From: Stutzerimonas zhaodongensis
GTDB taxonomy: Bacteria; Pseudomonadota; Gammaproteobacteria; Pseudomonadales; Pseudomonadaceae
Reading direction: 5' to 3'
Assembly (NCBI RefSeq): GCF_003696365.1
Contig: NZ_RFFM01000001.1
Coordinates: 372,001 to 436,000 of the forward strand
Length of the DNA: 64,000 bases
Every line of letters begins with the position of its first letter. The stretch's first letter is position 1. Under the pieces are notes generated by a model, which made no database searches, was not told where the DNA came from, and worked only from the letters and a program-made list of their open reading frames with translations. The translations under genes were made by a program, and so were the position numbers. This document shows, piece by piece, positions 1 through 64,000 of the stretch.

Positions 1-7
1 GAGGGCA

Positions 8-37
8 AAGCGGTGAAGTGCCGATATGGCACCGCTT
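8..37. terminator. Inverted repeat upstream of ftsY
   Basis: An 8-bp perfect inverted repeat (AAGCGGTG and CACCGCTT) encloses a 14-nt loop that contains a second possible stem (GTGCC/GGCAC). A short pyrimidine run, CTTTCC, follows. It could terminate a gene lying left of the window. The T tract is weak and the upstream gene is not visible, so the role is inferred. Confidence 0.3.
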
Positions 38-59
38 CTTTCCTGCGGGATGACCGCGC

Positions 60-89
60 TTAGCGCAGGCGGTTGTGCAGTGCTAGGAT
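60..89 (+). promoter_or_regulatory. Putative sigma-70 promoter of ftsYEX
   Basis: A TTAGCG hexamer at 60-65 lies 18 bp before TAGGAT at 84-89. The TAGGAT is preceded by TGC, giving an extended -10 element. It sits about 60 bp upstream of the ftsY start and is the only good match in the leader. The -35 is weak, so this is a pattern call only. Confidence 0.4.
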
Positions 90-150
90 AGCCCCCGTCT
101 GGCCGGCGGCGTGGCCGCTGGCGTTTCGCCCTCTTGAGAAAATCTTCTCC

Positions 151-1485
151 ATGTTTGGTTCCAACGACGATAAGAAGACGCCGGCCGAGGCTGGCGAGAA
201 GAAAGGCTTGTTCGGCTGGCTGCGCAAGAAGCCGCAGACCCCGGCTGCCGAGCCGCCGCCTGCCGAGCCGCTGGAAGATAGCCAGCCGTTCGCAGACGAG
301 CCCGATACCGCACTCCCTGAAACACCTCCAGCCGTAGAGCCAGTGCGTACCGAGGCTGTTGCGGCCGCGCCTGAACCGACTATCGAGCCCAAGATCGCGC
401 CTGAAGTGGTCCTGCATGCCGAGCCCGAAGCGGAGCCAGTGCCAGAGCTCGTCCGGCCTGGCGAAGAGCCGGAGGCCCCGGTCCTGGCTGAAATCGCCGT
501 CGAACCGGCCCCTGCGCCCAGCCCGACTGAGGCGCCGGCCAAGCTGGGGTTCTTCGCCCGTCTCAAACAAGGGCTGTCGAAAACCAGCGCCAGTATCGGC
601 GAAGGCATGGCCAGCCTGTTCCTGGGCAAGAAAGCCATCGACGATGATCTGCTCGATGAGCTCGAGACCCGTTTGCTGACGGCGGATGTCGGCGTCGAGG
701 CCACCACTGCAATCATGCAGAACCTTGCACGTCGTGTATCGCGCAAGGAGCTGGCCGACAGCGGTGCACTTTACAAGGCTCTGCAGGAAGAGTTGGCCAG
801 CCTGCTAAAGCCTGTCGAGCAGCCGCTGGTAATAGACGGTAGCAAGCGCCCATTCGTGATTCTTGTGGTTGGCGTCAATGGCGTCGGCAAGACCACTACC
901 ATCGGCAAGCTGGCGAAAAAGCTCCAGCTCGAAGGTAAGAAGGTGATGCTGGCCGCCGGCGATACATTCCGCGCTGCTGCGGTCGAGCAGCTGCAGGTCT
1001 GGGGCGAGCGCAACAATATCGCAGTGATCGCGCAGCACACTGGCGCCGATTCCGCTTCGGTGATTTTCGATGCTGTGCAGGCTGCCAAAGCCCGTGGCAT
1101 CGACGTGCTGATTGCCGACACGGCAGGCCGTCTGCACACCAAGGACAACTTGATGGAAGAGCTGAAGAAAGTCCGTCGGGTAATGGGCAAGCTCGATGAC
1201 AGCGCGCCCCACGAGGTCCTGCTGGTGCTCGATGCCGGGACCGGGCAGAACGCGATCAATCAGACCAAGCAGTTCAACCAGTCCGTCGAACTCACCGGGC
1301 TGGTGTTGACCAAGCTCGACGGTACCGCCAAGGGCGGGGTGATCTTCGCGCTGGCCAAGCAGTTCGGTACGCCGATCCGCTATATCGGAGTAGGCGAGGG
1401 TATTGACGACCTGCGTGCATTCGAAGCGAATGCGTTCGTCGATGCCCTGTTCGCCGAGAAAGGGGCAGGTGGAGCCTCGTCATGA
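151..1485 (+). CDS. ftsY: Signal recognition particle receptor FtsY
   Basis: SRP receptor GTPase that docks ribosome-SRP complexes at the inner membrane for co-translational insertion of membrane proteins. The product is 444 aa from the ATG at 151 (MFGSNDDKK), chosen because it gives the usual Pseudomonas N-terminus; the frame is open upstream to 73. Roughly the first 130 residues form a Pro/Glu/Ala-rich acidic A domain. The NG domain follows, with the GTPase motifs [15 protein letters not shown] and TKLDG clearly visible. It overlaps ftsE by 4 bp (ATGA), so ftsY-ftsE-ftsX are probably co-transcribed and translationally coupled, as in many gammaproteobacteria. Nothing is truncated. Confidence 0.97.
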
Positions 1486-2153
1486 TTCGATTCGAGCAGG
1501 TCGGCAAACGCTATCCTAACGGTCACACCGGGCTGCACGAGCTTTCCTTCCACGTGCAGCGCGGCGAATTTCTATTCGTCACCGGTCACTCCGGGGCCGG
1601 TAAAAGTACCTTGCTGCGCCTTCTGCTGGCCATGGAGCGGCCAACCAGCGGCAAATTGCTGCTGGCCGGGCAGGACCTTTCACGAATCAGTAATGCGCAG
1701 ATCCCTTTTTTACGTCGCCAGATCGGCGTGGTGTTCCAGAACCATCAGCTATTGTTCGATCGCACCGTGTTCGACAACGCAGCGTTGCCGCTACAGATTC
1801 TTGGCTTGAACAAGCGCGAGATCGGCCAGCGCGTGATGACTGCCCTGGAGCGCGTCAGCCTCAAGGATAAGGCGCTGCAGTATCCCTCCGATCTTTCCAC
1901 CGGACAGCAGCAGCGCGTCGGTATCGCCCGCGCTGTGGTGCACCGTCCTGCGCTGTTGCTCGCTGATGAACCAACCGGCAACCTCGATCCGCGTCTGGCA
2001 GCAGAAATCATGGGTGTATTCGAAGACATCAATCGCCTGGGCACCACGGTGCTCATTGCCAGCCACGACCTGGCGCTGATCGCTCGTATGCGCCATCGCA
2101 TGCTCACACTGCAGCGCGGTCGATTGATCGGTGACGGGGAGTCCGCCCGATGA
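1482..2153 (+). CDS. ftsE: Cell division ABC-type ATPase FtsE
   Basis: ATPase subunit of the FtsEX complex, which sits at the divisome and activates periplasmic amidases through EnvC-like partners. The 223-aa length is typical. Walker A GHSGAGKST (about residues 35-43), the ABC signature LSTGQQQRV and Walker B LLLADEP are all intact, followed by the switch histidine in IASHD. The start overlaps the ftsY stop and the stop overlaps the ftsX start, both as ATGA, which indicates tight coupling. The transporter fold is used here for mechanical signalling; that role is family knowledge and not visible in the sequence. Confidence 0.97.
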   Translation: MIRFEQVGKRYPNGHTGLHELSFHVQRGEFLFVTGHSGAGKSTLLRLLLAMERPTSGKLLLAGQDLSRISNAQIPFLRRQIGVVFQNHQLLFDRTVFDNAALPLQILGLNKREIGQRVMTALERVSLKDKALQYPSDLSTGQQQRVGIARAVVHRPALLLADEPTGNLDPRLAAEIMGVFEDINRLGTTVLIASHDLALIARMRHRMLTLQRGRLIGDGESAR

Positions 2154-3160
2154 GTAAGCCCGAGCAGAACCCGAATCCGGCGGAACGTGCCGGCGGCGTG
2201 CGCAACAAGCCTGATCAGCCGCGAAGCGACGAACCAGACTTCAAGACACTGTTCCATGCGTGGGTGGAAAGTCACCGCGCCAGCGTGGTCGACAGCGTCG
2301 GCCGGTTGATCAAACAGCCGATTGGCAGCTTCTTCACCTGCCTGGTCATGGCGGTTGCCCTCAGCCTGCCCATGGGCTTGGCCCTGTTGCTGGATAATGT
2401 CGAGCGCCTCGGTGGTTCCTGGCAGCGTGCCGCACAGATCTCCCTGTTCATGCAGCTAAACGTGGATGCCCAGCAGGGGCAGGGGTTGCGTGAGCAGATA
2501 CTGCAGATGCCGGATGTCTCCGAAGCCAGCTGGATCAGCCGTGAAGAAGCCCTGGAAGAGTTCCAGCAGCTCTCGGGCCTTGGCGAAGCGCTCCGAGAAC
2601 TGCCGGAAAACCCCTTGCCTGGCGTGATTCTGGTGACGCCCGCCGAGGTCGATCGCGACAATCTAGAAGCTCTGCGTCAGCGTCTGGCCGAGCTGCCTGG
2701 CGTGGAGCAGGCGCAGCTTGATCTGCTCTGGGTCGAGCGGCTGACCGCAATACTCAAGCTAGGTGATCGTTTCGTCTTTGGCCTCAGTCTGCTACTGATC
2801 GCAACGCTGTTGTTGGTGATCGGCAACACCATCCGCTTGCACATTGAAAACCGTCGCACTGAAATCGAAGTGGTGAAACTGGTTGGCGGGACGGACGGTT
2901 ATGTGCGGCGCCCATTCCTGTACATGGGAGCGCTGTACGGGTTGGGGGCCGGCCTGATCGCATGGCTCTTGCTGGCGTACGGCCTTGGCTGGTTGAACGA
3001 GGCGGTCATAGGCCTTGCCGGTCTGTATGGCAGTGATTTCGGATTGGGCGGCGTACCCTCCGAGGACGGGCTGTCACTGGTACTGGGCGCTGTACTGTTG
3101 GGATACATCGGCGCCTGGCTTGCGGTCGCAAGACATCTGAGCGAATTGGCTCCGAGATAA
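2150..3160 (+). CDS. ftsX: Cell division membrane protein FtsX
   Basis: Membrane partner of FtsE, 336 aa. A hydrophilic N-terminal cytoplasmic stretch of about 55 residues precedes the first membrane segment (about 60-80). A periplasmic domain of about 110 residues follows, then three more hydrophobic segments toward the C-terminus, the 4-TM FtsX plan. The extended, Pro/Asn-rich N-terminus is common in Pseudomonas FtsX. It is the last gene of ftsYEX. No terminator is visible in the 107 bp before rpoH, so some read-through into rpoH is possible. Confidence 0.96.
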   Translation: MSKPEQNPNPAERAGGVRNKPDQPRSDEPDFKTLFHAWVESHRASVVDSVGRLIKQPIGSFFTCLVMAVALSLPMGLALLLDNVERLGGSWQRAAQISLFMQLNVDAQQGQGLREQILQMPDVSEASWISREEALEEFQQLSGLGEALRELPENPLPGVILVTPAEVDRDNLEALRQRLAELPGVEQAQLDLLWVERLTAILKLGDRFVFGLSLLLIATLLLVIGNTIRLHIENRRTEIEVVKLVGGTDGYVRRPFLYMGALYGLGAGLIAWLLLAYGLGWLNEAVIGLAGLYGSDFGLGGVPSEDGLSLVLGAVLLGYIGAWLAVARHLSELAPR

Positions 3161-3194
3161 GTTGTTGTTTATAAAGAGGTTTATTTGCACAAAG

Positions 3195-3222
3195 GAAACT
3201 TTTCCACAGGCTTGCAGTCTCA
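3195..3222 (+). promoter_or_regulatory. Putative AlgU/sigma-E-type promoter of rpoH
   Basis: GAAACTT at 3195-3201 and TCTCA at 3218-3222 are separated by 16 bp. This is close to the AlgU consensus of GAACTT, 16-17 bp, TCTRA. An AlgU-dependent rpoH promoter is established in P. aeruginosa, which supports the reading. The extra A in the -35 and the C in the -10 are imperfections. Confidence 0.5.
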
Positions 3223-3239
3223 TGCGGCAGTGCTAAACT
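3212..3239 (+). promoter_or_regulatory. Putative sigma-70 promoter of rpoH
   Basis: TTGCAG at 3212-3217 lies 16 bp before TAAACT at 3234-3239, and the TAAACT is preceded by TGC (extended -10). It overlaps the AlgU-like element, so the two holoenzymes would compete. The ribosome binding site TGGAGG lies about 6 bp before the rpoH ATG. Confidence 0.45.
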
Positions 3240-3267
3240 TCTGCAGCTTCAATTTTGGAGGATCTGC

Positions 3268-4122
<855 letters not shown>

Positions 4123-4140
4123 TCAATGGTGTCGATTCAT

Positions 4141-4170
4141 AAGGCGCTGCAGTTGCAGCGCCTTTTTTGT
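4141..4170 (+). terminator. Rho-independent terminator of rpoH
   Basis: A perfect 10-bp stem (AAGGCGCTGC and GCAGCGCCTT) has a 4-nt AGTT loop and runs straight into a T tract (TTTTTTGT). It starts 18 bp after the rpoH stop. The convergent histidine kinase gene ends nearby on the other strand. Confidence 0.92.
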
Positions 4171-4216
4171 TTCCGATCGCGCTATCAGCCGGACAGATAC
4201 ATGCACTCGGTCCCGC

Positions 4217-6769
4217 TCACGAAGGATGTCGATTGCTTTCCAGGCTGTCTGTAAGGGCGATCAACAGCTGCGCGGCACTGATGGGCTTGTGCAGCCAGGC
4301 GATGTTTCTGTCATCTGGGTGCCGGTCGAACTGGCTGGCTGCCGAAATGACAATGATCGGCAGGTTTCGGGTGTCGAGATTATTGCGGACTTCGTCGATC
4401 AGGTCCCGTCCACTACCATCCGGTAAATGCATATCGAGCGTCATCGCTTCATATCGGGTGCCGGCGAGCTTGCCTCGTGCTGCATGCAGGCTTTGTACGC
4501 GGTCCACGGCGTAACCCGCGTCTCGCAGCATCAGGTGCAATAGCCGACCGGTATCCGGTTCGTCTTCGATCACGAGCAGGCGCGGCTGGCCCTGGTCTGG
4601 CGTCAAAGTGGCAGTTTCCACGATCGGTAGCTCACACCAGAATGTAGTGCCATTGCCTTCAGCCGTATCGAAGCCGACCCGCCCGCCCATACGCTCTATG
4701 AATTCCTTGGTAATGGCGAGCCCTAAACCGGTACCGCCCTTCTGGCGGCTGTCCGAAGCATCTGCCTGAGCGAATTTTTCGAACACGCGGGTCTGGAACG
4801 TCGGAGGAATGCCTGGCCCCTGATCGGTGACGCTGATGCGTACGTGTCCCCCGTCGGGCTGGCTGCAGTGCAGGGTGACTTCACCACCTTCGGGGGTGTA
4901 CTTGATCGCATTCGAAAGGAAGTTGGTCAGCACCTGTTGAAGCCGCAAACCGTCCACCCACACGTTTACGTTGGCCGGCTCGCGCAGGATGCAATTGACG
5001 CCGTAATGAGCGGCGAACGCCTGATTGCTAATCAACGCCTCGTCCAGCAGGCGACGTAGCGAATGCTCCCGCATGTCGAAGGTCATCTTGCCGGCCGTGA
5101 TCTTTTCCATGTCCAGCAAGTCGTTGATCAGATATCCCAGGCGCAGGCTGTTGCGATGAGCGATTTCGAGCATTTGCTGGATGGCTGGTGGGGATTCACC
5201 AAGGGCGCCGGCTGTAATCAGCCCGAGGGCGCCACTGATAGAGGTCAGCGGTGTACGCAATTCATGGCTGACGGTGGAGACGAACTCATCTTTCATCTGC
5301 TCGATGCGTTTGTGCTCTGTCAGATCCATGCTGGTACCGCTGATGCGCAGCGGCTGACCGCTCCGGTCACGCTGGATGTAGCCGCGTACCAGTACCGGAG
5401 TGACCTTGCCGCTTTTATGCTGCAGGCGTAACTCTGCGGTGAAATGATCGACCTTGGACAACATGGTGCGCGCCAGTTGGGCTCGGGCTTTCGGCAGATC
5501 CTCTGCCACCATTACGCGTTCCCAAAGCTTGAGATCCGAACTCAGCTCGCCTGGACGATAACCCAGCATGTGCCACGCGCGAGGCGAGGCGTAGAAGGTG
5601 CCAATGTCCAGATTCAGATCCCACAGGCCGTCATTGCTGCCTTTGAGCGCAAGACTCAAGCGCTCTTCACTGAGCTGCAGGGCTCGCTTGTTCTCCAGAA
5701 TGTGCTCGGTCATCTGCTGAGCTAGCGACTCCGCTCGACTACGCCGCATCGAGAGGGATAAAGTCAGGAAGAACAGCAAAGCACTCAATCCGGTGCCAAG
5801 GCCAACGATCAGGCTCTTGTTGCTGTGGAAGAACTGATCGAAGGCCGGCCGGCTCTCGAGACGCAATGTCCACGTCTGTCCATATAGCTGCAGTTTCGCC
5901 ACTTGGCTGTATTTTGGCTCTTCGGTCGCCTCGCCTTCGCGGCTGGCATAAAGCATCTGTTCAACGCTCTCGCTTTCGCCAGCGTAGATGTGCAAATTGA
6001 GGTTTGCATTAACACCAAGAATCCCGCGCATCAGGTCGTCCAGCCGAAAAGGGCTGAAGACGAAGCCATAAAGTGCGTCAAGGCGCTGCGCTGGGGTGTC
6101 GAGTGGCTCGCCGGGGGTGTACAGCGGCGCGTACATGAGGATCCCTGCCTGCACTTCGCGGTAGATTTCCTGGCGCAGCGTAACTTTTCCAGTTATCTGC
6201 GTTTCCCCCGTTTCGGCAGCCGTGAGCATGGCCTGACGCCTGATGGGTTCGGCAAACATGTCATAGCCGAATGCAGCCCGATTGCGCTCGTTGAAAGGCT
6301 CCAGGTAGACGATCGGCGTATACAGGTCGCGATTGCCGGGCGGGGCCACGTCGTAGTCTGATAACCCTTCCGCTCGAACGGATTGAACGTGCGTTGCGAG
6401 CTCTGCCTGCGGCACCGTCTTGGCGAAGCCTACGCCCTGGATTCCGGGATAGCGCTCGGACAGCTGCAAGCGTTCGTTGTAATTGCGCCATTGGTCACGC
6501 GTAACCTCATCGCTGCCGTCAAACATGCCGGCTGCGCCCAGCAGGATTTGTTCATGGTCGACCATGCGTTTGCGGATGGTTTCGGTAGTCGTCTGCACCA
6601 ACAGGTCAAACTGCTTGAGCGCGGCGCGCTCTTCTTTGCGCTCGAGATGATGCAGGAGCGCCAGCTGTACCAGTAGCGCAAAGGCCAGGACCAGCCAGGC
6701 GACGCCGTTACGCCAGTGGAAGACTTGCCGCATCTTGTCGGATGACGCGTCAGTTGCAGTTTCGCTCAT
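4217..6769 (-). CDS. CHASE-PAS hybrid sensor histidine kinase/response regulator
   Basis: Membrane-bound hybrid two-component sensor of 850 aa. A first TM (about residues 20-40) is followed by a periplasmic CHASE domain (about 70-270, with GIQGVGFAKTV and YEPF-like motifs). A second TM (about 310-330) and a PAS domain (about 365-475, SNDGLWDLNLD, MLGYRPGEL) come next. The HisKA domain has its phospho-acceptor at about H502 in SHELRTPLTS, then an HATPase domain (NAIKYTPEGG, DQGPGIP, GGTGLGLAI). The C-terminal receiver has its acceptor at about D779 in LDMHLPDGSG. All catalytic residues look intact. No separate response regulator or Hpt gene lies beside it, so the partner and signal are unknown. 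CHASE domains bind small ligands; which one cannot be read here. Confidence 0.88.
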   Translation of the reverse strand: MSETATDASSDKMRQVFHWRNGVAWLVLAFALLVQLALLHHLERKEERAALKQFDLLVQTTTETIRKRMVDHEQILLGAAGMFDGSDEVTRDQWRNYNERLQLSERYPGIQGVGFAKTVPQAELATHVQSVRAEGLSDYDVAPPGNRDLYTPIVYLEPFNERNRAAFGYDMFAEPIRRQAMLTAAETGETQITGKVTLRQEIYREVQAGILMYAPLYTPGEPLDTPAQRLDALYGFVFSPFRLDDLMRGILGVNANLNLHIYAGESESVEQMLYASREGEATEEPKYSQVAKLQLYGQTWTLRLESRPAFDQFFHSNKSLIVGLGTGLSALLFFLTLSLSMRRSRAESLAQQMTEHILENKRALQLSEERLSLALKGSNDGLWDLNLDIGTFYASPRAWHMLGYRPGELSSDLKLWERVMVAEDLPKARAQLARTMLSKVDHFTAELRLQHKSGKVTPVLVRGYIQRDRSGQPLRISGTSMDLTEHKRIEQMKDEFVSTVSHELRTPLTSISGALGLITAGALGESPPAIQQMLEIAHRNSLRLGYLINDLLDMEKITAGKMTFDMREHSLRRLLDEALISNQAFAAHYGVNCILREPANVNVWVDGLRLQQVLTNFLSNAIKYTPEGGEVTLHCSQPDGGHVRISVTDQGPGIPPTFQTRVFEKFAQADASDSRQKGGTGLGLAITKEFIERMGGRVGFDTAEGNGTTFWCELPIVETATLTPDQGQPRLLVIEDEPDTGRLLHLMLRDAGYAVDRVQSLHAARGKLAGTRYEAMTLDMHLPDGSGRDLIDEVRNNLDTRNLPIIVISAASQFDRHPDDRNIAWLHKPISAAQLLIALTDSLESNRHPS

Positions 6770-7037
6770 ACAATCAGCCGTGCGTTCTGTGGCAAATGGC
6801 GAAGTCGTCGTGCGTGCCTTGAATGACGCCCTTGTTGCAGACTTGTGCGGGCCTGCATTCGCGAGATGTGCGTTGAGCTTACTCGTTGCAGTGGCGCACT
6901 GCCATAACGCTCCGTCAGGCCGTTCCGTTGGCCTGTGGTCCAGGTTTGAACCCTTGAGCGGGCGGGTTGCTACCTGGCTCAGGTCGTGTCCGGCGAACGG
7001 CTAGGTTGAGCATCCGCCTGAATCGAGCTGCGGTCAC

Positions 7038-7748
7038 TCAGCGAGCGTCGGTCTGTCGCAGCCTATTCAGGTAGTGGCTGCCTCCGAGCTGGCGCATCTG
7101 CTGACGAATCCAGCTCGCGCGTTGGCGAACATGAGGGCCGGGACGGCCGGCATTCCATTCGCGTGGGTTAGGCAGCACAGCGGCCAGCTGGGTTGCCTGG
7201 GCAGCGGAGAGATAAGAAGCACCGATGCCGAAGTGATGCCGGGCTGCCGCTTCGGCCCCGAATATTCCATTACCCCATTCCACGCTATTGAGATAAACCT
7301 CGAGGATGCGCTGTTTCGGCCACAGCAATTCGATCCATCCGGTGAACCAGACTTCCAGTCCCTTGCGCACCCAGCTTCGGCCAGACCAGAGGAACAGGTT
7401 CTTGGCGACCTGTTGGCTCAGCGTGCTGGCCCCGCGCAGCGAGCCACCTCGCTCGTTGTGCTCGAATGCAGCGCGAATTGCGCCGACATCGAAGCCCCAG
7501 TGATCGGCGAACTTCTGGTCCTCCGCGGCGATCACCGCCATCTTCAGGTCATCGGGCAGCTCATTCCAGGGCCGCCAGCTCCGTTGCAGATCGATGCTCG
7601 TTCCGCTGGTCCAGGATTCGATCTTGCGCTCGATCATCAGCCCAGTGAGAGGCGGTGGCACCCAGCGGAACACGAGTACCAGCAGTACGGACAGCGCGGT
7701 CAGCCATAAAAGCAGTTTGATGAGGCGGCGCAGCAGGGCTCGGAGCAT
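7038..7748 (-). CDS. mtgA: Monofunctional biosynthetic peptidoglycan transglycosylase MtgA
   Basis: Polymerises lipid II into glycan strands without transpeptidation, anchored in the inner membrane. The 236-aa protein has one N-terminal membrane anchor (about residues 10-30) and then a GT51 domain. The GT51 signatures are AAEDQKFADHWGFD, with the catalytic Glu, and GASTLSQQVAKNLFLW. Length and motif order match MtgA and not a class A PBP, because no transpeptidase domain follows. A 268-bp gap on its 3' side separates it from the kinase gene; I see no gene in that gap. It is divergent from the DUF423 gene. Confidence 0.95.
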   Translation of the reverse strand: MLRALLRRLIKLLLWLTALSVLLVLVFRWVPPPLTGLMIERKIESWTSGTSIDLQRSWRPWNELPDDLKMAVIAAEDQKFADHWGFDVGAIRAAFEHNERGGSLRGASTLSQQVAKNLFLWSGRSWVRKGLEVWFTGWIELLWPKQRILEVYLNSVEWGNGIFGAEAAARHHFGIGASYLSAAQATQLAAVLPNPREWNAGRPGPHVRQRASWIRQQMRQLGGSHYLNRLRQTDAR

Positions 7749-7816
7749 GGGCGTGGTCGCGACCAGAGGGAACGGGCATTATAACGGCGTCCTTACCACC
7801 TGACTGGAAGCGCCCG

Positions 7817-8191
7817 ATGATTCGTCCTTTTCTCATGCTTGCCGCATTCTTCGGTCTGACTGGAGTAGCGCTGGGCGCTTTTGCCGCACATGGGTTGAGG
7901 CAGCGTCTTGGGGCCGACTATCTGGCCGTGTTCCAGACCGGCGTGCAGTACCAGCTGATCCATGCGCTGGCATTGATCGGCGTTGCGCTGCTGGCATTAC
8001 ATGCGCCAAGTCGCCTACTGACCGCTGCGGGCATGCTGTTTGCGCTTGGCGTCCTGCTCTTTTCCGGAAGTCTGTACCTGCTGACCCTGACGGGCATCAG
8101 CAAGCTCGGCATCATTACCCCCATCGGTGGCAGCGCCTTTCTGGCGGGTTGGGTCTGCCTGATGCTGGCGGCCTGGACTCTGCGCGTATAA
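7817..8191 (+). CDS. DUF423 family small membrane protein
   Basis: A 124-aa integral membrane protein with four predicted hydrophobic helices. It starts with the DUF423 hallmark region (GALAFGAF-like, here VALGAFAAHGLRQRLGADYLAVFQTGVQYQLIHALAL), followed by GSLYLLTLTG and ITPIGGSAFLAGW. The family (YgdD-like) has no settled function. It precedes thiS, but an independent promoter lies between the two genes, so a functional link to thiamine synthesis is not implied. Confidence 0.9.
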   Translation: MIRPFLMLAAFFGLTGVALGAFAAHGLRQRLGADYLAVFQTGVQYQLIHALALIGVALLALHAPSRLLTAAGMLFALGVLLFSGSLYLLTLTGISKLGIITPIGGSAFLAGWVCLMLAAWTLRV

Positions 8192-8236
8192 GCGGGTCAA
8201 TGGTTTTCGCAAGGATGAACGGCGGCGCTCGGTGCC

Positions 8237-8265
8237 TTGGTGGTCGGAGTCGATCGGGCTAGAAT
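8237..8265 (+). promoter_or_regulatory. Putative sigma-70 promoter of thiS-thiG
   Basis: TTGGTG at 8237-8242, a 17-bp spacer and TAGAAT at 8260-8265 make a good sigma-70 match ending 30 bp before the thiS ATG. No TPP riboswitch is evident in the short leader. Confidence 0.5.
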
Positions 8266-8295
8266 GCTGGCCCCTTGGCAATGGTGGCGATCACT

Positions 8296-8496
8296 ATGCA
8301 CATTCAGCTGAACGGCGAGCGCTATGAGCTTCCTGACGGTCAGTCGGTGGCCGACTTGCTGCAACGCCTTGAACTGACTGGGCGTCGGCTGGCCGTAGAG
8401 CTCAACCGCGATATCGTCCCGCGCAGCCAGCATGCCGCGACGGTCCTGGTTGAAGACGATCAGGTCGAAGTCGTGCACGCCATTGGCGGCGGCTGA
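8296..8496 (+). CDS. thiS: Sulfur carrier protein ThiS
   Basis: Ubiquitin-like carrier that, once thiocarboxylated at its C-terminus, donates sulfur for the thiazole ring of thiamine. The product is 66 aa from the ATG at 8296 ([12 protein letters not shown]); the frame stays open to 8275 but the shorter form has the family length. The essential Gly-Gly C-terminus is present (HAIGGG). It lies 86 bp upstream of thiG, with which it acts. Confidence 0.95.
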
Positions 8497-8582
8497 CGGC
8501 TCCGTCACCCAATAGTTTTTTCCGGACGTCGCCCGTGCAGCGACGTATATCTCGATCCATTACGTCTGAACAGGATGGTCGC

Positions 8583-9377
8583 ATGAGCCCAGTTCCGCAC
8601 GACAAACCCTTCACGCTCGCTGGCCGCACCTATCAATCTCGCCTGCTGGTCGGTACGGGCAAGTACAAGGATCTCGACGAAACCCGCGCCGCCATCGAAG
8701 CATCTGGCGCAGAGATCGTCACCGTCGCGGTGCGGCGTACCAATATTGGACAGAATCCAGGCGAGCCAAACCTGCTCGACGTCATCTCGCCGGACCGATA
8801 CACCATATTGCCCAATACCGCAGGTTGTTATGACGCCGACGAAGCCGTGCGTACCTGCCGTCTCGCTCGGGAATTGCTCGACGGCCACAAGCTGGTCAAG
8901 CTGGAAGTGCTGGCCGATCAGAAAACACTTTTCCCGAACGTCATCGAAACCCTGAAGGCCGCAGAGATCCTGGTCAAAGATGATTTTGACGTCATGGTGT
9001 ACACCAGCGACGACCCGATCATCGCCCGTCAGCTGGCGGACATGGGATGTATCGCGGTAATGCCGCTGGCCGGACTGATCGGTACGGGGCTGGGGATCTG
9101 CAATCCCTACAACCTGCGCATAATCCTGGAGGAAGCCAAGGTGCCGGTATTGGTCGACGCGGGCGTCGGCACCGCGTCCGACGCCACCATCGCTATGGAG
9201 CTGGGTTGCGAGGCGGTGCTGATGAACAGTGCTATCGCCCTCGCGCAAAATCCGGTGTTGATGGCCGAAGCCATGAAATACGCCATAGATGCGGGCCGCC
9301 TGGCCTATCTCGCTGGTCGCATGCCGAAGAGGCTATACGCCAGTGCTTCCTCGCCTCTGGAAGGCCTGATCCGCTAG
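8583..9377 (+). CDS. thiG: Thiazole synthase ThiG
   Basis: Forms the thiazole phosphate of thiamine from deoxyxylulose phosphate, dehydroglycine and ThiS thiocarboxylate. The 264-aa TIM-barrel protein starts at MSPVPHDKP (8583), which gives the Pseudomonas length; the frame is open to 8535. The Schiff-base lysine lies in the motif VKLEVLAD (about K106). The phosphate-binding loops [11 protein letters not shown] and [12 protein letters not shown] are intact. It is co-directional with thiS and followed by trmB after 78 bp. Confidence 0.96.
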
Positions 9378-9455
9378 TCCAACCCCTCCCACCCGTTATC
9401 CGGCCGCTGTCCATTGGATCAAGCGGCCGGTCCTTTGCTACCTGCAGGTTCGTTC

Positions 9456-10166
9456 ATGACTGACACTCCCAACCCGGCCGCCGTCCAGAAGCGCATGCGC
9501 ACCATCAAGAGTTTCGTGATGCGTGCCGGCCGCATGACTGAAGGCCAGCAACGTGGTCTTGACCAGGGGTGGCCGCGTTTTGGCTTGGACTTGGCTGATG
9601 GCTTGCGTGACTTCGACGAGCTATTCGGACGGCAGGCTCCACGGACCTTTGAAATCGGTTTTGGCATGGGCCATTCCACCCTGGAGATGGCCGCGGCAGC
9701 ACCCGAGCAGGATTTCATCGCAGTTGAAGTGCATTCGCCGGGTGTGGGGGCCCTGCTAAGCGGACTTCTGTCACAGAATCTAAATAATGTGCGGGTCTAC
9801 AGTTGCGATGCGCTTGAAGTGCTGCGTGAATGCGTTCCCGATGCCAGTCTGGACAGGGTTCTGCTGTTCTTCCCAGATCCCTGGCATAAAAGTCGCCACC
9901 ACAAGCGGCGCATTGTCCAGCCGGCATTCGCCGAGCTGGTGCGCAAGAAGCTCAAGGTCGGTGGTGTGCTGCATATGGCGACCGACTGGGAAGCTTATGC
10001 AGAGCACATGCTCGACGTCATGAGCGTCGCGCCTGGCTACAGGAACCAAGCCCCAAATGGACAGTATGTCGAGCGCCCATCTGAGCGCCCGACGACCAAG
10101 TTCGAGCGTCGCGGTGAGCGTTTGGGTCATGGTGTCTGGGACCTGAAGTTCGAGCGAATCGACTGA
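9456..10166 (+). CDS. trmB: tRNA (guanine-46-N7-)-methyltransferase TrmB
   Basis: SAM-dependent enzyme that makes m7G46 in the variable loop of many tRNAs. The product is 236 aa from the ATG at 9456 ([20 protein letters not shown]); the longer frame from 9414 would add a non-conserved leader. The SAM-binding segment [15 protein letters not shown] and the family signature [17 protein letters not shown] are clear. The C-terminus has the T-x-x-E-like substrate motif [19 protein letters not shown]. It follows thiG, as in P. aeruginosa. Confidence 0.96.
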
Positions 10167-10334
10167 TTGAATACAGGCAACACCGCTACATCGACTAGAG
10201 CCGTTCAACGGCCAAGGAATACCGGTTAGACCGTAACGCCAGGAAGGCACGATCCCCAACGCCTCACGAGAGCCCTGCCCGCCGGCAGTGGCCGTCATCT
10301 GCCGCGCGTACTTCGCGCAGCAAGGAGCAAAGAG

Positions 10335-11663
10335 ATGTACAGAAAATTTGGAATTCTGCTGCTGGCGGCATGTGCCAGCCAGGCTTACGCCAAGGTCGAT
10401 GACGCGCAGGCTGTGCGGTTGGGTCAGGATCTGACCCCGCTGGGTGCCGAGCGCGCTGCTAACGCAGCTGGCACGATTCCGGCCTGGACCGGCGGTGTGC
10501 AAGCACCTGCCGGTTACGAGCCAGGCATGCATCACCCCGATCCCTACGCGGCCGATCCGGTGCTGTACAAAGTCGACAAGAGCAACGTTGCCGAGTACGC
10601 CGCGTTGCTGCCCGAGGGCTTGCGGGCACTGGTCGAGCGGCATTCGGACTTCCACCTGCGAGTGTTTCCAACCCGCCGCAGCGCCGCGAACCCGCAGCGC
10701 ATCTATGATGCGACCCGCCAGAATGCGGTCAATGCCGAGCTGATCGCCAATGGAAACGGCATCAGGGGCGCGTCGGCTGGTATTCCTTTTCCGATCCCGA
10801 AGGACGGCATAGAGGTGATCTGGAACCACATGCTGCATTACAAGGGTGACCAGACGCATTTCGTCAACAATCAGGCCGTGGTCATCAACGGCAGCCCGAC
10901 CTACATCAAGCGTGATCGCCACATCTACTACGTCTACAACCGCGAAGGCATGAACCAGACGGACCTGGACAACACGGCCCTTTACTACAAGTACCGGGTA
11001 ACCGCGCCGGCCAAGCTGTCGGGCACCGCATTGGTGGTCCAGGATCCGTTGGATCAGGTTCTCGGGGTTCGCAAGGCCTGGCGTTACAGCCCAGCCGACC
11101 GCCGGGTCCGTCGCCTGCCTTCACTTGCCTACGACTCGTTGCAGCCCGATACCAGCGGTCTGGCAACGGCCGACGTGGTGGACTCGTTCAACGGGGCCCC
11201 CGATCGATACGAGTGGGAGCTGGCCGGCAAGCGTGAAATGCTCGTGCCGTACAACAGCTACGCCGTGCACCAGAAAGGCATTCCATACGAAAAGATCGTG
11301 GGTCCAAAAACCTTGAATCCCGAGCTGCTGCGCTATGAGTTGCACCGGGTGTGGGTAGTCGATGCAACGCTGCGCAAGGGCTTTAAACATCCCTACGACA
11401 AGCGTCGCTTCTACATCGATGAAGACAGCTGGTCGATCCTGGCAGTGGACCTTTTTGACGAGAAAGGTGAGTTGATCGGTCTGCAGGAAAGCCACCCGAT
11501 CAGCTATTACGAAGTGCCCATGTTCAACAGTACGGTAGAGACCCTTTACCATCTGAAAGACGACAACTACTTCGTGGATGGCTTGGATAATAACGAGCAG
11601 ATGTATGACTTCGAAGCCAGGCTCACGCCGCGAGACTTCTCTCCGGCGGCCCTGCGCCGATAA
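10335..11663 (+). CDS. Secreted DUF1329 protein
   Basis: A 442-aa protein with a Sec signal peptide (MYRKFGILLLAACASQAYA, cleavage probably after AYA). It starts after a clear ribosome binding site (AAGGAG). The rest is a DUF1329 domain of LolA/LppX-like type: KSNVAEYAALLPEGLRALVE near the N-terminus, and YDKRRFYIDEDSWSILAVDLFD and the EVPMFNSTVETLYHL region toward the end. Family members are periplasmic or outer-membrane proteins of unknown biochemical role, often encoded beside a DUF1302 outer-membrane protein. No DUF1302 gene is present here, so this copy is an orphan. The 168 bp upstream contain no gene that I can see. Confidence 0.85.
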   Translation: MYRKFGILLLAACASQAYAKVDDAQAVRLGQDLTPLGAERAANAAGTIPAWTGGVQAPAGYEPGMHHPDPYAADPVLYKVDKSNVAEYAALLPEGLRALVERHSDFHLRVFPTRRSAANPQRIYDATRQNAVNAELIANGNGIRGASAGIPFPIPKDGIEVIWNHMLHYKGDQTHFVNNQAVVINGSPTYIKRDRHIYYVYNREGMNQTDLDNTALYYKYRVTAPAKLSGTALVVQDPLDQVLGVRKAWRYSPADRRVRRLPSLAYDSLQPDTSGLATADVVDSFNGAPDRYEWELAGKREMLVPYNSYAVHQKGIPYEKIVGPKTLNPELLRYELHRVWVVDATLRKGFKHPYDKRRFYIDEDSWSILAVDLFDEKGELIGLQESHPISYYEVPMFNSTVETLYHLKDDNYFVDGLDNNEQMYDFEARLTPRDFSPAALRR

Positions 11664-11682
11664 TCGACTTTCAATTACAACG

Positions 11683-11709
11683 AAGCCGCCTTTTCAGGCG
11701 GCTTTTTTG
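11683..11709 (+). terminator. Rho-independent terminator after the DUF1329 gene
   Basis: An 8-bp stem AAGCCGCC/GGCGGCTT with a 6-nt loop (TTTTCA) is followed by a T run, 20 bp downstream of the stop. On the opposite strand the downstream T tract is lacking, so it serves the plus-strand gene and not arcC. Confidence 0.9.
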
Positions 11710-11731
11710 TTTCGCCGAATCAGGCAACGGG

Positions 11732-12655
11732 CTATGCAAATGCTTTTGACGACAGGCTGACCCGGGTACCGGCTTGACCCTGAACGATCGCTTCGATGTC
11801 GCTCAATGAGCCGATTACCGCCACGTTGCCGGTACGTCTGGCGAACTCGCAGGCTGCCTGCACCTTCGGGCCCATGGAGCCTGCGGCGAAGCCAAGTTCC
11901 TCCAGCTGATCGGGGTGCGCCTCGGTGATTCGACGCTGCTGTGGCGCGCCCCAATCCATGTACGCGCCGTCAACATCTGTGGCGATCACCAGCAGATCGG
12001 CCTCAAGTTGCTCGGCCAAGAGGGCTGAGCAGAGGTCCTTGTCGATCACCGCCTCAACGCCCTCGAGTCGGCCATTCTGGTTATAGACAGTGGGAATTCC
12101 GCCTCCGCCGGCGCAGATCACTACGCTGCCTTTTTCCAGCAGCCAGCGGATCGGCCGGATCTCGAAAATGCGCTTGGGTCTAGGGCTTGCGACTACTCTG
12201 CGGAAGTGATCGCCGTCTGCAGCAATGCTCCAGCCTTTTTCCCGCGCCAGATGATCAGCCTCTTCTCGGCTGTATACCGGGCCGATCGGTTTGCTTGGGT
12301 GCTTGAATGCAGGGTCGGCAGCGTCGACTTCGACCTGCGTCAGCAAGGTTGCGAAAGGCACATCGAAGGGCAGCAGATTACCGAGCTCCTGCTCGATGAT
12401 GTAGCCGATCATCCCTTCTGTTTCGGCGCCGAGCACGTCCAGCGGGAATGCGTTGCCTGCGTCGTAGGCGGCTCCCTGCAGCGCCAGCAGGCCTACCTGA
12501 GGGCCGTTACCGTGGGCAATCACCAGTTCGTTGCCGGGTGCCACTTTTGCGATTTGCTCGCAGGCAACACGGACATTGTCGCGTTGGTTTTCTGCGGTCA
12601 TGGGCTCGCCGCGACGCAGCAGGGCGTTACCGCCCAGAGCAATGACTAATCTCAT
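11732..12655 (-). CDS. arcC: Carbamate kinase ArcC
   Basis: Last enzyme of the arginine deiminase pathway; it converts carbamoyl phosphate and ADP to ATP, CO2 and ammonia in the cytoplasm. At 307 aa it is full length. Family motifs are visible: [19 protein letters not shown] at the N-terminus, [24 protein letters not shown] and the [13 protein letters not shown] segment. It is the fourth gene of arcDABC, 86 bp after arcB, with a hairpin in the gap. No convincing minus-strand terminator is visible directly downstream. Confidence 0.97.
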
Positions 12656-12681
12656 GGTGCGTTCACTCCTCGTGCGGGCTT

Positions 12682-12698
12682 GGCGGCTGGGAGCCGCC
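12682..12698 (-). promoter_or_regulatory. Hairpin between arcB and arcC
   Basis: A perfect 7-bp stem GGCGGCT/AGCCGCC with a 3-nt GGG loop lies inside the 86-bp arcB-arcC gap, with no T tract. It could be an mRNA processing or stability element. Processing of arc mRNAs between genes is established in P. aeruginosa; assigning it to this stem is inference. Confidence 0.5.
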
Positions 12699-12741
12699 TC
12701 GCCCCTTTGGCCCTCTTCGTAGGAAGAAGGGAGGTACAGGC

Positions 12742-13752
12742 TCAGATGTCAGCCAGCGTAGAGACCAGGATTGCCTTGATGGTGTGCATGCGGTTTTCCG
12801 CCTGCTCGAAGGCAATGTTGTAGGGCGACTCGAACACGTCCTCGGTTACCTCGATGCCATTGGACAGGTGCGGGTACTTGGCCGCGATCTCCTTGCCAAC
12901 CTTTGTCTCGCTGTTGTGGAACGCAGGCAGACAGTGCATGAACTTGCTGCGCGGGTTGCCTGTGGCCTGCATGAGCGCCGTATTTACCTGATAGGGGAGC
13001 AGTTGCTCGATGCGCTCGGCCCAGGCCTCGACCGGCTCACCCATGGACACCCACACATCGGTGTGGACGAAGTCGACGCCTTCCACCGCTGCGATAGGGT
13101 CCTCGGTGAGCATCAGCCGGGCACCGCTCTGCTCGGCAAATTCATGGCAGGCCTGGACATGTGCATCGCTAGGCCATAAGGCCCTCGGCGCAGCGATGCG
13201 TACGTCCATGCCCAGCTTGGCGCCGATCAACAGCAGGGAGTTGCCCATGTTGTTGCGCGCATCGCCCAGGTAGGCATAGCTGATCTGATGCAGCGCCTTG
13301 TCGCTGTGCTCGCGCATGGTCATCACGTCGGCAATCATCTGGGTGGGGTGATATTCATCAGTGAGGCCGTTGTAGACCGGTACGCCGGCATAGCGCGCCA
13401 GCTCCTCGACGATCTCCTGCTTGAATCCGCGGTACTCGATGGCGTCGTACATGCGTCCCAGGACGCGCGCGGTGTCTTTCATGCTTTCCTTGTGGCCGAT
13501 TTGCGAGGAATTGGGGTCGATGTATGTCACGTTCGCACCCTGGTCGTAGGCCGCGACTTCGAAGGCGCAACGGGTGCGGGTGGAAGTTTTTTCGAAGATC
13601 AGCGCAATGTTTTTGCCCTTGAGATGCTGGCGCTCGGTGCCGGTGTACTTGGCGCGTTTCAGATCTCGGGACAGGTCGAGCAGGTAGCGCAGTTCACGCT
13701 CGCTGTGATGCATCAGGCTAAGCAGGCTGCGGTTATGGATATTGAAGGCCAT
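12742..13752 (-). CDS. arcB: Catabolic ornithine carbamoyltransferase ArcB
   Basis: Phosphorolyses citrulline to ornithine and carbamoyl phosphate in the arginine deiminase pathway. The product is 336 aa from [18 protein letters not shown]. This ATG (13752) has AGAGGA 9 bp upstream, whereas the in-frame codon at 13761 would sit on top of that site. The carbamoyl-phosphate loop [13 protein letters not shown], the HPTQMIAD motif and HCLPAFHN are intact. Its place between arcA and arcC marks it as the catabolic enzyme and not the biosynthetic ArgF type; allosteric properties cannot be seen. Confidence 0.97.
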
Positions 13753-13775
13753 GTTGAGCATTCCTCTGTTTGCAT

Positions 13776-13796
13776 GCCGGGCGAAGCTCGCCCGGC
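13776..13796 (-). promoter_or_regulatory. Hairpin between arcA and arcB
   Basis: A perfect 9-bp GC-rich stem (GCCGGGCGA and TCGCCCGGC) with a 3-nt AGC loop lies in the 51-bp gap after the arcA stop and before the arcB ribosome binding site. It lacks a T tract. It is a strong RNA structure, probably for processing, stability or partial attenuation. Confidence 0.6.
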
Positions 13797-13803
13797 GCTG
13801 AGA

Positions 13804-15060
13804 TCAATAGTCGAGAGGGTCGCGTACGATCGGGCAGGTCATGCAGTGGCCACCGCCGCGGCCGCGGCCCAGTTCACTGGCGCTGATGGTGATCACCTCC
13901 ACACCGGCCTTGCGCAGCAGGGTGTTGGTGAAAGTGTTGCGGTCGTAGCCGATGACCACGCCAGGCTCCAGCGCGACGACGTTGTTGCCGTCGTCCCATT
14001 GCTCACGCTCGACTTCATAGCTGTCGCCACCCGTCTCGACCACGCGCAGGGCGGGTAAGCCCAGGGCCTCGGCCACCACCTGAAGAAAGCTCGAACTCTC
14101 GCGGCGCAGATCGATGCCGCCAGGTTTGGTTTCGTCCGGGCGCAGGCTGAAGGCGACGATGCCCTGCACCACGTCCGGGTAGATGGTGACCAGATCCCGG
14201 TCGCAGAAGCTGAACACCGTGTCCAGGTGCATCGCGGATCGTGAACGAGGCAGGCCGGCGACGATCACCCGTTCGGCTGCGCCCTGGCGAAACAGTGATT
14301 GGGCCAGTTGGCCAATTGCCTGGCGAGAGCTGCGCTCACCCATGCCGATCAGGACCACACCATTGCCGATGGGCATCACGTCGCCGCCTTCGAGTGTCGC
14401 CAGGCCGTGGTCGAGCTCTGGGTCGCCATACCAGATCTTGAAATCCTGGTCGGCGAATTGCGGATGGAAGCGATAGATGGCGGCGGTGAGCAGGGTCTCC
14501 TGCCGCCGCGCAGTCCAGTGCATGGGGTTAAGCGATACACCCCCATAGATCCAGCAGCTGGTGTCGCGCGTGAAAATCGTGTTGGGTAACGGAGGCAGGA
14601 TGAAGCTCGAATGGCCTAGATAATCGCGGAACATGCTGACGATTTCGCCACTTTGGGTGCCCGGCAGGTCGCTACCTGAAACGCCGCCGATCAAGAACTC
14701 GGCGAGGTGCCGAGCCTGCTGCTCCTCGAGCCAGCTGCGCACTTCGTTCTGCAGACCGATACCGACCTGGTTCGCCGTGATCTTGCGGTCGAGGATCCAC
14801 TTCAGAGCTTCTGGATTGCTCACCGTCTCGGTTAGAAGGTTATGCATCTCCAGCACCTCAACGCCTCGCTCACGCATCTTGGTGACGAAATCGAAGTGGT
14901 CGCGCTTGGCCTGGTTCACCCACATCACATCATCGAACAAGAGCTCGTCGCAGTTTGTCGGCGTCAGGCGCTGATGGGCTAGGCCTGGCGAGCAGACCAT
15001 CACCTTGCGCAGTTTGCCGGCCTCGGAATGGACACCCAGTTTCAAGGGTTGCGGGGTCAT
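13804..15060 (-). CDS. arcA: Arginine deiminase ArcA
   Basis: Hydrolyses arginine to citrulline and ammonia, the first step of fermentative arginine catabolism. The product is 418 aa starting at [18 protein letters not shown] chose the ATG at 15060 because AGGAG lies 7 bp before it; the ATG at 15066 is almost on top of that site. The N-terminal [11 protein letters not shown] motif, the acidic substrate loop WIYGG, the EGGDVMPIG motif and the catalytic cysteine in [14 protein letters not shown] near the C-terminus are all present. It is the second gene of arcDABC, 99 bp after arcD with a hairpin in the gap. Confidence 0.97.
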
Positions 15061-15108
15061 GGACATTCTCCTTGCAAGTCTTCGCACCGGTAGGTGCTCA
15101 GTGGTTCG

Positions 15109-15127
15109 CCATCGCTTATGGCGATGG
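15109..15127 (-). promoter_or_regulatory. Hairpin between arcD and arcA
   Basis: A 7-bp perfect stem CCATCGC/GCGATGG with a 5-nt loop (TTATG) lies in the 99-bp gap, with no T tract. It completes a set: every intercistronic gap of this operon contains a hairpin. Confidence 0.45.
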
Positions 15128-15159
15128 TCGAGGAGTAGGCGCACTCGGCGCCCAGAGGA

Positions 15160-16587
15160 TCAAAGCGACAGGAAGCCCTCGTACAAGCCATAGGCCGCGA
15201 TACCTGCGCCGATCACGACAGCAGCGAAAATCAGCTTCTCGATCAGGGTGAATACCGGCTCGCCACGTTCATGCTTGGCTTTGGCGAAGAGCAGCACGCC
15301 TGGCGCGTAGAGCAGCGCAGACAGCAGCAGATACTGCACGCCGCCGGCATAGACGAGCCAGAGTGCGTATAGCGTGGCGATGGCGGCCACCAGCAGATCC
15401 TTACGACGCTCACCAGGCGCATTCTCGTAACCCTCGCCCCGAGCGCTTAGCAACAGTGCGTAAGCTGCGGACCAGAAATACGGCACCAGAATCATAGAAG
15501 TGGCGAGATAGAGCAGACTCAGGTACGTCGAAGCGCTGAACAGCGTGATGATCAGAAACAGTTGAATCAGCCCATTGGAAAGCCAAAGCGCGTTGACGGG
15601 AACGTGATTCGCGTTTTCCTTGCGCAAGAAGCTCGGCATGGTGTGGTCGCGTGCGCCGGCAAAAAGTATCTCGGCGCAGAGCAGGGTCCATGACAGCAGG
15701 GCGCCGGCCAATGACACGACCAGCCCAACACTGATCAGCACAGCGCCCCAGCGGCCCACTACCTGCTCCAGCACGCCGGCCATGGAAGGGTTCTTCAAGC
15801 CAGCGAGTTCGGCCTGGCTCATGATGCCCATGGATAGAACGTTTACCAGTACCAGCAGTGCGAGCACACCAATGAAGCCAATCACTGTCGCCTTGCCGAC
15901 GTCGCTGCGTCGCTCGGCTCGCGCCGAATAGACGCTGGCACCTTCGATGCCGATGAAGACCCAAACGGTCACGAGCATCATGTTGCGCACCTGCTGCATG
16001 ACGCTGCCCAGTTCAAGATTGCCACGGCCCCAGAAGTCGGCCGTGAACACTTCCAGGCGAAACGCGATGGCAGCGATGACGATGAACATGATCAGCGGGA
16101 CGACCTTGGCGATGGTGCTGACCAGGTTGATGAACGCGGCCTGTTGAATCCCATGCAAGACCAGCAGGTGCACACTCCAAAGCACGAGCGAGGCGCCGAT
16201 CACTGCCGGCAGGGTGTTGCCTTCGCCGAAGATCGGGAAGAAGTAGCCCAGGGTGCTGAACAGCAACACGAAATAGCTGACGTTGCCGATCCAGGCGCTG
16301 ATCCAGTAACCCCAGGCCGACGAGAAGCCCATGTAGTCGCCGAAGCCAGCTTTCGCATAGGCATAGACGCCTGCGTCCAGATCCGGCTTGCGGTTGGCCA
16401 GCGTCTGGAAAACGAAGGCCAGGGTGAGCATTCCGACCGCGGTGATGCCCCAGCCGATGAGGATCGCTCCGGCGCTGGCGCTCGCTGCCATATTCTGCGG
16501 CAGCGAAAAGATTCCGCCGCCGATCATCGAGCCCACCACCAATGCGATCAACGCATTGAGTTTCAGTTGTTTCGTGGCTGCGACCAT
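15160..16587 (-). CDS. arcD: Arginine/ornithine antiporter ArcD
   Basis: Inner-membrane exchanger of the APC superfamily that imports arginine and exports ornithine without energy cost. The product is 475 aa from the ATG at 16587 (MVAATKQLKLNALIALVVG), which has AAGGAG 7 bp upstream; an in-frame extension to 16626 lacks such a site. About 12-13 hydrophobic helices are evident. The first carries the APC signature GSMIGGGIFSLPQNMA, and helix 6 carries the conserved WVFIGIEGASVYSARA. It is the first gene of arcDABC, behind an ANR-type box. Confidence 0.96.
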   Translation of the reverse strand: MVAATKQLKLNALIALVVGSMIGGGIFSLPQNMAASASAGAILIGWGITAVGMLTLAFVFQTLANRKPDLDAGVYAYAKAGFGDYMGFSSAWGYWISAWIGNVSYFVLLFSTLGYFFPIFGEGNTLPAVIGASLVLWSVHLLVLHGIQQAAFINLVSTIAKVVPLIMFIVIAAIAFRLEVFTADFWGRGNLELGSVMQQVRNMMLVTVWVFIGIEGASVYSARAERRSDVGKATVIGFIGVLALLVLVNVLSMGIMSQAELAGLKNPSMAGVLEQVVGRWGAVLISVGLVVSLAGALLSWTLLCAEILFAGARDHTMPSFLRKENANHVPVNALWLSNGLIQLFLIITLFSASTYLSLLYLATSMILVPYFWSAAYALLLSARGEGYENAPGERRKDLLVAAIATLYALWLVYAGGVQYLLLSALLYAPGVLLFAKAKHERGEPVFTLIEKLIFAAVVIGAGIAAYGLYEGFLSL

Positions 16588-16652
16588 AACCTGTCTCCTT
16601 CGAAGAACCTGCTTAGTCACGGTCATTGAATGCCTATCTGCACGACGTGGTC

Positions 16653-16666
16653 ATGACAGGGATCAA
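16653..16666 (-). promoter_or_regulatory. ANR/FNR-type box of the arcDABC operon
   Basis: Read on the minus strand the site is TTGAT-CCCT-GTCAT, a 9 of 10 match to the ANR/FNR pattern TTGAT-N4-RTCAA. It is centred about 73 bp upstream of the arcD ATG. If it is at the usual -41.5 position, the leader would be about 30 nt long. Anaerobic control of arcDABC by ANR is established in P. aeruginosa; the site here is a pattern match. Confidence 0.7.
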
Positions 16667-16765
16667 CAAAGCGCTGGGGTCGTGGTGCAACGATGAGCTC
16701 GCTGGTGTAGGCAATGGGGCGCCGAGTCAGAGCGGTTGCTTGGTTATGATTTGAGGAGGGGTGTC

Positions 16766-17128
16766 GTGTTCAGACCGGGTCACGTGGAGGTCAACCGATT
16801 GCCATCGGACAACTTTCCTGAGTATCACCTCAAGCTCGACTACCACGTCGAGGGGCCGGAGCAGAAGCCGGAGTGGGCCTGTTTCCACCTGTATGGAACG
16901 ATCGATCAGACGCCCATCGATGAACGCTTCGCGATGCACCGGGACGTGGCGTTCAACTTTCTACAGCGCATCCGCCAATGCTTGCGCAAGCGCGGTTTGC
17001 ACCTGCACACGGATGTGCTTTTCGCATTCCATGCCGAGTACGATCCGCTGTTCGAAGACTTGCGCCACCAGCTGCATGGTTTGGTAGGTGAGCCAGTGGA
17101 TCTCGAACGTTTTTTGCGCGATGACTAG
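16766..17128 (+). CDS. DUF5064 family small protein
   Basis: A 120-aa soluble protein that I place in the Pseudomonas-restricted DUF5064 family because of its N-terminal F-x-PGH segment (FRPGHVEVNRL) and its length. The start is a GTG at 16766 with AGGAGG 6 bp upstream; the open frame to 16736 has no comparable site. The C-terminal half is rich in basic and aromatic residues. No function is known. It lies between the divergent arc operon and a convergent DUF3392 gene. Confidence 0.7.
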   Translation: MFRPGHVEVNRLPSDNFPEYHLKLDYHVEGPEQKPEWACFHLYGTIDQTPIDERFAMHRDVAFNFLQRIRQCLRKRGLHLHTDVLFAFHAEYDPLFEDLRHQLHGLVGEPVDLERFLRDD

Positions 17129-17132
17129 TTGG

Positions 17133-17456
17133 CTAGTTGCGGTCGGCAACCACGCCGATGATGAAGAGCATCACCAACAGCACCGGCGCCAGGGTGTAGT
17201 TGTTGAATTGCGCCAGGCCTTTGGCGAGCCAGGGGCTGAGGTAGATGATGCCGAGGCCGTAAACCAGCGCGCAGAACACCACGAAGGCGAGCGTCCGCAA
17301 TACGAAATTCCATCCACCGATGTTTCTCTGCACCCAGGCGTTCAATGCTGGCCCGAACAGTACGAACAGTGTGGCCATGATCGCCAGGGAAATGTCGGAC
17401 AGGTGACTGCGGCTCCACCGCGACAAGGTGGCAATGAGGTCGAGTACTAGGTCCAT
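17133..17456 (-). CDS. DUF3392 family membrane protein
   Basis: A 107-aa protein with three to four hydrophobic segments (about residues 20-35, 47-68 and 85-104). It resembles the DUF3392 proteins found next to hemW in Pseudomonas. Its stop is only 4 bp from the convergent DUF5064 stop, and it lies 9 bp downstream of hemW on the same strand, so it is probably in the hemW transcript. Function unknown. Confidence 0.75.
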   Translation of the reverse strand: MDLVLDLIATLSRWSRSHLSDISLAIMATLFVLFGPALNAWVQRNIGGWNFVLRTLAFVVFCALVYGLGIIYLSPWLAKGLAQFNNYTLAPVLLVMLFIIGVVADRN

Positions 17457-17465
17457 GCGGGGTCC

Positions 17466-18674
17466 TTAGGGCAGGAATAGTTGTAGCAAGTCGTTGAGGA
17501 ACAACTGGCCTTTGGGCGTGGCGACCAGGCGTTGCGGATCGCGCTCCAAGAGCCCTCGCGCCTCGGCCTCGCGACGGCCATCGGAGAGCAGCGCTGGTGC
17601 GAGTCCGGTGCGCTGAGTGAACATCACTGTGGGCACGCCGTCGGTGAGGCGCAGCACGTTCATCAGGAATTCGAATGGCAATTCATCTTGCGCCAGGTCT
17701 TTCACACCGGCGCGAAAGCGTTTGCTCGGATCAAGGTAGTCCTTGGGCAGGCGAGTCTTCCATTGCCGACGGATATGCCCGTCTCGGTCACTCGATTTGC
17801 CATGGGCGCCAGCGCCAAGTCCCAGGAAGTCACCGAAGGTCCAGTAATTAAGGTTGTGGCGCGCCTGGCGGTCAGGCTGGGCATAAGCAGACGTCTCGTA
17901 CTGGCGGTAACCGTGCGCCGCAAGAAGTGCCTGGCCGACTTCCTGGATGTCCCACAGGGTTTCATCTTCCGGCAGCTTTGGCGGCTTGCTCCAGAACTCG
18001 GTATTCGGCTCAACCGTGAGCTGATACCAGGACAGGTGGGTCGGCTGCTGAGCGATGGCTATTCGCAGGTCGCTCAATGCATCGTCCAGGCTCTGATTCG
18101 GCAGGCCATGCATGAGGTCGAGGTTGAAATTATCGAAGCCCGCGGCGCGTGCCATATCGGCCGCCCGCACAGCCTCGTCACCATCGTGAATCCTGCCTAG
18201 CGCCGTTAGTTTCTCAGCTTGAAAGCTCTGCACACCGATGGACAGGCGATTGATACCGAGGCTTCGGTAGTCGCGGAATTTCGCCTGTTCAAAAGTGCCC
18301 GGATTGGCTTCCAGCGTAATCTCGATGTCATCGCTGAAGCCGATCCGCTGCTCCAGGCTTTCAAGAATCCTGCCTAACGCACCGGGGGAAAACAGGCTTG
18401 GCGTACCGCCACCAAAGAAAATCGAACTGAGCTTGCGGCCCTGTACCTGACCCATATCGGCGTCCAGGTCGGCCAGCAACGCTGTGACATAAGCATCTTC
18501 AGGAAGCGACGGGCCCGCCGCGTGTGAATTGAAGTCGCAGTACGGGCATTTCCTGACGCACCATGGGATGTGGACATAGGCAGCCAGGGGCGGAAGCTGA
18601 AACCTAGCTGCCGATGATGCGGAAGCCTGATGGCCGTCATCAGCGTCCGGCTCTGGCGCTGCGGTGTTGCTCAT
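17466..18674 (-). CDS. hemW: Radical SAM heme chaperone HemW
   Basis: Oxygen-independent coproporphyrinogen oxidase-like protein, now regarded as a heme chaperone. The 402-aa protein has the radical-SAM triad in [13 protein letters not shown] near residue 40, the SAM-binding glycine segment [11 protein letters not shown], and the C-terminal HemN-like domain. The first 25 or so residues are a low-complexity acidic extension. It lacks the extra N-terminal cysteine typical of true HemN, which favours HemW. The start overlaps the rdgB stop by 4 bp (ATGA), so the two are translationally coupled. Confidence 0.93.
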
Positions 18675-19267
18675 GCAAGGCCCAGGCGCTGCTTGAGCAG
18701 GGCCATGGCACGCGCACGATGGCTGAGCTGATTCTTGTCGGCCGGGGTCATTTCAGCGCTTGAACAGTTGCGTTCCGGGACCCAGAACAGCGGGTCATAG
18801 CCGAACCCATGTTCGCCCTGCTGCGCATGCAGAATACGGCCATGCCAGAGGCCTTCACAGATGATGGGGAGCGGGTCTTCACCATGGCGCACCAGCGCCA
18901 GCGCACAAACGAACTGTGCGCCGCGCTCGCTATCGGGTACATCCTTCAGCGCGTCGAGCAGCTTGGCGTTGTTCGCCGCATCGCCCCTGCCATCTGCATA
19001 CCGCGCTGAATAGATGCCCGGTGCACCGCCGAGATAATCCACCGCCAAACCCGAATCATCGGCCAGGGACGGCAGTCCGGAAATCCGGGCGGCATTGCGG
19101 GCTTTGATGATGGCGTTTTCGACGAAGGACAGCCCAGTCTCCTCTGGCTCGATCGCGCTGAATTCACCAATCGAGCGTACCCGTACGGAGTCGCCCAGCA
19201 TGGCTTGCAGTTCCTTGAGCTTGCCGGCGTTATGGCTGGCCAGCACCAGTTCGTTGAAGGGCATCAT
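18671..19267 (-). CDS. rdgB: dITP/XTP pyrophosphatase RdgB
   Basis: House-cleaning nucleotidase that hydrolyses deaminated purine triphosphates (dITP, XTP) to monophosphates and so keeps them out of DNA. The 198-aa length is typical. Motifs: [12 protein letters not shown] (nucleotide binding), [23 protein letters not shown]-like segment (here ARYADG), and [12 protein letters not shown]. Its start overlaps the DUF4426 stop by 4 bp, and its stop overlaps the hemW start. The run DUF4426-rdgB-hemW-DUF3392 looks like one transcript. Confidence 0.96.
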
Positions 19268-19686
19268 TCGTCCGGGAAGAATTCTTGAGAGAAATCGAAG
19301 GCGATCGGAGCGCCGCCCGTGGGTTGGACGTTGAGGCTGAAACGCAGCGTTTCTCGCGAGTCGAACGGGAATTGGGCGAGGTAGTAGATTGCCGCGTCTC
19401 CCTCCTTTAGCTGCTTGAACTTCAGCGGGTAATCCTGACCCAGCAGATTCTTTACCGAGCCGCTCACTTGTCCCGCGACCGGCTTGCCAGATTTCAACAC
19501 CGATACGTTGATCACGCCCTGGGTCTTGCTACGGACAAGGCCGGCGGCCGCAGCGATATCCGGTTGCAGAAAGCCCGAATTGAACGCGATGTAATGGACG
19601 TCGTACTCACCCTCGCTGTGCTTGCGCTCTGCCCAAGCGGGCATTGCAAGCAGGAGGGTCAGCAGGCATATCAGACTAGATCTCAT
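19264..19686 (-). CDS. DUF4426 exported protein
   Basis: A 140-aa protein with an N-terminal signal peptide ([19 protein letters not shown], cleavage after AWA). The body fits DUF4426: the segment [20 protein letters not shown] near the mature N-terminus and the C-terminal FDFSQEFFP. It is probably periplasmic. The family has no known activity. It sits between metW and rdgB, 24 bp after metW on the same strand. Confidence 0.8.
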
Positions 19687-19710
19687 GGTTCATCTCCAGC
19701 GATGGGAAGG

Positions 19711-20310
19711 TCAACGGGCTGGGCCTGTGACGCGATAGATGCCGATTTCGCCAATCAGGTTGGGCCACAGGCGACTCGCGATGCCGTGCTTGTGGTGACG
19801 GTCCACGGCCAATCGCTCAAGCACCCGAGCGCCTCGTTCGCGGCATAGTCGCTCGAAGTCCTCGAATGTGCAGAAGTGGATGTTCGGCGTGTTGTACCAA
19901 GTGTAAGGCAGAAACTCCGACACCGGCATGCGGCCCTTGCTAGCCAGATACCAACGGCAACGCCAATGGCCGAAGTTGGGGAAGGTGATGATGCACTCAC
20001 GACCGACCCGTAGCATTTCCTTCAGCAGCTCGTCTGGGTAGTGAACTGCCTGCAGCGCCTGGGTCATCACGACCATGTCGAAGCTATCACTGGCAAAGTT
20101 GCCGAGGCCTTTGTCGAGATCTTGCTCGATGACGTTCACACCTTTCTCGACACAGGCTGCAATGTTGTCCGGGTCGATTTCCAGACCGTAGCCGCTGACC
20201 TGCTTGTTGTCTTGCAGCCAAGCCAGCAGCTCGCCGTTGCCGCAACCGAGGTCGAGCACGCGGCTTCCAGCTGGTATCCAGTCTTGGATGATGTCCAGAT
20301 CGGCGCGCAT
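19711..20310 (-). CDS. metW: Methionine biosynthesis protein MetW
   Basis: SAM-dependent methyltransferase-fold protein of 199 aa that works with MetX in methionine synthesis. The family has been reported to bind MetX and modulate its activity; I cannot see that here. The Rossmann motif is VLDLGCGNGELLAWL, followed by GLEIDPDNIAAC and MTQALQAV. It starts 9 bp downstream of the metX stop, an arrangement conserved across Pseudomonas, so it is translated from the same message. Confidence 0.93.
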   Translation of the reverse strand: MRADLDIIQDWIPAGSRVLDLGCGNGELLAWLQDNKQVSGYGLEIDPDNIAACVEKGVNVIEQDLDKGLGNFASDSFDMVVMTQALQAVHYPDELLKEMLRVGRECIITFPNFGHWRCRWYLASKGRMPVSEFLPYTWYNTPNIHFCTFEDFERLCRERGARVLERLAVDRHHKHGIASRLWPNLIGEIGIYRVTGPAR

Positions 20311-20319
20311 GTGGATTCC

Positions 20320-21459
20320 TTATACGACGATGCGGTTCATGTAACCGCGAAAGGCTTGCAGATAACGAGGGATGGGAATCAAAAAGGCATCGTGGCCTTG
20401 CGGGGCGTCCACTTCCAGATAGCAGACGTTCTTGCGCGCGGCCATGAGTGCGTTGACGATCTCGTGAGAACGCTCCGGCGAGAAACGCCAGTCTGTGGTG
20501 AACGAAATTACGCAGAAGTCCGCTTTGGCACACGACAGGGCGCCTGCCAGGTCATCGTCGTGAGCGGCAGCTGGATCGAAATAGTCCAGCGCCTTGGTCA
20601 TCAACAGATACGTGTTGGCGTCGAAGCGACTGGAGAACTCCTCGCCCTGATAGCGCAGATAACTCTCGACCTGAAACTCGACACTGTTGAAGTCGTAGTT
20701 GAGCTTTTCGCTCTTGAGTCCACGCCCGAACTTGGTGCCCATGGCATCGTCGGACAGATAGGTGATATGGCCGACCATCCGAGCCAGCATCAGGCCGCGC
20801 TTGGGAATGACGCCCTGCTCAAGAAAATGTCCGCCATGAAATTCCGGGTCGGAAAGGATGGCCTGACGGGCTACCTCATTGAAGGCAATATTCTGCGCCG
20901 AGAGCTTTGGCGCCGAGGCAATTGCCACGCAATGACGCACACGCTCCGGGTAGCTCATTGTCCATTGCAATGCCTGCATACCGCCCAGGCTCCCGCCCAC
21001 GACCGCTGCCCACTGCTCGATACCCAGGACATCGGCGAGCCTTGCCTGGCTGTTTACCCAATCTTCCACGGTGACCACGGGGAAATCCGCGCCGTAGGGC
21101 TTGCCAGTCAGGGGATTGATACTGCTCGGGCCGGTGGAGCCGTTGCAGCCACCAAGGTTGTTCAGGCTGACCACGTAAAATCGATTGGTGTCGATTGCCT
21201 TGCCCGGGCCAATACAGCTGTCCCACCAGCCTGGCTTGCGGTCTTCGGTATCGTGAAAGCCTGCTGCGTGATGATGGCCGGACAGCGCGTGGCAGATCAG
21301 CACGGCATTGCTGCGAGCGGCGTTCAGTTCGCCATATGTTTCATAGATCAGCTGGTAGCTGTCGAGCGTGCGGCCGCAGGCAAGTGCCAGCGGCTCGGCG
21401 AAATGCTCGACCTTCGGACTCACCAGACCAACGGAATCGGCTGGAATAGCAGTGGGCAT
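20320..21459 (-). CDS. metX: Homoserine O-acyltransferase MetX (succinyltransferase in Pseudomonas)
   Basis: Acylates homoserine to commit it to methionine. The 379-aa alpha/beta-hydrolase protein has the nucleophile serine in [12 protein letters not shown], the early [14 protein letters not shown] oxyanion region and a late aspartate/histidine pair (C-terminal [12 protein letters not shown] contains the catalytic histidine). Pseudomonas MetX enzymes are reported to use succinyl-CoA in place of acetyl-CoA. I take that from family knowledge; substrate choice cannot be read with certainty. It is the first gene before metW. No SAM-responsive leader is apparent upstream. Confidence 0.94.
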
Positions 21460-21541
21460 CGACCCTGGCTCGTGCTGGAAGAAGGCGGCAAAGTCTAAAG
21501 GTTAGCGCGCCTCAATTCATCCTCAATCGAAAACGCAGGAT

Positions 21542-23503
21542 TCACACCAGGCTTGCGCCTGTGAGACTGACCACCTTTCCCTGTCGGCGAATCGGGGCAG
21601 GGCGACGCAGCAGCCTGAGCATTTCACCAGCCTGCGCCAGTTGTTGCTCGAGTTCCAGGCTGTAGCGCGCAAGCAAGCGCCCACGCTGGCTGCTTTGCTG
21701 GCTGTCCTGCGCCAGCTGCTTGAGCCTCAGCATGTGCGCTTCGAGCTGCTGCTTGTGCTCCAGTGAGTGCTGCATTAGTGGCATCAGCGCTTCGTTGGCC
21801 CATTGCTCGGCCTCCTGGCGCAAGCGTTGATGCATGCCGATAACCTCCTGCACCAGGGTCGCGAAGAATCGTCGGGTCAGTGCGCGTTGTTCGGTGAGCA
21901 TCGTCTTGAGCTGGAGGCGAAACTGGTCGGCCTTGTTCTGAAGGCGCTTGAGTTCCCTTTGATAGGGTGCCAGACGGAACAGCGGAGCGTCGACGCCCTG
22001 TAACGGGTTTTCATCGTTGTGTCGACGATAGATGGCCGAGACCATCTTGTTCGCCAAGACGGCTTCGTGTTCGAGGGCGGCCAGATCCTGCTCTACCGCC
22101 CTGAAGAAGTGCAGGATGCTCAGGTTGATTCCCAAGGTGGTGAGGCTGCCGGTCAGGCTGCGTCGCAGACGAGCAAGGTGTTCGTCCAGGCGCTCGGAGC
22201 GAACCGTATCCCGTAACAGCTCGCCCTGGCGCTGCAGCAGGCGCTGGTTGGTCTTGAGCTGCAGCAGGCGCTTGTGGTGCTGGTTATGATCATGACGAGT
22301 GCGAGCTGTGAGTTCCATCAGGACCTGCCCGCTGTCCTGGCGTTGATTGTCTAGCGCCTCACACTGCTCACGCACCTTGGCCAGGCGCTGGGTGAGGATC
22401 TGCTGACTGTTCTGCAGAAGCGCCAGCACCTGACGCACCACCTGCTGTTCTAGCAGCCGTTCCTTCTGAGCGAGGATGCGTTCGCAGAGCAGTTGCTCAA
22501 GCGTCTCCAGCCGGCTGCGCTCAAGCAGGGGCTGGTCACCGCGAATTCTGGCAAGCAGCGCCTGTTTGGCCGAAAGCGGAAGCACGTCCTCAACCGCGAT
22601 ACCCAGCTGTTGGGCGGTGGCGGTCTGCATGCGTTGTATCGCGTCGTTGACGAAGGCATCGCCGGACACGTCGTCCCACAGGACATCGATTTTGTTCAGC
22701 ACGGCGAACAGGCGTTGCCGGTCGCCGTCATCAAGGTGACGGATGTGCTGTTGCCAGATGTCCATGTCGCTCGCGGTGACGCCAGCATCGGCAGACAGCA
22801 GGAAAATCACGGCCTGGGCATTCGGCAGCATTGATAACGTGAGTTCCGGCTCGCTGCCCAGCGCATTGAGGCCCGGCGTATCGAGAATTCGCAGGCCTTG
22901 GCGTAATAGGGGGTGGTCGAAGTTGACCATCGCGTGCCGCCAGGCGGGCACTATCACTTCGCCGAGGGTTTCGGACTGCTCCAGCGCGTCAGGGTGAAAG
23001 CCCAGCTGAATGGCCTGCTCGATCGGCATCGACTTGGAAGATGCAACCTGCGTGAAGGCTTCGACCATGGCGTCTGGATTTTCAGGATCGAGCGCCACGT
23101 TCGTCCAGAGTCGCGGGCTGCGCTTGAGCTGGGCGATGCTGGTGTCCTCAAGGCGCGACTCTATGGGCAGCAGCCGAATATAGGAGCGCTCTGCGCGAGG
23201 ATCGAAGAATAGTTCGGTCGGACACATGGTCGTGCGGCCGGCACGGGAAGGAAGAATGCGTTGACCGTAGCCGGAGAAGAACAGGCTGTTGATCAGCTCT
23301 GTCTTGCCACGGGAGAACTCACCGACGAAGGCCAGGGTGATGTGGTCGGTGCGCAGTAGCTTCAGCGCCCGGTCGAGCCTGGCATCGACTCCTTCGGAAT
23401 TGAGGCGGTTGTGCGCCAACCAGCTGCGGTAGCGGGTGATCTCGCGGACCAGGTCGCGCTTCCAGGTGACGTAGGCGTCCACCTGCCGGTCGAGTCGTTC
23501 CAT
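21542..23503 (-). CDS. Dynamin-like GTPase
   Basis: A 653-aa protein with an N-terminal dynamin-type GTPase domain. G1 is GEFSRGKT (residues 61-68), G3 is DTPG (208-211) and G4 is NKID (270-273). The remaining 350 residues are Gln/Leu/Arg-rich with heptad-like patterns, suggesting long helical or coiled-coil stalks. No strong transmembrane segment is obvious. Bacterial dynamin-like proteins remodel membranes, but this subgroup is uncharacterised to my knowledge. It is a single gene and not the usual tandem pair. It lies between metX and yggT, all on the minus strand, with wider gaps (about 80 and 116 bp), so it may be transcribed alone. Confidence 0.82.
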   Translation of the reverse strand: MERLDRQVDAYVTWKRDLVREITRYRSWLAHNRLNSEGVDARLDRALKLLRTDHITLAFVGEFSRGKTELINSLFFSGYGQRILPSRAGRTTMCPTELFFDPRAERSYIRLLPIESRLEDTSIAQLKRSPRLWTNVALDPENPDAMVEAFTQVASSKSMPIEQAIQLGFHPDALEQSETLGEVIVPAWRHAMVNFDHPLLRQGLRILDTPGLNALGSEPELTLSMLPNAQAVIFLLSADAGVTASDMDIWQQHIRHLDDGDRQRLFAVLNKIDVLWDDVSGDAFVNDAIQRMQTATAQQLGIAVEDVLPLSAKQALLARIRGDQPLLERSRLETLEQLLCERILAQKERLLEQQVVRQVLALLQNSQQILTQRLAKVREQCEALDNQRQDSGQVLMELTARTRHDHNQHHKRLLQLKTNQRLLQRQGELLRDTVRSERLDEHLARLRRSLTGSLTTLGINLSILHFFRAVEQDLAALEHEAVLANKMVSAIYRRHNDENPLQGVDAPLFRLAPYQRELKRLQNKADQFRLQLKTMLTEQRALTRRFFATLVQEVIGMHQRLRQEAEQWANEALMPLMQHSLEHKQQLEAHMLRLKQLAQDSQQSSQRGRLLARYSLELEQQLAQAGEMLRLLRRPAPIRRQGKVVSLTGASLV

Positions 23504-23581
23504 GATCCTGTTGCTTCCTGAAAGGCGAATCGAACGATTATCCCAGTCGCCCGATGCCGGTCAATCCGGACTTTGTGAACT

Positions 23582-23614
23582 ACCGCCCAAACGCCGCAAT
23601 GGCATATGGGCGGT
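23582..23614 (-). terminator. Possible terminator after yggT
   Basis: An 8-bp inverted repeat ACCGCCCA/TGGGCGGT with a 17-nt loop begins 5 bp after the yggT stop on the minus strand. No good T tract follows, so termination would be weak. Confidence 0.35.
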
Positions 23615-23619
23615 GCGGC

Positions 23620-24210
23620 TCAGATAAGCGATCGGAGGATGTTAGGCATGTGGGTCATCATTGCCAGATTATTGATGACCAGCATGTCCAGGAGCTTGAG
23701 TGCAAGGAACGCGAAGATTGGCGAAATATCAAGTCCGCCCAGGTTGGGCAGCAGCCGACGGAAGGGGGCGAGTGCCGGTTCACAGATCTGGCTGACCAGC
23801 TGAGCGCCCGGGTTCTGGCTGCCGGGGGCAACCCATGACAGGATTACACTGATGATGAGCGCATAAAAGAAGATGTTCAGGAACAAGCCGGTCACGCCAA
23901 TGATGGCCCAGACCAGAAGCTGCAGTGGGTTGCCGATGGTGCCAAAGGCGATCATCAGAATGGCTGCCATCAAAAGCACTTGGAGGATGATCGCCAGGAC
24001 CAATGAAGACAGGTCGATTCCACCAATGCTGGGGATCACCCGGCGTAGCGGCCGCAGCAGCGGGTGGGTGGCGCGGACGATGAACTGGCTCAGCGGGTTA
24101 TAGAAATCGGCCCGAACCAACTGCAGGATGAAGCGCAGAAGAACGATCAGCAGGTAGAGGCTGCCGAGCGTCTGTACGATCAGGATCAGGGCTTGCGAGA
24201 GTTGCGACAT
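23620..24210 (-). CDS. yggT: YggT family membrane protein
   Basis: A 196-aa integral membrane protein made of two YGGT repeats, each with two hydrophobic helices. The first repeat has DFYNPLSQFIVRATHPLLRPLRRVIP, and the second has LVSQICEPALAPFRRLLPNLGGLDISPIFAFL. The family is linked to osmotic tolerance and division-site biology in some bacteria, but the mechanism is open. It starts 9 bp after proC and follows the conserved order yggS-proC-yggT, which suggests one operon. Confidence 0.92.
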   Translation of the reverse strand: MSQLSQALILIVQTLGSLYLLIVLLRFILQLVRADFYNPLSQFIVRATHPLLRPLRRVIPSIGGIDLSSLVLAIILQVLLMAAILMIAFGTIGNPLQLLVWAIIGVTGLFLNIFFYALIISVILSWVAPGSQNPGAQLVSQICEPALAPFRRLLPNLGGLDISPIFAFLALKLLDMLVINNLAMMTHMPNILRSLI

Positions 24211-24219
24211 GAAGGCTCC

Positions 24220-25047
24220 TTAGTTGCCCAGTTGTTCGGCGAGTTCGGCCGAGCGTTTTGCTGCTGCGTTCATCGCCTGTGTAACCAGGGTCTCGAAGCC
24301 GCCCGCCTGGAAGGCTTTGATCGCCGCTTCGGTCGTTCCGTTCGGTGATGTGACGCGACGGCGCAGTTCTGCCGCTTCCACATCGCTTTCACAAGCCATG
24401 CGTGCAGCCCCCAGCGCGGTATGCATGGTCAGCTGTGCGGCAGTTTCGCGCGACAGGCCGAGCTGCTCGCCGGCAGCGGTCATGGCTTCGATCATCAGGA
24501 AAAAATATGCAGGGCCGCTGCCGGAAACTGCCGTTACGGCGTCTATCAGCGCTTCGTCGTCTAGCCATAGCGCCAGTCCCACCGCTGATAGCAGCTGCTC
24601 GGCCTGCTGCTTCTGCAGGTCAGAAACCTGACTGTTGGCAAACAGCCCACTGACGCCTTGGCGCAATAGAGAAGGGGTGTTTGGCATGCAGCGAACGATT
24701 GATCGAGGGTTTTGCTCATCCAGCCATGTCTGCAGGCTGGCGCAGCTGATGCCTGCTGCTATAGATACGATCAGTTGGTTTGGCTGCAGGTTTGTTGCGA
24801 GGTCGCGACACACCGTCTGCATGACCTGCGGTTTGACGGCCAGCACGATGACATCGGCACCAGAGATGGCTTGGGCGTTTGCTGAGAAGGTGTCGATCCC
24901 GTGTGCGTTTTTCAGCTCGTCACGCCTGTCGGCACCGGGGTCGCTGGCGCAGATGGCAGAGGCCGGAATGCCTTGGTTGCGCAGCCCGCCAATCAAGCTG
25001 GCGGCCATATTGCCGCCGCCGATAAAGGCGATACGGGGAGTGCTCAT
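24220..25047 (-). CDS. proC: Pyrroline-5-carboxylate reductase ProC
   Basis: Last step of proline synthesis: reduces pyrroline-5-carboxylate with NAD(P)H. The product is 275 aa from MSTPRIAFIGGGNMAASLIGGL. This ATG (25047) has AAGGAA 8 bp upstream; the frame stays open to 25143 inside yggS, but the extension is not conserved. The N-terminal Rossmann motif GGGNMA, the VLAVKPQV segment and the C-terminal family signature from SGSGPAYFFLMIEAM are intact. It lies 17 bp after yggS. Confidence 0.96.
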   Translation of the reverse strand: MSTPRIAFIGGGNMAASLIGGLRNQGIPASAICASDPGADRRDELKNAHGIDTFSANAQAISGADVIVLAVKPQVMQTVCRDLATNLQPNQLIVSIAAGISCASLQTWLDEQNPRSIVRCMPNTPSLLRQGVSGLFANSQVSDLQKQQAEQLLSAVGLALWLDDEALIDAVTAVSGSGPAYFFLMIEAMTAAGEQLGLSRETAAQLTMHTALGAARMACESDVEAAELRRRVTSPNGTTEAAIKAFQAGGFETLVTQAMNAAAKRSAELAEQLGN

Positions 25048-25064
25048 ACGAGGATTTCCTTTAT

Positions 25065-25775
25065 TCATGCGGAAGGGCTGGCCGAACCGGGCTGCAAGGA
25101 GTAATCGCGTGCGCCGAACAATGCGGTGCCAACGCGTACCCATGTGGCGCCTTCGGCGATAGCGGCTTCAAGGTCCTGGCTCATGCCCATGGAAAGGGTG
25201 TCCAGCTCGAGGTCGATTTTGCTTTGCAACTGGCGCAGATGTGCAAAAGCAGCGCGCTGCTTAGCGAGGTCGTCAGTCGGCTCAGGAATAGCCATCAGGC
25301 CACGCAGGCGCAGGTTCGGCAGCGAAGCGATCTCATTGGCTAGAGCGGTTGCTTCCTGCGGATCGCAGCCCGACTTGCTCCCCTCTCCGCTGACGTTGAC
25401 CTGCAGGCAGACGTTCAATGGAGGAAGCTCGGGGGGGCGTTGATCGGATAGGCGCTGAGCGATCTTAAGCCGGTCCACGGAATGTACCCAGTCGAAATGC
25501 TCGGCGATCAGTTTGGTCTTGTTCGACTGAATGGGGCCAATGAAATGCCAAGTCAGTGACAGGTCACGAAGGTCGGCCTGTTTTTCCAGTGCCTCCTGCA
25601 GGTAGTTCTCTCCAAAATCCCACTGACCAGCTTCATTCGCCAGGCGGATTGCGCTGGCTGGTTGAGTCTTGCTCACCGCTAGCAGCTGCACCTCATCGGG
25701 ATCGCGCGCCACAGCTTGCGCCGCCTCACGGATGCGCGTTCCGACCTTTGCAATATTCGTCGCTATCGTGGACAT
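25065..25775 (-). CDS. yggS: PLP homeostasis protein YggS
   Basis: Pyridoxal-phosphate-binding protein (PLPBP/ProSC family) that buffers PLP and influences amino-acid and ketoacid pools. At 236 aa it is standard. The PLP lysine is in LLAVSKTQPASAIR (about residue 36), and the conserved HFIGPIQSNKTK, SGCDPQEA and SMGMSQDLEAAI motifs are clear. It heads the yggS-proC-yggT run and is divergent from pilT with a 66-bp gap. Confidence 0.95.
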   Translation of the reverse strand: MSTIATNIAKVGTRIREAAQAVARDPDEVQLLAVSKTQPASAIRLANEAGQWDFGENYLQEALEKQADLRDLSLTWHFIGPIQSNKTKLIAEHFDWVHSVDRLKIAQRLSDQRPPELPPLNVCLQVNVSGEGSKSGCDPQEATALANEIASLPNLRLRGLMAIPEPTDDLAKQRAAFAHLRQLQSKIDLELDTLSMGMSQDLEAAIAEGATWVRVGTALFGARDYSLQPGSASPSA

Positions 25776-25841
25776 TACCTGCGCCTGCCACCTTAGGGTC
25801 TGCGCGGCATTCTACCTGCTTGCTTGTAATTGGGGAGTCCC

Positions 25842-26876
25842 ATGGATATCACAGAGCTGCTGGCGTTCAGTGCCAAGCAGGGTGCGTCGGATTTGCACCT
25901 GTCTTCCGGCCTGCCGCCGATGATCCGCGTTGACGGCGATGTGCGCCGAATCAACCTTCCGGCGATGGATCACAAGCAAGTGCACGCGCTGATCTACGAC
26001 ATCATGAATGACAAGCAGCGCAAGGATTTCGAAGAATTCCTCGAAACCGACTTCTCGTTTGAAGTGCCGGGCGTGGCCCGCTTCCGTGTCAACGCCTTTA
26101 ACCAGAACCGCGGTGCTGGCGCTGTCTTCCGGACCATTCCGTCCAAGGTACTGACGATGGAGGACCTTGGCATGGGCGAAGTCTTCCGCAAGATCACCGA
26201 CGTTCCCCGCGGGCTGGTGCTTGTTACCGGACCGACAGGTTCGGGCAAGTCGACCACGTTAGCCGCGATGCTCGACTATCTGAACAACACCAAGTACCAC
26301 CACATCCTCACCATCGAAGACCCGATCGAGTTCGTTCACGAGTCGAAAAAGTGCCTGGTCAACCAGCGTGAGGTGCATCGCGATACGCTCGGTTTCTCAG
26401 AAGCCCTGCGTTCGGCACTGCGTGAAGACCCGGACATCATTCTGGTCGGCGAAATGCGAGACCTGGAAACCATCCGCCTGGCGCTGACTGCCGCGGAAAC
26501 CGGCCACTTGGTGTTCGGCACGCTGCACACCACCTCGGCAGCCAAGACCATTGACCGCGTTGTAGACGTCTTCCCTGCAGAAGAGAAGTCCATGGTCCGC
26601 TCGATGCTGTCGGAGTCACTGCAAGCGGTAATTTCGCAGACATTGTTGAAAAAAGTTGGCGGCGGTCGGGTCGCGGCGCATGAAATCATGATCGGTACGC
26701 CTGCGATTCGAAATCTGATCCGTGAGGACAAGGTCGCGCAGATGTACTCATCCATCCAGACCGGTGGATCGTTGGGCATGCAGACGCTGGACTCGTGCCT
26801 GAAAGGCCTGTTGGCAAAAGGGCTCATTTCGCGCGACAACGCCAAGGAAAAGGCCAAGCAGCCGGAAAACTTCTGA
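25842..26876 (+). CDS. pilT: Type IV pilus retraction ATPase PilT
   Basis: Hexameric AAA-like motor that depolymerises type IV pili for twitching motility and DNA uptake. The product is 344 aa from MDITELLAFSAKQG (ATG at 25842), the canonical length; the frame opens at 25830. Walker A GPTGSGKST is at residues 130-138, the Walker B region DPDIILVGEMRD carries the catalytic Glu at about 204, and the His box TAAETGHLVFGTLHT follows. A C-terminal AIRNLIRE motif, important for retraction in the family, is present. pilU follows 77 bp downstream. Confidence 0.98.
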   Translation: MDITELLAFSAKQGASDLHLSSGLPPMIRVDGDVRRINLPAMDHKQVHALIYDIMNDKQRKDFEEFLETDFSFEVPGVARFRVNAFNQNRGAGAVFRTIPSKVLTMEDLGMGEVFRKITDVPRGLVLVTGPTGSGKSTTLAAMLDYLNNTKYHHILTIEDPIEFVHESKKCLVNQREVHRDTLGFSEALRSALREDPDIILVGEMRDLETIRLALTAAETGHLVFGTLHTTSAAKTIDRVVDVFPAEEKSMVRSMLSESLQAVISQTLLKKVGGGRVAAHEIMIGTPAIRNLIREDKVAQMYSSIQTGGSLGMQTLDSCLKGLLAKGLISRDNAKEKAKQPENF

Positions 26877-26953
26877 CCCACATAATGCCCCTGCAAAACC
26901 GGGGGGCGTTCCGCTTCGAGACAAATCGGCTACGCCGGACTACGAGAACGACG

Positions 26954-28099
26954 ATGGAATTCGAGAAACTGTTGCGCCTGATGGTGGAAAAGGGCGGTTC
27001 GGACCTGTTCATTACGGCCGGCGTGCCGCCGTCTATGAAGGTCAACGGCAAGATCATGCCGGTGAACAAGACACCGATGTCGCCGGAAATGACCCGCGAA
27101 ACGGTGCACGCAGTGATGAACGAGCAGCAGCGTCGCGAGTTCACCGAAAACCACGAATGCAACTTTGCAATCAGTGCTCGGGGCATCGGCCGGTTTCGAG
27201 TCAGCGCCTTCTATCAGCGCAACCTTGCCGGGATGGTATTGCGCCGCATTGAAACCAACATCCCGACCCTTGAAGACCTGAAGCTGCCGGAGGTGCTCAA
27301 GAAACTGGCGATGACCAAGCGTGGGCTGGTGCTGTTCGTCGGCGCGACCGGTACGGGTAAGTCCACATCCCTGGCCGCAATGATCGGTTACCGCAACAAA
27401 AACTCCAGTGGCCACATCATCTCCATTGAAGACCCCATCGAGTTCATCCACCAGCATCAGAGCTGCATAGTCACTCAGCGTGAGGTTGGCATAGATACCG
27501 ACTCATTCGATGTAGCGCTAAAGAACACCTTGCGTCAGGCACCCGACGTGATCCTCATCGGTGAGGTGCGTACCCGCGAAACCATGGATTATGCGGTGGC
27601 GTTTGCCGAAACCGGACACCTGTGTCTGGCGACCCTGCATGCCAACAACGCGAACCAGGCGTTGGACCGCATCATCAACTTCTTCCCGGCCGACCGGCAT
27701 CAGCAAGTCTGGATGGATCTTTCACTTAACCTGAAGGCCATCGTTGCTCAACAGCTGATACCAACGCCGGACGGCAAGGGCCGTCGAGCGGTCATCGAGG
27801 TGCTGATCAACACGCCGCTGGCCGCCGACCTGATTCGCAAGGGCGAGGTGCACGAGCTGAAGTCGCTGATGAAGCGCTCCACCGATCTGGGCATGCAAAC
27901 GTTCGACCAGGCCCTGTACAACCTCTACGTACAAGGTGAAATCACTTATGAGGATGCCCTGGCGCATGCCGACTCCTCCAACGACCTACGCTTGATGATC
28001 AAGCTAGGCTCTGAAACCGACGGTGAGCACCTGACAAGCGTGTCTCAGGGCTTGACGCTTGAAGTCAGCGACGACGACAAGGGCCGCAGCTTCCGTTAA
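26954..28099 (+). CDS. pilU: Accessory pilus retraction ATPase PilU
   Basis: PilT-dependent secondary retraction motor. The product is 381 aa from MEFEKLLRLMVEKGGSDLF (26954); the open frame reaches back into pilT but those codons are not conserved. Walker A GATGTGKST (130-138), the Walker B segment APDVILIGEVRTRETMDYA, the His box FAETGHLCLATLHAN and an acidic tail (SDDDKGRSFR) are visible. It is co-directional with pilT. Its TAA stop overlaps the stop codon of the convergent TIGR03915-type gene, leaving no room for a terminator between them. Confidence 0.97.
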   Translation: MEFEKLLRLMVEKGGSDLFITAGVPPSMKVNGKIMPVNKTPMSPEMTRETVHAVMNEQQRREFTENHECNFAISARGIGRFRVSAFYQRNLAGMVLRRIETNIPTLEDLKLPEVLKKLAMTKRGLVLFVGATGTGKSTSLAAMIGYRNKNSSGHIISIEDPIEFIHQHQSCIVTQREVGIDTDSFDVALKNTLRQAPDVILIGEVRTRETMDYAVAFAETGHLCLATLHANNANQALDRIINFFPADRHQQVWMDLSLNLKAIVAQQLIPTPDGKGRRAVIEVLINTPLAADLIRKGEVHELKSLMKRSTDLGMQTFDQALYNLYVQGEITYEDALAHADSSNDLRLMIKLGSETDGEHLTSVSQGLTLEVSDDDKGRSFR

Positions 28100-28932
28100 T
28101 TGGTCTCTGATGAAGGTCGTCCGATGCGCTTCCCGGTCTTGCTGGCGACCCGTTCGGACTGACCGTCACGCTGCGCGCCAGCTCGGGCGCGGCTCATCAT
28201 CTGCGGGATTAGCAAGCCTTCGGGCAGGTTCTTCCAGAAGCGTACCGGCAAATTGCTTTCCATGACGCTGCGGTTCAAACGAGACGGATTGAACGTGTTC
28301 TCGTAATAGGTTTTCCAGAGATCCCCGCCAGGATCCTTGGCTTCTGATGCCAACTTCCGCCACTCGGGAGGACAGGGTCGCGCGTAATACAGCGCCTGCC
28401 CATCCCAGCAAACCCCATCGTCCGGTGTTGCTATCAGCCAGCGGTTATCGCCCATGCGCTCTGCGAAATGTTCCGCTGCCCATGGAAGCACGTCGTGCGC
28501 CGGCTCGAACCAAGCTACATGCTCCGGCCCATCACTGGCCCCAATCGGATTGAAACGAAGAAATGCGTGCAGATGATGAGCCTCACGGCGGACCGCCTTG
28601 ATCCGGCCATGTAGCTCACTGCCGTCGGCATCGCCCACCAATCTGGCCGTCGAATCGCCTTGGGACACCCTCCAGAGCACGCGATAGAGCAGGCTCCAGC
28701 GGTTCGCGACGCGGCAGCGAGCGGCCATCTCCAGCTCGTCGAGCAGTTGCCTGGGGACTCTTACCTGTTGTGAGGACTCGATGGGCCGGTCATGTGGCGG
28801 ATCATCGAATAAACCGGCCGATTCTTCGCTGCTCGCCCAATTCACCTCATGCGGAGGTACAAGCCCGAGGAGAAGCGCACGCGCGTGGCCCCTCCAGGCT
28901 TCAAAGCTTCCATCGAAGCGCACCGTGATCAT
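28096..28932 (-). CDS. TIGR03915-type putative DNA repair protein, without UDG domain
   Basis: A 278-aa protein, the partner of the radical-SAM gene. The start is the ATG at 28932 (MITVRFDGSFEAWRGHARALL), which overlaps the upstream stop as TGATG; earlier codons lie inside that gene. Typical elements are the N-terminal FDGSFEAWR, the central AVRREAHHLHAFLRF and WFEPAHDVLPWAAEHFAERMG, and the C-terminal TYYENTFNPSRLN and PVRFWKNLPEG. In many Pseudomonas, as I recall, this domain is fused to a uracil-DNA-glycosylase-like domain (TIGR03914). Here the protein stops about 30 residues after the TIGR03915 region, so that domain is missing. Biochemical function is unknown; a repair role is inferred from partners and the LexA box. 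Confidence 0.78.
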   Translation of the reverse strand: MITVRFDGSFEAWRGHARALLLGLVPPHEVNWASSEESAGLFDDPPHDRPIESSQQVRVPRQLLDELEMAARCRVANRWSLLYRVLWRVSQGDSTARLVGDADGSELHGRIKAVRREAHHLHAFLRFNPIGASDGPEHVAWFEPAHDVLPWAAEHFAERMGDNRWLIATPDDGVCWDGQALYYARPCPPEWRKLASEAKDPGGDLWKTYYENTFNPSRLNRSVMESNLPVRFWKNLPEGLLIPQMMSRARAGAQRDGQSERVASKTGKRIGRPSSETN

Positions 28933-30143
28933 CACCAAAGCGCCATTTGCGAGGACGTATCGCTCAAGTGGTGCCGCAACCTTGCAGATTCGTGGCCAGC
29001 CTGTGCTGGTCGATAATCCTGGGTAATGACGAACGGTTTGGCTTTTTCCAGGGCACAACGTAGGCGTGTCAGGTCTTCGAATCGAATTCGTTTCTGCCGA
29101 CGCAGATCAACCAGGCGCTTGGCACTGAGCATTCCAATCCCCGGGACTCGAGCGATCATTGCCGGCTCCGCACGGTTGAGGTCAACCGGGAACTGATCCC
29201 GATGAGTCAGCGCCCAGGCCAGCTTCGGGTCGATGTCCAGCGCCAGATTGCCTGGACCGCTAAGTAGCTCCCCTGCCTGAAAACCATATCCACGCATGAG
29301 GAAGTCCGCCTGATAAAGACGGTGTTCACGTAACAGCGGCGGCGCTTCGAAAGGAACTGTCTTGGGGCTGTGCGGGATCGGGCTGAAAGCCGAATAGTAG
29401 ACCCGACGCAATCGATAGCTTCCGTAGAGCGACTGCGCAGTGTGCAGAATGGTGCTGTCATCCGTGGTGTCGGCGCCCACGATCATTTGCGTGCTTTGGC
29501 CCGCCGGGGCGAAACGTGGTGCTCGCTTCTCAGCGGAGGCTTCGGTTTCGCCTTGATGAATGCTGTGCATGGCTTGTTTGATGGTCACGACCTGCTTTTC
29601 TGGTGCAAGTCGGATCAGGCTGGCTTCGGTCGGCAACTCGATATTGACGCTGAGCCGGTCGGCGTAGCGGCCTGCCTCGGCTATCAGCAGGGGGTCGGCA
29701 TCCGGAATGGTTTTGAGATGAATGTATCCGCGAAACTCATGATCCTCGCGCAAAAGCTTGGCTACACGAATCAACTGTTCCATGGTGTAGTCCGCCGAGC
29801 GGATGATTCCGGAGCTGAGGAACAGTCCGCTGATACAGTTACGACGGTAGAAGTCCAAGGTCAGTGTCACCACCTCTTCGGGTGTAAAGCGCGCCCGGGG
29901 TACATCACTGGACCGGCGATTGACGCAGTACTGGCAGTCGTACAAGCAGAAGTTGGTCAGCAGGACCTTGAGCAGCGAGACGCAGCGTCCATCAGGCGTG
30001 AAGCTGTGGCAGATGCCCATGCCGTCCGTTGCGCCAAGCCCGCTACGTCCCTTGGAGCTGCGCTTGGGTGCGCCACTGCTGGCGCACGAAACGTCATACT
30101 TGGCGGCGTCGGCAAGGACGCTGAGTTTCTCGATCAGTTGCAT
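28932..30143 (-). CDS. Putative DNA modification/repair radical SAM protein (TIGR03916 type)
   Basis: A 403-aa radical-SAM enzyme. The 4Fe-4S cysteines are C66, C70 and C73 in FCLYDCQYCVNRR. A C-terminal helix-hairpin-helix (ARVPGIGMLSAKRLVDLR, about residues 330-347) suggests DNA binding. The N-terminal SCASSG and GICHSFTPDGRCVSLLKVL motifs are family hallmarks. The start is the ATG at 30143 (MQLIEKLSVLADAAKYDV); a TTG three codons earlier is less likely. It is transcribed with the TIGR03915-type gene (stop and start overlap by 1 base) behind a LexA box 17 bp before the ATG. The similar P. aeruginosa gene PA0069 is, to my knowledge, in the SOS regulon. The substrate is unknown. Confidence 0.85.
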   Translation of the reverse strand: MQLIEKLSVLADAAKYDVSCASSGAPKRSSKGRSGLGATDGMGICHSFTPDGRCVSLLKVLLTNFCLYDCQYCVNRRSSDVPRARFTPEEVVTLTLDFYRRNCISGLFLSSGIIRSADYTMEQLIRVAKLLREDHEFRGYIHLKTIPDADPLLIAEAGRYADRLSVNIELPTEASLIRLAPEKQVVTIKQAMHSIHQGETEASAEKRAPRFAPAGQSTQMIVGADTTDDSTILHTAQSLYGSYRLRRVYYSAFSPIPHSPKTVPFEAPPLLREHRLYQADFLMRGYGFQAGELLSGPGNLALDIDPKLAWALTHRDQFPVDLNRAEPAMIARVPGIGMLSAKRLVDLRRQKRIRFEDLTRLRCALEKAKPFVITQDYRPAQAGHESARLRHHLSDTSSQMALW

Positions 30144-30159
30144 AGGAGTCAACGCGATA

Positions 30160-30175
30160 CTGTTTGCATATACAG
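30160..30175 (-). promoter_or_regulatory. LexA (SOS) box
   Basis: The 16-mer reads CTGTATATGCAAACAG on the minus strand: CTG-N10-CAG with an AT-rich centre, the gammaproteobacterial LexA pattern. It lies 16 bp upstream of the radical-SAM ATG and overlaps a -10-like TATATG, so bound LexA would block transcription. It predicts DNA-damage induction of the radical-SAM/TIGR03915 pair. Confidence 0.82.
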
Positions 30176-30276
30176 TATCACGCCTGCTTCTTGCGATACG
30201 CTCCGCTCGGCGGAAGGTCTGTCGAGCAGTAATCGGATATTCGAACGCGTCACCTAAACCTGTCAGCGAGGCTCAG

Positions 30277-30675
30277 ATGCAGCAGAACACCCATAGCACC
30301 CTTATCGGCTACCTTTTGTGGATCTTTGGATTTCTCGGGTCCCACCGCTTTTACTACGGCAAGCCTATAACCGGCACCATCTGGTTCTTCACGCTTGGCT
30401 TGTTCTTCATCGGTTGGATCATTGATCTGTTTCTGATCCCCTCCATGGATCGTCAGGCCGATATGCGATTCCAACCAGGACCGATCGATTACACGGTCGC
30501 CTGGATCCTGCTGACATTCCTAGGGGTGTTTGGCATACACCGGATGTATCAGGGCAAATGGATTACAGGACTGATCTATCTATGCACTGGCGGGCTGTTC
30601 TTTGTGGGCGTCCTTTACGATTTCTGGACGCTCAACAGTCAGGTCTCGATGCGCAACATGGAAAAAACCTACTGA
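30277..30675 (+). CDS. Double TM2-domain membrane protein
   Basis: A 132-aa protein from MQQNTHSTLIGYLLW; upstream in-frame codons run through the promoter of the divergent radical-SAM gene and are rejected. It contains two TM2-type units in tandem: GFLGSHRFYYGKPITGTIWF with its following helix, and GVFGIHRMYQGKWITGLIYL with its following helix. Each has the G-x-H-R-x-Y-x-G-K core. The C-terminus is short and polar. TM2 proteins are widespread and mostly uncharacterised. It is divergent from the SOS-linked pair and convergent with the pyrC'-like gene. Confidence 0.82.
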   Translation: MQQNTHSTLIGYLLWIFGFLGSHRFYYGKPITGTIWFFTLGLFFIGWIIDLFLIPSMDRQADMRFQPGPIDYTVAWILLTFLGVFGIHRMYQGKWITGLIYLCTGGLFFVGVLYDFWTLNSQVSMRNMEKTY

Positions 30676-30727
30676 GTCGGGCCAGGCAGCCGCTCGCAGG
30701 AATGACTGCGAGCGGTCTGCTCCAGAT

Positions 30728-31999
30728 TTAGGCTTGGAAGGCTATTCGTCCGTCGACCAGCGTGTAGCGTACCGCGCCTGGCAGGCAATGCCCGATGAAG
30801 GGGCAGTTTCTACCCTTCGAATGCCACTGTTCTCCAGCAAGTGTGGAGCTTTGCGGATCGAATAGGACGAGGTCTGCCGAATCGCCCACTCCTAGGCGGC
30901 CAGCCGGAAGCTTGAGTGCTGCGGCAGGCCCGGTCGTCAAGCGAGCAAGCAAGGTTGGCAGGTCAAGCAGGCCGTCTTCCACCAGCGTCAGTGCCAGAGG
31001 CAGCAGGATCTCGGCGCTGCTGATCCCCGGCTCTGTTTCGCCGAACGGCGCCAGTTTGGCATCGGCCTCGTGGGGCTGATGATGGCTGGTAATGACCGAG
31101 ATGACCCCCGACCGCACGGCTTCACGCAACCCGTCGCGATCAGCCGGGCTGCGCAGCGGCGGTTGCACGTGGTAGAGGCTGGAAAAGCCATGCAGGGCTT
31201 CGTCGGTGAGAATCAGCTGATACATCGCGACGTCAGCTGTGACGGGCAGGCCGCGCGCCTGGGCATCGGCAATCATCTGGGCGCCACGCGCCGTGGTGAG
31301 CTGGCTGAAATGAGCGCGGACGCCGCTCTGCTCGACGAGCAGAAGGTTGCGCGCCAGCGCTATGGTTTCGGCTGTTTCGGGGATCCCGGCAAGTCCCAGA
31401 AACGCTGCTGCAGGGCCTTCGTGGGCCAGCCCGCCCGCTGCCAGATCGGCGTCCTGAGAGTGGATCACGACCGTAAGGTCGAAGGTCGCTGCGTATTCCA
31501 ACGCCCGGCCCAGGTTGCGGTTGCTGGCGAAATTGGTCAGCCCATTGCCGAAGGCGACGCAGCCAGCATCGCGCAGGGCAACTAGCTCGGCGAGCTGTTC
31601 ACCCTTCAGGCCTCGGCTCAACGCTCCGATCGGGAAGACCTTGGCATGACCTGATTCACGGGCTCGGTCGAGGATCAGCTCTGCGACTGCTGCGGTATCC
31701 AGCACCGGCTTGGTGTCGGGTGAACAGCAAAGGCTGGTGATTCCGCCGGCCGCTGCAGCGAGCGTCTCGCTGGCGATGGTGCCTTTGCGGCTGTAACCAG
31801 GCTCGCGAAGGGCAACCGAAAGATCGACCAGCCCCGGGGCTGCAACAAGCCCTACGGCATTGATGCTATGGGCCGCGGTGAAACCTGCTGGGGCGTCGCC
31901 GATCCCTACGATTTTGCCGTCCTGGCAGTAAAGGTCGGTTACATCGTCTCGTCCGCTGGCAGGGTCGATCAGGCGGGCGCCGAGGATTCGTGTAGGCAT
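30728..31999 (-). CDS. pyrC': Non-catalytic dihydroorotase-like subunit PyrC'
   Basis: Dihydroorotase homologue of 423 aa that acts as a structural partner of aspartate carbamoyltransferase, not as an enzyme. The amidohydrolase metal motif D-x-H-x-H is replaced by DLSVALREPG (around residues 59-68), so the zinc histidines are gone while the downstream REPG arginine segment survives. The start ATG (31999) overlaps the pyrB stop by one base (TGATG), indicating strict co-translation. In P. aeruginosa and P. putida the inactive subunit is needed for the dodecameric PyrB-PyrC' complex. An active PyrC must be encoded elsewhere. Confidence 0.93.
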   Translation of the reverse strand: MPTRILGARLIDPASGRDDVTDLYCQDGKIVGIGDAPAGFTAAHSINAVGLVAAPGLVDLSVALREPGYSRKGTIASETLAAAAGGITSLCCSPDTKPVLDTAAVAELILDRARESGHAKVFPIGALSRGLKGEQLAELVALRDAGCVAFGNGLTNFASNRNLGRALEYAATFDLTVVIHSQDADLAAGGLAHEGPAAAFLGLAGIPETAETIALARNLLLVEQSGVRAHFSQLTTARGAQMIADAQARGLPVTADVAMYQLILTDEALHGFSSLYHVQPPLRSPADRDGLREAVRSGVISVITSHHQPHEADAKLAPFGETEPGISSAEILLPLALTLVEDGLLDLPTLLARLTTGPAAALKLPAGRLGVGDSADLVLFDPQSSTLAGEQWHSKGRNCPFIGHCLPGAVRYTLVDGRIAFQA

Positions 32000-33015
32000 C
32001 AATTCTGCTCCTCGGCAGCATATTCCTGTTCGAGCTGACGCTGTGCGGTCTGTCCGCTCATGGCCATGGAGAGCACCGCCATACGTATCGCGATGCCATA
32101 GGTCACTTGATTCAGGATGACTGAATGAGGGCCGTCCGCGACGGCAGATTCAATTTCCACTCCGCGATTGATCGGCCCCGGGTGCATCACGATGGCGTCC
32201 GGCTTGGTAAGCGTCATGCGCTGTGTAGTCAGGCCGTACAGGCGATAGAACTCACTCTCGCTGGGAAGGAGGCCGCCTTGCATGCGCTCGCGCTGCAGGC
32301 GCAGCATGATCACGACATCCACGCCGCGCAGGCCCTCGTCCATGTCGTTGTGAACGCTGACCCCGTATTGCTTCAGGCCGACCGGCAGCAAGGTTTTTGG
32401 GCCGATAACGCGAATATCCGGACACCCGAGTGTTTTCAGCGCGAGCATGTTGGAACGCGCCACACGCGAATGCAGGATGTCGCCGACGATGGCCACCGAG
32501 AGCTTTTCAAAATCGCCTTTATGGCGACGGATCGTGAGCATGTCGAGCATGCCCTGTGTCGGGTGGGCATGTCGTCCATCGCCGCCGTTGATGACCGCCA
32601 CCTCGGGGCAGACATGTTCGGCTATGAAGTGCGCTGCGCCGGAGTCGGCGTGGCGAACCACAAACATGTCCGCAGCCATCGCCTCGAGATTGCGCAAAGT
32701 GTCGGTAAGGGTTTCCCCTTTACTTGTGGAGGAGGTCGATACATTCAGCGTGATCACGTCAGCCGACAGCCGTTTGGCTGCCAGCTCGAATGTAGTGCGG
32801 GTTCGGGTGGAGTTCTCGAAGAAGACGTTGCAAACCGTTTTGCCGCGCAGTAAAGGGACCTTCTTTACTGCTCTGGCACCAACTTCAAGAAACGAGTCGG
32901 CGGTGTCCAGTATTTCGGTAAGCAGCGCACGTGGCAGCCCGTCCAGCGACAGGAAGTGGCGCAGCTGACCGTTATCGTTGAGCTGCAGTGGGCGCTTGGC
33001 GTCTGTTGGCGTCAT
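31999..33015 (-). CDS. pyrB: Aspartate carbamoyltransferase catalytic subunit PyrB
   Basis: Condenses carbamoyl phosphate with aspartate, the committed step of pyrimidine synthesis. The 338-aa length includes the N-terminal extension seen in Pseudomonas ATCases. The carbamoyl-phosphate loop [19 protein letters not shown], the HPTQGMLDM motif and the late [11 protein letters not shown] segment are intact. There is no pyrI; instead pyrC' follows, pointing to the Pseudomonas-type dodecamer. It lies 10 bp after pyrR in a minus-strand operon. Confidence 0.97.
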
Positions 33016-33025
33016 CGCAAGGATC

Positions 33026-33538
33026 TCAATTGGCGGAGGCGAGGGACTGGAGTTCGAGTGCCAGCGGTGCCGGGCCGAGCAGCTTCACCCGTTGGTCCGG
33101 AGCCAGGGAGAGTGTCGCGCCGACCACGTCTGGCCGGATCGGCAGTTCACGGGCGTTCAGATCCAGCAGGCAAACCAGGCTGACGGTGGCAGGGCGACCG
33201 TAGTCGAACAGCTCATTGAGTGCGGCACGAATGGTACGCCCACTCATCAGTACATCGTCGATCAGCACCAGGTGCTGGCCCTCGATTTCGAAAGGTAGAG
33301 CTGATGGGCGAACCTGGGGGTGCAGGCCATTCTGTGTGAAATCGTCTCGATAGAAGGATACGTCCAGTATCCCGAGAGGCTCGTGCTTTCCGCGCAGTTC
33401 CATTAGCGTCTGAGCAACCCAGACGCCACCTGTGTGGATGCCAATGAAACGTGGGTCGGAGATACTGTGACTGCTCAGATGCTGTTCCAATGCCGCGGCC
33501 ATCTCGGGCAGCAGCAGTTCGGGGTTAGGCAGGGTCAT
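33026..33538 (-). CDS. pyrR: PyrR-type uracil phosphoribosyltransferase/regulator
   Basis: A 170-aa PRTase-fold protein that matches PyrR; in Gram-negatives its uracil phosphoribosyltransferase activity and regulatory role are less settled than in Bacillus. The PRPP-binding motif is [26 protein letters not shown]. Two adjacent ATGs (33541 and 33538) are possible; I prefer 33538 because AAGGAG then lies 5 bp upstream in place of 2. Located between ruvX (20-bp gap) and pyrB (10-bp gap). Confidence 0.93.
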
Positions 33539-33558
33539 CATTTCTCCTTTGGGTGACA

Positions 33559-33987
33559 TCAGGTGATCGATTGAGCGGTCAGCCAACCTTCCAGTAACAG
33601 AGCTGCAGCGAGGGCATCGACGGGGCGCTCTCGATAGCCTCCATGCTGGCCGCCGCGCATGCGTTCGCCCTTTGCTTCATAGGTGGTCAGCCGTTCGTCG
33701 TGGGTGTGAACAGGAAGGTTGAATCGACCGTTCAGGCGGCGGGCGAATTTTTCTGCGCGCGCGCTCATTTCGCTAGGGGTGCCGTCCATGTTCAATGGCA
33801 GGCCGACAACTAGCGCATCTGGCTGCCATTCGCTTAGCAGCTTTTCGATTTGAGACCAGTCCGGCACGCCATTTTGAGCTTTGAGAACGCAAAGCTCACG
33901 AGCCTGGCCTGTGACGGCCTGGCCAACGGCGACCCCGATCTGCTTGGTCCCGTAGTCAAAGCCGAGGAGTAGGCGAAGACCGCTCAT
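33559..33987 (-). CDS. ruvX: Holliday junction resolvase-like / pre-16S rRNA nuclease RuvX (YqgF)
   Basis: A 142-aa RNase H-fold protein. The nuclease signature [16 protein letters not shown] with its first catalytic Asp is at the N-terminus; [16 protein letters not shown] and [12 protein letters not shown] carry the remaining acidic residues. Family members process the 5' end of 16S rRNA and have been proposed to resolve recombination intermediates. It overlaps algH by 4 bp and precedes pyrR, the conserved Pseudomonas order. Confidence 0.94.
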
Positions 33988-34553
33988 GCGTGGCCGACCT
34001 GGCTGCTGAGTAGTCTGAGATCGACACCGAGCGATGCAGCGGCTGCAGTGAGACGTTGATCTGCAGGCATATCGAAAAGGATGTGCGGCTGCGCAGGGCA
34101 GCTCAGCCAGGCGTTCTCAATCAATTCGGTCTCGAGTTGCCCAGCCTCCCAGCCTGCATAGCCGAGTGCAATGAAGTGCTGGTGCGGACCATAACCGTCG
34201 GCTATGGCAAAAAGTATGTCCTGTGAGGTGGTTACCCCTAGCGGGCCAAGATCGACCGTCGCCTGAAACTGTGCGTCAGACGGATGCAAAACGAAACCTC
34301 TGTCGGTGTGGACCGGCCCTCCGGAGAAGATCGGGAGGTGCTGACGGTCCAGTGCTACCGGTTCATCCGGCCGTAGCTGGTCGAGAACGTCGGCCAGGTT
34401 AAGTCCACTCGGGCGATTGACGATGAGGCCCATTGCACCGTCCCGGTTATGCTCGACCAGATAAATCAGCGTCTGCGCAAAATTGGGGTCCGCCATGTGC
34501 GGCATGGCGATCAGGAAATGATGCTTGAGGTAGCTGGGCGAGGGTGCGTTCAT
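33984..34553 (-). CDS. algH: YqgE/AlgH family protein
   Basis: A 189-aa UPF0301 protein. The hallmark YLKHHFLIAMPHMADPNFAQTL is at the N-terminus, followed by GAMGLIVNRPSGLNL, PIFSGGPVHTDRGFVLH and the GYAGWEAGQLETEL segment. AlgH was first linked to alginate control in P. aeruginosa, but its molecular action is unclear. Its stop overlaps the ruvX start, which suggests co-translation with ruvX-pyrR-pyrB-pyrC'. Confidence 0.94.
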   Translation of the reverse strand: MNAPSPSYLKHHFLIAMPHMADPNFAQTLIYLVEHNRDGAMGLIVNRPSGLNLADVLDQLRPDEPVALDRQHLPIFSGGPVHTDRGFVLHPSDAQFQATVDLGPLGVTTSQDILFAIADGYGPHQHFIALGYAGWEAGQLETELIENAWLSCPAQPHILFDMPADQRLTAAAASLGVDLRLLSSQVGHA

Positions 34554-34639
34554 GGCTGCTAGCTTAAGCGCTGCAGGCCGGTGCGTGAAGCCGCCTGCAC
34601 CGCCTTGTTATCCAGCGGAGGCGGCCAGATGTGTTCGAG

Positions 34640-35536
34640 TCAGCGGCTGGACAATCGATCGCCGCGCTCGAACCGCCAGGTTCTGATGATCTCAACCTGA
34701 TCGAAGTTCTGAGCGAGTTCTCCGGAGAATGGTGCAAAGGGCGCCGCAAGCCGGACGATGCGCATTGCCGCTTCGTCGAGCACCGTATGCCCAGAAGACT
34801 CCAGCACGCGAAGCTCTTGAACCGTGCCGTTGCGGTCGATGACCACCAGCATCCGGAGGCTGCCGTAGATGCGTTGTCTGCGGGCTTCGTCCGGGTAGTT
34901 GAGGTTGCCTATGCGCTCGACCTTCTTGCGCCATTCGTCACGGTACCAGGCACTGATGTCGCGCATGGTCGCTGCGCTGTTCTGGCGACTGACACGAGGA
35001 CGTTTCGCGTATTGCTCGACTTGCTGCGCGAGTTCGGCCTCCAGGCTGGCGATCTCCGAACTGAGCTGTGAGCTGTCGTAGACCGGAGCCGGCTGCGCTT
35101 GCGGCTGAAGCTTGTCCTTCTGGGATTTCACCGGGGTCTTGTCCGGTTGTGGCGCCCTGGTCGACACAGCTGTCTTCGGCGCTTCGCTAGGGCTGCTAGG
35201 GGGCGGAGATGATGCCGGAGTTACCTTGCGAACCTGAGTGTCCTGAAATGGCGCTTGCTCTGTTGTCTTGGGTGAGGCTTTGTGTTCCAGCGTACCGCTG
35301 CCTTGCTGATTGTCCTGCGCCAGGAAGTCAGCGTCCTTGGGCTTGTCTTCGCTTTTGAATGTAGAAAGGGTTATCTCCAGCGACTTGCTGGTTTGCTTCG
35401 GCTCTGAAAGCGTGAAGCCGAGGCCGAGAATGAGGGCGCCATGGATTGCGGCTGCGAGAAATATCGTAAAGCCGAGACGATCCGCCGGACGAACGCCGGT
35501 ATGGGCAGGAGTGGGTTGGCGAGTAGCGGCGTTCAT
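34640..35536 (-). CDS. tonB3: TonB3-like energy transducer
   Basis: A 298-aa TonB-family protein: an N-terminal membrane anchor (about residues 22-42), a long Pro/Lys/Gln-rich periplasmic linker (45-165) and a C-terminal TonB domain (about 205-290) containing NYPDEARRQRIYGSLRMLVV and ESSGHTVLDEAAMRIV. By position (between algH and gshB-pilG) it corresponds to P. aeruginosa tonB3, which was reported to be needed for normal twitching motility. No exbB/exbD genes are adjacent. The 175 bp between it and gshB contain no gene. Confidence 0.85.
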   Translation of the reverse strand: MNAATRQPTPAHTGVRPADRLGFTIFLAAAIHGALILGLGFTLSEPKQTSKSLEITLSTFKSEDKPKDADFLAQDNQQGSGTLEHKASPKTTEQAPFQDTQVRKVTPASSPPPSSPSEAPKTAVSTRAPQPDKTPVKSQKDKLQPQAQPAPVYDSSQLSSEIASLEAELAQQVEQYAKRPRVSRQNSAATMRDISAWYRDEWRKKVERIGNLNYPDEARRQRIYGSLRMLVVIDRNGTVQELRVLESSGHTVLDEAAMRIVRLAAPFAPFSGELAQNFDQVEIIRTWRFERGDRLSSR

Positions 35537-35711
35537 CGCATTTCAGTCGGCTCGAAGTGCGCGCAGTCTGCCCAGCGTGACTGTAAAAGTCTATGAACCA
35601 GGCGACAGCTTTGGTGCTTCGGTATGACGATACATCTTGAGCGTGCGCAGCTGATGGTGAAGCGTGGTGAGCCAGGCGAAGCGGCTGAAAAGAATTCCAG
35701 CCGGCGTCTCG

Positions 35712-36674
35712 TCAAGCCTCAGGGCGGTTCGTCAGCTTCGCGGCGATGGCATCCATGAGGCGCTCGCCGATACGCGTGTCGAAGGCATTGTCGATCTCTC
35801 GGATGCAAGTTGGACTGGTAATGTTGATTTCAGTAAGGAAATCCCCGATCACGTCCAGTCCGACGAATAGCAGGCCTCGCTCGCGCAGTTCCGGGCCAAC
35901 GGCGGCAGCGATTGCCCTGTCATGCTCGGAAAGCGGTTGCGCAACCCCGCGGCCTCCGGCTGCAAGATTTCCGCGCGTTTCGCCTGCCGCCGGTATGCGC
36001 GCCAGGCAATAGGGTACCGCCTCGCCGTCGATCATCAGGATTCGTTTATCGCCATCCTTGATGGCGGGGACATACCGTTGCGCCATGATCTGGCGACTGC
36101 CGTGTTCGGTCAGCACTTCGAGAATCACGGAAAGGTTGGGATCGCCTTCACGGTGGCGAAAAATCGAAGCGCCGCCCATTTCGTCCAGCGGTTTGAGAAT
36201 GATGTCACGATGCTCGCGAGCAAACTCCCGCAGAATGTCGGACCGCCGACTGACCAGCGTTGGTGGCGTGAATTGCGGGAATCGAGTGGCGAAAAATTTC
36301 TCGTTGCAGTCGCGAAGGCTCTGCGGCCGATTCACAACGAGCGTGCCGGCCTGTTCGGCAAGCTCCAATAGATAGGTGGCGTAGACATACTCGCTGTTGA
36401 ATGGTGGATCCTTGCGCATCAGGATCACGTCGAGATCAGCCAGTGCGCTATCCGTCTCTTCGCCGGTTTCGTACCAGCGCTGGGTGTCGTTATAGACCTT
36501 GAGTGGGCGCATGCGCGCGCGCGCTTGGCCGCCGAGCTGGTAAAGGTCTCGCTGCTCCATGTAGAGCAGCGTCCAGCCGCGGGCCTGGGCTGCTAGAAGC
36601 ATGGCCAGGGAGCTGTCCTTCTTGAAGGCGATCTGCGCGATTGGATCCATGATGATCCCGACGCGAACAGTCAT
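35712..36674 (-). CDS. gshB: Glutathione synthetase GshB
   Basis: ATP-grasp ligase that joins gamma-glutamylcysteine and glycine. The product is 320 aa from MTVRVGIIMDPIAQIAFKKDSS (36674), with GGAGA 8 bp upstream; the frame stays open to 36872 across the promoter region. Motifs include MRKDPPFNSEYVYATYLLE, the ATP-grasp DIILKPLDEMGGASIFR and the metal-binding ITSPTCIREID. Divergent from pilG across a 238-bp gap that must hold the promoters of both units; no gene is seen there. Confidence 0.96.
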   Translation of the reverse strand: MTVRVGIIMDPIAQIAFKKDSSLAMLLAAQARGWTLLYMEQRDLYQLGGQARARMRPLKVYNDTQRWYETGEETDSALADLDVILMRKDPPFNSEYVYATYLLELAEQAGTLVVNRPQSLRDCNEKFFATRFPQFTPPTLVSRRSDILREFAREHRDIILKPLDEMGGASIFRHREGDPNLSVILEVLTEHGSRQIMAQRYVPAIKDGDKRILMIDGEAVPYCLARIPAAGETRGNLAAGGRGVAQPLSEHDRAIAAAVGPELRERGLLFVGLDVIGDFLTEINITSPTCIREIDNAFDTRIGERLMDAIAAKLTNRPEA

Positions 36675-36912
36675 GTTGTGTTCTCCAGCGATGGGGCAGA
36701 ACGGAGCTGCCGAGGACGTGAAATGTCGATGCAGATTGGCCGCGGTTGTGCGCTGGGTCAAGGAAAATTCCCCTGCTCCGGCAGCAGATAGCTTGCACTT
36801 GAGTAGTGTGCTAAAAAGGTCCGGCGATTGGGTGCAGCCCATCGATGGCAGGGCCTCCAGGCACACTGACATAACGATAAACTACGACTCACCGAGGCGA
36901 TGGTAGGGCGAA

Positions 36913-37320
36913 ATGGAACAGCACTCCGAGGGCTTGAAGGTCATGGTGATCGACGATTCGAAAACGATTCGTCGCACTGCTGAAACGCTGCTGAAGAAAG
37001 TAGGTTGTGATGTGATCACGGCAGTAGATGGCTTCGATGCGCTCGCCAAGATCGCGGATAGTCACCCGCGCATCATTTTCGTCGATATCATGATGCCCAG
37101 GCTGGATGGCTATCAGACCTGCGCATTGATCAAGAACAACAGTTCTTTCAAATCCACCCCGGTGATCATGCTGTCCTCTAAGGACGGACTGTTCGACAAG
37201 GCCAAGGGGAGGATCGTGGGGTCTGATCAATACCTGACCAAGCCTTTCAGCAAAGAAGAGTTGCTCGGCGCGATCAAGGCCCATGTGCCTGATTTCACGC
37301 CAGTAGAGCAAGTATCCTGA
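36913..37320 (+). CDS. pilG: Twitching motility response regulator PilG
   Basis: Single-domain CheY-like regulator of the Pil-Chp system that promotes pilus extension and cAMP signalling in P. aeruginosa. It is 135 aa with an acidic pair D14/D15, phospho-acceptor D58 in IIFVDIMMPRLDG and the conserved lysine in QYLTKPFSKEEL. First gene of the pilGHIJK-chpABC operon, with pilH 45 bp downstream. Confidence 0.96.
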   Translation: MEQHSEGLKVMVIDDSKTIRRTAETLLKKVGCDVITAVDGFDALAKIADSHPRIIFVDIMMPRLDGYQTCALIKNNSSFKSTPVIMLSSKDGLFDKAKGRIVGSDQYLTKPFSKEELLGAIKAHVPDFTPVEQVS

Positions 37321-37365
37321 AGTTCGGCCCCTGAGTGCCGCTGAAGTCTTTCCCACGGAGTAACC

Positions 37366-37731
37366 ATGGCTCGCGTTCTGATAGTTGATGACTCGCCTAC
37401 CGAGATGTACAAGCTGACGGCCATGCTTGAAAAGCATGGTCATGTCGTTCTCAAGGCTGAAAACGGTGCCGACGGTGTTGCCCTCGCCCGCCAGGAAAAA
37501 CCCGATGCGGTTTTGATGGATATCGTCATGCCGGGCCTGAACGGGTTTCAGGCCACTCGCCAGCTGACTAAAGATGCTGAAACCAGTCACATTCCGGTGA
37601 TCATTGTGACCACCAAGGACCAGGAAACCGATAAGGTCTGGGGCAAGCGTCAAGGTGCTAAAGATTACCTGACCAAGCCGGTGGACGAAGCGACGTTGCT
37701 AAAGACCCTGAGCGCTGTGCTCGCCGGCTAA
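37366..37731 (+). CDS. pilH: Twitching motility response regulator PilH
   Basis: Second CheY-like regulator, 121 aa, thought to act as a phosphate sink or antagonist of PilG and to favour retraction. D52 in VLMDIVMPGLNG is the phospho-acceptor, the acidic pair is in IVDDS (residues 8-9), and the lysine is in DYLTKPVDEATL. It starts after CACGGAG and is followed by pilI with a 38-bp gap. Confidence 0.96.
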   Translation: MARVLIVDDSPTEMYKLTAMLEKHGHVVLKAENGADGVALARQEKPDAVLMDIVMPGLNGFQATRQLTKDAETSHIPVIIVTTKDQETDKVWGKRQGAKDYLTKPVDEATLLKTLSAVLAG

Positions 37732-37769
37732 TCGGCAATTTCGATATTCGGACTAGGGAAGTTGCCAGC

Positions 37770-38306
37770 ATGTCGGATACGCCTACGCCTTTTCAGCGAC
37801 TTTTACAGATTGACGCTCGCTGCCGGGCATTGGCCGCTGGGCTGCCTTCGCAGCAAGAGGCCATTCAAACCTGGGCTGGGATAGGTTTCCGGATGGGGGG
37901 CAGATTGTTTGTCGCCCCAATGGGTGAGGTCGGCGAGATATTGCACGAGCCGCGCTATACCTTGTTACCCGGAGTGAAGTCATGGGTGAAAGGCGTTGCA
38001 AACGTCCGTGGCAGATTATTACCAGTCATGGATTTGTGCGGTTATTTGGGGTTGGAGCTTTCACCATTGCGCAAGCAGCGCAGGGTGCTGGTGGTTGACC
38101 ATCAGGACGTGTTTGCAGGGTTGACGGTCGACGAGGTGTTCGGCATGCAGCATTTCCCGGTCGATGCCTTTTCCGAGCAGGTGCCTCCGGTCGAGGCTTC
38201 GATTCAGCCTTTCATTCATGGTGTATTTCAGCGTGAGCAGCCTTGGCTGGTTTTCAGCCCGCACGCGCTTGCCGCTCACCAGACTTTTCTGGATGTGGCG
38301 TACTGA
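37770..38306 (+). CDS. pilI: CheW-like adaptor PilI
   Basis: A 178-aa CheW-domain protein that couples the receptor PilJ to the kinase ChpA. The domain covers most of the protein, with GFRMGGRLFVAPMGEVGEIL, VKGVANVRGRLLPVMDLCGYLG and VLVVDHQDVFAGLTVDEVFGMQ as recognisable blocks. It lies between pilH and pilJ. Confidence 0.95.
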   Translation: MSDTPTPFQRLLQIDARCRALAAGLPSQQEAIQTWAGIGFRMGGRLFVAPMGEVGEILHEPRYTLLPGVKSWVKGVANVRGRLLPVMDLCGYLGLELSPLRKQRRVLVVDHQDVFAGLTVDEVFGMQHFPVDAFSEQVPPVEASIQPFIHGVFQREQPWLVFSPHALAAHQTFLDVAY

Positions 38307-38385
38307 TTTAGGTGAGGTCGGCTGATGCCGGCCTTTTGGTTCTTGGAAGGAAATGTACGGGTGGTCCAGGCGGGGGCCGGGAAAA

Positions 38386-40434
38386 ATGAAAAGACTTAAC
38401 GCGAATGCACTACTGGCAGGGGTACGTAGCAATACGTTGATCGCCGGGCTCTTTATCCTTCTGATCGTGTCCATGGTGCTGTTGTTCGTGAACTTTGCGT
38501 ACATCAATACCCAGGCCGACTATGACAACGAATACATTGGACACGCGGGGGAGCTGCGAGTTCTATCTCAGCGGATCGCGAAGAACGCCGTGGAAGCGGC
38601 TGCTGGTACGCCAGAGGCATTCGACTCGCTGAAAGATGCTCGTAACGACTTCAGTGAGCGCTGGGGATATCTTTCCGGTGGAGACGAGCGCATCGGCTTG
38701 CCAGCGGTGCCTGAGTCGCTGCAGGCTGAAGTGGCTGCCGTTCAGCAGGACTGGGATACGCTGAGGCAGAACACCGACGCCATCCTCGCGAGCGAGCAGA
38801 CAGTATTGTCGTTGCACCAGGTTGCCGCCACCCTTGCCGAAACTATTCCGCAGCTTCAGGTGGAGTACGAGGAAGTTGTCGATATTCTGCTGGAGAGTGG
38901 TGCGCCTGCCGCCCAGGTTTCCGTCGCTCAGCGCCAATCCTTGCTGGCCGAGCGTATTTTGGGTTCGGTTAACAAGGTGCTGTCCGGAGACCAGGATTCG
39001 GTACAGGCCGCTGACATGTTCGGCCGTGATGCCAGCTTGTTCGGTCGCGTCCTCAGCGCAATGCTCGAAGGCAACGAAGCCATGGGCATCAGCCGTGTAA
39101 ACGATGCCGAAGCGCTCGATCGTCTGGCCGCCATTTCCGAACTGTTCCAGTTCGTTTCCGGCTCCGTGGACGAGATTCTCGAGACTTCGCCAGAGCTGTT
39201 CCAGGTACGCGAGTCGTCGAACAGCATCTTCGAGGTTTCACAGACGCTGCTCGACAAGACGTCGGCGTTGACCCAGGGGCTGCAGAGCCGAGCTGATGCA
39301 CGTTACATCAATGCACTGGCCGGATACGTTCTGGGTGCTTTGGCGCTGGCCTCGATCCTGCTTATCGGTTTGGTCATGGTTCAGGAAACGCGCCGCCGGT
39401 TGAGTGAGACAGCGGAAAAGAACGAGCGTAACCAGACAGCAATTCTGCGTCTGCTGGACGAAATTGGCGACCTTGCTGATGGTGACCTTACAGTGGCCGC
39501 AACGGTAACCGAAGATTTCACCGGCGCCATCGCTGACTCGATCAACTACTCCATCGACCAACTGCGCGATCTGGTCGAAACGATCAACCAGACTGCAGTA
39601 CAGGTGTCGGGAGCTGCCCAGGAAACCCAGGCCACCGCTATGCATCTTGCTGAGGCTTCCGAACACCAGGCCCAGGAAATTGCAGGAGCCTCCGCGGCGA
39701 TCAATGAAATGGCCGTGTCGATCGACCAGGTATCTGCAAACGCGGCCGAGTCGTCGGCGGTAGCAGAACGCTCCGTTGCGATTGCCAACAAGGGTAACGA
39801 GGTGGTGCACAACACCATCACCGGCATGGATAACATTCGGGAACAGATCCAGGACACCTCCAAGCGAATCAAGCGTCTCGGTGAATCGTCTCAGGAGATC
39901 GGTGACATCGTCAGCCTCATTAACGACATTGCCGACCAGACCAACATCCTTGCACTGAATGCTGCGATCCAAGCTTCCATGGCCGGTGACGCTGGTCGTG
40001 GCTTCGCAGTGGTAGCGGACGAGGTTCAGCGCCTCGCAGAACGCTCATCCGCTGCGACCAAACAGATCGAGGCGCTGGTTAAGACCATTCAGACCGACAC
40101 CAACGAGGCGGTCATCTCGATGGAGCAGACCACTTCGGAAGTGGTGCGTGGTGCACGTCTGGCGCAGGATGCGGGTGTAGCACTGGAAGAGATCGAGAAG
40201 GTATCGAAGAGCCTCGCAGCGCTCATCCAGAACATCTCCAACGCGGCACGTCAGCAGGCATCGTCGGCGGGCCACATCTCTAACACGATGAACGTCATTC
40301 AGGAGATCACCTCGCAAACCTCCTCGGGCACCACTGCTACCGCGAAAAGCATTGGTAATCTCGCGAAGATGGCCAACGAGATGCGTCATTCGGTGTCCGG
40401 CTTTACCTTGCCGGATACGCAGGACCAGGCTTGA
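38386..40434 (+). CDS. pilJ: Type IV pili methyl-accepting chemoreceptor PilJ
   Basis: Membrane receptor of the Pil-Chp pathway, implicated in sensing surface contact and pilin. The product is 682 aa from [16 protein letters not shown] (38386), equal to the P. aeruginosa protein; the track upstream to 38353 is non-conserved. TM1 is near residues 17-40, with a PilJ-type periplasmic domain between ([20 protein letters not shown]; a second block near 165-220 with [16 protein letters not shown]). TM2 is near 310-335, then HAMP-like sequence and the signalling domain with the hairpin tip [20 protein letters not shown]. Methylation-site Glu/Gln pairs are not resolved here. Confidence 0.97.
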
Positions 40435-40472
40435 TTGAGCACGGCGGCTGGTAACGGCTGCCGTGGAAGTTC

Positions 40473-41360
40473 ATGAGCAAGGGGCAGGACATGCAGCCAG
40501 GCGTTGAGTGGGCACTTAGACCCTTGGCTGAAATGTCGTCGGCGGAATTTAGCGAGTGGCAGGCCTTACTGGAAGAACGTTCTGGCATGGTCGTTACCGA
40601 GCAGCGGCGTTCGTTCTTGCAGGCCAACCTGAGTAGCCGGATGCGCGAGGTCGGTGCGGCAGATTATTCCAGCTATTACCGTCAGGTCACCGATGGGGTT
40701 CGTGGCGCTGTGGAATGGTCGACTCTGATGGATCGGCTGACCGTACAAGAGACACGTTTTTTCCGTCATCCACCTTCGTTCGCGCTGCTGTCCAGCTATA
40801 TGCAACAACGTTGTGAGTCTCGCCAGGTCGATAAACCCTGGTCGCTGTGGAGTGTCGGCTGCGCGAGTGGCGAAGAAACATATTCGTTGGCGATCTCCGC
40901 AGCCGAGGTGCTTCAACGCTTTGGTGGCGAAGCGCAGCAGTTCGGAGTGATTGGCACCGATATCAGCCTTAGTGCGTTGAGTCGCTCTCGTGATGGTCAC
41001 TACAGTTCCCGAAGGCTCGAGCAGCTGAACCCCGAGTTACGTGAGCGTTATTTTCAACCGGGGCCGGATGACCGACTCCAAGTGATATCCAGTCTGGCTG
41101 CACGGGTGTGCTTTGCCAGGCTTAACGTGCTGGAGCTGGCCGGTGCGCCAATGTCCGATATGGACGTCATTTTTTGTCAGAACCTGTTGATCTACTTTCG
41201 TCGCTGGCGTCGCCGCGAAATCCTCAATCGCCTAGCCGAGCGGCTGGCACCGGGGGGGTTGCTGGTGATCGGTGCAGGTGAGGTGGTCGGCTGGCAGCAT
41301 CCGGATCTGACTCCGGTTGCTGATAGTCAGGTTCTGGCCTTTACCCGGAAATGTTTATGA
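40473..41360 (+). CDS. pilK: CheR-like protein methyltransferase PilK
   Basis: SAM-dependent methyltransferase that methylates PilJ. The 295-aa protein has the CheR N-terminal helical region (MSSAEFSEWQALLEERSGMVV) and the methyltransferase domain with VGCASGEETYSLAI (SAM loop) and the late MDVIFCQNLLIYF segment. ATG at 40473 is the ORF start; ATG at 40491 has a better AAGGGG site and gives 289 aa, so the start is uncertain. It ends inside the reading frame that leads into chpA, 11 bp before the preferred chpA start. Confidence 0.93.
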   Translation: MSKGQDMQPGVEWALRPLAEMSSAEFSEWQALLEERSGMVVTEQRRSFLQANLSSRMREVGAADYSSYYRQVTDGVRGAVEWSTLMDRLTVQETRFFRHPPSFALLSSYMQQRCESRQVDKPWSLWSVGCASGEETYSLAISAAEVLQRFGGEAQQFGVIGTDISLSALSRSRDGHYSSRRLEQLNPELRERYFQPGPDDRLQVISSLAARVCFARLNVLELAGAPMSDMDVIFCQNLLIYFRRWRRREILNRLAERLAPGGLLVIGAGEVVGWQHPDLTPVADSQVLAFTRKCL

Positions 41361-41371
41361 GCGGAGTCGCT

Positions 41372-44300
41372 ATGGGTGATCGGCACGATTATGTCGCCCT
41401 GGAGTGGGTGAAGGGCGAGATTGCCGAAACGCTTAAGCAGGCGCGGCAGGCCCTGGAAGCGTTCGTCGAAAACCCGCAAGACTCGACGCGGATGCGCTTC
41501 TGCATGACTTACGTCCATCAGGTGCACGGCACCTTGCAGATGGTCGAATTCTACGGCGCTGCGTTGCTCGCGGAAGAAATGGAACAGCTCGCCCGGGCGC
41601 TTCTAGAGGATAATGTCGCTAGCCAGTCTGAAGCGCTTGAAGTGCTCATGCAGGCCATTCTGCAGATGCCCGTATATCTGGATCGCATCCAGAGCGCCCG
41701 TCGCGATCTCCCCATGGTTGTATTGCCGCTGCTAAATGACCTGCGCGCGGCCCGTGGGGAGAAGCTGTTGTCGGAAACCAGCCTGTTCTCCCCCAACATG
41801 TCGTCACGGACTCCCGCGCTATCGGGGGAGTTTCTGGCGCAGCGGCAGACCGCGGATCTTCCCGGACTGCTCCGCAAGCTACGGCAGATGCTTCAGGTTG
41901 CGTTGGTTGGCGTTATCCGTAATCAAGACATGGCCACCAACCTTGGTTACATGGCCCGGGTTTTTGCGCGTCTTGAGATGCTCTGCAAGGATGCGCCACT
42001 GGGCGCGCTATGGCAGGTTGCGTCCGGCGTAGTCGAGGGGCTCGCCAGTGGGGCCGTGGCCAATAGCACCACGGTCAAGAACCTGTTGCGCCAGGTGGAT
42101 AAGGAGCTGAAGCGGCTCGTCACCCAGGGGGCCGAGGGAATCAACCAGGCAGCCCCTGACGAACTGACGAAAAATCTGCTCTTCTACGTGGCGAAGGCGC
42201 CCACCCAGTCGCCGCGTATCCAGGCGTTGAAGGCCGAATACAGCCTGGATGAAGCGCTGCCTGACAGCACCGTGGTCGATGAGGAGCGCGCCCAGCTAGC
42301 CGGGCCTGATCGTGGCGCCATGCGCTCGGTTGTCGCTGCACTGTGCGAAGAATTGGTAAGGGTAAAAGACAGTCTGGACCTTTTCGTTCGTAGCGACCGT
42401 ATGGGCTTCGCGGAGCTTGCAGCGCTTCAGCCGCCGCTCAAGCAGATTGCCGACACGCTTGCTGTGCTGGGGTTTGGACAACCGCGACGCATTATCCTTG
42501 ACCAGATCAGCTTGGTCGAAACTCTGGCGACCGGTCAGCAGCAGCCCGACGACGCGGCGTTGATGGATGTTGCCGGTGCATTGTTGTATGTCGAGGCTAC
42601 TCTGGCAGGGATGGTGGGCGGTACTACCGAGGAGCGCAGCGAGGAAAGTCATCTTCCGACTACCGACGTTGCGCAAATCCATCGCCTGGTCATCCGTGAG
42701 GCGCGTACCGGTCTCGAACAGGCCAAGGACGCAATCATCGAATTCATTGCCTCCCAATGGAATCACCAGCATCTCGCTCGTGTACCGGAACTCCTGACCC
42801 AATCCCGGGGCGGTCTTGCGATGGTTCCGCTGGCGCGTGCTGCAGGCTTGCTAGATGCCTGCAACCGCTATATCCAGGAACAGCTGCTCGATAAGCAGGC
42901 AATTCCTGACTGGCAAAGTTTGGATACCCTGGCCGACGCGATAACCAGCGTCGAATACTATCTCGAGCGCCTCAGTGAAGACTGCGGGTCGCAAGGTGAT
43001 CTTATCCTCGATGTCGCAGAGGAAAGCTTGCAAGCCTTGGGTTACCCCCTAGGTGGCCAGCCGACATCCGACAGTGAAGCATCCCTCGCCGATACGGATG
43101 TCCAACTATGCGATCCGCTTGATGAAATCGAAGTGCTGCTGCCGGAGCTCGAACCGGTCTCCGCAAACGCAACTGAGTCTGTGCAGTTTTCTGGCCCAGA
43201 AGAAGTCGCCCCAGTAGATCCGTCTGACCTGCCTGATGCTGAAATAACAGTAGATTTGGGCGACGACCTGCTCGTTGAACCCGTTGATCAGGTAGACGAG
43301 TTCCAGGCGGCCGAATGGCCTGGCGAAGCGCTTGAGCTTTCAGAGCCGGAGGCTGTGCCAGAATCGGCTGGCGAACCTGAAGAGTTAGCAACTCTCGCCG
43401 AAGAGCTGCCAGTTGAAGATTCGCTCAGCTACGCAGTGGACTGGAGCGAAGCTGAAATGGCCGAGCTCGACATGCCAGAGGTATCGCTCCCTGAGCCGAT
43501 GGAGCAGCCGGCTGCCAGCGAGCCTGCCTTGACGTTGGAAGATGTCATGGCCACGCCTGTCGTCTCGATCAACCCACCAGCGCGTGATGTTCCACCTAGC
43601 ATTCTGCCCCCGCCTGCCGACGAAGAGCCCGTCGACGACGACCTGCTTGAAGTTTTCATCGAGGAAGCGGCTGAGGTTCTCGAAACCATTGGTGAATTCC
43701 TGCCTCGGTGGTGCCTGGATACTTCCGACAAGGGTTCTCTTGGCGAGGTTCGCCGAGCCTTTCATACGCTTAAGGGCAGCGGGCGCATGGTGCGAGCGCT
43801 GGTCATCGGCGAACTCGCCTGGTCGGTTGAAAATCTGCTCAATCGAGTACTTGATCGGAGTATCGAGCCGAGTGATCCGGTCAAGAGCCTAATCAATGAT
43901 GTAGTCGCATTGATGCCCTCGCTGGTCGAGGAGTTTGCAGCCAAGGCGCAGCGTCAACGTGATGATGTTGATCGTCTGGCTGCCAATGCCCATGCATTGG
44001 CCAAGGGGCTGCCGACAGATCCCGATCCGCGGGGCGGTGTCGAGCCCGAGAAGCCAGTTCAGGAAGAGCCGGCAGAGGACGTCATGGATCCTCAGTTGCT
44101 TGAGATCTTCCGTAACGAAGCCGAATCACATCTGTCGGCTCTGGTAGATTTCCTCGCCGATTGCGCCCAGCGTCTTCCGCAGCCCGTCACTGATTCCCTG
44201 CAGCGTGCTCTGCATACCCTTAAGGGGAGCGCGCACATGGCCGGGATACTGCCGATGGCAGAGATCGCCACGCCGCTTGAGAAGATGGTCAAGGAGTTCA

Positions 44301-47300
44301 AGGCCAATCTGATACCTATGGATCTAGCCGAGGCAGAGCTTCTGCATGGCGCTGAACAGCTCCTGCGTCGAGGGATGGAGAACCTGGACCATCAACCGCT
44401 AGCGCCCATCGAGGGCGCCGACGAGCTCATTGCACGAGTTCATGCGCTGCACGATGCCCGTCTGGCTCATGCGGGCGAGCGTAGCGAAAGCGAGCTTGGC
44501 GAGCCGCGCGACCCCGGGATGATTTCGCTGTTTCTGTCGGAAGGCATGAACATCCTGCTGGACGCCGAAGACCTCTTGCATAGCTGGCGGGAACACCCGG
44601 CAGAGCGTCAGGAGCTCACGGCCCTCCTGGAGGAACTGACCACGCTCGGTCTCGGCGCTCAGATGGCTGATCTGCCTCAGATCGACGCGCTGTGCCAGGT
44701 TCTGCTGAAACTTTATGCGGTCGTGCAGGAAGGTCGCCTTGCAGTCAGTGGGCGCTTTTTCGATGACGTCGAGCAGGGACATGAAGCGCTGGTCGGGATG
44801 ATGGATCAGGTTGCGGCCGGGCTTCAGGTTACCGGCCAACCAGAGCTGGTAGAGCGTCTTGAAGAACTCCTGGCCGAGGCACTCGATCCATTGTCCTTCG
44901 AGTTGCCGGTCGATGATCCGCAAGCTGAGATGGTTAGCGCTGGTGCCGCTGAGGCCTTCGATACTATCGTTGAAGCCGAAGCCGAAGCCGAAGCCGAAGC
45001 CGAAGCCGAAGCCGAAGCCGAAGCCTGGTCGATCGAAAGCACTCAAGAGCAGGTTGAGCTGAATGATCTAGACGAAGAAATGGTCGAGATTTTTCTCGAC
45101 GAGGCCGTCGATCTTCTCGAAAGTGCGGGCGCTGCACTGGATCGCTGGCTGAACGATCCGTCCAACCAGTTGGCGCTTTCGGCGCTGTTGCGTGACTTGC
45201 ACACCCTCAAGGGCGGGGCACGGATGGCTGAAATCCGGCCGATCGGTGATCTGTCTCACGAGCTGGAAACTCTTTATGAAGGGTTGTCAGACGGCCGTTA
45301 CACGCATACCGATGATCTGGCGGCACTTCTGTTGCGCAGCCATGATCAGCTCGCTGTCCAGCTCGAGCAGCTACAGGCTCACCGGCCAATGGATCCTGCA
45401 GCTAAGTTGATCGCTCTCATAAAGGCCTACCGTCAAGGTGGCAATCCGGTCTTCGAGAACCATGCTGCGGTGCCTGATGATCTGATACTTGCACATGACG
45501 ATACGCCGTCTGCCGTAGACGCTGTTGAATCCTATGAGTTACAGAGCTCGATTGATGAGACGTCGGTTTCTCTCGACGTAGATGTGCAGACCGAGTTCGA
45601 AACAAATACAGCGGATGAGCTTGATCCGGACGAGCTTGAAGATGACGTGCCGAGCGAGGTAACACTTAGCTCGGCCGAGTTCCTTGATCAAGACACGGCT
45701 CAGCTTGCAGATAGTACCGATGACCTCGAGCAAGCCGATGCCTCCAGTGCGCAAGTGCAGTCAGCGATGGCAGATACGGCGCCAGACGAGACCGGCGGTT
45801 TTGATACCCGAGATCCAGAGCTGGTAGAGATTTTTCTGGAAGAAGGCTTCGACATCATGGAGCGTGCGAGCGCTTCGCTTCAGCGCTGGGTTGATGATGT
45901 CGACAACAGTTTCGAGATCGAAGCGCTCCAACGGGATCTGCATACGCTCAAGGGCGGTGCGCGAATGGCTGACATTCGCGAAATCGGTGATCTTGCCCAT
46001 GAGTTGGAGTTCCTCTATGAGGGGCTATGCGCAGGTAGCTATCGGGCCAGCCCGATGTTGTTCGGGCTGTTGCAGACATGCCACGACCGGCTGGCAGCAA
46101 TGCTTGACGCAGTGCGGGACAACCGCGAGCTTCCCGGCGGTGAGGATCTGATCGCAACCATCAGGCACTTTCGAGCGAATCCGGACGAACAGCTGAGCAT
46201 GCCCAGCAGCGTTGCCTTGAAGGCCGCGCAGGACGCCGCACAGGATTCGGCCGAAGCGGAGATTCTGGACATCTTCGTCGAAGAGGCTGATGACCTGCTT
46301 GAGGATATGGAGGCCGCCTTGGGGCGGTGGGAAGCCACGCGTGATGGCGCGGGCCCTCTCGTCGACATGATGCGTGTATTGCATACGCTGAAAGGCGGCG
46401 CCCGCCTGGCGGCCCAGGGCCGTCTTGGAGACATGGCCCACGATCTTGAGCAGCGTCTGGGTGAAGCCCAAATGCAAGGTGGGGCATGGACCGACAGCCT
46501 GTTCCTGGATGTTCAGGGTGGGTACGACGCACTGCTCAAGGAAGTCGAGTCGATGCGCTCGCGGCTGGCAACCGAGCCGCAAGACGAATCCATCGATCAG
46601 GAGCCGAACGAGCCTGTTTCGGAGGCGCCGGCCGTGTCCTCCGTGATTGAGCTTGAGACGCCAATCGTGGCGGCTAGCGTTCAATCCCCAACGGCAAATA
46701 CCCCCGCCAAGGTGCTGCCCTTCATCCGTCGTGCCGAGCAGGCAGCGCTGGATGCGGCCTCTCGACGGGCGCCGCAAGAGTTGGTCAAGGTGCCTGCTGA
46801 TCTTCTGGAGGGGTTGGTCAACCTGGCAGGGGAAACGTCGATTTTCCGCGGGCGAGTCGAGCAGCAAGTTAGTGATGTCGGCTTTACCCTCGGGGAAATG
46901 GAGGCCACGATCGAGCGGGTGCGTGACCAGTTGCGGCGTCTGGACACCGAGACCCAGGCGCAGATTCTCAGCCGCTACCAGGCTGAGGCAGAGCGCGCGG
47001 GATACGACGATTTCGATCCATTGGAGATGGACCGCCACTCTCAGCTTCAGCAACTTTCGCGCGCCTTGTTCGAATCGGCGTCTGACCTTCTGGACCTCAA
47101 GGAAACGCTCGCGGCGCGCAACCGTGACGCGGAAACGCTGTTGCTACAGCAGGCTCGGGTTAACACGGAGCTTCAGGAAGGCCTCATGCGCACGCGCATG
47201 GTGCCGTTCGATCGTCTTGTGCCGCGCTTGCGCCGGATCGTTCGTCAGGTCGCTAGTGAGCTGGGCAAGCAGGTCGAGTTTCATGTCGGCAACGCTACTG

Positions 47301-48619
47301 GGGAGATGGACCGTAGCGTGCTGGAACGCATCGTTGCGCCGCTTGAACATATGCTGCGCAATGCGGTGGACCACGGCATCGAAGCGACGGCTACACGAGT
47401 GGCGTCAGGCAAGCCCGAACAGGGCAACATCCGCCTGGACTTGAGCCGTGAAGGCGGGGACATCGTTCTGGCATTGAGCGATGACGGGGCGGGGATCAAT
47501 CTGCAAGCCGTTCGCCGCAAAGCGGTCGAGCGCGGGTTGATGCTGCCCGGCAGTGATCTGTCGGACCATGAGGTGCTGCAGTTCATCCTCGAGGCCGGAT
47601 TCTCGACAGCCGAGAAGGTCACCCAGATTTCCGGCCGCGGGGTGGGAATGGACGTGGTGCATTCCGAGGTCAAGCAGCTTGGCGGTTCGATGAGCATCGA
47701 GTCGACGCTTGGCGCTGGTACGCGTTTCTTGATCCGCTTGCCGTTCACCGTGTCGGTCAACCGTGCTCTGATGGTCTACTCGGGCGAGGATCTTTACGCG
47801 ATCCCTTTGAATACCATTGAGGGTATCGTCCGGGTCTCGCCATACGAATTGGAGGCCTACTATCAGCCTGGCGCTTCTCGCTTCGAGTATGCGGGCCAGA
47901 CCTATGAGCTGCGTTATCTTGGCGAGCTGCTGAACAATGGACAACGGCCAAAGCTGGTTGGCCAGAGCTTGCCTCTTCCGGTGATCCTCGTACGATCCAA
48001 CGAGCACAGCGTGGCGGTGCAGGTCGATAGCCTTGCCGGCTCGCGTGAAATCGTGGTGAAGAGCCTCGGCCCACAATTTGCCACAGTACCCGGGATTTCC
48101 GGCGCCACCATTCTTGGTGACGGCCGTGTGGTGGTAATTCTCGATCTGCTCGCAACCATTCGCGTGCTGCACGCACATCTGCTCACACAGCAGCAACCGT
48201 TGCGCCTGCTTGGTCATGAAGAGCCCGCCGAAGTTGAAGTCGATCGACCGACACTTGTCATGGTGGTGGATGACTCGGTAACGGTTCGCAAGGTGACCAG
48301 CCGTTTGCTCGAGCGCAACGGTATGAACGTGCTGACAGCCAAGGATGGTGTCGACGCAATTACTCAGCTGCAGGAGCGCAAGCCGGACGTCATGCTTCTG
48401 GACATCGAAATGCCCCGCATGGACGGCTTCGAAGTCGCAACTCTCGTTCGTCATGACGAGCATCTGAAGGGTCTGCCGATCATCATGATTACCTCGCGGA
48501 CCGGCGAGAAGCACCGAGATCGGGCGATGTCCATCGGTGTGAACGAATACCTCGGAAAACCCTACCAGGAGTCGCTGCTGCTGGAGACGATTCAACAACT
48601 GGTCAAACGCCATGAGTGA
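41372..48619 (+). CDS. chpA: Hybrid chemotaxis kinase ChpA
   Basis: Central histidine kinase of the Pil-Chp system, 2415 aa from MGDRHDYVALEWVKGEIAET (41372); ATGs at 41351 and 41357 are seven and five codons earlier. It carries many Xpt domains: motif histidines at H49 (degenerate HQVHGT), H798, H948, H1277, H1524 and H1671 (HTLKGS/HTLKGG), and variants at T476/S478 (TQSRGG) and T1090 (TTLGLG). P. aeruginosa ChpA has eight Xpt domains, six Hpt plus Spt and Tpt, which this matches. The CheA core follows: dimerisation (about 1800-1940), HATPase with N box at about N1997, DDGAG (about 2035) and GRGVGMDVV (about 2088), then CheW (2150-2270). The C-terminal receiver has D2300/D2301, acceptor D2344 and K2396. 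An (EA)9 run lies at residues 1201-1218. Confidence 0.97.
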   Translation: MGDRHDYVALEWVKGEIAETLKQARQALEAFVENPQDSTRMRFCMTYVHQVHGTLQMVEFYGAALLAEEMEQLARALLEDNVASQSEALEVLMQAILQMPVYLDRIQSARRDLPMVVLPLLNDLRAARGEKLLSETSLFSPNMSSRTPALSGEFLAQRQTADLPGLLRKLRQMLQVALVGVIRNQDMATNLGYMARVFARLEMLCKDAPLGALWQVASGVVEGLASGAVANSTTVKNLLRQVDKELKRLVTQGAEGINQAAPDELTKNLLFYVAKAPTQSPRIQALKAEYSLDEALPDSTVVDEERAQLAGPDRGAMRSVVAALCEELVRVKDSLDLFVRSDRMGFAELAALQPPLKQIADTLAVLGFGQPRRIILDQISLVETLATGQQQPDDAALMDVAGALLYVEATLAGMVGGTTEERSEESHLPTTDVAQIHRLVIREARTGLEQAKDAIIEFIASQWNHQHLARVPELLTQSRGGLAMVPLARAAGLLDACNRYIQEQLLDKQAIPDWQSLDTLADAITSVEYYLERLSEDCGSQGDLILDVAEESLQALGYPLGGQPTSDSEASLADTDVQLCDPLDEIEVLLPELEPVSANATESVQFSGPEEVAPVDPSDLPDAEITVDLGDDLLVEPVDQVDEFQAAEWPGEALELSEPEAVPESAGEPEELATLAEELPVEDSLSYAVDWSEAEMAELDMPEVSLPEPMEQPAASEPALTLEDVMATPVVSINPPARDVPPSILPPPADEEPVDDDLLEVFIEEAAEVLETIGEFLPRWCLDTSDKGSLGEVRRAFHTLKGSGRMVRALVIGELAWSVENLLNRVLDRSIEPSDPVKSLINDVVALMPSLVEEFAAKAQRQRDDVDRLAANAHALAKGLPTDPDPRGGVEPEKPVQEEPAEDVMDPQLLEIFRNEAESHLSALVDFLADCAQRLPQPVTDSLQRALHTLKGSAHMAGILPMAEIATPLEKMVKEFKANLIPMDLAEAELLHGAEQLLRRGMENLDHQPLAPIEGADELIARVHALHDARLAHAGERSESELGEPRDPGMISLFLSEGMNILLDAEDLLHSWREHPAERQELTALLEELTTLGLGAQMADLPQIDALCQVLLKLYAVVQEGRLAVSGRFFDDVEQGHEALVGMMDQVAAGLQVTGQPELVERLEELLAEALDPLSFELPVDDPQAEMVSAGAAEAFDTIVEAEAEAEAEAEAEAEAEAWSIESTQEQVELNDLDEEMVEIFLDEAVDLLESAGAALDRWLNDPSNQLALSALLRDLHTLKGGARMAEIRPIGDLSHELETLYEGLSDGRYTHTDDLAALLLRSHDQLAVQLEQLQAHRPMDPAAKLIALIKAYRQGGNPVFENHAAVPDDLILAHDDTPSAVDAVESYELQSSIDETSVSLDVDVQTEFETNTADELDPDELEDDVPSEVTLSSAEFLDQDTAQLADSTDDLEQADASSAQVQSAMADTAPDETGGFDTRDPELVEIFLEEGFDIMERASASLQRWVDDVDNSFEIEALQRDLHTLKGGARMADIREIGDLAHELEFLYEGLCAGSYRASPMLFGLLQTCHDRLAAMLDAVRDNRELPGGEDLIATIRHFRANPDEQLSMPSSVALKAAQDAAQDSAEAEILDIFVEEADDLLEDMEAALGRWEATRDGAGPLVDMMRVLHTLKGGARLAAQGRLGDMAHDLEQRLGEAQMQGGAWTDSLFLDVQGGYDALLKEVESMRSRLATEPQDESIDQEPNEPVSEAPAVSSVIELETPIVAASVQSPTANTPAKVLPFIRRAEQAALDAASRRAPQELVKVPADLLEGLVNLAGETSIFRGRVEQQVSDVGFTLGEMEATIERVRDQLRRLDTETQAQILSRYQAEAERAGYDDFDPLEMDRHSQLQQLSRALFESASDLLDLKETLAARNRDAETLLLQQARVNTELQEGLMRTRMVPFDRLVPRLRRIVRQVASELGKQVEFHVGNATGEMDRSVLERIVAPLEHMLRNAVDHGIEATATRVASGKPEQGNIRLDLSREGGDIVLALSDDGAGINLQAVRRKAVERGLMLPGSDLSDHEVLQFILEAGFSTAEKVTQISGRGVGMDVVHSEVKQLGGSMSIESTLGAGTRFLIRLPFTVSVNRALMVYSGEDLYAIPLNTIEGIVRVSPYELEAYYQPGASRFEYAGQTYELRYLGELLNNGQRPKLVGQSLPLPVILVRSNEHSVAVQVDSLAGSREIVVKSLGPQFATVPGISGATILGDGRVVVILDLLATIRVLHAHLLTQQQPLRLLGHEEPAEVEVDRPTLVMVVDDSVTVRKVTSRLLERNGMNVLTAKDGVDAITQLQERKPDVMLLDIEMPRMDGFEVATLVRHDEHLKGLPIIMITSRTGEKHRDRAMSIGVNEYLGKPYQESLLLETIQQLVKRHE
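44972..45025 (+). repeat. GAAGCC hexanucleotide tandem repeat inside chpA
   Basis: Nine perfect copies of GAAGCC (54 bp) encode nine Glu-Ala pairs in the linker between the Tpt-like (T1090) and H1277 phosphotransfer domains. The unit is 6 bp, so copy-number changes keep the reading frame and only alter linker length. Confidence 0.95.
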
Positions 48620-49658
48620 TGTCGTTGCGGCTCGCATTGGAGTGATCGCCGATACATCGTTACAGCGTCACGTGCTGCAACAAGCTCTGACGGCAAACGG
48701 CTATACCGTTGTGCTCAACAGTGATCCCGCTCGGCTTGAAGAGGCCGATCTGGCAGCGATGGATGCCGATCTCTGGCTGGTTGATCTGGCCCAGACAGAG
48801 GATTCGCCGCTGGTCAATGCACTACTCGAACGTGACGCCTGCCCGGTACTGTTTGGAGAAGGGCATGCTCCCGAGCGGCATTCGGAGCATTATCCGCGCT
48901 GGGAGCGGCGCATGTTTGGCAAGCTAAAGCGTCTGGTTGGCGACCCGTCCAAAGTGGTCGGCCCCCGGCTTGAGGTGCTCAAGGCAGATGCTGAGCGCTC
49001 GACGCGTCTTGAGCTGCCCGGTGCGTTTTCCAACGCTGGTTCCGTTGATGGCGAACCGGCTCGTGAGGTCTGGCTATTGGCGGCTTCGCTGGGCGGGCCT
49101 GAGGCCGTCAAGGCATTTCTCGATGCGCTACCGCTCGGGTTGCCGGTTGGCTTCGTTTACGCGCAGCACATCGAGGCGAGCTTCGAGTCGGCATTGTCGC
49201 AGGCGGTAGGGCGGCACAGTCAGTGGAGCGTCAACCCGGCCCGGGCGAATGATTCGATACGCTGTGGGGAGGTTGTTGTCGCACCCATCAGTCAGGAGAT
49301 GGGCTTCGACAAGGATGGCTCCATGCTGCTCCACGGGCGAGGCTGGCCAGAACCGTATAGTCCGTCCATCGACCAGATGATGCTCAACCTTGCTCAGCAG
49401 TTCGGTAACCGTTGTGGCGTCATTGCTTTCAGCGGCATGGGCAGCGACGGCAACGCGGCTGCTGCTTATGTATTGCGACAGGGCGCCAAAGTCTGGACTC
49501 AACGTGCTGACTCCTGCGTTTGTTCGAGCATGCCAGACAGCCTGAGGGAGGGTGGTTACAGCTCAGTCAGCGGCGATCCTCGCGAGCTAGCCCAGGCCCT
49601 GGTCAATCATTTTCTGCAGCGGGCCAGTACTCCTGTTGCCGCCTTGCAAACGGAATAA
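48612..49658 (+). CDS. chpB: CheB-like methylesterase ChpB
   Basis: Removes methyl groups from PilJ. The 348-aa protein ends with a CheB methylesterase domain: the serine-containing LLAASLGGPEAVKAFL (about 155-170), YAQHIEASFESALSQAVGRHS, and the SGMGSDGNAAAAYVLRQG segment near 275-295. The N-terminal 100 or so residues look like a degenerate receiver: IGVIADTSLQRHVLQQAL lacks the acidic pair, although DLWLVDLAQ keeps a possible acceptor Asp. Start overlaps the chpA stop by 8 bp, implying translational coupling. Confidence 0.93.
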   Translation: MSDVVAARIGVIADTSLQRHVLQQALTANGYTVVLNSDPARLEEADLAAMDADLWLVDLAQTEDSPLVNALLERDACPVLFGEGHAPERHSEHYPRWERRMFGKLKRLVGDPSKVVGPRLEVLKADAERSTRLELPGAFSNAGSVDGEPAREVWLLAASLGGPEAVKAFLDALPLGLPVGFVYAQHIEASFESALSQAVGRHSQWSVNPARANDSIRCGEVVVAPISQEMGFDKDGSMLLHGRGWPEPYSPSIDQMMLNLAQQFGNRCGVIAFSGMGSDGNAAAAYVLRQGAKVWTQRADSCVCSSMPDSLREGGYSSVSGDPRELAQALVNHFLQRASTPVAALQTE

Positions 49659-49661
49659 CCC

Positions 49662-50132
49662 ATGAGCCAACCCGCTATCACCCAAGATACTTCCGCCAGC
49701 CTGACCGGGCTTTTGGTGCCGCTGGCCGATCGTACGCTGCTGCTGCCAAACGTGGCCGTCGCCGAGTTGATTCCATACCGCGCACCGCAGTCTGCGCAGG
49801 GCACGCCCTCCTGGTTTCTTGGACAGGTACCCTGGAGAGACCTGACATTACCGTTACTTTCGTTCGAGGCGGCGTCAAACGGACAGCCGGAAACCGGAGC
49901 ACGCGCCCGCGTGGCAGTGCTCAATGCCCTGGGTGGGCGTGATCACGTGAAGTTCATTGCATTGTTGGTGCAGGGCATTCCGCGCTCGGTCAAGTTGGAT
50001 CCGAGCCTGGCGCGCTCGGATGTCACGCTCGCGCCGCTGGAGTTGGACGCAGTCAACCTTGGCGATGTGCAGGCTCGAATTCCTGACCTGGTTGCCCTTG
50101 AACAGAAGTTGGCGGATGCAGGGTTGATCTGA
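49662..50132 (+). CDS. chpC: CheW-like protein ChpC
   Basis: A 156-aa second CheW-domain adaptor of the Pil-Chp cluster, beginning MSQPAITQDTSASLTGLLVPL with the block ADRTLLLPNVAVAELIPY. It follows chpB with 3 bp between stop and start. In P. aeruginosa chpD (AraC-type) and chpE follow; here the next gene is the convergent rsmE, so the operon ends at chpC. Confidence 0.92.
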   Translation: MSQPAITQDTSASLTGLLVPLADRTLLLPNVAVAELIPYRAPQSAQGTPSWFLGQVPWRDLTLPLLSFEAASNGQPETGARARVAVLNALGGRDHVKFIALLVQGIPRSVKLDPSLARSDVTLAPLELDAVNLGDVQARIPDLVALEQKLADAGLI

Positions 50133-50178
50133 TCGGCCTGTCCTCCTTTTGGACTATCCCGATACTGCCCTACCCTTG

Positions 50179-50907
50179 TCAGATGTCGGGCTGAAAATCG
50201 CCCCATAGCTGCTGCGCCACGCTCAACGCTACCACTGGCGCAGTCTCGGTGCGCAGCACACGCGGCCCCAGGCGGGCAGGCTGGAAGCCTGCGCTGCGGG
50301 CTTGCGCTACCTCTCCCTCACTCAACCCACCTTCCGGGCCGATCAGAAAGGCGAGCGTGGCCGGGCGCGGATGGGAGGCCAGCGGTGCTGCGACGGGATG
50401 CAAGACCAGCTTCAGCTCAGCCTCAAGCTTGAGCCATTCCGACATCGGCATAGGCGGATGAATCGTCGGGACGATAGAGCGGCCGCATTGCTCGCAGGCG
50501 CTTATGGCGACCTGGCGCCAGTGAGTCAGTCTCTTGTCTGCTCGTTCGTCTTTCAGCCGCACTTCGCAGCGCTCACTGATGATTGGGGTAATCTCTGCAG
50601 CGCCGAGTTCAGTGGCTTTCTGGATAGCCCAATCCATCCGCTCACCACGCGAAAGTCCTTGTCCCAGATGAATCTTCAAGCAAGATTCCGCCTGTCCTGA
50701 AAACCGCTCGCGCAACTCGACGGTGACGTGCTTTTTTCCTACTTCGACCAGAGCGCCTGCATATTCCTGACCGCTGCCATCGAACAGTTGTACGGCCGTG
50801 CCGGCCGTCAAACGCAGGACTCGGCCTATGTAGTGAGCGGAGGCTTCAGGAAGATCGCAGGTGCCAAGGGACAACGGTGCGTCGATGAAAAATCGGGATA
50901 TTCGCAT
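50179..50907 (-). CDS. rsmE: 16S rRNA (uracil-1498-N3)-methyltransferase RsmE
   Basis: SPOUT-class methyltransferase for m3U1498 of 16S rRNA, 242 aa. An N-terminal PUA-like domain (MRISRFFIDAPL) is followed by the SPOUT domain with KATELGAAEITPIISERCEVR, LIGPEGGLSEGEVAQA and the knot segment LGPRVLRTETAPVVAL. Convergent with chpC; co-directional with bioA, which lies 72 bp upstream. Confidence 0.95.
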   Translation of the reverse strand: MRISRFFIDAPLSLGTCDLPEASAHYIGRVLRLTAGTAVQLFDGSGQEYAGALVEVGKKHVTVELRERFSGQAESCLKIHLGQGLSRGERMDWAIQKATELGAAEITPIISERCEVRLKDERADKRLTHWRQVAISACEQCGRSIVPTIHPPMPMSEWLKLEAELKLVLHPVAAPLASHPRPATLAFLIGPEGGLSEGEVAQARSAGFQPARLGPRVLRTETAPVVALSVAQQLWGDFQPDI

Positions 50908-50979
50908 CGCAAAGCTACGGTCTGAAGGTGGGTCGGCAGTTTATAGGGTTACCGAGGTCTCATGAAGGCTAGTGATGCG

Positions 50980-52386
50980 CTAGCCGGGGTCACGGAACTC
51001 ACTCGGCGCACCCGGAGCCACCGGCACACTGACCGCAGTGCGAGTCGCGATATCGATCCCTTCGGTAGCTACCTCGGCGAGAAAGTCGATCTGTTCTTCG
51101 GTGATGGTGTAGGGTGGCAGAAAATACACCACTCCACCCAGAGGCCGGAGCAGCGCCCCACGCTGCAGGGCGTGCTGGTAAACCTTCAGCCCGCGTCGCT
51201 CCTGCCAGGGGTATGCGGTCTTGCTTGACTTGTCCTGCACCATCTCGATGGCGACTGCCATGCCGGTCTGTCTCACCTCAGAGACGTTTGGATGGTCGCG
51301 AAGGTGAGCGGTGGCAGTCGCCATTCGTGCGACCAGCACCTTGTTGGCTTCGATGACTGCGTCTTGTTCAAAGATATCGAGCGTGGCCAGGGCCGCAGCG
51401 CATGCCAGTGGATTACCGGTGTAGGTGTGCGAGTGGAGGAAGGCTCGCAACGTGGAATAGTCGTCGTAAAACGCCTGATACAGCGTCTCGGTAGTCAGCA
51501 CGGCAGCCATCGGCAAGTACCCGCCGGTGAGCGCCTTGGACAGGCACAAAAAATCAGGCGTAATGCCCGCCTGCTCACAGGCAAACATGGTACCTGTGCG
51601 GCCGAACCCCACGGCGATTTCGTCGTGTATCAGGTGGATATCGTAGCGGTCACAGGCCTCTCTCAGAAGTTTCAGATAGATCGGGTGATACATGCGCATC
51701 CCGCCTGCACCTTGAATCAAAGGTTCGACGATGACCGCGGCGATTTGATCATGATGCTCGGCTAGCGTCTGCTCCATATGCTGGAACATGTGTCGTGAGT
51801 GGTCTTCCCAGGTCACACCATCCGGCCGCAGATAGCAATCCGGACTCGGCACCTTGAACGTATCCAGCAACAAAGGCTTGTAGGTGTCGGTGAACAGGGC
51901 GACGTCGCCTACCGACATTGCGGCCACGGTTTCGCCGTGGTAACTGTTGGTGAGCGTCACAAAGCGCTGTTTGTTCGCCCGCCCGATGTTGCGCCAGTAG
52001 TGGAAGCTCATCTTCAAGGCGACTTCGATACCGGTTGAACCGTTGTCGGTGTAGAACACCCGCTGGAGGCCTGCAGGGGTGATCTGCACCAGTCGCTCGG
52101 ACAGCTCGACCACCGGCTGGTGGCTGAAACCCGCAAGCATCACGTGTTCGAGTTGATCGAGCTGGTCTTTGATGCGCTGATTGATGCGGGGGTTGGCGTG
52201 CCCGAACACGTTGACCCACCAGGAGCTCACTGCATCGAGATAGCGCTTGCCGTCAAAGTCCTCCAGCCAGACGCCCTCACCGCGGCGTATCGGGATCAAT
52301 GGAAGCTGCTCGTGATCTTTCATCTGGGTGCACGGATGCCAGAGTACGGATAGGTCGCGCTGCATCCAGCTGTCATTCAGGCTCAT
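50980..52386 (-). CDS. bioA: Adenosylmethionine-8-amino-7-oxononanoate aminotransferase BioA
   Basis: PLP-dependent aminotransferase that converts KAPA to DAPA in biotin synthesis with SAM as amino donor. The 468-aa protein has the N-terminal WHPCTQMKDHE substrate motif, SWWVNVFGHANP, YHGETVAAMSVG, the PLP aspartate region HDEIAVGFGRTGTMFACE and the Schiff-base lysine in CLSKALTGGYLPMAA. No other bio genes are in the window, so it is unlinked from bioBFHCD. Confidence 0.96.
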   Translation of the reverse strand: MSLNDSWMQRDLSVLWHPCTQMKDHEQLPLIPIRRGEGVWLEDFDGKRYLDAVSSWWVNVFGHANPRINQRIKDQLDQLEHVMLAGFSHQPVVELSERLVQITPAGLQRVFYTDNGSTGIEVALKMSFHYWRNIGRANKQRFVTLTNSYHGETVAAMSVGDVALFTDTYKPLLLDTFKVPSPDCYLRPDGVTWEDHSRHMFQHMEQTLAEHHDQIAAVIVEPLIQGAGGMRMYHPIYLKLLREACDRYDIHLIHDEIAVGFGRTGTMFACEQAGITPDFLCLSKALTGGYLPMAAVLTTETLYQAFYDDYSTLRAFLHSHTYTGNPLACAAALATLDIFEQDAVIEANKVLVARMATATAHLRDHPNVSEVRQTGMAVAIEMVQDKSSKTAYPWQERRGLKVYQHALQRGALLRPLGGVVYFLPPYTITEEQIDFLAEVATEGIDIATRTAVSVPVAPGAPSEFRDPG

Positions 52387-52507
52387 TGTTGCTCCTTAGC
52401 TCGGGCGTCGGCGCAGCCTAGCAGAAACCGACCATCAGTCCCGTCCGTGCAGATCTATCTGCCTGGTCGATATTTTGAAACGAAAAAATGCGATTCATTT
52501 CGATCTA

Positions 52508-52523
52508 TTAGCCGTTAGGCTAA
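52508..52523. promoter_or_regulatory. Palindrome in the cytochrome b561 leader
   Basis: TTAGCC-GTTA-GGCTAA is a perfect 6+6 palindrome with a 4-bp spacer. It lies 29 bp before the cytochrome b561 ATG and 11 bp upstream of a TATATA element at 52535-52540. The position fits an operator. No regulator can be named from the sequence. Confidence 0.4.
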
Positions 52524-52552
52524 CGCTATTCATTTATATAGAGACACGACCC

Positions 52553-53107
52553 ATGCAATGGCGAAATTCCTCCACCAATTACGGCCTGATAAGCATCGTG
52601 ATGCACTGGTTGGTGGCAATTGCGGTGGTTGTGTTGTTCGCGCTGGGATACTGGATGGTCGGATTGACCTACTACAGCAGCTGGTATCGCACCGCACCTG
52701 ATATACACAAGAGCATTGGTCTGCTTTTGCTGGCAGTGATGGTGCTCCGGGTTACCTGGCGCTTTCTCAGCAGCGGTCCTGCGCCTCTTGCGAGTCACGG
52801 CCAGCTCACACGTCTGGCAACCAAGGTCGGTCACGGTGTGCTCTACCTTGGCTTGTTCGGGGTGATGATTTCCGGCTATCTGATATCCACCGCCGACGGT
52901 CGGTCCATTAGCGTATTCGATTGGTTCGAGGTCCCGGCGCTGGTCACATCCATTCCAAACCAGGAAGACATTGCCGGCCTGGTTCATGAGTTCATGGCCT
53001 GGGGGCTGGTGATCTTTTCCGGCCTGCATGCCCTGGCTGCTCTCAAGCACCATTTCATCGATCGCGATCCGACGCTCAAGCGGATGCTCGGCCGCGCCGA
53101 TGCCTGA
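52553..53107 (+). CDS. Cytochrome b561 family protein
   Basis: A 184-aa di-heme membrane protein of the prokaryotic cytochrome b561 (CybB-like) type. The start is [22 protein letters not shown] (52553); the ORF extends to 52475 but those residues are not conserved. Four TM helices (about 12-32, 48-68, 88-108, 145-165) carry candidate heme histidines in [20 protein letters not shown] and [13 protein letters not shown]. Its pairing with YceI, 22 bp downstream, is common and suggests a role in electron transfer linked to isoprenoid quinones; that role is inferred. Confidence 0.9.
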
Positions 53108-53129
53108 TAAACCCTCCAAGGAGTCATCC

Positions 53130-53705
53130 ATGTTGAAGAAAACCCTTGCTGCACTTGCCCTGGGCTCAATGATTGCCGCCGGCCCAGTCGCCGCTGCTGA
53201 CTATGCCATCGACACCAAAGGCCAGCACGCTTTCGTCAATTTCAAGATTAGTCACCTCGGCTACAGCTGGCTGTGGGGCACCTTCAAGGAATTCGACGGT
53301 AGCTTCAGCTTTGACGCCGATCAGCCGGAAGCGAGCAAGGTCAACGTCACGTTGAAGACCGCCAGCGTCGACTCTAATCACGCCGAGCGCGATAAGCACC
53401 TGCGCAGCGATGATTTCCTAAACGTATCCAAGCACCCGACCGCTACTTTCGAGTCCACCTCGGTCAAGTCGACCGGTGATGGTACTGCCGATATCACCGG
53501 CAACCTGACTCTGAACGGTGTAACCAAGCCCGTGGTAATCGCGGCCAAGTTTCTGGGCGAGGGCAAGGACCCGTGGGGCGGCTATCGCGCGGGCTTTGAA
53601 GGCATGACGACCCTCAAGTTGAAAGATTTCGATATCAAGATGGACCTGGGTCCGGCCTCGCAGACTGTCGACCTGATCATTTCGGTTGAAGGTATCCGTC
53701 AGTAA
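53130..53705 (+). CDS. YceI family periplasmic protein
   Basis: A 191-aa lipocalin-like protein. The ATG at 53130 has AAGGAG 7 bp upstream, and a signal peptide ([23 protein letters not shown]) follows. Mature features: [23 protein letters not shown] and the [24 protein letters not shown] block. Family members bind polyisoprenoids such as ubiquinone-8; I infer the same here. Transcribed with the cytochrome b561 gene and closed by a hairpin. Confidence 0.93.
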
Positions 53706-53723
53706 CGAGCAGAAGTTTAAAGG

Positions 53724-53750
53724 ACGCCGGCGTATAGCCGGCGTTCTCGT
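53724..53750 (+). terminator. Terminator of the cytochrome b561-yceI unit
   Basis: An 8-bp stem ACGCCGGC/GCCGGCGT with a GTATA loop lies 18 bp after the yceI stop and is followed by a T-rich tail (TCTCGTTTC). The T tract is moderate. Confidence 0.7.
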
Positions 53751-53833
53751 TTCTGCACCACCTGTTGAGGAAGGCATTAGCCCCGGCCATTGAATCTCCT
53801 CAATCGGCGTAATAGGGGCATCCGTGACACAAT

Positions 53834-53870
53834 CGTTTGTTTACAAACAGTCGTGAATGTAAGTATATTC
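53834..53870 (+). promoter_or_regulatory. TtgR/NalD-type operator overlapping the efflux promoter
   Basis: A half-site pair TTACA (53841-53845) and TGTAA (53858-53862) with 12 bp between them sits in a sequence that closely resembles, from memory, the P. putida ttgR-ttgA operator. A promoter overlaps it: TTTACA at 53840-53845, 18 bp, TATATT at 53864-53869. A TetR-type repressor bound here would block transcription. Which protein binds cannot be read from the window. Confidence 0.7.
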
Positions 53871-53941
53871 GTCGCATTCTGCCATTCGAGTCTGTCCGAG
53901 CTGTTCTGCTTGGGACTATCTGTTCTATGAGGTCGCTTTCG

Positions 53942-55072
53942 ATGTCTAGCAAGTCAGCCAGTGCTGCGCTGTTAACCCTTCTTGCCGCTGTGGCTGTACT
54001 AAGCGGGTGCCAGGACGAGCAGGCAGCGGCTCCTGCCGCGGCACAGCAGGCACCGCAAGTGGGCATCGTGACGCTCGAAGCCGAATCATTTGCCCTGACT
54101 ACCGAGCTTCCGGGCCGCGCGCAGGCTTATCGCGTTGCTGAAGTGCGCCCGCAGGTGGACGGCATCATCCAGAAGCGTCTTTTCACCGAAGGCAGCGAGG
54201 TCAAGGCTGGCGAGCAGCTCTACCAGATCGACGATGCGATCTATCAAGCGACGTACAAGAGCGCGCAGGCGAGTCTTGCCTCCACCAAGTCTCTGGCCGA
54301 TCGCTATGCGTTGCTGGTCAAGGAACAGGCAGTGAGCAAGCAGGCGTTCGAAGAAGCGCGGGCTGCCAGCTTGCAGGCGGAGGCCGAGCTTGAGCGGGCG
54401 CGGATAAACGTACGCTACACCAAAGTGCTTGCGCCGATATCCGGCCGTATTGGCCGTTCTGCTGTAACAGAAGGTGCGCTGATCAGCAGTGGTCAGGCCC
54501 AGGCGCTGGCAGTGATCCAACAACTCGATCCCATCTATGTCGACGTAACACAACCTGCGCGCGATCTGCTCAGCTTGCGTCGGGATCTGGCCGAGGGACG
54601 TCTGGAAAAAGCGGGTGAAAACGCGGCGAAAGCAACGCTTGTGCTTGAGGACGGCACGCCTTACCCCCATGAGGGCAAGTTGGAGTTTTCTGAAGTATCG
54701 GTAGATGCGGGTACGGGCTCGGTGGTGCTGCGCGCGGTCTTCCCGAATCCGGACAAAATGTTGATGCCCGGTATGTTCGTTCATGCGCAGCTGGTAGCCG
54801 GCGTGAAGAGCGAGGCCATTCTGGCGCCGCAGCAGGGGGTCACCCGTACGCCGACCGGCGAAGCGACCGCCATGGTCGTCGGTGCCGACAACAAGGTCGA
54901 AATTCGCAAGCTCAAAGCTGCACGGGCAGTGGGTAACCGCTGGCTGGTCACTGAAGGCCTCGAAGCAGGCGATCGTCTGATCACAGAAGGCCTGCAATTC
55001 ATCCGCCCGGGTGTCGAAGTCAATCCCGTACCGGCGACCAATGTCGCCACTGCCCAGCCACAAGCCCAATAA
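53942..55072 (+). CDS. mexA/ttgA: RND efflux periplasmic adaptor (MexA/TtgA family)
   Basis: Membrane-fusion lipoprotein that links the RND pump to the outer-membrane channel. The product is 376 aa from MSSKSASAALLTLLAAVAVL; GAGG lies 9 bp upstream. An ATG 15 bp earlier (53927) is a plausible alternative because it adds an Arg to the signal peptide. The lipobox LSGC places the lipid at about C23. The barrel/hairpin segments EVRPQVDGIIQKRLFTEGSEVKAG and ARINVRYTKVLAPISGRIGRS are typical. The C-terminus ends in a Gln/Ala-rich tail. First gene of a three-gene operon. Confidence 0.95.
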   Translation: MSSKSASAALLTLLAAVAVLSGCQDEQAAAPAAAQQAPQVGIVTLEAESFALTTELPGRAQAYRVAEVRPQVDGIIQKRLFTEGSEVKAGEQLYQIDDAIYQATYKSAQASLASTKSLADRYALLVKEQAVSKQAFEEARAASLQAEAELERARINVRYTKVLAPISGRIGRSAVTEGALISSGQAQALAVIQQLDPIYVDVTQPARDLLSLRRDLAEGRLEKAGENAAKATLVLEDGTPYPHEGKLEFSEVSVDAGTGSVVLRAVFPNPDKMLMPGMFVHAQLVAGVKSEAILAPQQGVTRTPTGEATAMVVGADNKVEIRKLKAARAVGNRWLVTEGLEAGDRLITEGLQFIRPGVEVNPVPATNVATAQPQAQ

Positions 55073-55096
55073 GGCTGAGCCAAGGATAATCAAGTA

Positions 55097-58000
55097 ATGT
55101 CCAGATTCTTTATCGACCGGCCCATTTTCGCCTGGGTGATCGCCCTGGTGATCATGTTGGCCGGTGGGCTCTCCATTCTGTCGTTGCCCGTCAATCAGTA
55201 CCCAAGCATCGCGCCGCCGGCAGTAGGCATTCAGGTCAATTACCCGGGTGCTTCGGCGCAAACGGTCCAAGACACCGTTGTTCAGGTAATCGAACAGCAG
55301 CTGAACGGAATCGATGGCCTGCGCTACATGTCCTCGTCGAGCAACTCCGATGGGAGCATGGAAATCACGGTGACATTCGAGCAGGGTACTGATCCTGACA
55401 TCGCCCAGGTGCAGGTCCAGAACAAGCTGCAGCTAGCCACTCCTCTGTTGCCGCAAGAGGTGCAACAGCAGGGCATCAGGGTAACCAAGGCGGTGCGCAA
55501 CTTCTTGATGGTCATCGGCGTGGTCTCTACCGATGGCAGCATGACCCGTGGCGACCTGTCGGATTACATCGTCTCCAACATCCAGGACCCGATCTCTCGG
55601 ACTGCGGGTGTCGGCGACTTCCAGGTCTTCGGTTCCCAGTACGCCATGCGGATATGGCTGGACCCGGCCAAGCTGAACAATTTCTCACTTACCCCGACCG
55701 ACGTCGGTGATGCGATCAAGGCGCAGAACGTGCAGGTGTCGGCTGGTCAGTTCGGCGGACTGCCCGCTGTTCCCGGACAACAGCTGAGCGCGACGATCAT
55801 CGGCAAAACCCGTCTGCAAACACCTGAGCAGTTCCGCGACATACTGCTGAAGGTCAGCGGTGATGGGTCCCAGGTTCGATTGGGCGATGTGGCGAGGGTC
55901 GAGCTGACCGAACAGAGCTCGGCAATCAGTGCGCTCTACAACGGCAAGCCGGCGTCTGCCATGGCGATCAAGTTGGCGACGGGCGCTAACGCACTGGATA
56001 CCGCTAAAGCGGTGCGTGCGACTATCGACGAACTTCAACCGTTTTTCCCGGCGGGCATGGAGGTCGTTTATCCCTACGACACTTCGCCTGTTGTCTCTGA
56101 ATCGATTACCGGCGTAGTGCACACCCTGTTCGAAGCCATCGCCCTGGTTTTTCTGGTGATGTATCTGTTCCTGCAAAACTTCCGTGCAACATTGATTCCT
56201 ACGCTGGCTGTGCCCGTGGTGTTGCTCGGTACGTTCGGCGTTCTGGCAGCATTCGGGTTCAGCGTGAACACCCTGACCATGTTTGCAATGGTGCTGGCGA
56301 TCGGTCTGCTGGTGGACGATGCCATTGTCGTCGTGGAAAACGTCGAGCGTGTGATGGCCGAGGAAGGGCTGTCGCCCTTGGAGGCGACGCGCAAATCCAT
56401 GACCCAGATTCAGGGTGCGCTGGTCGGCATTGGCCTGGTGCTATCCGCGGTGTTCGTGCCGATGGCGTTCTTCGGCGGCTCCACGGGCGTCATCTACCGA
56501 CAGTTCGCGATCACCATCGCGTCGGCGATGACGCTGTCCGTGCTTGTCGCACTGATATTCACCCCGGCGCTCTGTGCGACCTTGCTCAAGCCGATCCCGC
56601 AGGGGCAGCACCATGCCAAACGTGGCTTCTTCGGGTGGTTCAATCGCACTTTCGAGCGCGGAGTGGACGGCTACGAGAAGGGCGTGCGCAGCGTGCTCAA
56701 ACGCAAGATTCCATTCTTGCTGCTATACGTGGCGATCGTCGCGGTCATGGCTGTGCTGTTTACCCGGCTGCCTAGTTCGTTTCTTCCCGACGAAGATCAG
56801 GGCGTTCTCTTTGCCCAGGTACAGACTCCCGCCGGCTCCACTGCCGAACGTACCCAGCAGACGGTCGACGCAATGCGTGAGTACCTGCTCACTGAAGAGT
56901 CGGACGTGGTGAATTCGGTGTTCACCGTCACCGGCTTCAACTTCGCTGGTCGCGGTCAGAATTCGGCGCTGGCATTCATCGGCTTGAAGCCATGGAGCGA
57001 GCGTACGGCCGAGGGGCAGGATGTCGCGTCTCTCGCTGGCCGTGCTCAGCAGCACTTCAGCTCCTTCCGGGATGCCATGGTATTTGCGTTTGCGCCCCCT
57101 GCGGTGATGGAGCTCGGTAACGCAACAGGCTTCAATTTCTATCTGCAGGATCGTGCCGGTGTTGGTCACGAGGTGCTGATGGACGCTCGTAACCAGTTCT
57201 TGGGTATGGCTGCCGAACATCCTGCATTGACTGCCGTACGTCCTAACGGGCTAAACGACGAGCCGCAGTATCAGCTGCAGATCGACGACGAGAAAGCGCG
57301 GGTGTTGGGCGTTCCGCTGAGCGCGATCAACCAGACGCTGTCGATCGGCTGGGGCTCCAGCTACGTCAACGACTTCATCGATCGTGGTCGGGTCAAGCGC
57401 GTGTACATGCAGGGCGAGGCCAGTTCACGGATGAATCCGGAAGACCTCGACAAATGGTTCGTGCGCAACGATGCAGGCGAGATGGTGCCATTCAGTGCCT
57501 TTGCCAGCGGTGAGTGGGTTTACGGCTCGCCGAAGCTGTCGCGCTACAACGGTGTGTCGGCGATGGAAATTCTCGGTCAGGCCGCGCCAGGCTATAGCTC
57601 TGGCGACGCCATGGCGGCAGTGGAGGAGATTGCTCAGAAGCTGCCGCAGGGTGTTGGAATTTCGTGGACGGGCTTGTCCTACGAGGAGCGCTTGTCCGGC
57701 GATCAGGCGCCGGCGCTTTATGCCCTGTCGCTGTTGGTGGTGTTCCTGTGTCTAGCAGCGCTCTACGAGAGCTGGTCGATTCCGTTCGCCGTGATGCTGG
57801 TGGTGCCACTAGGGGTCATCGGTGCTTTGCTGGCGACCATGGGCCGCGGTTTGTCCAATGATGTGTTCTTCCAGGTCGGGCTGCTGACGACCATTGGGCT
57901 GACTGCCAAGAACGCGATCCTCATCGTCGAATTCGCCAAGGAGCTTCACGAGCAGGGCATGAGCCGATTCGATGCAGCGGTGCAGGCATGCCGTATGCGC

Positions 58001-58234
58001 TTGCGGCCGATCGTCATGACTTCGCTGGCGTTCACCCTCGGGGTTGTTCCGCTGGCGCTTGCCAGTGGCGCGGGTGCGGGCAGTTCCCATGCAATCGGTA
58101 CTGGCGTGATCGGCGGGATGATGACCGCGACGCTGCTGGTTATCTTCTGGGTCCCGCTGTTCTATGTTCTGGTGTCTTCGCTGGGTGAGCGCAAGAAAGC
58201 TGCCGTCGATGCACCAAAGGGAGATACACAATGA
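55097..58234 (+). CDS. mexB/ttgB: RND multidrug efflux transporter (MexB/TtgB family)
   Basis: Proton-driven HAE1-type pump of 1045 aa, expected to export antibiotics, solvents and dyes. Twelve TM segments flank two large periplasmic loops. The start [24 protein letters not shown] is canonical. TM4 carries the proton-relay pair DD at about 407-408 ([16 protein letters not shown]), and TM10 has [17 protein letters not shown] with the conserved lysine. It lies 24 bp after the adaptor gene. Substrate range is inferred from family. Confidence 0.96.
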
Positions 58235-59661
58235 AAAGATCATTGCTGAGCGTCGCGCTGCTGGCCGCGCTGAGCGGGTGCTCGTTGATGCCCCAATATC
58301 AGAGGCCCGAGACGCCTACAGCCGCCAGCTGGCCAGAGGGTGAAGCCTATGTGGGTTCGGCCAGCGCTGCGCAAGGGCAGCAGATGGCGCTGGACTGGCA
58401 AGCCTTTTTCCGTGATCCCACCCTGCGTCAGTTGATAAGTGTCGCGCTGGACAACAACCGCGACCTGCGCATCGCCGCGCTTAACGTCGACGCTTATCGG
58501 GCCCTCTATCGCGTACAGCGCGCCGACGTTCTTCCTGCGGTAAGCGCTGATGGCTCCGGCAATCGCACCCGAACTCCCGGCGATCTCAACCAGACCGGTG
58601 GCAGCGCCATCAGCGGCCAGTACAGCGCGACGCTCGGGGTGTCCTGGGAGCTGGATCTGTTCGGACGTCTGGGCAGTCTTCGTGAACAAGCCCTGCAACA
58701 GTACTTCGCCACCGAGGCGGCGCAGCGAAGCACGCAGATCAGTTTGATCGCCAGCGTTGCCAATGCCTGGTTAACCCTGCAGGCCGATCAGGCGCTGCTG
58801 CAGGTCAGTCGTGACACGCTGAAAACCTACGAAGAGAGCCTTTCGCTTACTCAGCACAGTTTCGATGTAGGTGTGGCCTCGGCACTCGAGCTGAGCCAGG
58901 CCCGAAGTGCGGTCGATACCGCCCGGGTAGGTATCGAGCGATACACTCGCCAGGTGGCTCAGGATCGAAACGACCTAGGGATGCTGCTCGGGCAGAACGT
59001 TCCGGTCGAAGTACCCGCTGACGGCCGGCTCGAACGTGATCTGTTAGCCACTGTTCCGGTCGGCTTGCCATCGGATCTGCTGTACAAGCGTCCTGATATC
59101 ATTCAGGCCGAATATCAGCTGCGTGCGGCCAACGCGAACATCGGCGCAGCACGTGCGGCGTTCTTCCCGCGTATCAGCTTGACGGGTGCCGTGGGTACGG
59201 CAAGCAGCGAACTGTCCGGCCTGTTCGATGGGGGCTCCAGCTACTGGAACTTCGCGCCAAGCATCAGCGTGCCGATCTTCAATGCCGGTCAGTTGCGCGC
59301 CAACCTCGACTATGCCGAGATCAGCCGCAATATCCAGGTAGCGCAGTACGAGCGGGCTATCCAGACGGCCTTCCGGGAAGTGGCAGATGGGCTGGCCGCT
59401 CAGGCCACCTACGTCCGCCAGGTTCAGGCTCAGCGTGACCTGCTGGAAACCAGTGAGGATTACTATCGGCTTGCCGAGCGGCGCTACCGCACGGGCGTTG
59501 ACAGCTATCTGACCCTGCTGGACGCACAACGGCAGCTATTCGAAGTGCAGCAGCAGTTCATCGGCGACCGGCTGGCGCAGATGACCAGCGAGGTCGAGCT
59601 GTTCAAGGCTCTGGGTGGCGGATGGGATGCCCAGTCCGAACCGGTTGCCACTGGGGGCTGA
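58231..59661 (+). CDS. oprM/ttgC: Outer-membrane efflux channel (OprM/TtgC family)
   Basis: TolC-like channel lipoprotein of 476 aa that completes the tripartite pump. The N-terminal [21 protein letters not shown] has the lipobox cysteine at residue 17. Two OEP repeats are visible (about 70-260 and 280-465), with [61 protein letters not shown]-type segment and the C-terminal [20 protein letters not shown]. Start overlaps the pump stop by 4 bp (ATGA). Confidence 0.96.
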
Positions 59662-59720
59662 TATCGGCCCCGGCAGGCATGGAACCACGCCTTTGACTGC
59701 CGCTTAAATCCTGCTCGAAC

Positions 59721-59752
59721 AAAAACGCCGCCCTAAGGGCGGCGTTTTTGTT
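59721..59752. terminator. Bidirectional terminator between efflux operon and rhlE
   Basis: A perfect 13-bp arm repeat (AAAAACGCCGCCC and GGGCGGCGTTTTT) with a TAA loop. The flanking A and T runs provide a U tract on both strands, so it can end both the efflux transcript and the convergent rhlE transcript. Confidence 0.95.
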
Positions 59753-59761
59753 TGGCTCAAC

Positions 59762-61591
59762 TCAGCGGTTGCGGGTCAGCAAAGCTGGCTTCTCGCCGCG
59801 CGGCCGGGTTGGCAGCTGTTCAAGCTGATCAACACTTGGTAATCGATCAAGCTTCGACTCCTTGTGAATGATCAGCGGCTGCTTTTCTTTAGGCTTGATG
59901 GCCGCTTCCTGACGGCCAAGGCCGTCATTATCGGTACGTCGGCCTTCATTCTTGCGCCGTGGCTGGCCACCGCGGGCCGGACCCTGACGTTTGCCCTTAC
60001 CCGTTGCAGCTGCGCCGCCAGCCGGCGCTGAACCGCCACGTGGGCCGGCTGCAGCGCGCGGTTGGGCACCAGGCTGAGCCGGTGCGCCTGGACGACGCCC
60101 ACGGCCCTGCTTGTTCTGGTAGGGGCTAACGTAGTCCACCTTGTTGCCGAAATTGTCCAGCTCGTCGTCGAGGAACACTTCCGGGTCGCGATCGTTAGGC
60201 AGGCGCGGGGGGCGACTCACCGGAGCGGCAGTTGCACCCTGTGCAGGCGAACTTTGGCTCGCGCTAGAGCCGCGTGGCTTGTTGCGCCCACGACGGTTGC
60301 GATCACGTTCTTTGGGCTCGCCGCTGGCCTCGGTGGTTTTCGCTGCGCGCTCGGGGCGCGGCTTACGCTCGCCGTTACGTGGCGGGCGCGGTTGGCGTGG
60401 CTGCCGGGGTTCGCGCACTTCAGGCTTCTCCGCCTCAATGGTGCTGGAGTCGAAGCCCATCAGATCGCCATCCGGAATCTTTTGCTTGGTCATCCGCTCG
60501 ATGCCCTTGAGCAGCTTCTCCTCGTCCGGTGCTACCAGGGAGATCGCTTCGCCGCTGCGGCCGGCTCGGCCGGTCCGACCGATCCGGTGAACGTAGTCTT
60601 CTTCGACGTTTGGCAGCTCGAAGTTGACCACATGTGGCAGCTGATCGATATCTAGCCCGCGGGCGGCGATATCGGTAGCGACCAGGATGCGCACCTGGTT
60701 CGCCTTGAAGTCAGCCAGCGCCTTGGTGCGAGCGTTCTGGCTCTTGTTGCCGTGAATCGCGACGGCCGGTAGCCCGTGCTTGTCGAGATATTCGGCGAGG
60801 CGGTTGGCGCCATGCTTGGTGCGGGTGAACACCAGAACCTGTTCCCAGGCACCTTTGGTGATCAGATGCGCAAGCAGTGCTCGCTTGTGCGAGGCGGGCA
60901 GGCGGAAAACGCGCTGCTCGATTCGCTCTACCGTGGTGTTCGGTGGCGTGACCTGGATTTTTTCCGGCTCGTGCAGCAGTTTGCTGGCGAGATCGGTGAT
61001 GTCCTGGGAGAAAGTGGCCGAGAAGAGCAGGTTCTGGCGCTTGCTCGGCAGCTTGGCCAGCACCTTCTTCACGTCGTGGATGAAGCCCATGTCAAGCATG
61101 CGGTCGGCTTCGTCGAGAACCAGAATCTCTACATGAGACAGATCGACGGCCTTCTGATTGGCCAAATCGAGCAGCCGGCCGGGGCAGGCGACAAGTACGT
61201 CTAGCCCTTTGGCGATGGCCTGGACCTGAGGGTTCATGCCTACGCCACCAAAGATGACTGCGCTTTTCAGCGGCAGGTCGCGGGCATACAGCTTGAAGCT
61301 GTCATGGACCTGGGCGGCGAGTTCGCGCGTTGGCGTCAGCACCAGCACGCGAGGTTGACGCGGGCCGTGGCGGTTCTCGCGGTCCGGATGACCGCCGGGG
61401 AACAGAATTTCCAGTACGGGAAGTGCGAAACCACCGGTTTTGCCGGTGCCCGTCTGTGCAGCGACCATCAGGTCGCGTCCTTGCAACACGGCGGGAATGG
61501 CCCGCTGTTGCACTGGTGTAGGCTGGGTGTAACCGGCGGCCTCGACGGCACCGGCCAAAGCCTCGGAGAGACCGAGGGAAGCAAAGGACAT
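59762..61591 (-). CDS. rhlE: DEAD-box RNA helicase RhlE
   Basis: ATP-dependent RNA helicase of 609 aa. The core (1-370) shows the Q motif [16 protein letters not shown], motif [10 protein letters not shown], motif [16 protein letters not shown], motif III SAT and motif [15 protein letters not shown]. The remaining 240 residues are a disordered, Arg/Pro/Gly-rich tail of RNA-binding character with [20 protein letters not shown] in the middle. Family roles include ribosome assembly, mRNA decay and cold adaptation. Minus strand, convergent with the efflux operon. The 231 bp upstream contain no gene. Confidence 0.94.
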
Positions 61592-61791
61592 GAGTAATCC
61601 TGTCTTGTTTAGGGCGCGGCCCTGGGATGGTCATGCCTGGCTCGAATCGCGACTGGCGTGCGATCCCGTCCGGTCCTGCCGCATTTAAATGCTGGCATCC
61701 GGGCGTAAGCCTGGCGGAAGCGCGGAGTATAACAGAGCCTGTTAACACCGCATTGCTAGGACAGTGTGGCAGTTCGCAGGTTCATTGACCA

Positions 61792-61814
61792 GCTCCCTGT
61801 TTTCTGCAGGGAGC
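61792..61814 (-). terminator. Hairpin after metF
   Basis: An 8-bp perfect stem GCTCCCTG/CAGGGAGC with a 7-nt loop lies 8 bp past the metF stop on the minus strand. No T tract follows, so it is a weak terminator or a stability element. Confidence 0.45.
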
Positions 61815-61822
61815 GGTGATGG

Positions 61823-62674
61823 TCAGCGGACCAGCTTGAGGTTGTCCCAGATGGCCAAGCTGGGCTCAGCCTGGTTCAGGGTATAGAAATGCAGCCCGGG
61901 CGCGCCGCCAGCGAGCAATTTCTCGCACATTTCGGTGATGACTTGATTGCCGAAGGCCTGAATGCTCTCCATGTCGTCCCCGTAGGACTCCAGCTGCTTG
62001 CGAACCCAACGCGGGATCTCGGCGCCGCACGCGTCGGAGAAGCGCGCCAGCTTGCTGTAGTTGGTGATCGGCATGATGCCTGGAACGATCGGTGTTTCAA
62101 CGCCCATCCTGCGTACACGCTCGACGAAGTAGAAGTAGCAGTCGGCGTTGAAGAAGTATTGGGTGATGGCGCTGTCTGCACCTGCCTTGGCCTTGCGCAC
62201 GAAGTTGGCCAGGTCATCCTCGAAATTGCGCGCCTGCGGATGCATTTCCGGATAGGCCGCGATTTCAATGTGGAAGTGGTCGCCGGTTTCGCTGCGAATG
62301 AATTCCACCAATTCATTGGCGTAACGCAGTTCGCCGCTGGCCATGCCCATGCCCGACGGCAGGTCGCCGCGCAGTGCGACGATGCGCTTGATCCCAGCGT
62401 CCTTGTACAGGTTCAGCAATTCGCGCAGTTCTTGCTTGCCGTCACCTACGCAGGACAGATGCGGCGCGGTCGACACCTTCACATCGCCGTCGAGTTGCAG
62501 CACGGTGTTCAGCGTTCGGTCGCGAGTTGAGCCGCCTGCGCCATAGGTGCAGGAGAAAAAGTCCGGGTTGTACTCGGCCAGGCGTCTGGCCGTTGCCATC
62601 AGTTTTTCGTGCCCTGCGTCCGTCTTGGTGGGGAAGAACTCGAAGCTGAAGCTGTGGCTACGTGGTTGTGACAT
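61823..62674 (-). CDS. metF: 5,10-methylenetetrahydrofolate reductase MetF
   Basis: FAD-dependent TIM-barrel enzyme of 283 aa that makes 5-methyltetrahydrofolate for methionine synthesis. Motifs: FSFEFFPTKTDAG at the N-terminus (catalytic Glu), the TYGAGGSTRDRTL loop, RIVALRGDLPSGMG and QYFFNADCYFYFVERVR. It follows ahcY on the same strand with a 79-bp spacer that contains a conspicuous RNA structure. The pairing with ahcY links methyl-donor supply to SAH removal. Confidence 0.96.
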   Translation of the reverse strand: MSQPRSHSFSFEFFPTKTDAGHEKLMATARRLAEYNPDFFSCTYGAGGSTRDRTLNTVLQLDGDVKVSTAPHLSCVGDGKQELRELLNLYKDAGIKRIVALRGDLPSGMGMASGELRYANELVEFIRSETGDHFHIEIAAYPEMHPQARNFEDDLANFVRKAKAGADSAITQYFFNADCYFYFVERVRRMGVETPIVPGIMPITNYSKLARFSDACGAEIPRWVRKQLESYGDDMESIQAFGNQVITEMCEKLLAGGAPGLHFYTLNQAEPSLAIWDNLKLVR

Positions 62675-62704
62675 GACAATTCCTTTCAGCGATCAGCCGC
62701 ACCG

Positions 62705-62749
62705 GGCCACAACGAGCGGGCTCGTCCGAAGCCTGGTACGGCTGTGGCC
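62705..62749 (-). ncRNA. Nested hairpin in the ahcY-metF spacer
   Basis: Read on the minus strand, an outer 7-bp stem GGCCACA/TGTGGCC encloses an inner 6-bp hairpin (ACGAGC-CC-GCTCGT) and a 17-nt segment that can form its own short stem (CCG/CGG or GCC/GGC). This gives a possible three-way junction of 45 nt, starting 4 nt after the ahcY stop and ending 30 nt before the metF start. It does not match the SAH riboswitch as I know it. It could control processing or metF translation. Confidence 0.45.
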
Positions 62750-62753
62750 TCGA

Positions 62754-64000
62754 TTAGTAGCGGTAGCTATCCGGCTTGAACGGACCTTCTACTTCCACGC
62801 CGATGTACTCGGCCTGAGTCGGCGTCAGGCGAGTGATAACCCCACCGAAACCCTTGACCATCTCGGCTGCGACTTCTTCGTCGAGTTTCTTCGGCAGCAC
62901 CATGACGGTGACGTTCTTGGTCTTTTCGGTAACCGGCAGGTCAGCGAATTTCTCATTGAACAGGTGGATCTGTGCCAGTACCTGGTTGGCGAAAGAGCCG
63001 TCCATGATCCGGCTCGGGTGGCCGGTGGCGTTACCCAGATTCACCAGGCGGCCTTCGGCCAGCAGGATCAGGTAGTCGTCATTGTGCGCATCGAAGTTGC
63101 CTGGACCGGTGCGGTGGATCTTGTGCACCTGCGGCTTGACCTCTTCCCATGCCCAGTTCTTGCGCATGAAAGCGGTGTCGATTTCGTTGTCGAAGTGGCC
63201 GATGTTGCACACCAGTGCCCGCTTTTTGAGGGCCTTGAGCATGCCGGCGTCACAGACATTGGCGTTGCCGGTGGTGGTGACGATCAGGTCGATCTTGCCC
63301 AGCAGCGCGGTGTCAATGCTGGCATCGGTGCCGTCGTTGAGGCCGTCCTTGTACGGGGAGACCAGCTCGAAACCGTCCATGCAAGCTTGCATGGCGCAGA
63401 TCGGGTCTACTTCCGAGACCTTGACGATCATGCCTTCCTGACGCAATGACTGCGCCGAGCCCTTGCCTACGTCACCGTAGCCAATCACCAGCGCCTGCTT
63501 GCCGGAGAGAAGGTGGTCGGTGGCGCGCTTGATGGCGTCGTTGAGGCTGTGACGGCAGCCGTACTTGTTGTCGTTCTTGCTCTTGGTGACCGAGTCGTTG
63601 ACGTTGATCGCCGGGATCTTCAGGGTGCCTTTCTTGAGCATGTCCTGCAGGCGATGCACGCCAGTGGTAGTTTCCTCCGTGACACCATGCACGCGCTCGA
63701 GCACCTGCGGGTACTTGTCGTGCAGGATCTGGGTCAGGTCGCCGCCATCATCCAGGATCATGTTGGCGTCCCACGGCTGGCCATCCTTGAGGATGGTCTG
63801 CTCGATGCACCACTCGTATTCTTCCTCGGTCTCACCCTTCCAGGCGAAAACCGGGATGCCGGCAGCTGCAATGGCAGCGGCGGCCTGATCCTGGGTGGAG
63901 AAGATGTTGCAGCTGGACCAGCGTACTTCGGCGCCGAGGGCGGTCAGCGTCTCGATCAGCACGGCGGTCTGGATGGTCATGTGAATGCAGCCGAGGATTT
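62754..64000 (-). CDS. ahcY: Adenosylhomocysteinase AhcY (5' end outside window)
   Basis: Hydrolyses S-adenosylhomocysteine to adenosine and homocysteine, relieving product inhibition of methyltransferases. The window holds about 415 codons of an expected 469. The reading frame is open to the window edge (codons for K-I-L-G-C-I-H before [19 protein letters not shown]), so roughly 54 N-terminal residues are missing. The NAD-binding motif [39 protein letters not shown] and the C-terminal [11 protein letters not shown] are intact. metF follows downstream. Confidence 0.97.

Follow-up and report, generated by a model that had tools for sequence, protein, structure and literature searches.

A radical-SAM/DUF4130 gene pair with a LexA-type box and without a uracil-DNA glycosylase domain in Stutzerimonas zhaodongensis

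The window analysed here, a stretch of 64,000 nucleotides from Stutzerimonas zhaodongensis, carries a known family pair that is thought to act in DNA repair. Among relatives that occupy the same chromosomal slot, some lack the uracil-DNA glycosylase (UDG) domain and others have it in altered form, whereas the radical-SAM gene, the DUF4130 gene and the LexA-type box are retained. We put at about even the chance that the two proteins together make up a DNA-damage enzyme controlled by LexA, the full mechanism being in part conjectural. The radical-SAM protein (P0002, 403 aa; 28932..30143, minus strand) reached 550.6 bits against TIGR03916 (rSAM_link_UDG; cut-off 343.5, E 2.6e-165, residues 4-398 aligned) in an NCBIfam profile search. 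In the same search its partner (P0001, 278 aa; 28096..28932, minus strand) reached 197.9 bits against TIGR03915 (SAM_7_link_chp; cut-off 112.25, E 2.1e-58), and it matched DUF4130 with 127.9 bits (cut-off 27). Both families had been named in a sequence-only reading of the window, and no scores pointing to unrelated families were found. That reading was also correct in that the genes overlap by one base, 28932 being common to both, and P0002 adjoins a TIGR03915 gene, which is the linkage that TIGR03916 calls for. Neither was it mistaken about the missing fused domain: TIGR03914 was sought in 28096-28932 and gave no match to P0001 at E <= 1. Comparison of DUF4130 with solved structures yielded no relative with a significant E-value.

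The radical-SAM cysteines C66/C70/C73 (CxxxCxxC; 29925..29948, minus strand), already noticed in the first reading, were invariant in all 128 rows of the bacterial-family alignment (130 genes minus 2 with a truncated radical-SAM protein) and in 85/85 rows of the wider alignment. A second invariant set, formed by C20, C45-H46 and C54 (29982..30086, minus strand), goes beyond that reading. Because each of these four residues is conserved in 128/128 family rows, and likewise in the 85 wider rows, they suggest a second, putatively metal-binding site, a candidate auxiliary Fe-S (or Zn) centre. Residues 319-359 (29067..29189, minus strand) form the C-terminal helix-hairpin-helix (HhH) that had been described: they matched HHH_3 with 24.6 bits, slightly under the gathering score of 27, and showed weak matches to the HhH segments of ComEA and RuvA. 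Pfam Radical_SAM was likewise slightly under its gathering score (28.9 bits, 29.5 required).

A LexA-type box, CTGTTTGCATATACAG (30160..30175), starts 32 bases upstream of the radical-SAM gene, with 16 bases between the box and the start codon. The LexA-type pattern was found once in the 64-kb window against a mean of 0.72 in shuffled sequences, which is chance level. Across the whole genome the stricter CTGTATN6ACAG was found at 11 places against 1 control match, and the LexA-type boxes of this genome adjoin lexA, recA, imuA, two S24/UmuD-type genes, yebG and topB, as well as a Pol III alpha-type gene and a gene for a PA0069-family radical-SAM protein. Among the family orthologues, 127 of 130 kept a CTG-N10-CAG box at -45..-20, across UDG states, its start lying between -27 and -37. 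Since the position is steady in these orthologues and CTGTATN6ACAG is enriched genome-wide, the SOS link that had been claimed is supported at the level of a conserved LexA-type box, from which regulation is predicted. For the individually named loci, the 80 best among 588 confirmed and hence biased towards Pseudomonadota, box patterns were counted by eye: CTG-N10-CAG was located within 160 bases upstream in 29/29 of L096-L124 and in 2/51 of the others, 38/51 of these had a GAAC/GTTC-N7 repeat, which we take to be the alpha-proteobacterial LexA motif, and 11/51 had neither.

These features also bear on the substrate, which could be damaged RNA, nucleotides or protein (for instance a DNA-protein crosslink) and not chromosomal DNA. 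In Acinetobacter Tol5 a radical-SAM gene of the same annotation was upregulated together with rsr on drying at 8% humidity (PMC13130816). However, the HhH segment and the LexA-type box, together with the fact that the fusion partner UdgX acts on DNA, make such a target unlikely.

The slot is marked by a convergent neighbour (26954..28099, plus strand), which by similarity we take to be pilU. P0001 ends at 28096 and the stop codon of pilU is at 28097-28099, giving a tail-to-tail overlap of 4 bases. A UDG remnant downstream of P0001 was ruled out, the sequence beyond 28096 being pilU coding. In the host's bacterial family 130 TIGR03915 genes were sorted into four UDG classes (F/H/D/N) by motif patterns plus a tblastn match at E <= 0.01 and not by HMM: 101 had no UDG match, 13 had GEQPG+HPS, 11 GEQPG+HPA and 5 neither combination. 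The 24 genes with GEQPG and either HPS or HPA equal in number the genomes that exceed the TIGR03914 cut-off, also 24. Within this family, having no UDG domain is the norm (101/130). An assembly error behind the UDG-less form was discarded, the same form being present in 41 of the 46 genus members of the family set. A PilU-like gene (best tblastn match >40% identity, so that a PilT-like paralogue could count) adjoins the TIGR03915 gene in 89/130, namely in 60 UDG-less genes, 13 with GEQPG+HPS, 11 with GEQPG+HPA and 5 others. Because this neighbour accompanies all four UDG states, the domain was likely lost in place, a line of evidence that the sequence-only reading had missed. Relatives that keep or lose the domain suggest that it is an optional extra.

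In the phylum sample 52 of 299 genomes had a TIGR03916 protein over the cut-off and all 52 also had TIGR03915; TIGR03914 was over its cut-off anywhere in the genome in 39 of them and not in the other 13. In G434 it was on another contig. The pairing is one-sided, because G440, G457 and G524 have TIGR03915 and no TIGR03916 over the cut-off. Bacteroides ihuae, a control genome outside the phylum, gave matches to TIGR03915 and TIGR03916 and none to TIGR03914. The absence of the domain in the window, to which the first reading had drawn attention, is real but not exceptional: it is the rule in the family, is not rare in the phylum sample and is also seen outside it, in Bacteroides ihuae. The UDG domain clearly matters in many lineages: counted by eye among the named loci (the 80 best among 588, a capped and biased list), a UDG match is retained in 56, while 21 complete loci are without it and 3 are undecidable. 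A3 included 77 of the 78 available partner sequences, L144 being excluded.

Judging from substitution ratios (dN/dS, Nei-Gojobori), the UDG-less copies are under constraint. Comparison of two of them, G000 and G019, gave 0.030 for the radical-SAM gene and 0.078 for DUF4130. Medians over pairs with dS 0.15-1.6 (genera g5, g13 and g16 left out) were 0.127 and 0.29, respectively, for UDG-less pairs and 0.02 and 0.064 for intact-UdgX pairs, the latter at lower dS; this difference, and the faster evolution of DUF4130 than of the radical-SAM gene, speak against the two-protein reading.

Four relatives (G024, G136, G237 and G548) have in common a UDG-like domain that is conserved and carries changed active-site motifs. 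HPS is kept, GEQPG has become A[D/G]QPG, in TNAVKHF the Asn is replaced by His, Tyr or Phe, the KRR[I/L]H-like loop is absent and the Arg after HPS is Asn. By motif position and not by alignment to that protein, the altered sites are E52, N91, H109 and R184 of Mycobacterium smegmatis UdgX. Three of the five genes with neither motif combination (G024, G136 and G237) have this one conserved domain in common, so plain decay does not account for them; as sole account of the class it was ruled out, the class being mixed. In the tree (LG+G4 without mixture; 128 family and 8 outside rows, 136 in all, thinned to 104), the membership of G024 in the UDG-less clade was strongly supported and its exact place weakly. 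Across relatives in the same pilU slot, the UDG domain is found intact, altered, in apparent decay or not at all.

If the system were centred on base-excision repair, UdgX would excise uracil with the assistance of the pair, and the copy in the window would be a remnant using another glycosylase of the genome. The host genome does encode Ung and a 228-aa UDG-superfamily protein. We take COG4277 to be the TIGR03916 radical-SAM family. In Bacteroidetes COG1573-COG4277 is a predicted LexA-controlled SOS operon that likewise joins a UDG-type COG to a radical-SAM-family COG, but it is interpreted there as a putative base excision repair system relying on UDG (PMC8565304). A stand-alone UdgX as replacement was ruled out: the TIGR03914 gene for which the first reading had proposed a genome-wide search was absent over the cut-off of 189.95, the only match at E <= 10 having 29.2 bits. 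Weak stand-alone UDG matches like the 228-aa protein were also found in G024, G037, G039 and G040, which keep a fused UDG-like domain, and because of this co-occurrence the protein does not look like a replacement. Base-excision repair is further countered by the 101 of 130 genes that are UDG-less and yet retain a constrained radical-SAM gene and partner with the LexA-type box, and we consider it improbable.

The closest systems are the pairs of TIGR03916 with a TIGR03915-TIGR03914 fusion, mostly from alpha- and beta-proteobacteria. They resemble the present pair in the radical-SAM and DUF4130 families, gene order and close junction, and a LexA-type motif lies upstream in most of the best 80 of 588 loci, but their partner runs on into a UdgX domain where P0001 stops after the DUF4130 region. 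Clostridium acetobutylicum is a member of the Bacillota. Its operon CAC3343-CAC3344, for which LexA control has been predicted (PMC3828012), also joins a radical-SAM gene of the same annotation to a protein of unknown function; it differs in phylum, and it is likened by annotation. M. smegmatis UdgX is a relative of the C-terminal domain of fused members (GEQPG, KRRIH, HPS) with no counterpart in P0001 (PMC10359453). The claim of a candidate undescribed system was not upheld: the families are curated, LexA control had been predicted in the two operons above, and DUF4130 was discussed in 2013 as linked to SOS/mutagenesis and to SplB-like radical-SAM proteins (PMC3765255). It did hold for the chemistry, as no description of the reaction of this widespread pair was found in the accessible parts of the open-licence literature.

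SplB is a radical-SAM protein that acts on damaged DNA and, to our knowledge, has no DUF4130 partner. An SplB-like direct reversal of a UV photoproduct would fit the LexA-type box, the radical-SAM protein, the HhH segment and the published tie to SplB-like proteins. However, such a role receives no support from sequence, since no solved spore photoproduct lyase was among the 10 profile matches of P0002 at E <= 0.1; the best solved radical-SAM match (E 0.023) was a biotin/thiamin-synthesis-associated protein, presumably of HydG type. Moreover, the PA0069-family protein, presumably nearer to SplB than P0002, is encoded separately behind a LexA-type box in the same genome, and direct reversal thus seems a rather poor candidate.

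A defence system was ruled out, the pair having no PADLOC match, and its PHROG comparison gave one weak match. Among the phage-labelled matches, 8 were fecal 'Bacteriophage sp.' contigs, one of which proved on inspection to carry no annotation, and the 2 annotated records were Acinetobacter; the best of them (CAKLQH020000003.1) has aroE and glyS around the match and looks bacterial. On these annotated records, and with 2 viral-contig loci only, a phage association was rejected. DNA base modification (marking or hypermodification) instead of repair, suggested by the NCBIfam label 'putative DNA modification/repair' and by the proposal that enzymes associated with DUF4130 might modify thymines (PMC3765255), is very unlikely given these comparisons and a LexA-type box, which would be unexpected for a constitutive mark.

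For the two-protein DNA-damage enzyme the following course may be proposed. LexA cleavage would lead to expression of the pair. P0002 would bind SAM through a [4Fe-4S] cluster on C66/C70/C73, coordinate another metal at C20, C45 and C54, perhaps with the help of H46, and contact DNA through its C-terminal HhH. With the DUF4130 partner it would generate a 5'-deoxyadenosyl radical that takes a hydrogen from the damaged nucleotide, which would be reversed or converted for other pathways. UdgX, where fused, would be an accessory module capturing uracil or AP sites outside the core reaction. More tentatively, and with a probability well short of even, we propose that the pair carries out an undescribed, glycosylase-free radical reaction on a DNA lesion with the second metal site, and that UdgX is a dispensable targeting module, turned into a non-catalytic UDG-like domain in G024, G136, G237 and G548 and deleted in place elsewhere.

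The form found here is compact, with two short genes, no UDG domain and a clear LexA-type box. The natural UDG variants in the same pilU slot would allow the core function to be separated from UdgX by comparison, and the extra invariant cysteines provide a concrete biochemical prediction.

Both genes of the pair scored above the NCBIfam cut-offs of the families proposed for them by the sequence-only reading. The radical-SAM protein (rSAM; 403 residues, minus strand, 30143-28932) matched TIGR03916 with 550.6 bits (cut-off 343.5), and its partner (278 residues, minus strand, 28932-28096) matched TIGR03915 with 197.9 bits (cut-off 112.25). The one-base overlap described for the two genes was also confirmed, base 28932 being common to both. 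At its 3' end the partner gene overlaps the convergent pilU gene tail-to-tail by 4 bases. The partner contained a DUF4130 domain (Pfam, 127.9 bits), and the NCBIfam profile search gave no match at E ≤ 1 in it to TIGR03914, the UdgX-family uracil-DNA glycosylase (UDG) domain fused to the C-terminus of this protein in many relatives.

The absence of the UDG domain is thus real, but it is not the anomaly for which it had been taken. In the genus Stutzerimonas (41 genomes, including that of the window) TIGR03915 was present in 35 genomes and TIGR03914 above cut-off in 2; the values for the family Pseudomonadaceae (248 genomes) were 130 and 24. When all 130 family TIGR03915 genes were read, 101 had no UDG match, 13 had GEQPG and HPS motifs (all in genus g6), 11 had GEQPG and HPA, and 5 had neither combination. 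In a phylum sample of 299 genomes, rSAM was found above cut-off in 52, every one of them with TIGR03915; TIGR03914 was above cut-off anywhere in the genome in 39 of these and not in the remaining 13. The control genome, Bacteroides ihuae, also matched TIGR03915 and TIGR03916 and not TIGR03914. With 101 family genes and 13 phylum genomes, the UDG-less form is therefore common within the family and frequent across the phylum.

Several other arrangements were observed. Three genomes of genus g97 (G440, G457 and G524) had TIGR03915 without TIGR03916 above cut-off, two of them with TIGR03914 above cut-off. In one locus (L144) the partner frame ended after about 219 residues with the UDG match located beyond, a possible frameshift or split gene. 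The rSAM occurred in 158 plasmid records, Phaeobacter foremost (58), and a Leisingera plasmid record (L095) carried it with a UdgX-annotated partner. CAKLQH020000003.1 (L093), labelled Acinetobacter phage, looks like a bacterial chromosome contig by its gene content, aroE, glyS and glyQ surrounding the pair. The window's own genome encodes a stand-alone 228-aa UDG-superfamily protein (G000:C1:231474-231671; L001:1456-2142) with 57 bits to Pfam UDG and scores below the cut-offs of all three NCBIfam UDG models matched; TIGR03914 matches at E ≤ 0.001, nearly all similarly weak, occurred in 36 of the 41 genus genomes.

A LexA-type box, CTGTTTGCATATACAG (30160-30175), lies 16 bases upstream of the rSAM start. 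Box matches in the window alone were not above chance (mean 0.72). Across the genome, the stricter pattern CTGTATN6ACAG occurred at 11 places, with 17 matches when the strands are counted separately; the reversed control gave 1. These places adjoin lexA, recA, imuA, yebG, topB, two S24/UmuD-type genes, a Pol III alpha-type gene, a PA0069-family radical-SAM gene and the present pair; the site by hemE is probably a chance match. The PA0069-family gene (L187:1533-2594; 499.5 bits) is a second radical-SAM gene, and its likely start is preceded by a LexA-type box at a distance of 16 bases. A CTG-N10-CAG box was present 20-45 bases upstream in 127 of the 130 family orthologues, the three exceptions all belonging to genus g13 and one of them having just 8 upstream bases available. 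Together with the genome-wide enrichment, this conservation supports the proposed SOS link. Among 80 named loci, the best 80 of at least 588 confirmed, CTG-N10-CAG was found within 160 bases upstream in 29 of 29 (L096-L124); of the other 51, 2 had it, 38 had a GAAC/GTTC-N7 direct repeat, which we take to be the alpha-proteobacterial LexA motif, and 11 had neither.

Residues C20, C45, H46, C54, C66, C70 and C73 of the rSAM, including the three cysteines already recognised, did not vary in any of the 128 family rows aligned (two shortened sequences being omitted), nor in any of the 85 wider rows. The six cysteines suggest a second metal site besides the SAM cluster. The proposed C-terminal helix-hairpin-helix (HhH) is in agreement with an HHH_3 match and with HhH segments of solved structures (ComEA, RuvA and others), although HHH_3, like Radical_SAM, was slightly below its Pfam gathering score and the structural matches, which included one HydG-type radical-SAM protein, were all weak (E 0.006-0.06). 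In DUF4130, D101, H119, R126, F127, F156, R159, W165, W206, Y209, R218 and P229 were invariant in 130 of 130 sequences, and the search of solved structures gave no relative at a significant E-value.

A PilU-like gene was located in the same short stretch in 89 of the 130 loci (60 UDG-less, 13 GEQPG+HPS, 11 GEQPG+HPA, 5 other). In the rSAM+DUF4130 tree, the clade that includes the window's pair comprised 70 mostly UDG-less rows, among them one with an altered UDG-like domain; it was sister to a mostly fused family clade (21 rows), within which a second UDG-less pair (G025, G029) was nested. Fused beta-proteobacterial rows fell outside both clades with UDG-less Salinicola in between, and the root was occupied by distant rows lacking the domain (g13 and part of g5). 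UDG presence changed at least 5 times, 4 of them forced by well-supported branches, counts which fit gain as well as loss; the simplest reading is that the domain was lost in place, more than once. UDG-less copies of both core genes are still constrained: dN/dS was 0.030 (rSAM) and 0.078 (DUF4130) between the window's genome and UDG-less G019, with medians of 0.127 and 0.29 over UDG-less pairs. Medians of intact-UdgX pairs were lower (0.02 and 0.064), though at lower dS. For the single pair G091 and G079, the UDG part of G091 gave 0.92; so little constraint is what a decaying domain would show.

The altered UDG-like domain is common to G024, G136 and G237 (L014, L244 and L240), with 67-75% mutual identity, 29-41% to the other forms compared, and dN/dS of 0.125-0.175. 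A search of 268 family genomes added a fourth carrier, G548 (L269; 64% identity, next matches ≤ 46%). The domain's pattern, A[D/G]QPGARPFGG ... DHPSE[L/M]LWN, keeps HPS, but changes affect GEQPG, the Asn preceding AVKHF, the R-loop and the Arg that follows HPS. According to PMC10359453, key residues of UdgX are E52, Q53, N91, H109, H178 and R184; by motif position the changes correspond to E52, N91, H109 and R184, and the domain is therefore unlikely to function as an active UdgX. By rSAM and DUF4130, G024 falls in the UDG-less clade and G136 and G237 in the fused one, and therefore the domain is either older than the loss or the result of an exchange between lineages.

The pair had been considered a candidate undescribed system. 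In the literature, however, DUF4130 has already been predicted to be an enzyme related to mutagenesis and has been linked to SplB-like rSAM proteins and UDGs (PMC3765255), related operons are predicted under LexA control (PMC8565304; PMC3828012), and in Acinetobacter such an rSAM gene is induced by drying (PMC13130816). No report on the biochemistry of the pair was found in the open-licence literature, as far as its text was available; nor, within the same limits, was an earlier description of the altered domain, of the additional invariant cysteines or of the series of in-place losses. The pair thus belongs to an already known kind, in which the UDG domain is dispensable for retention of rSAM, DUF4130 and the box. 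The rSAM may carry two metal clusters and bind DNA through its HhH, a damaged nucleotide would be attacked by radical chemistry in which DUF4130 takes part by binding the lesion or by contributing to the active site, and UdgX, where fused, would be accessory, an outline to which, taken whole, we give an even chance.
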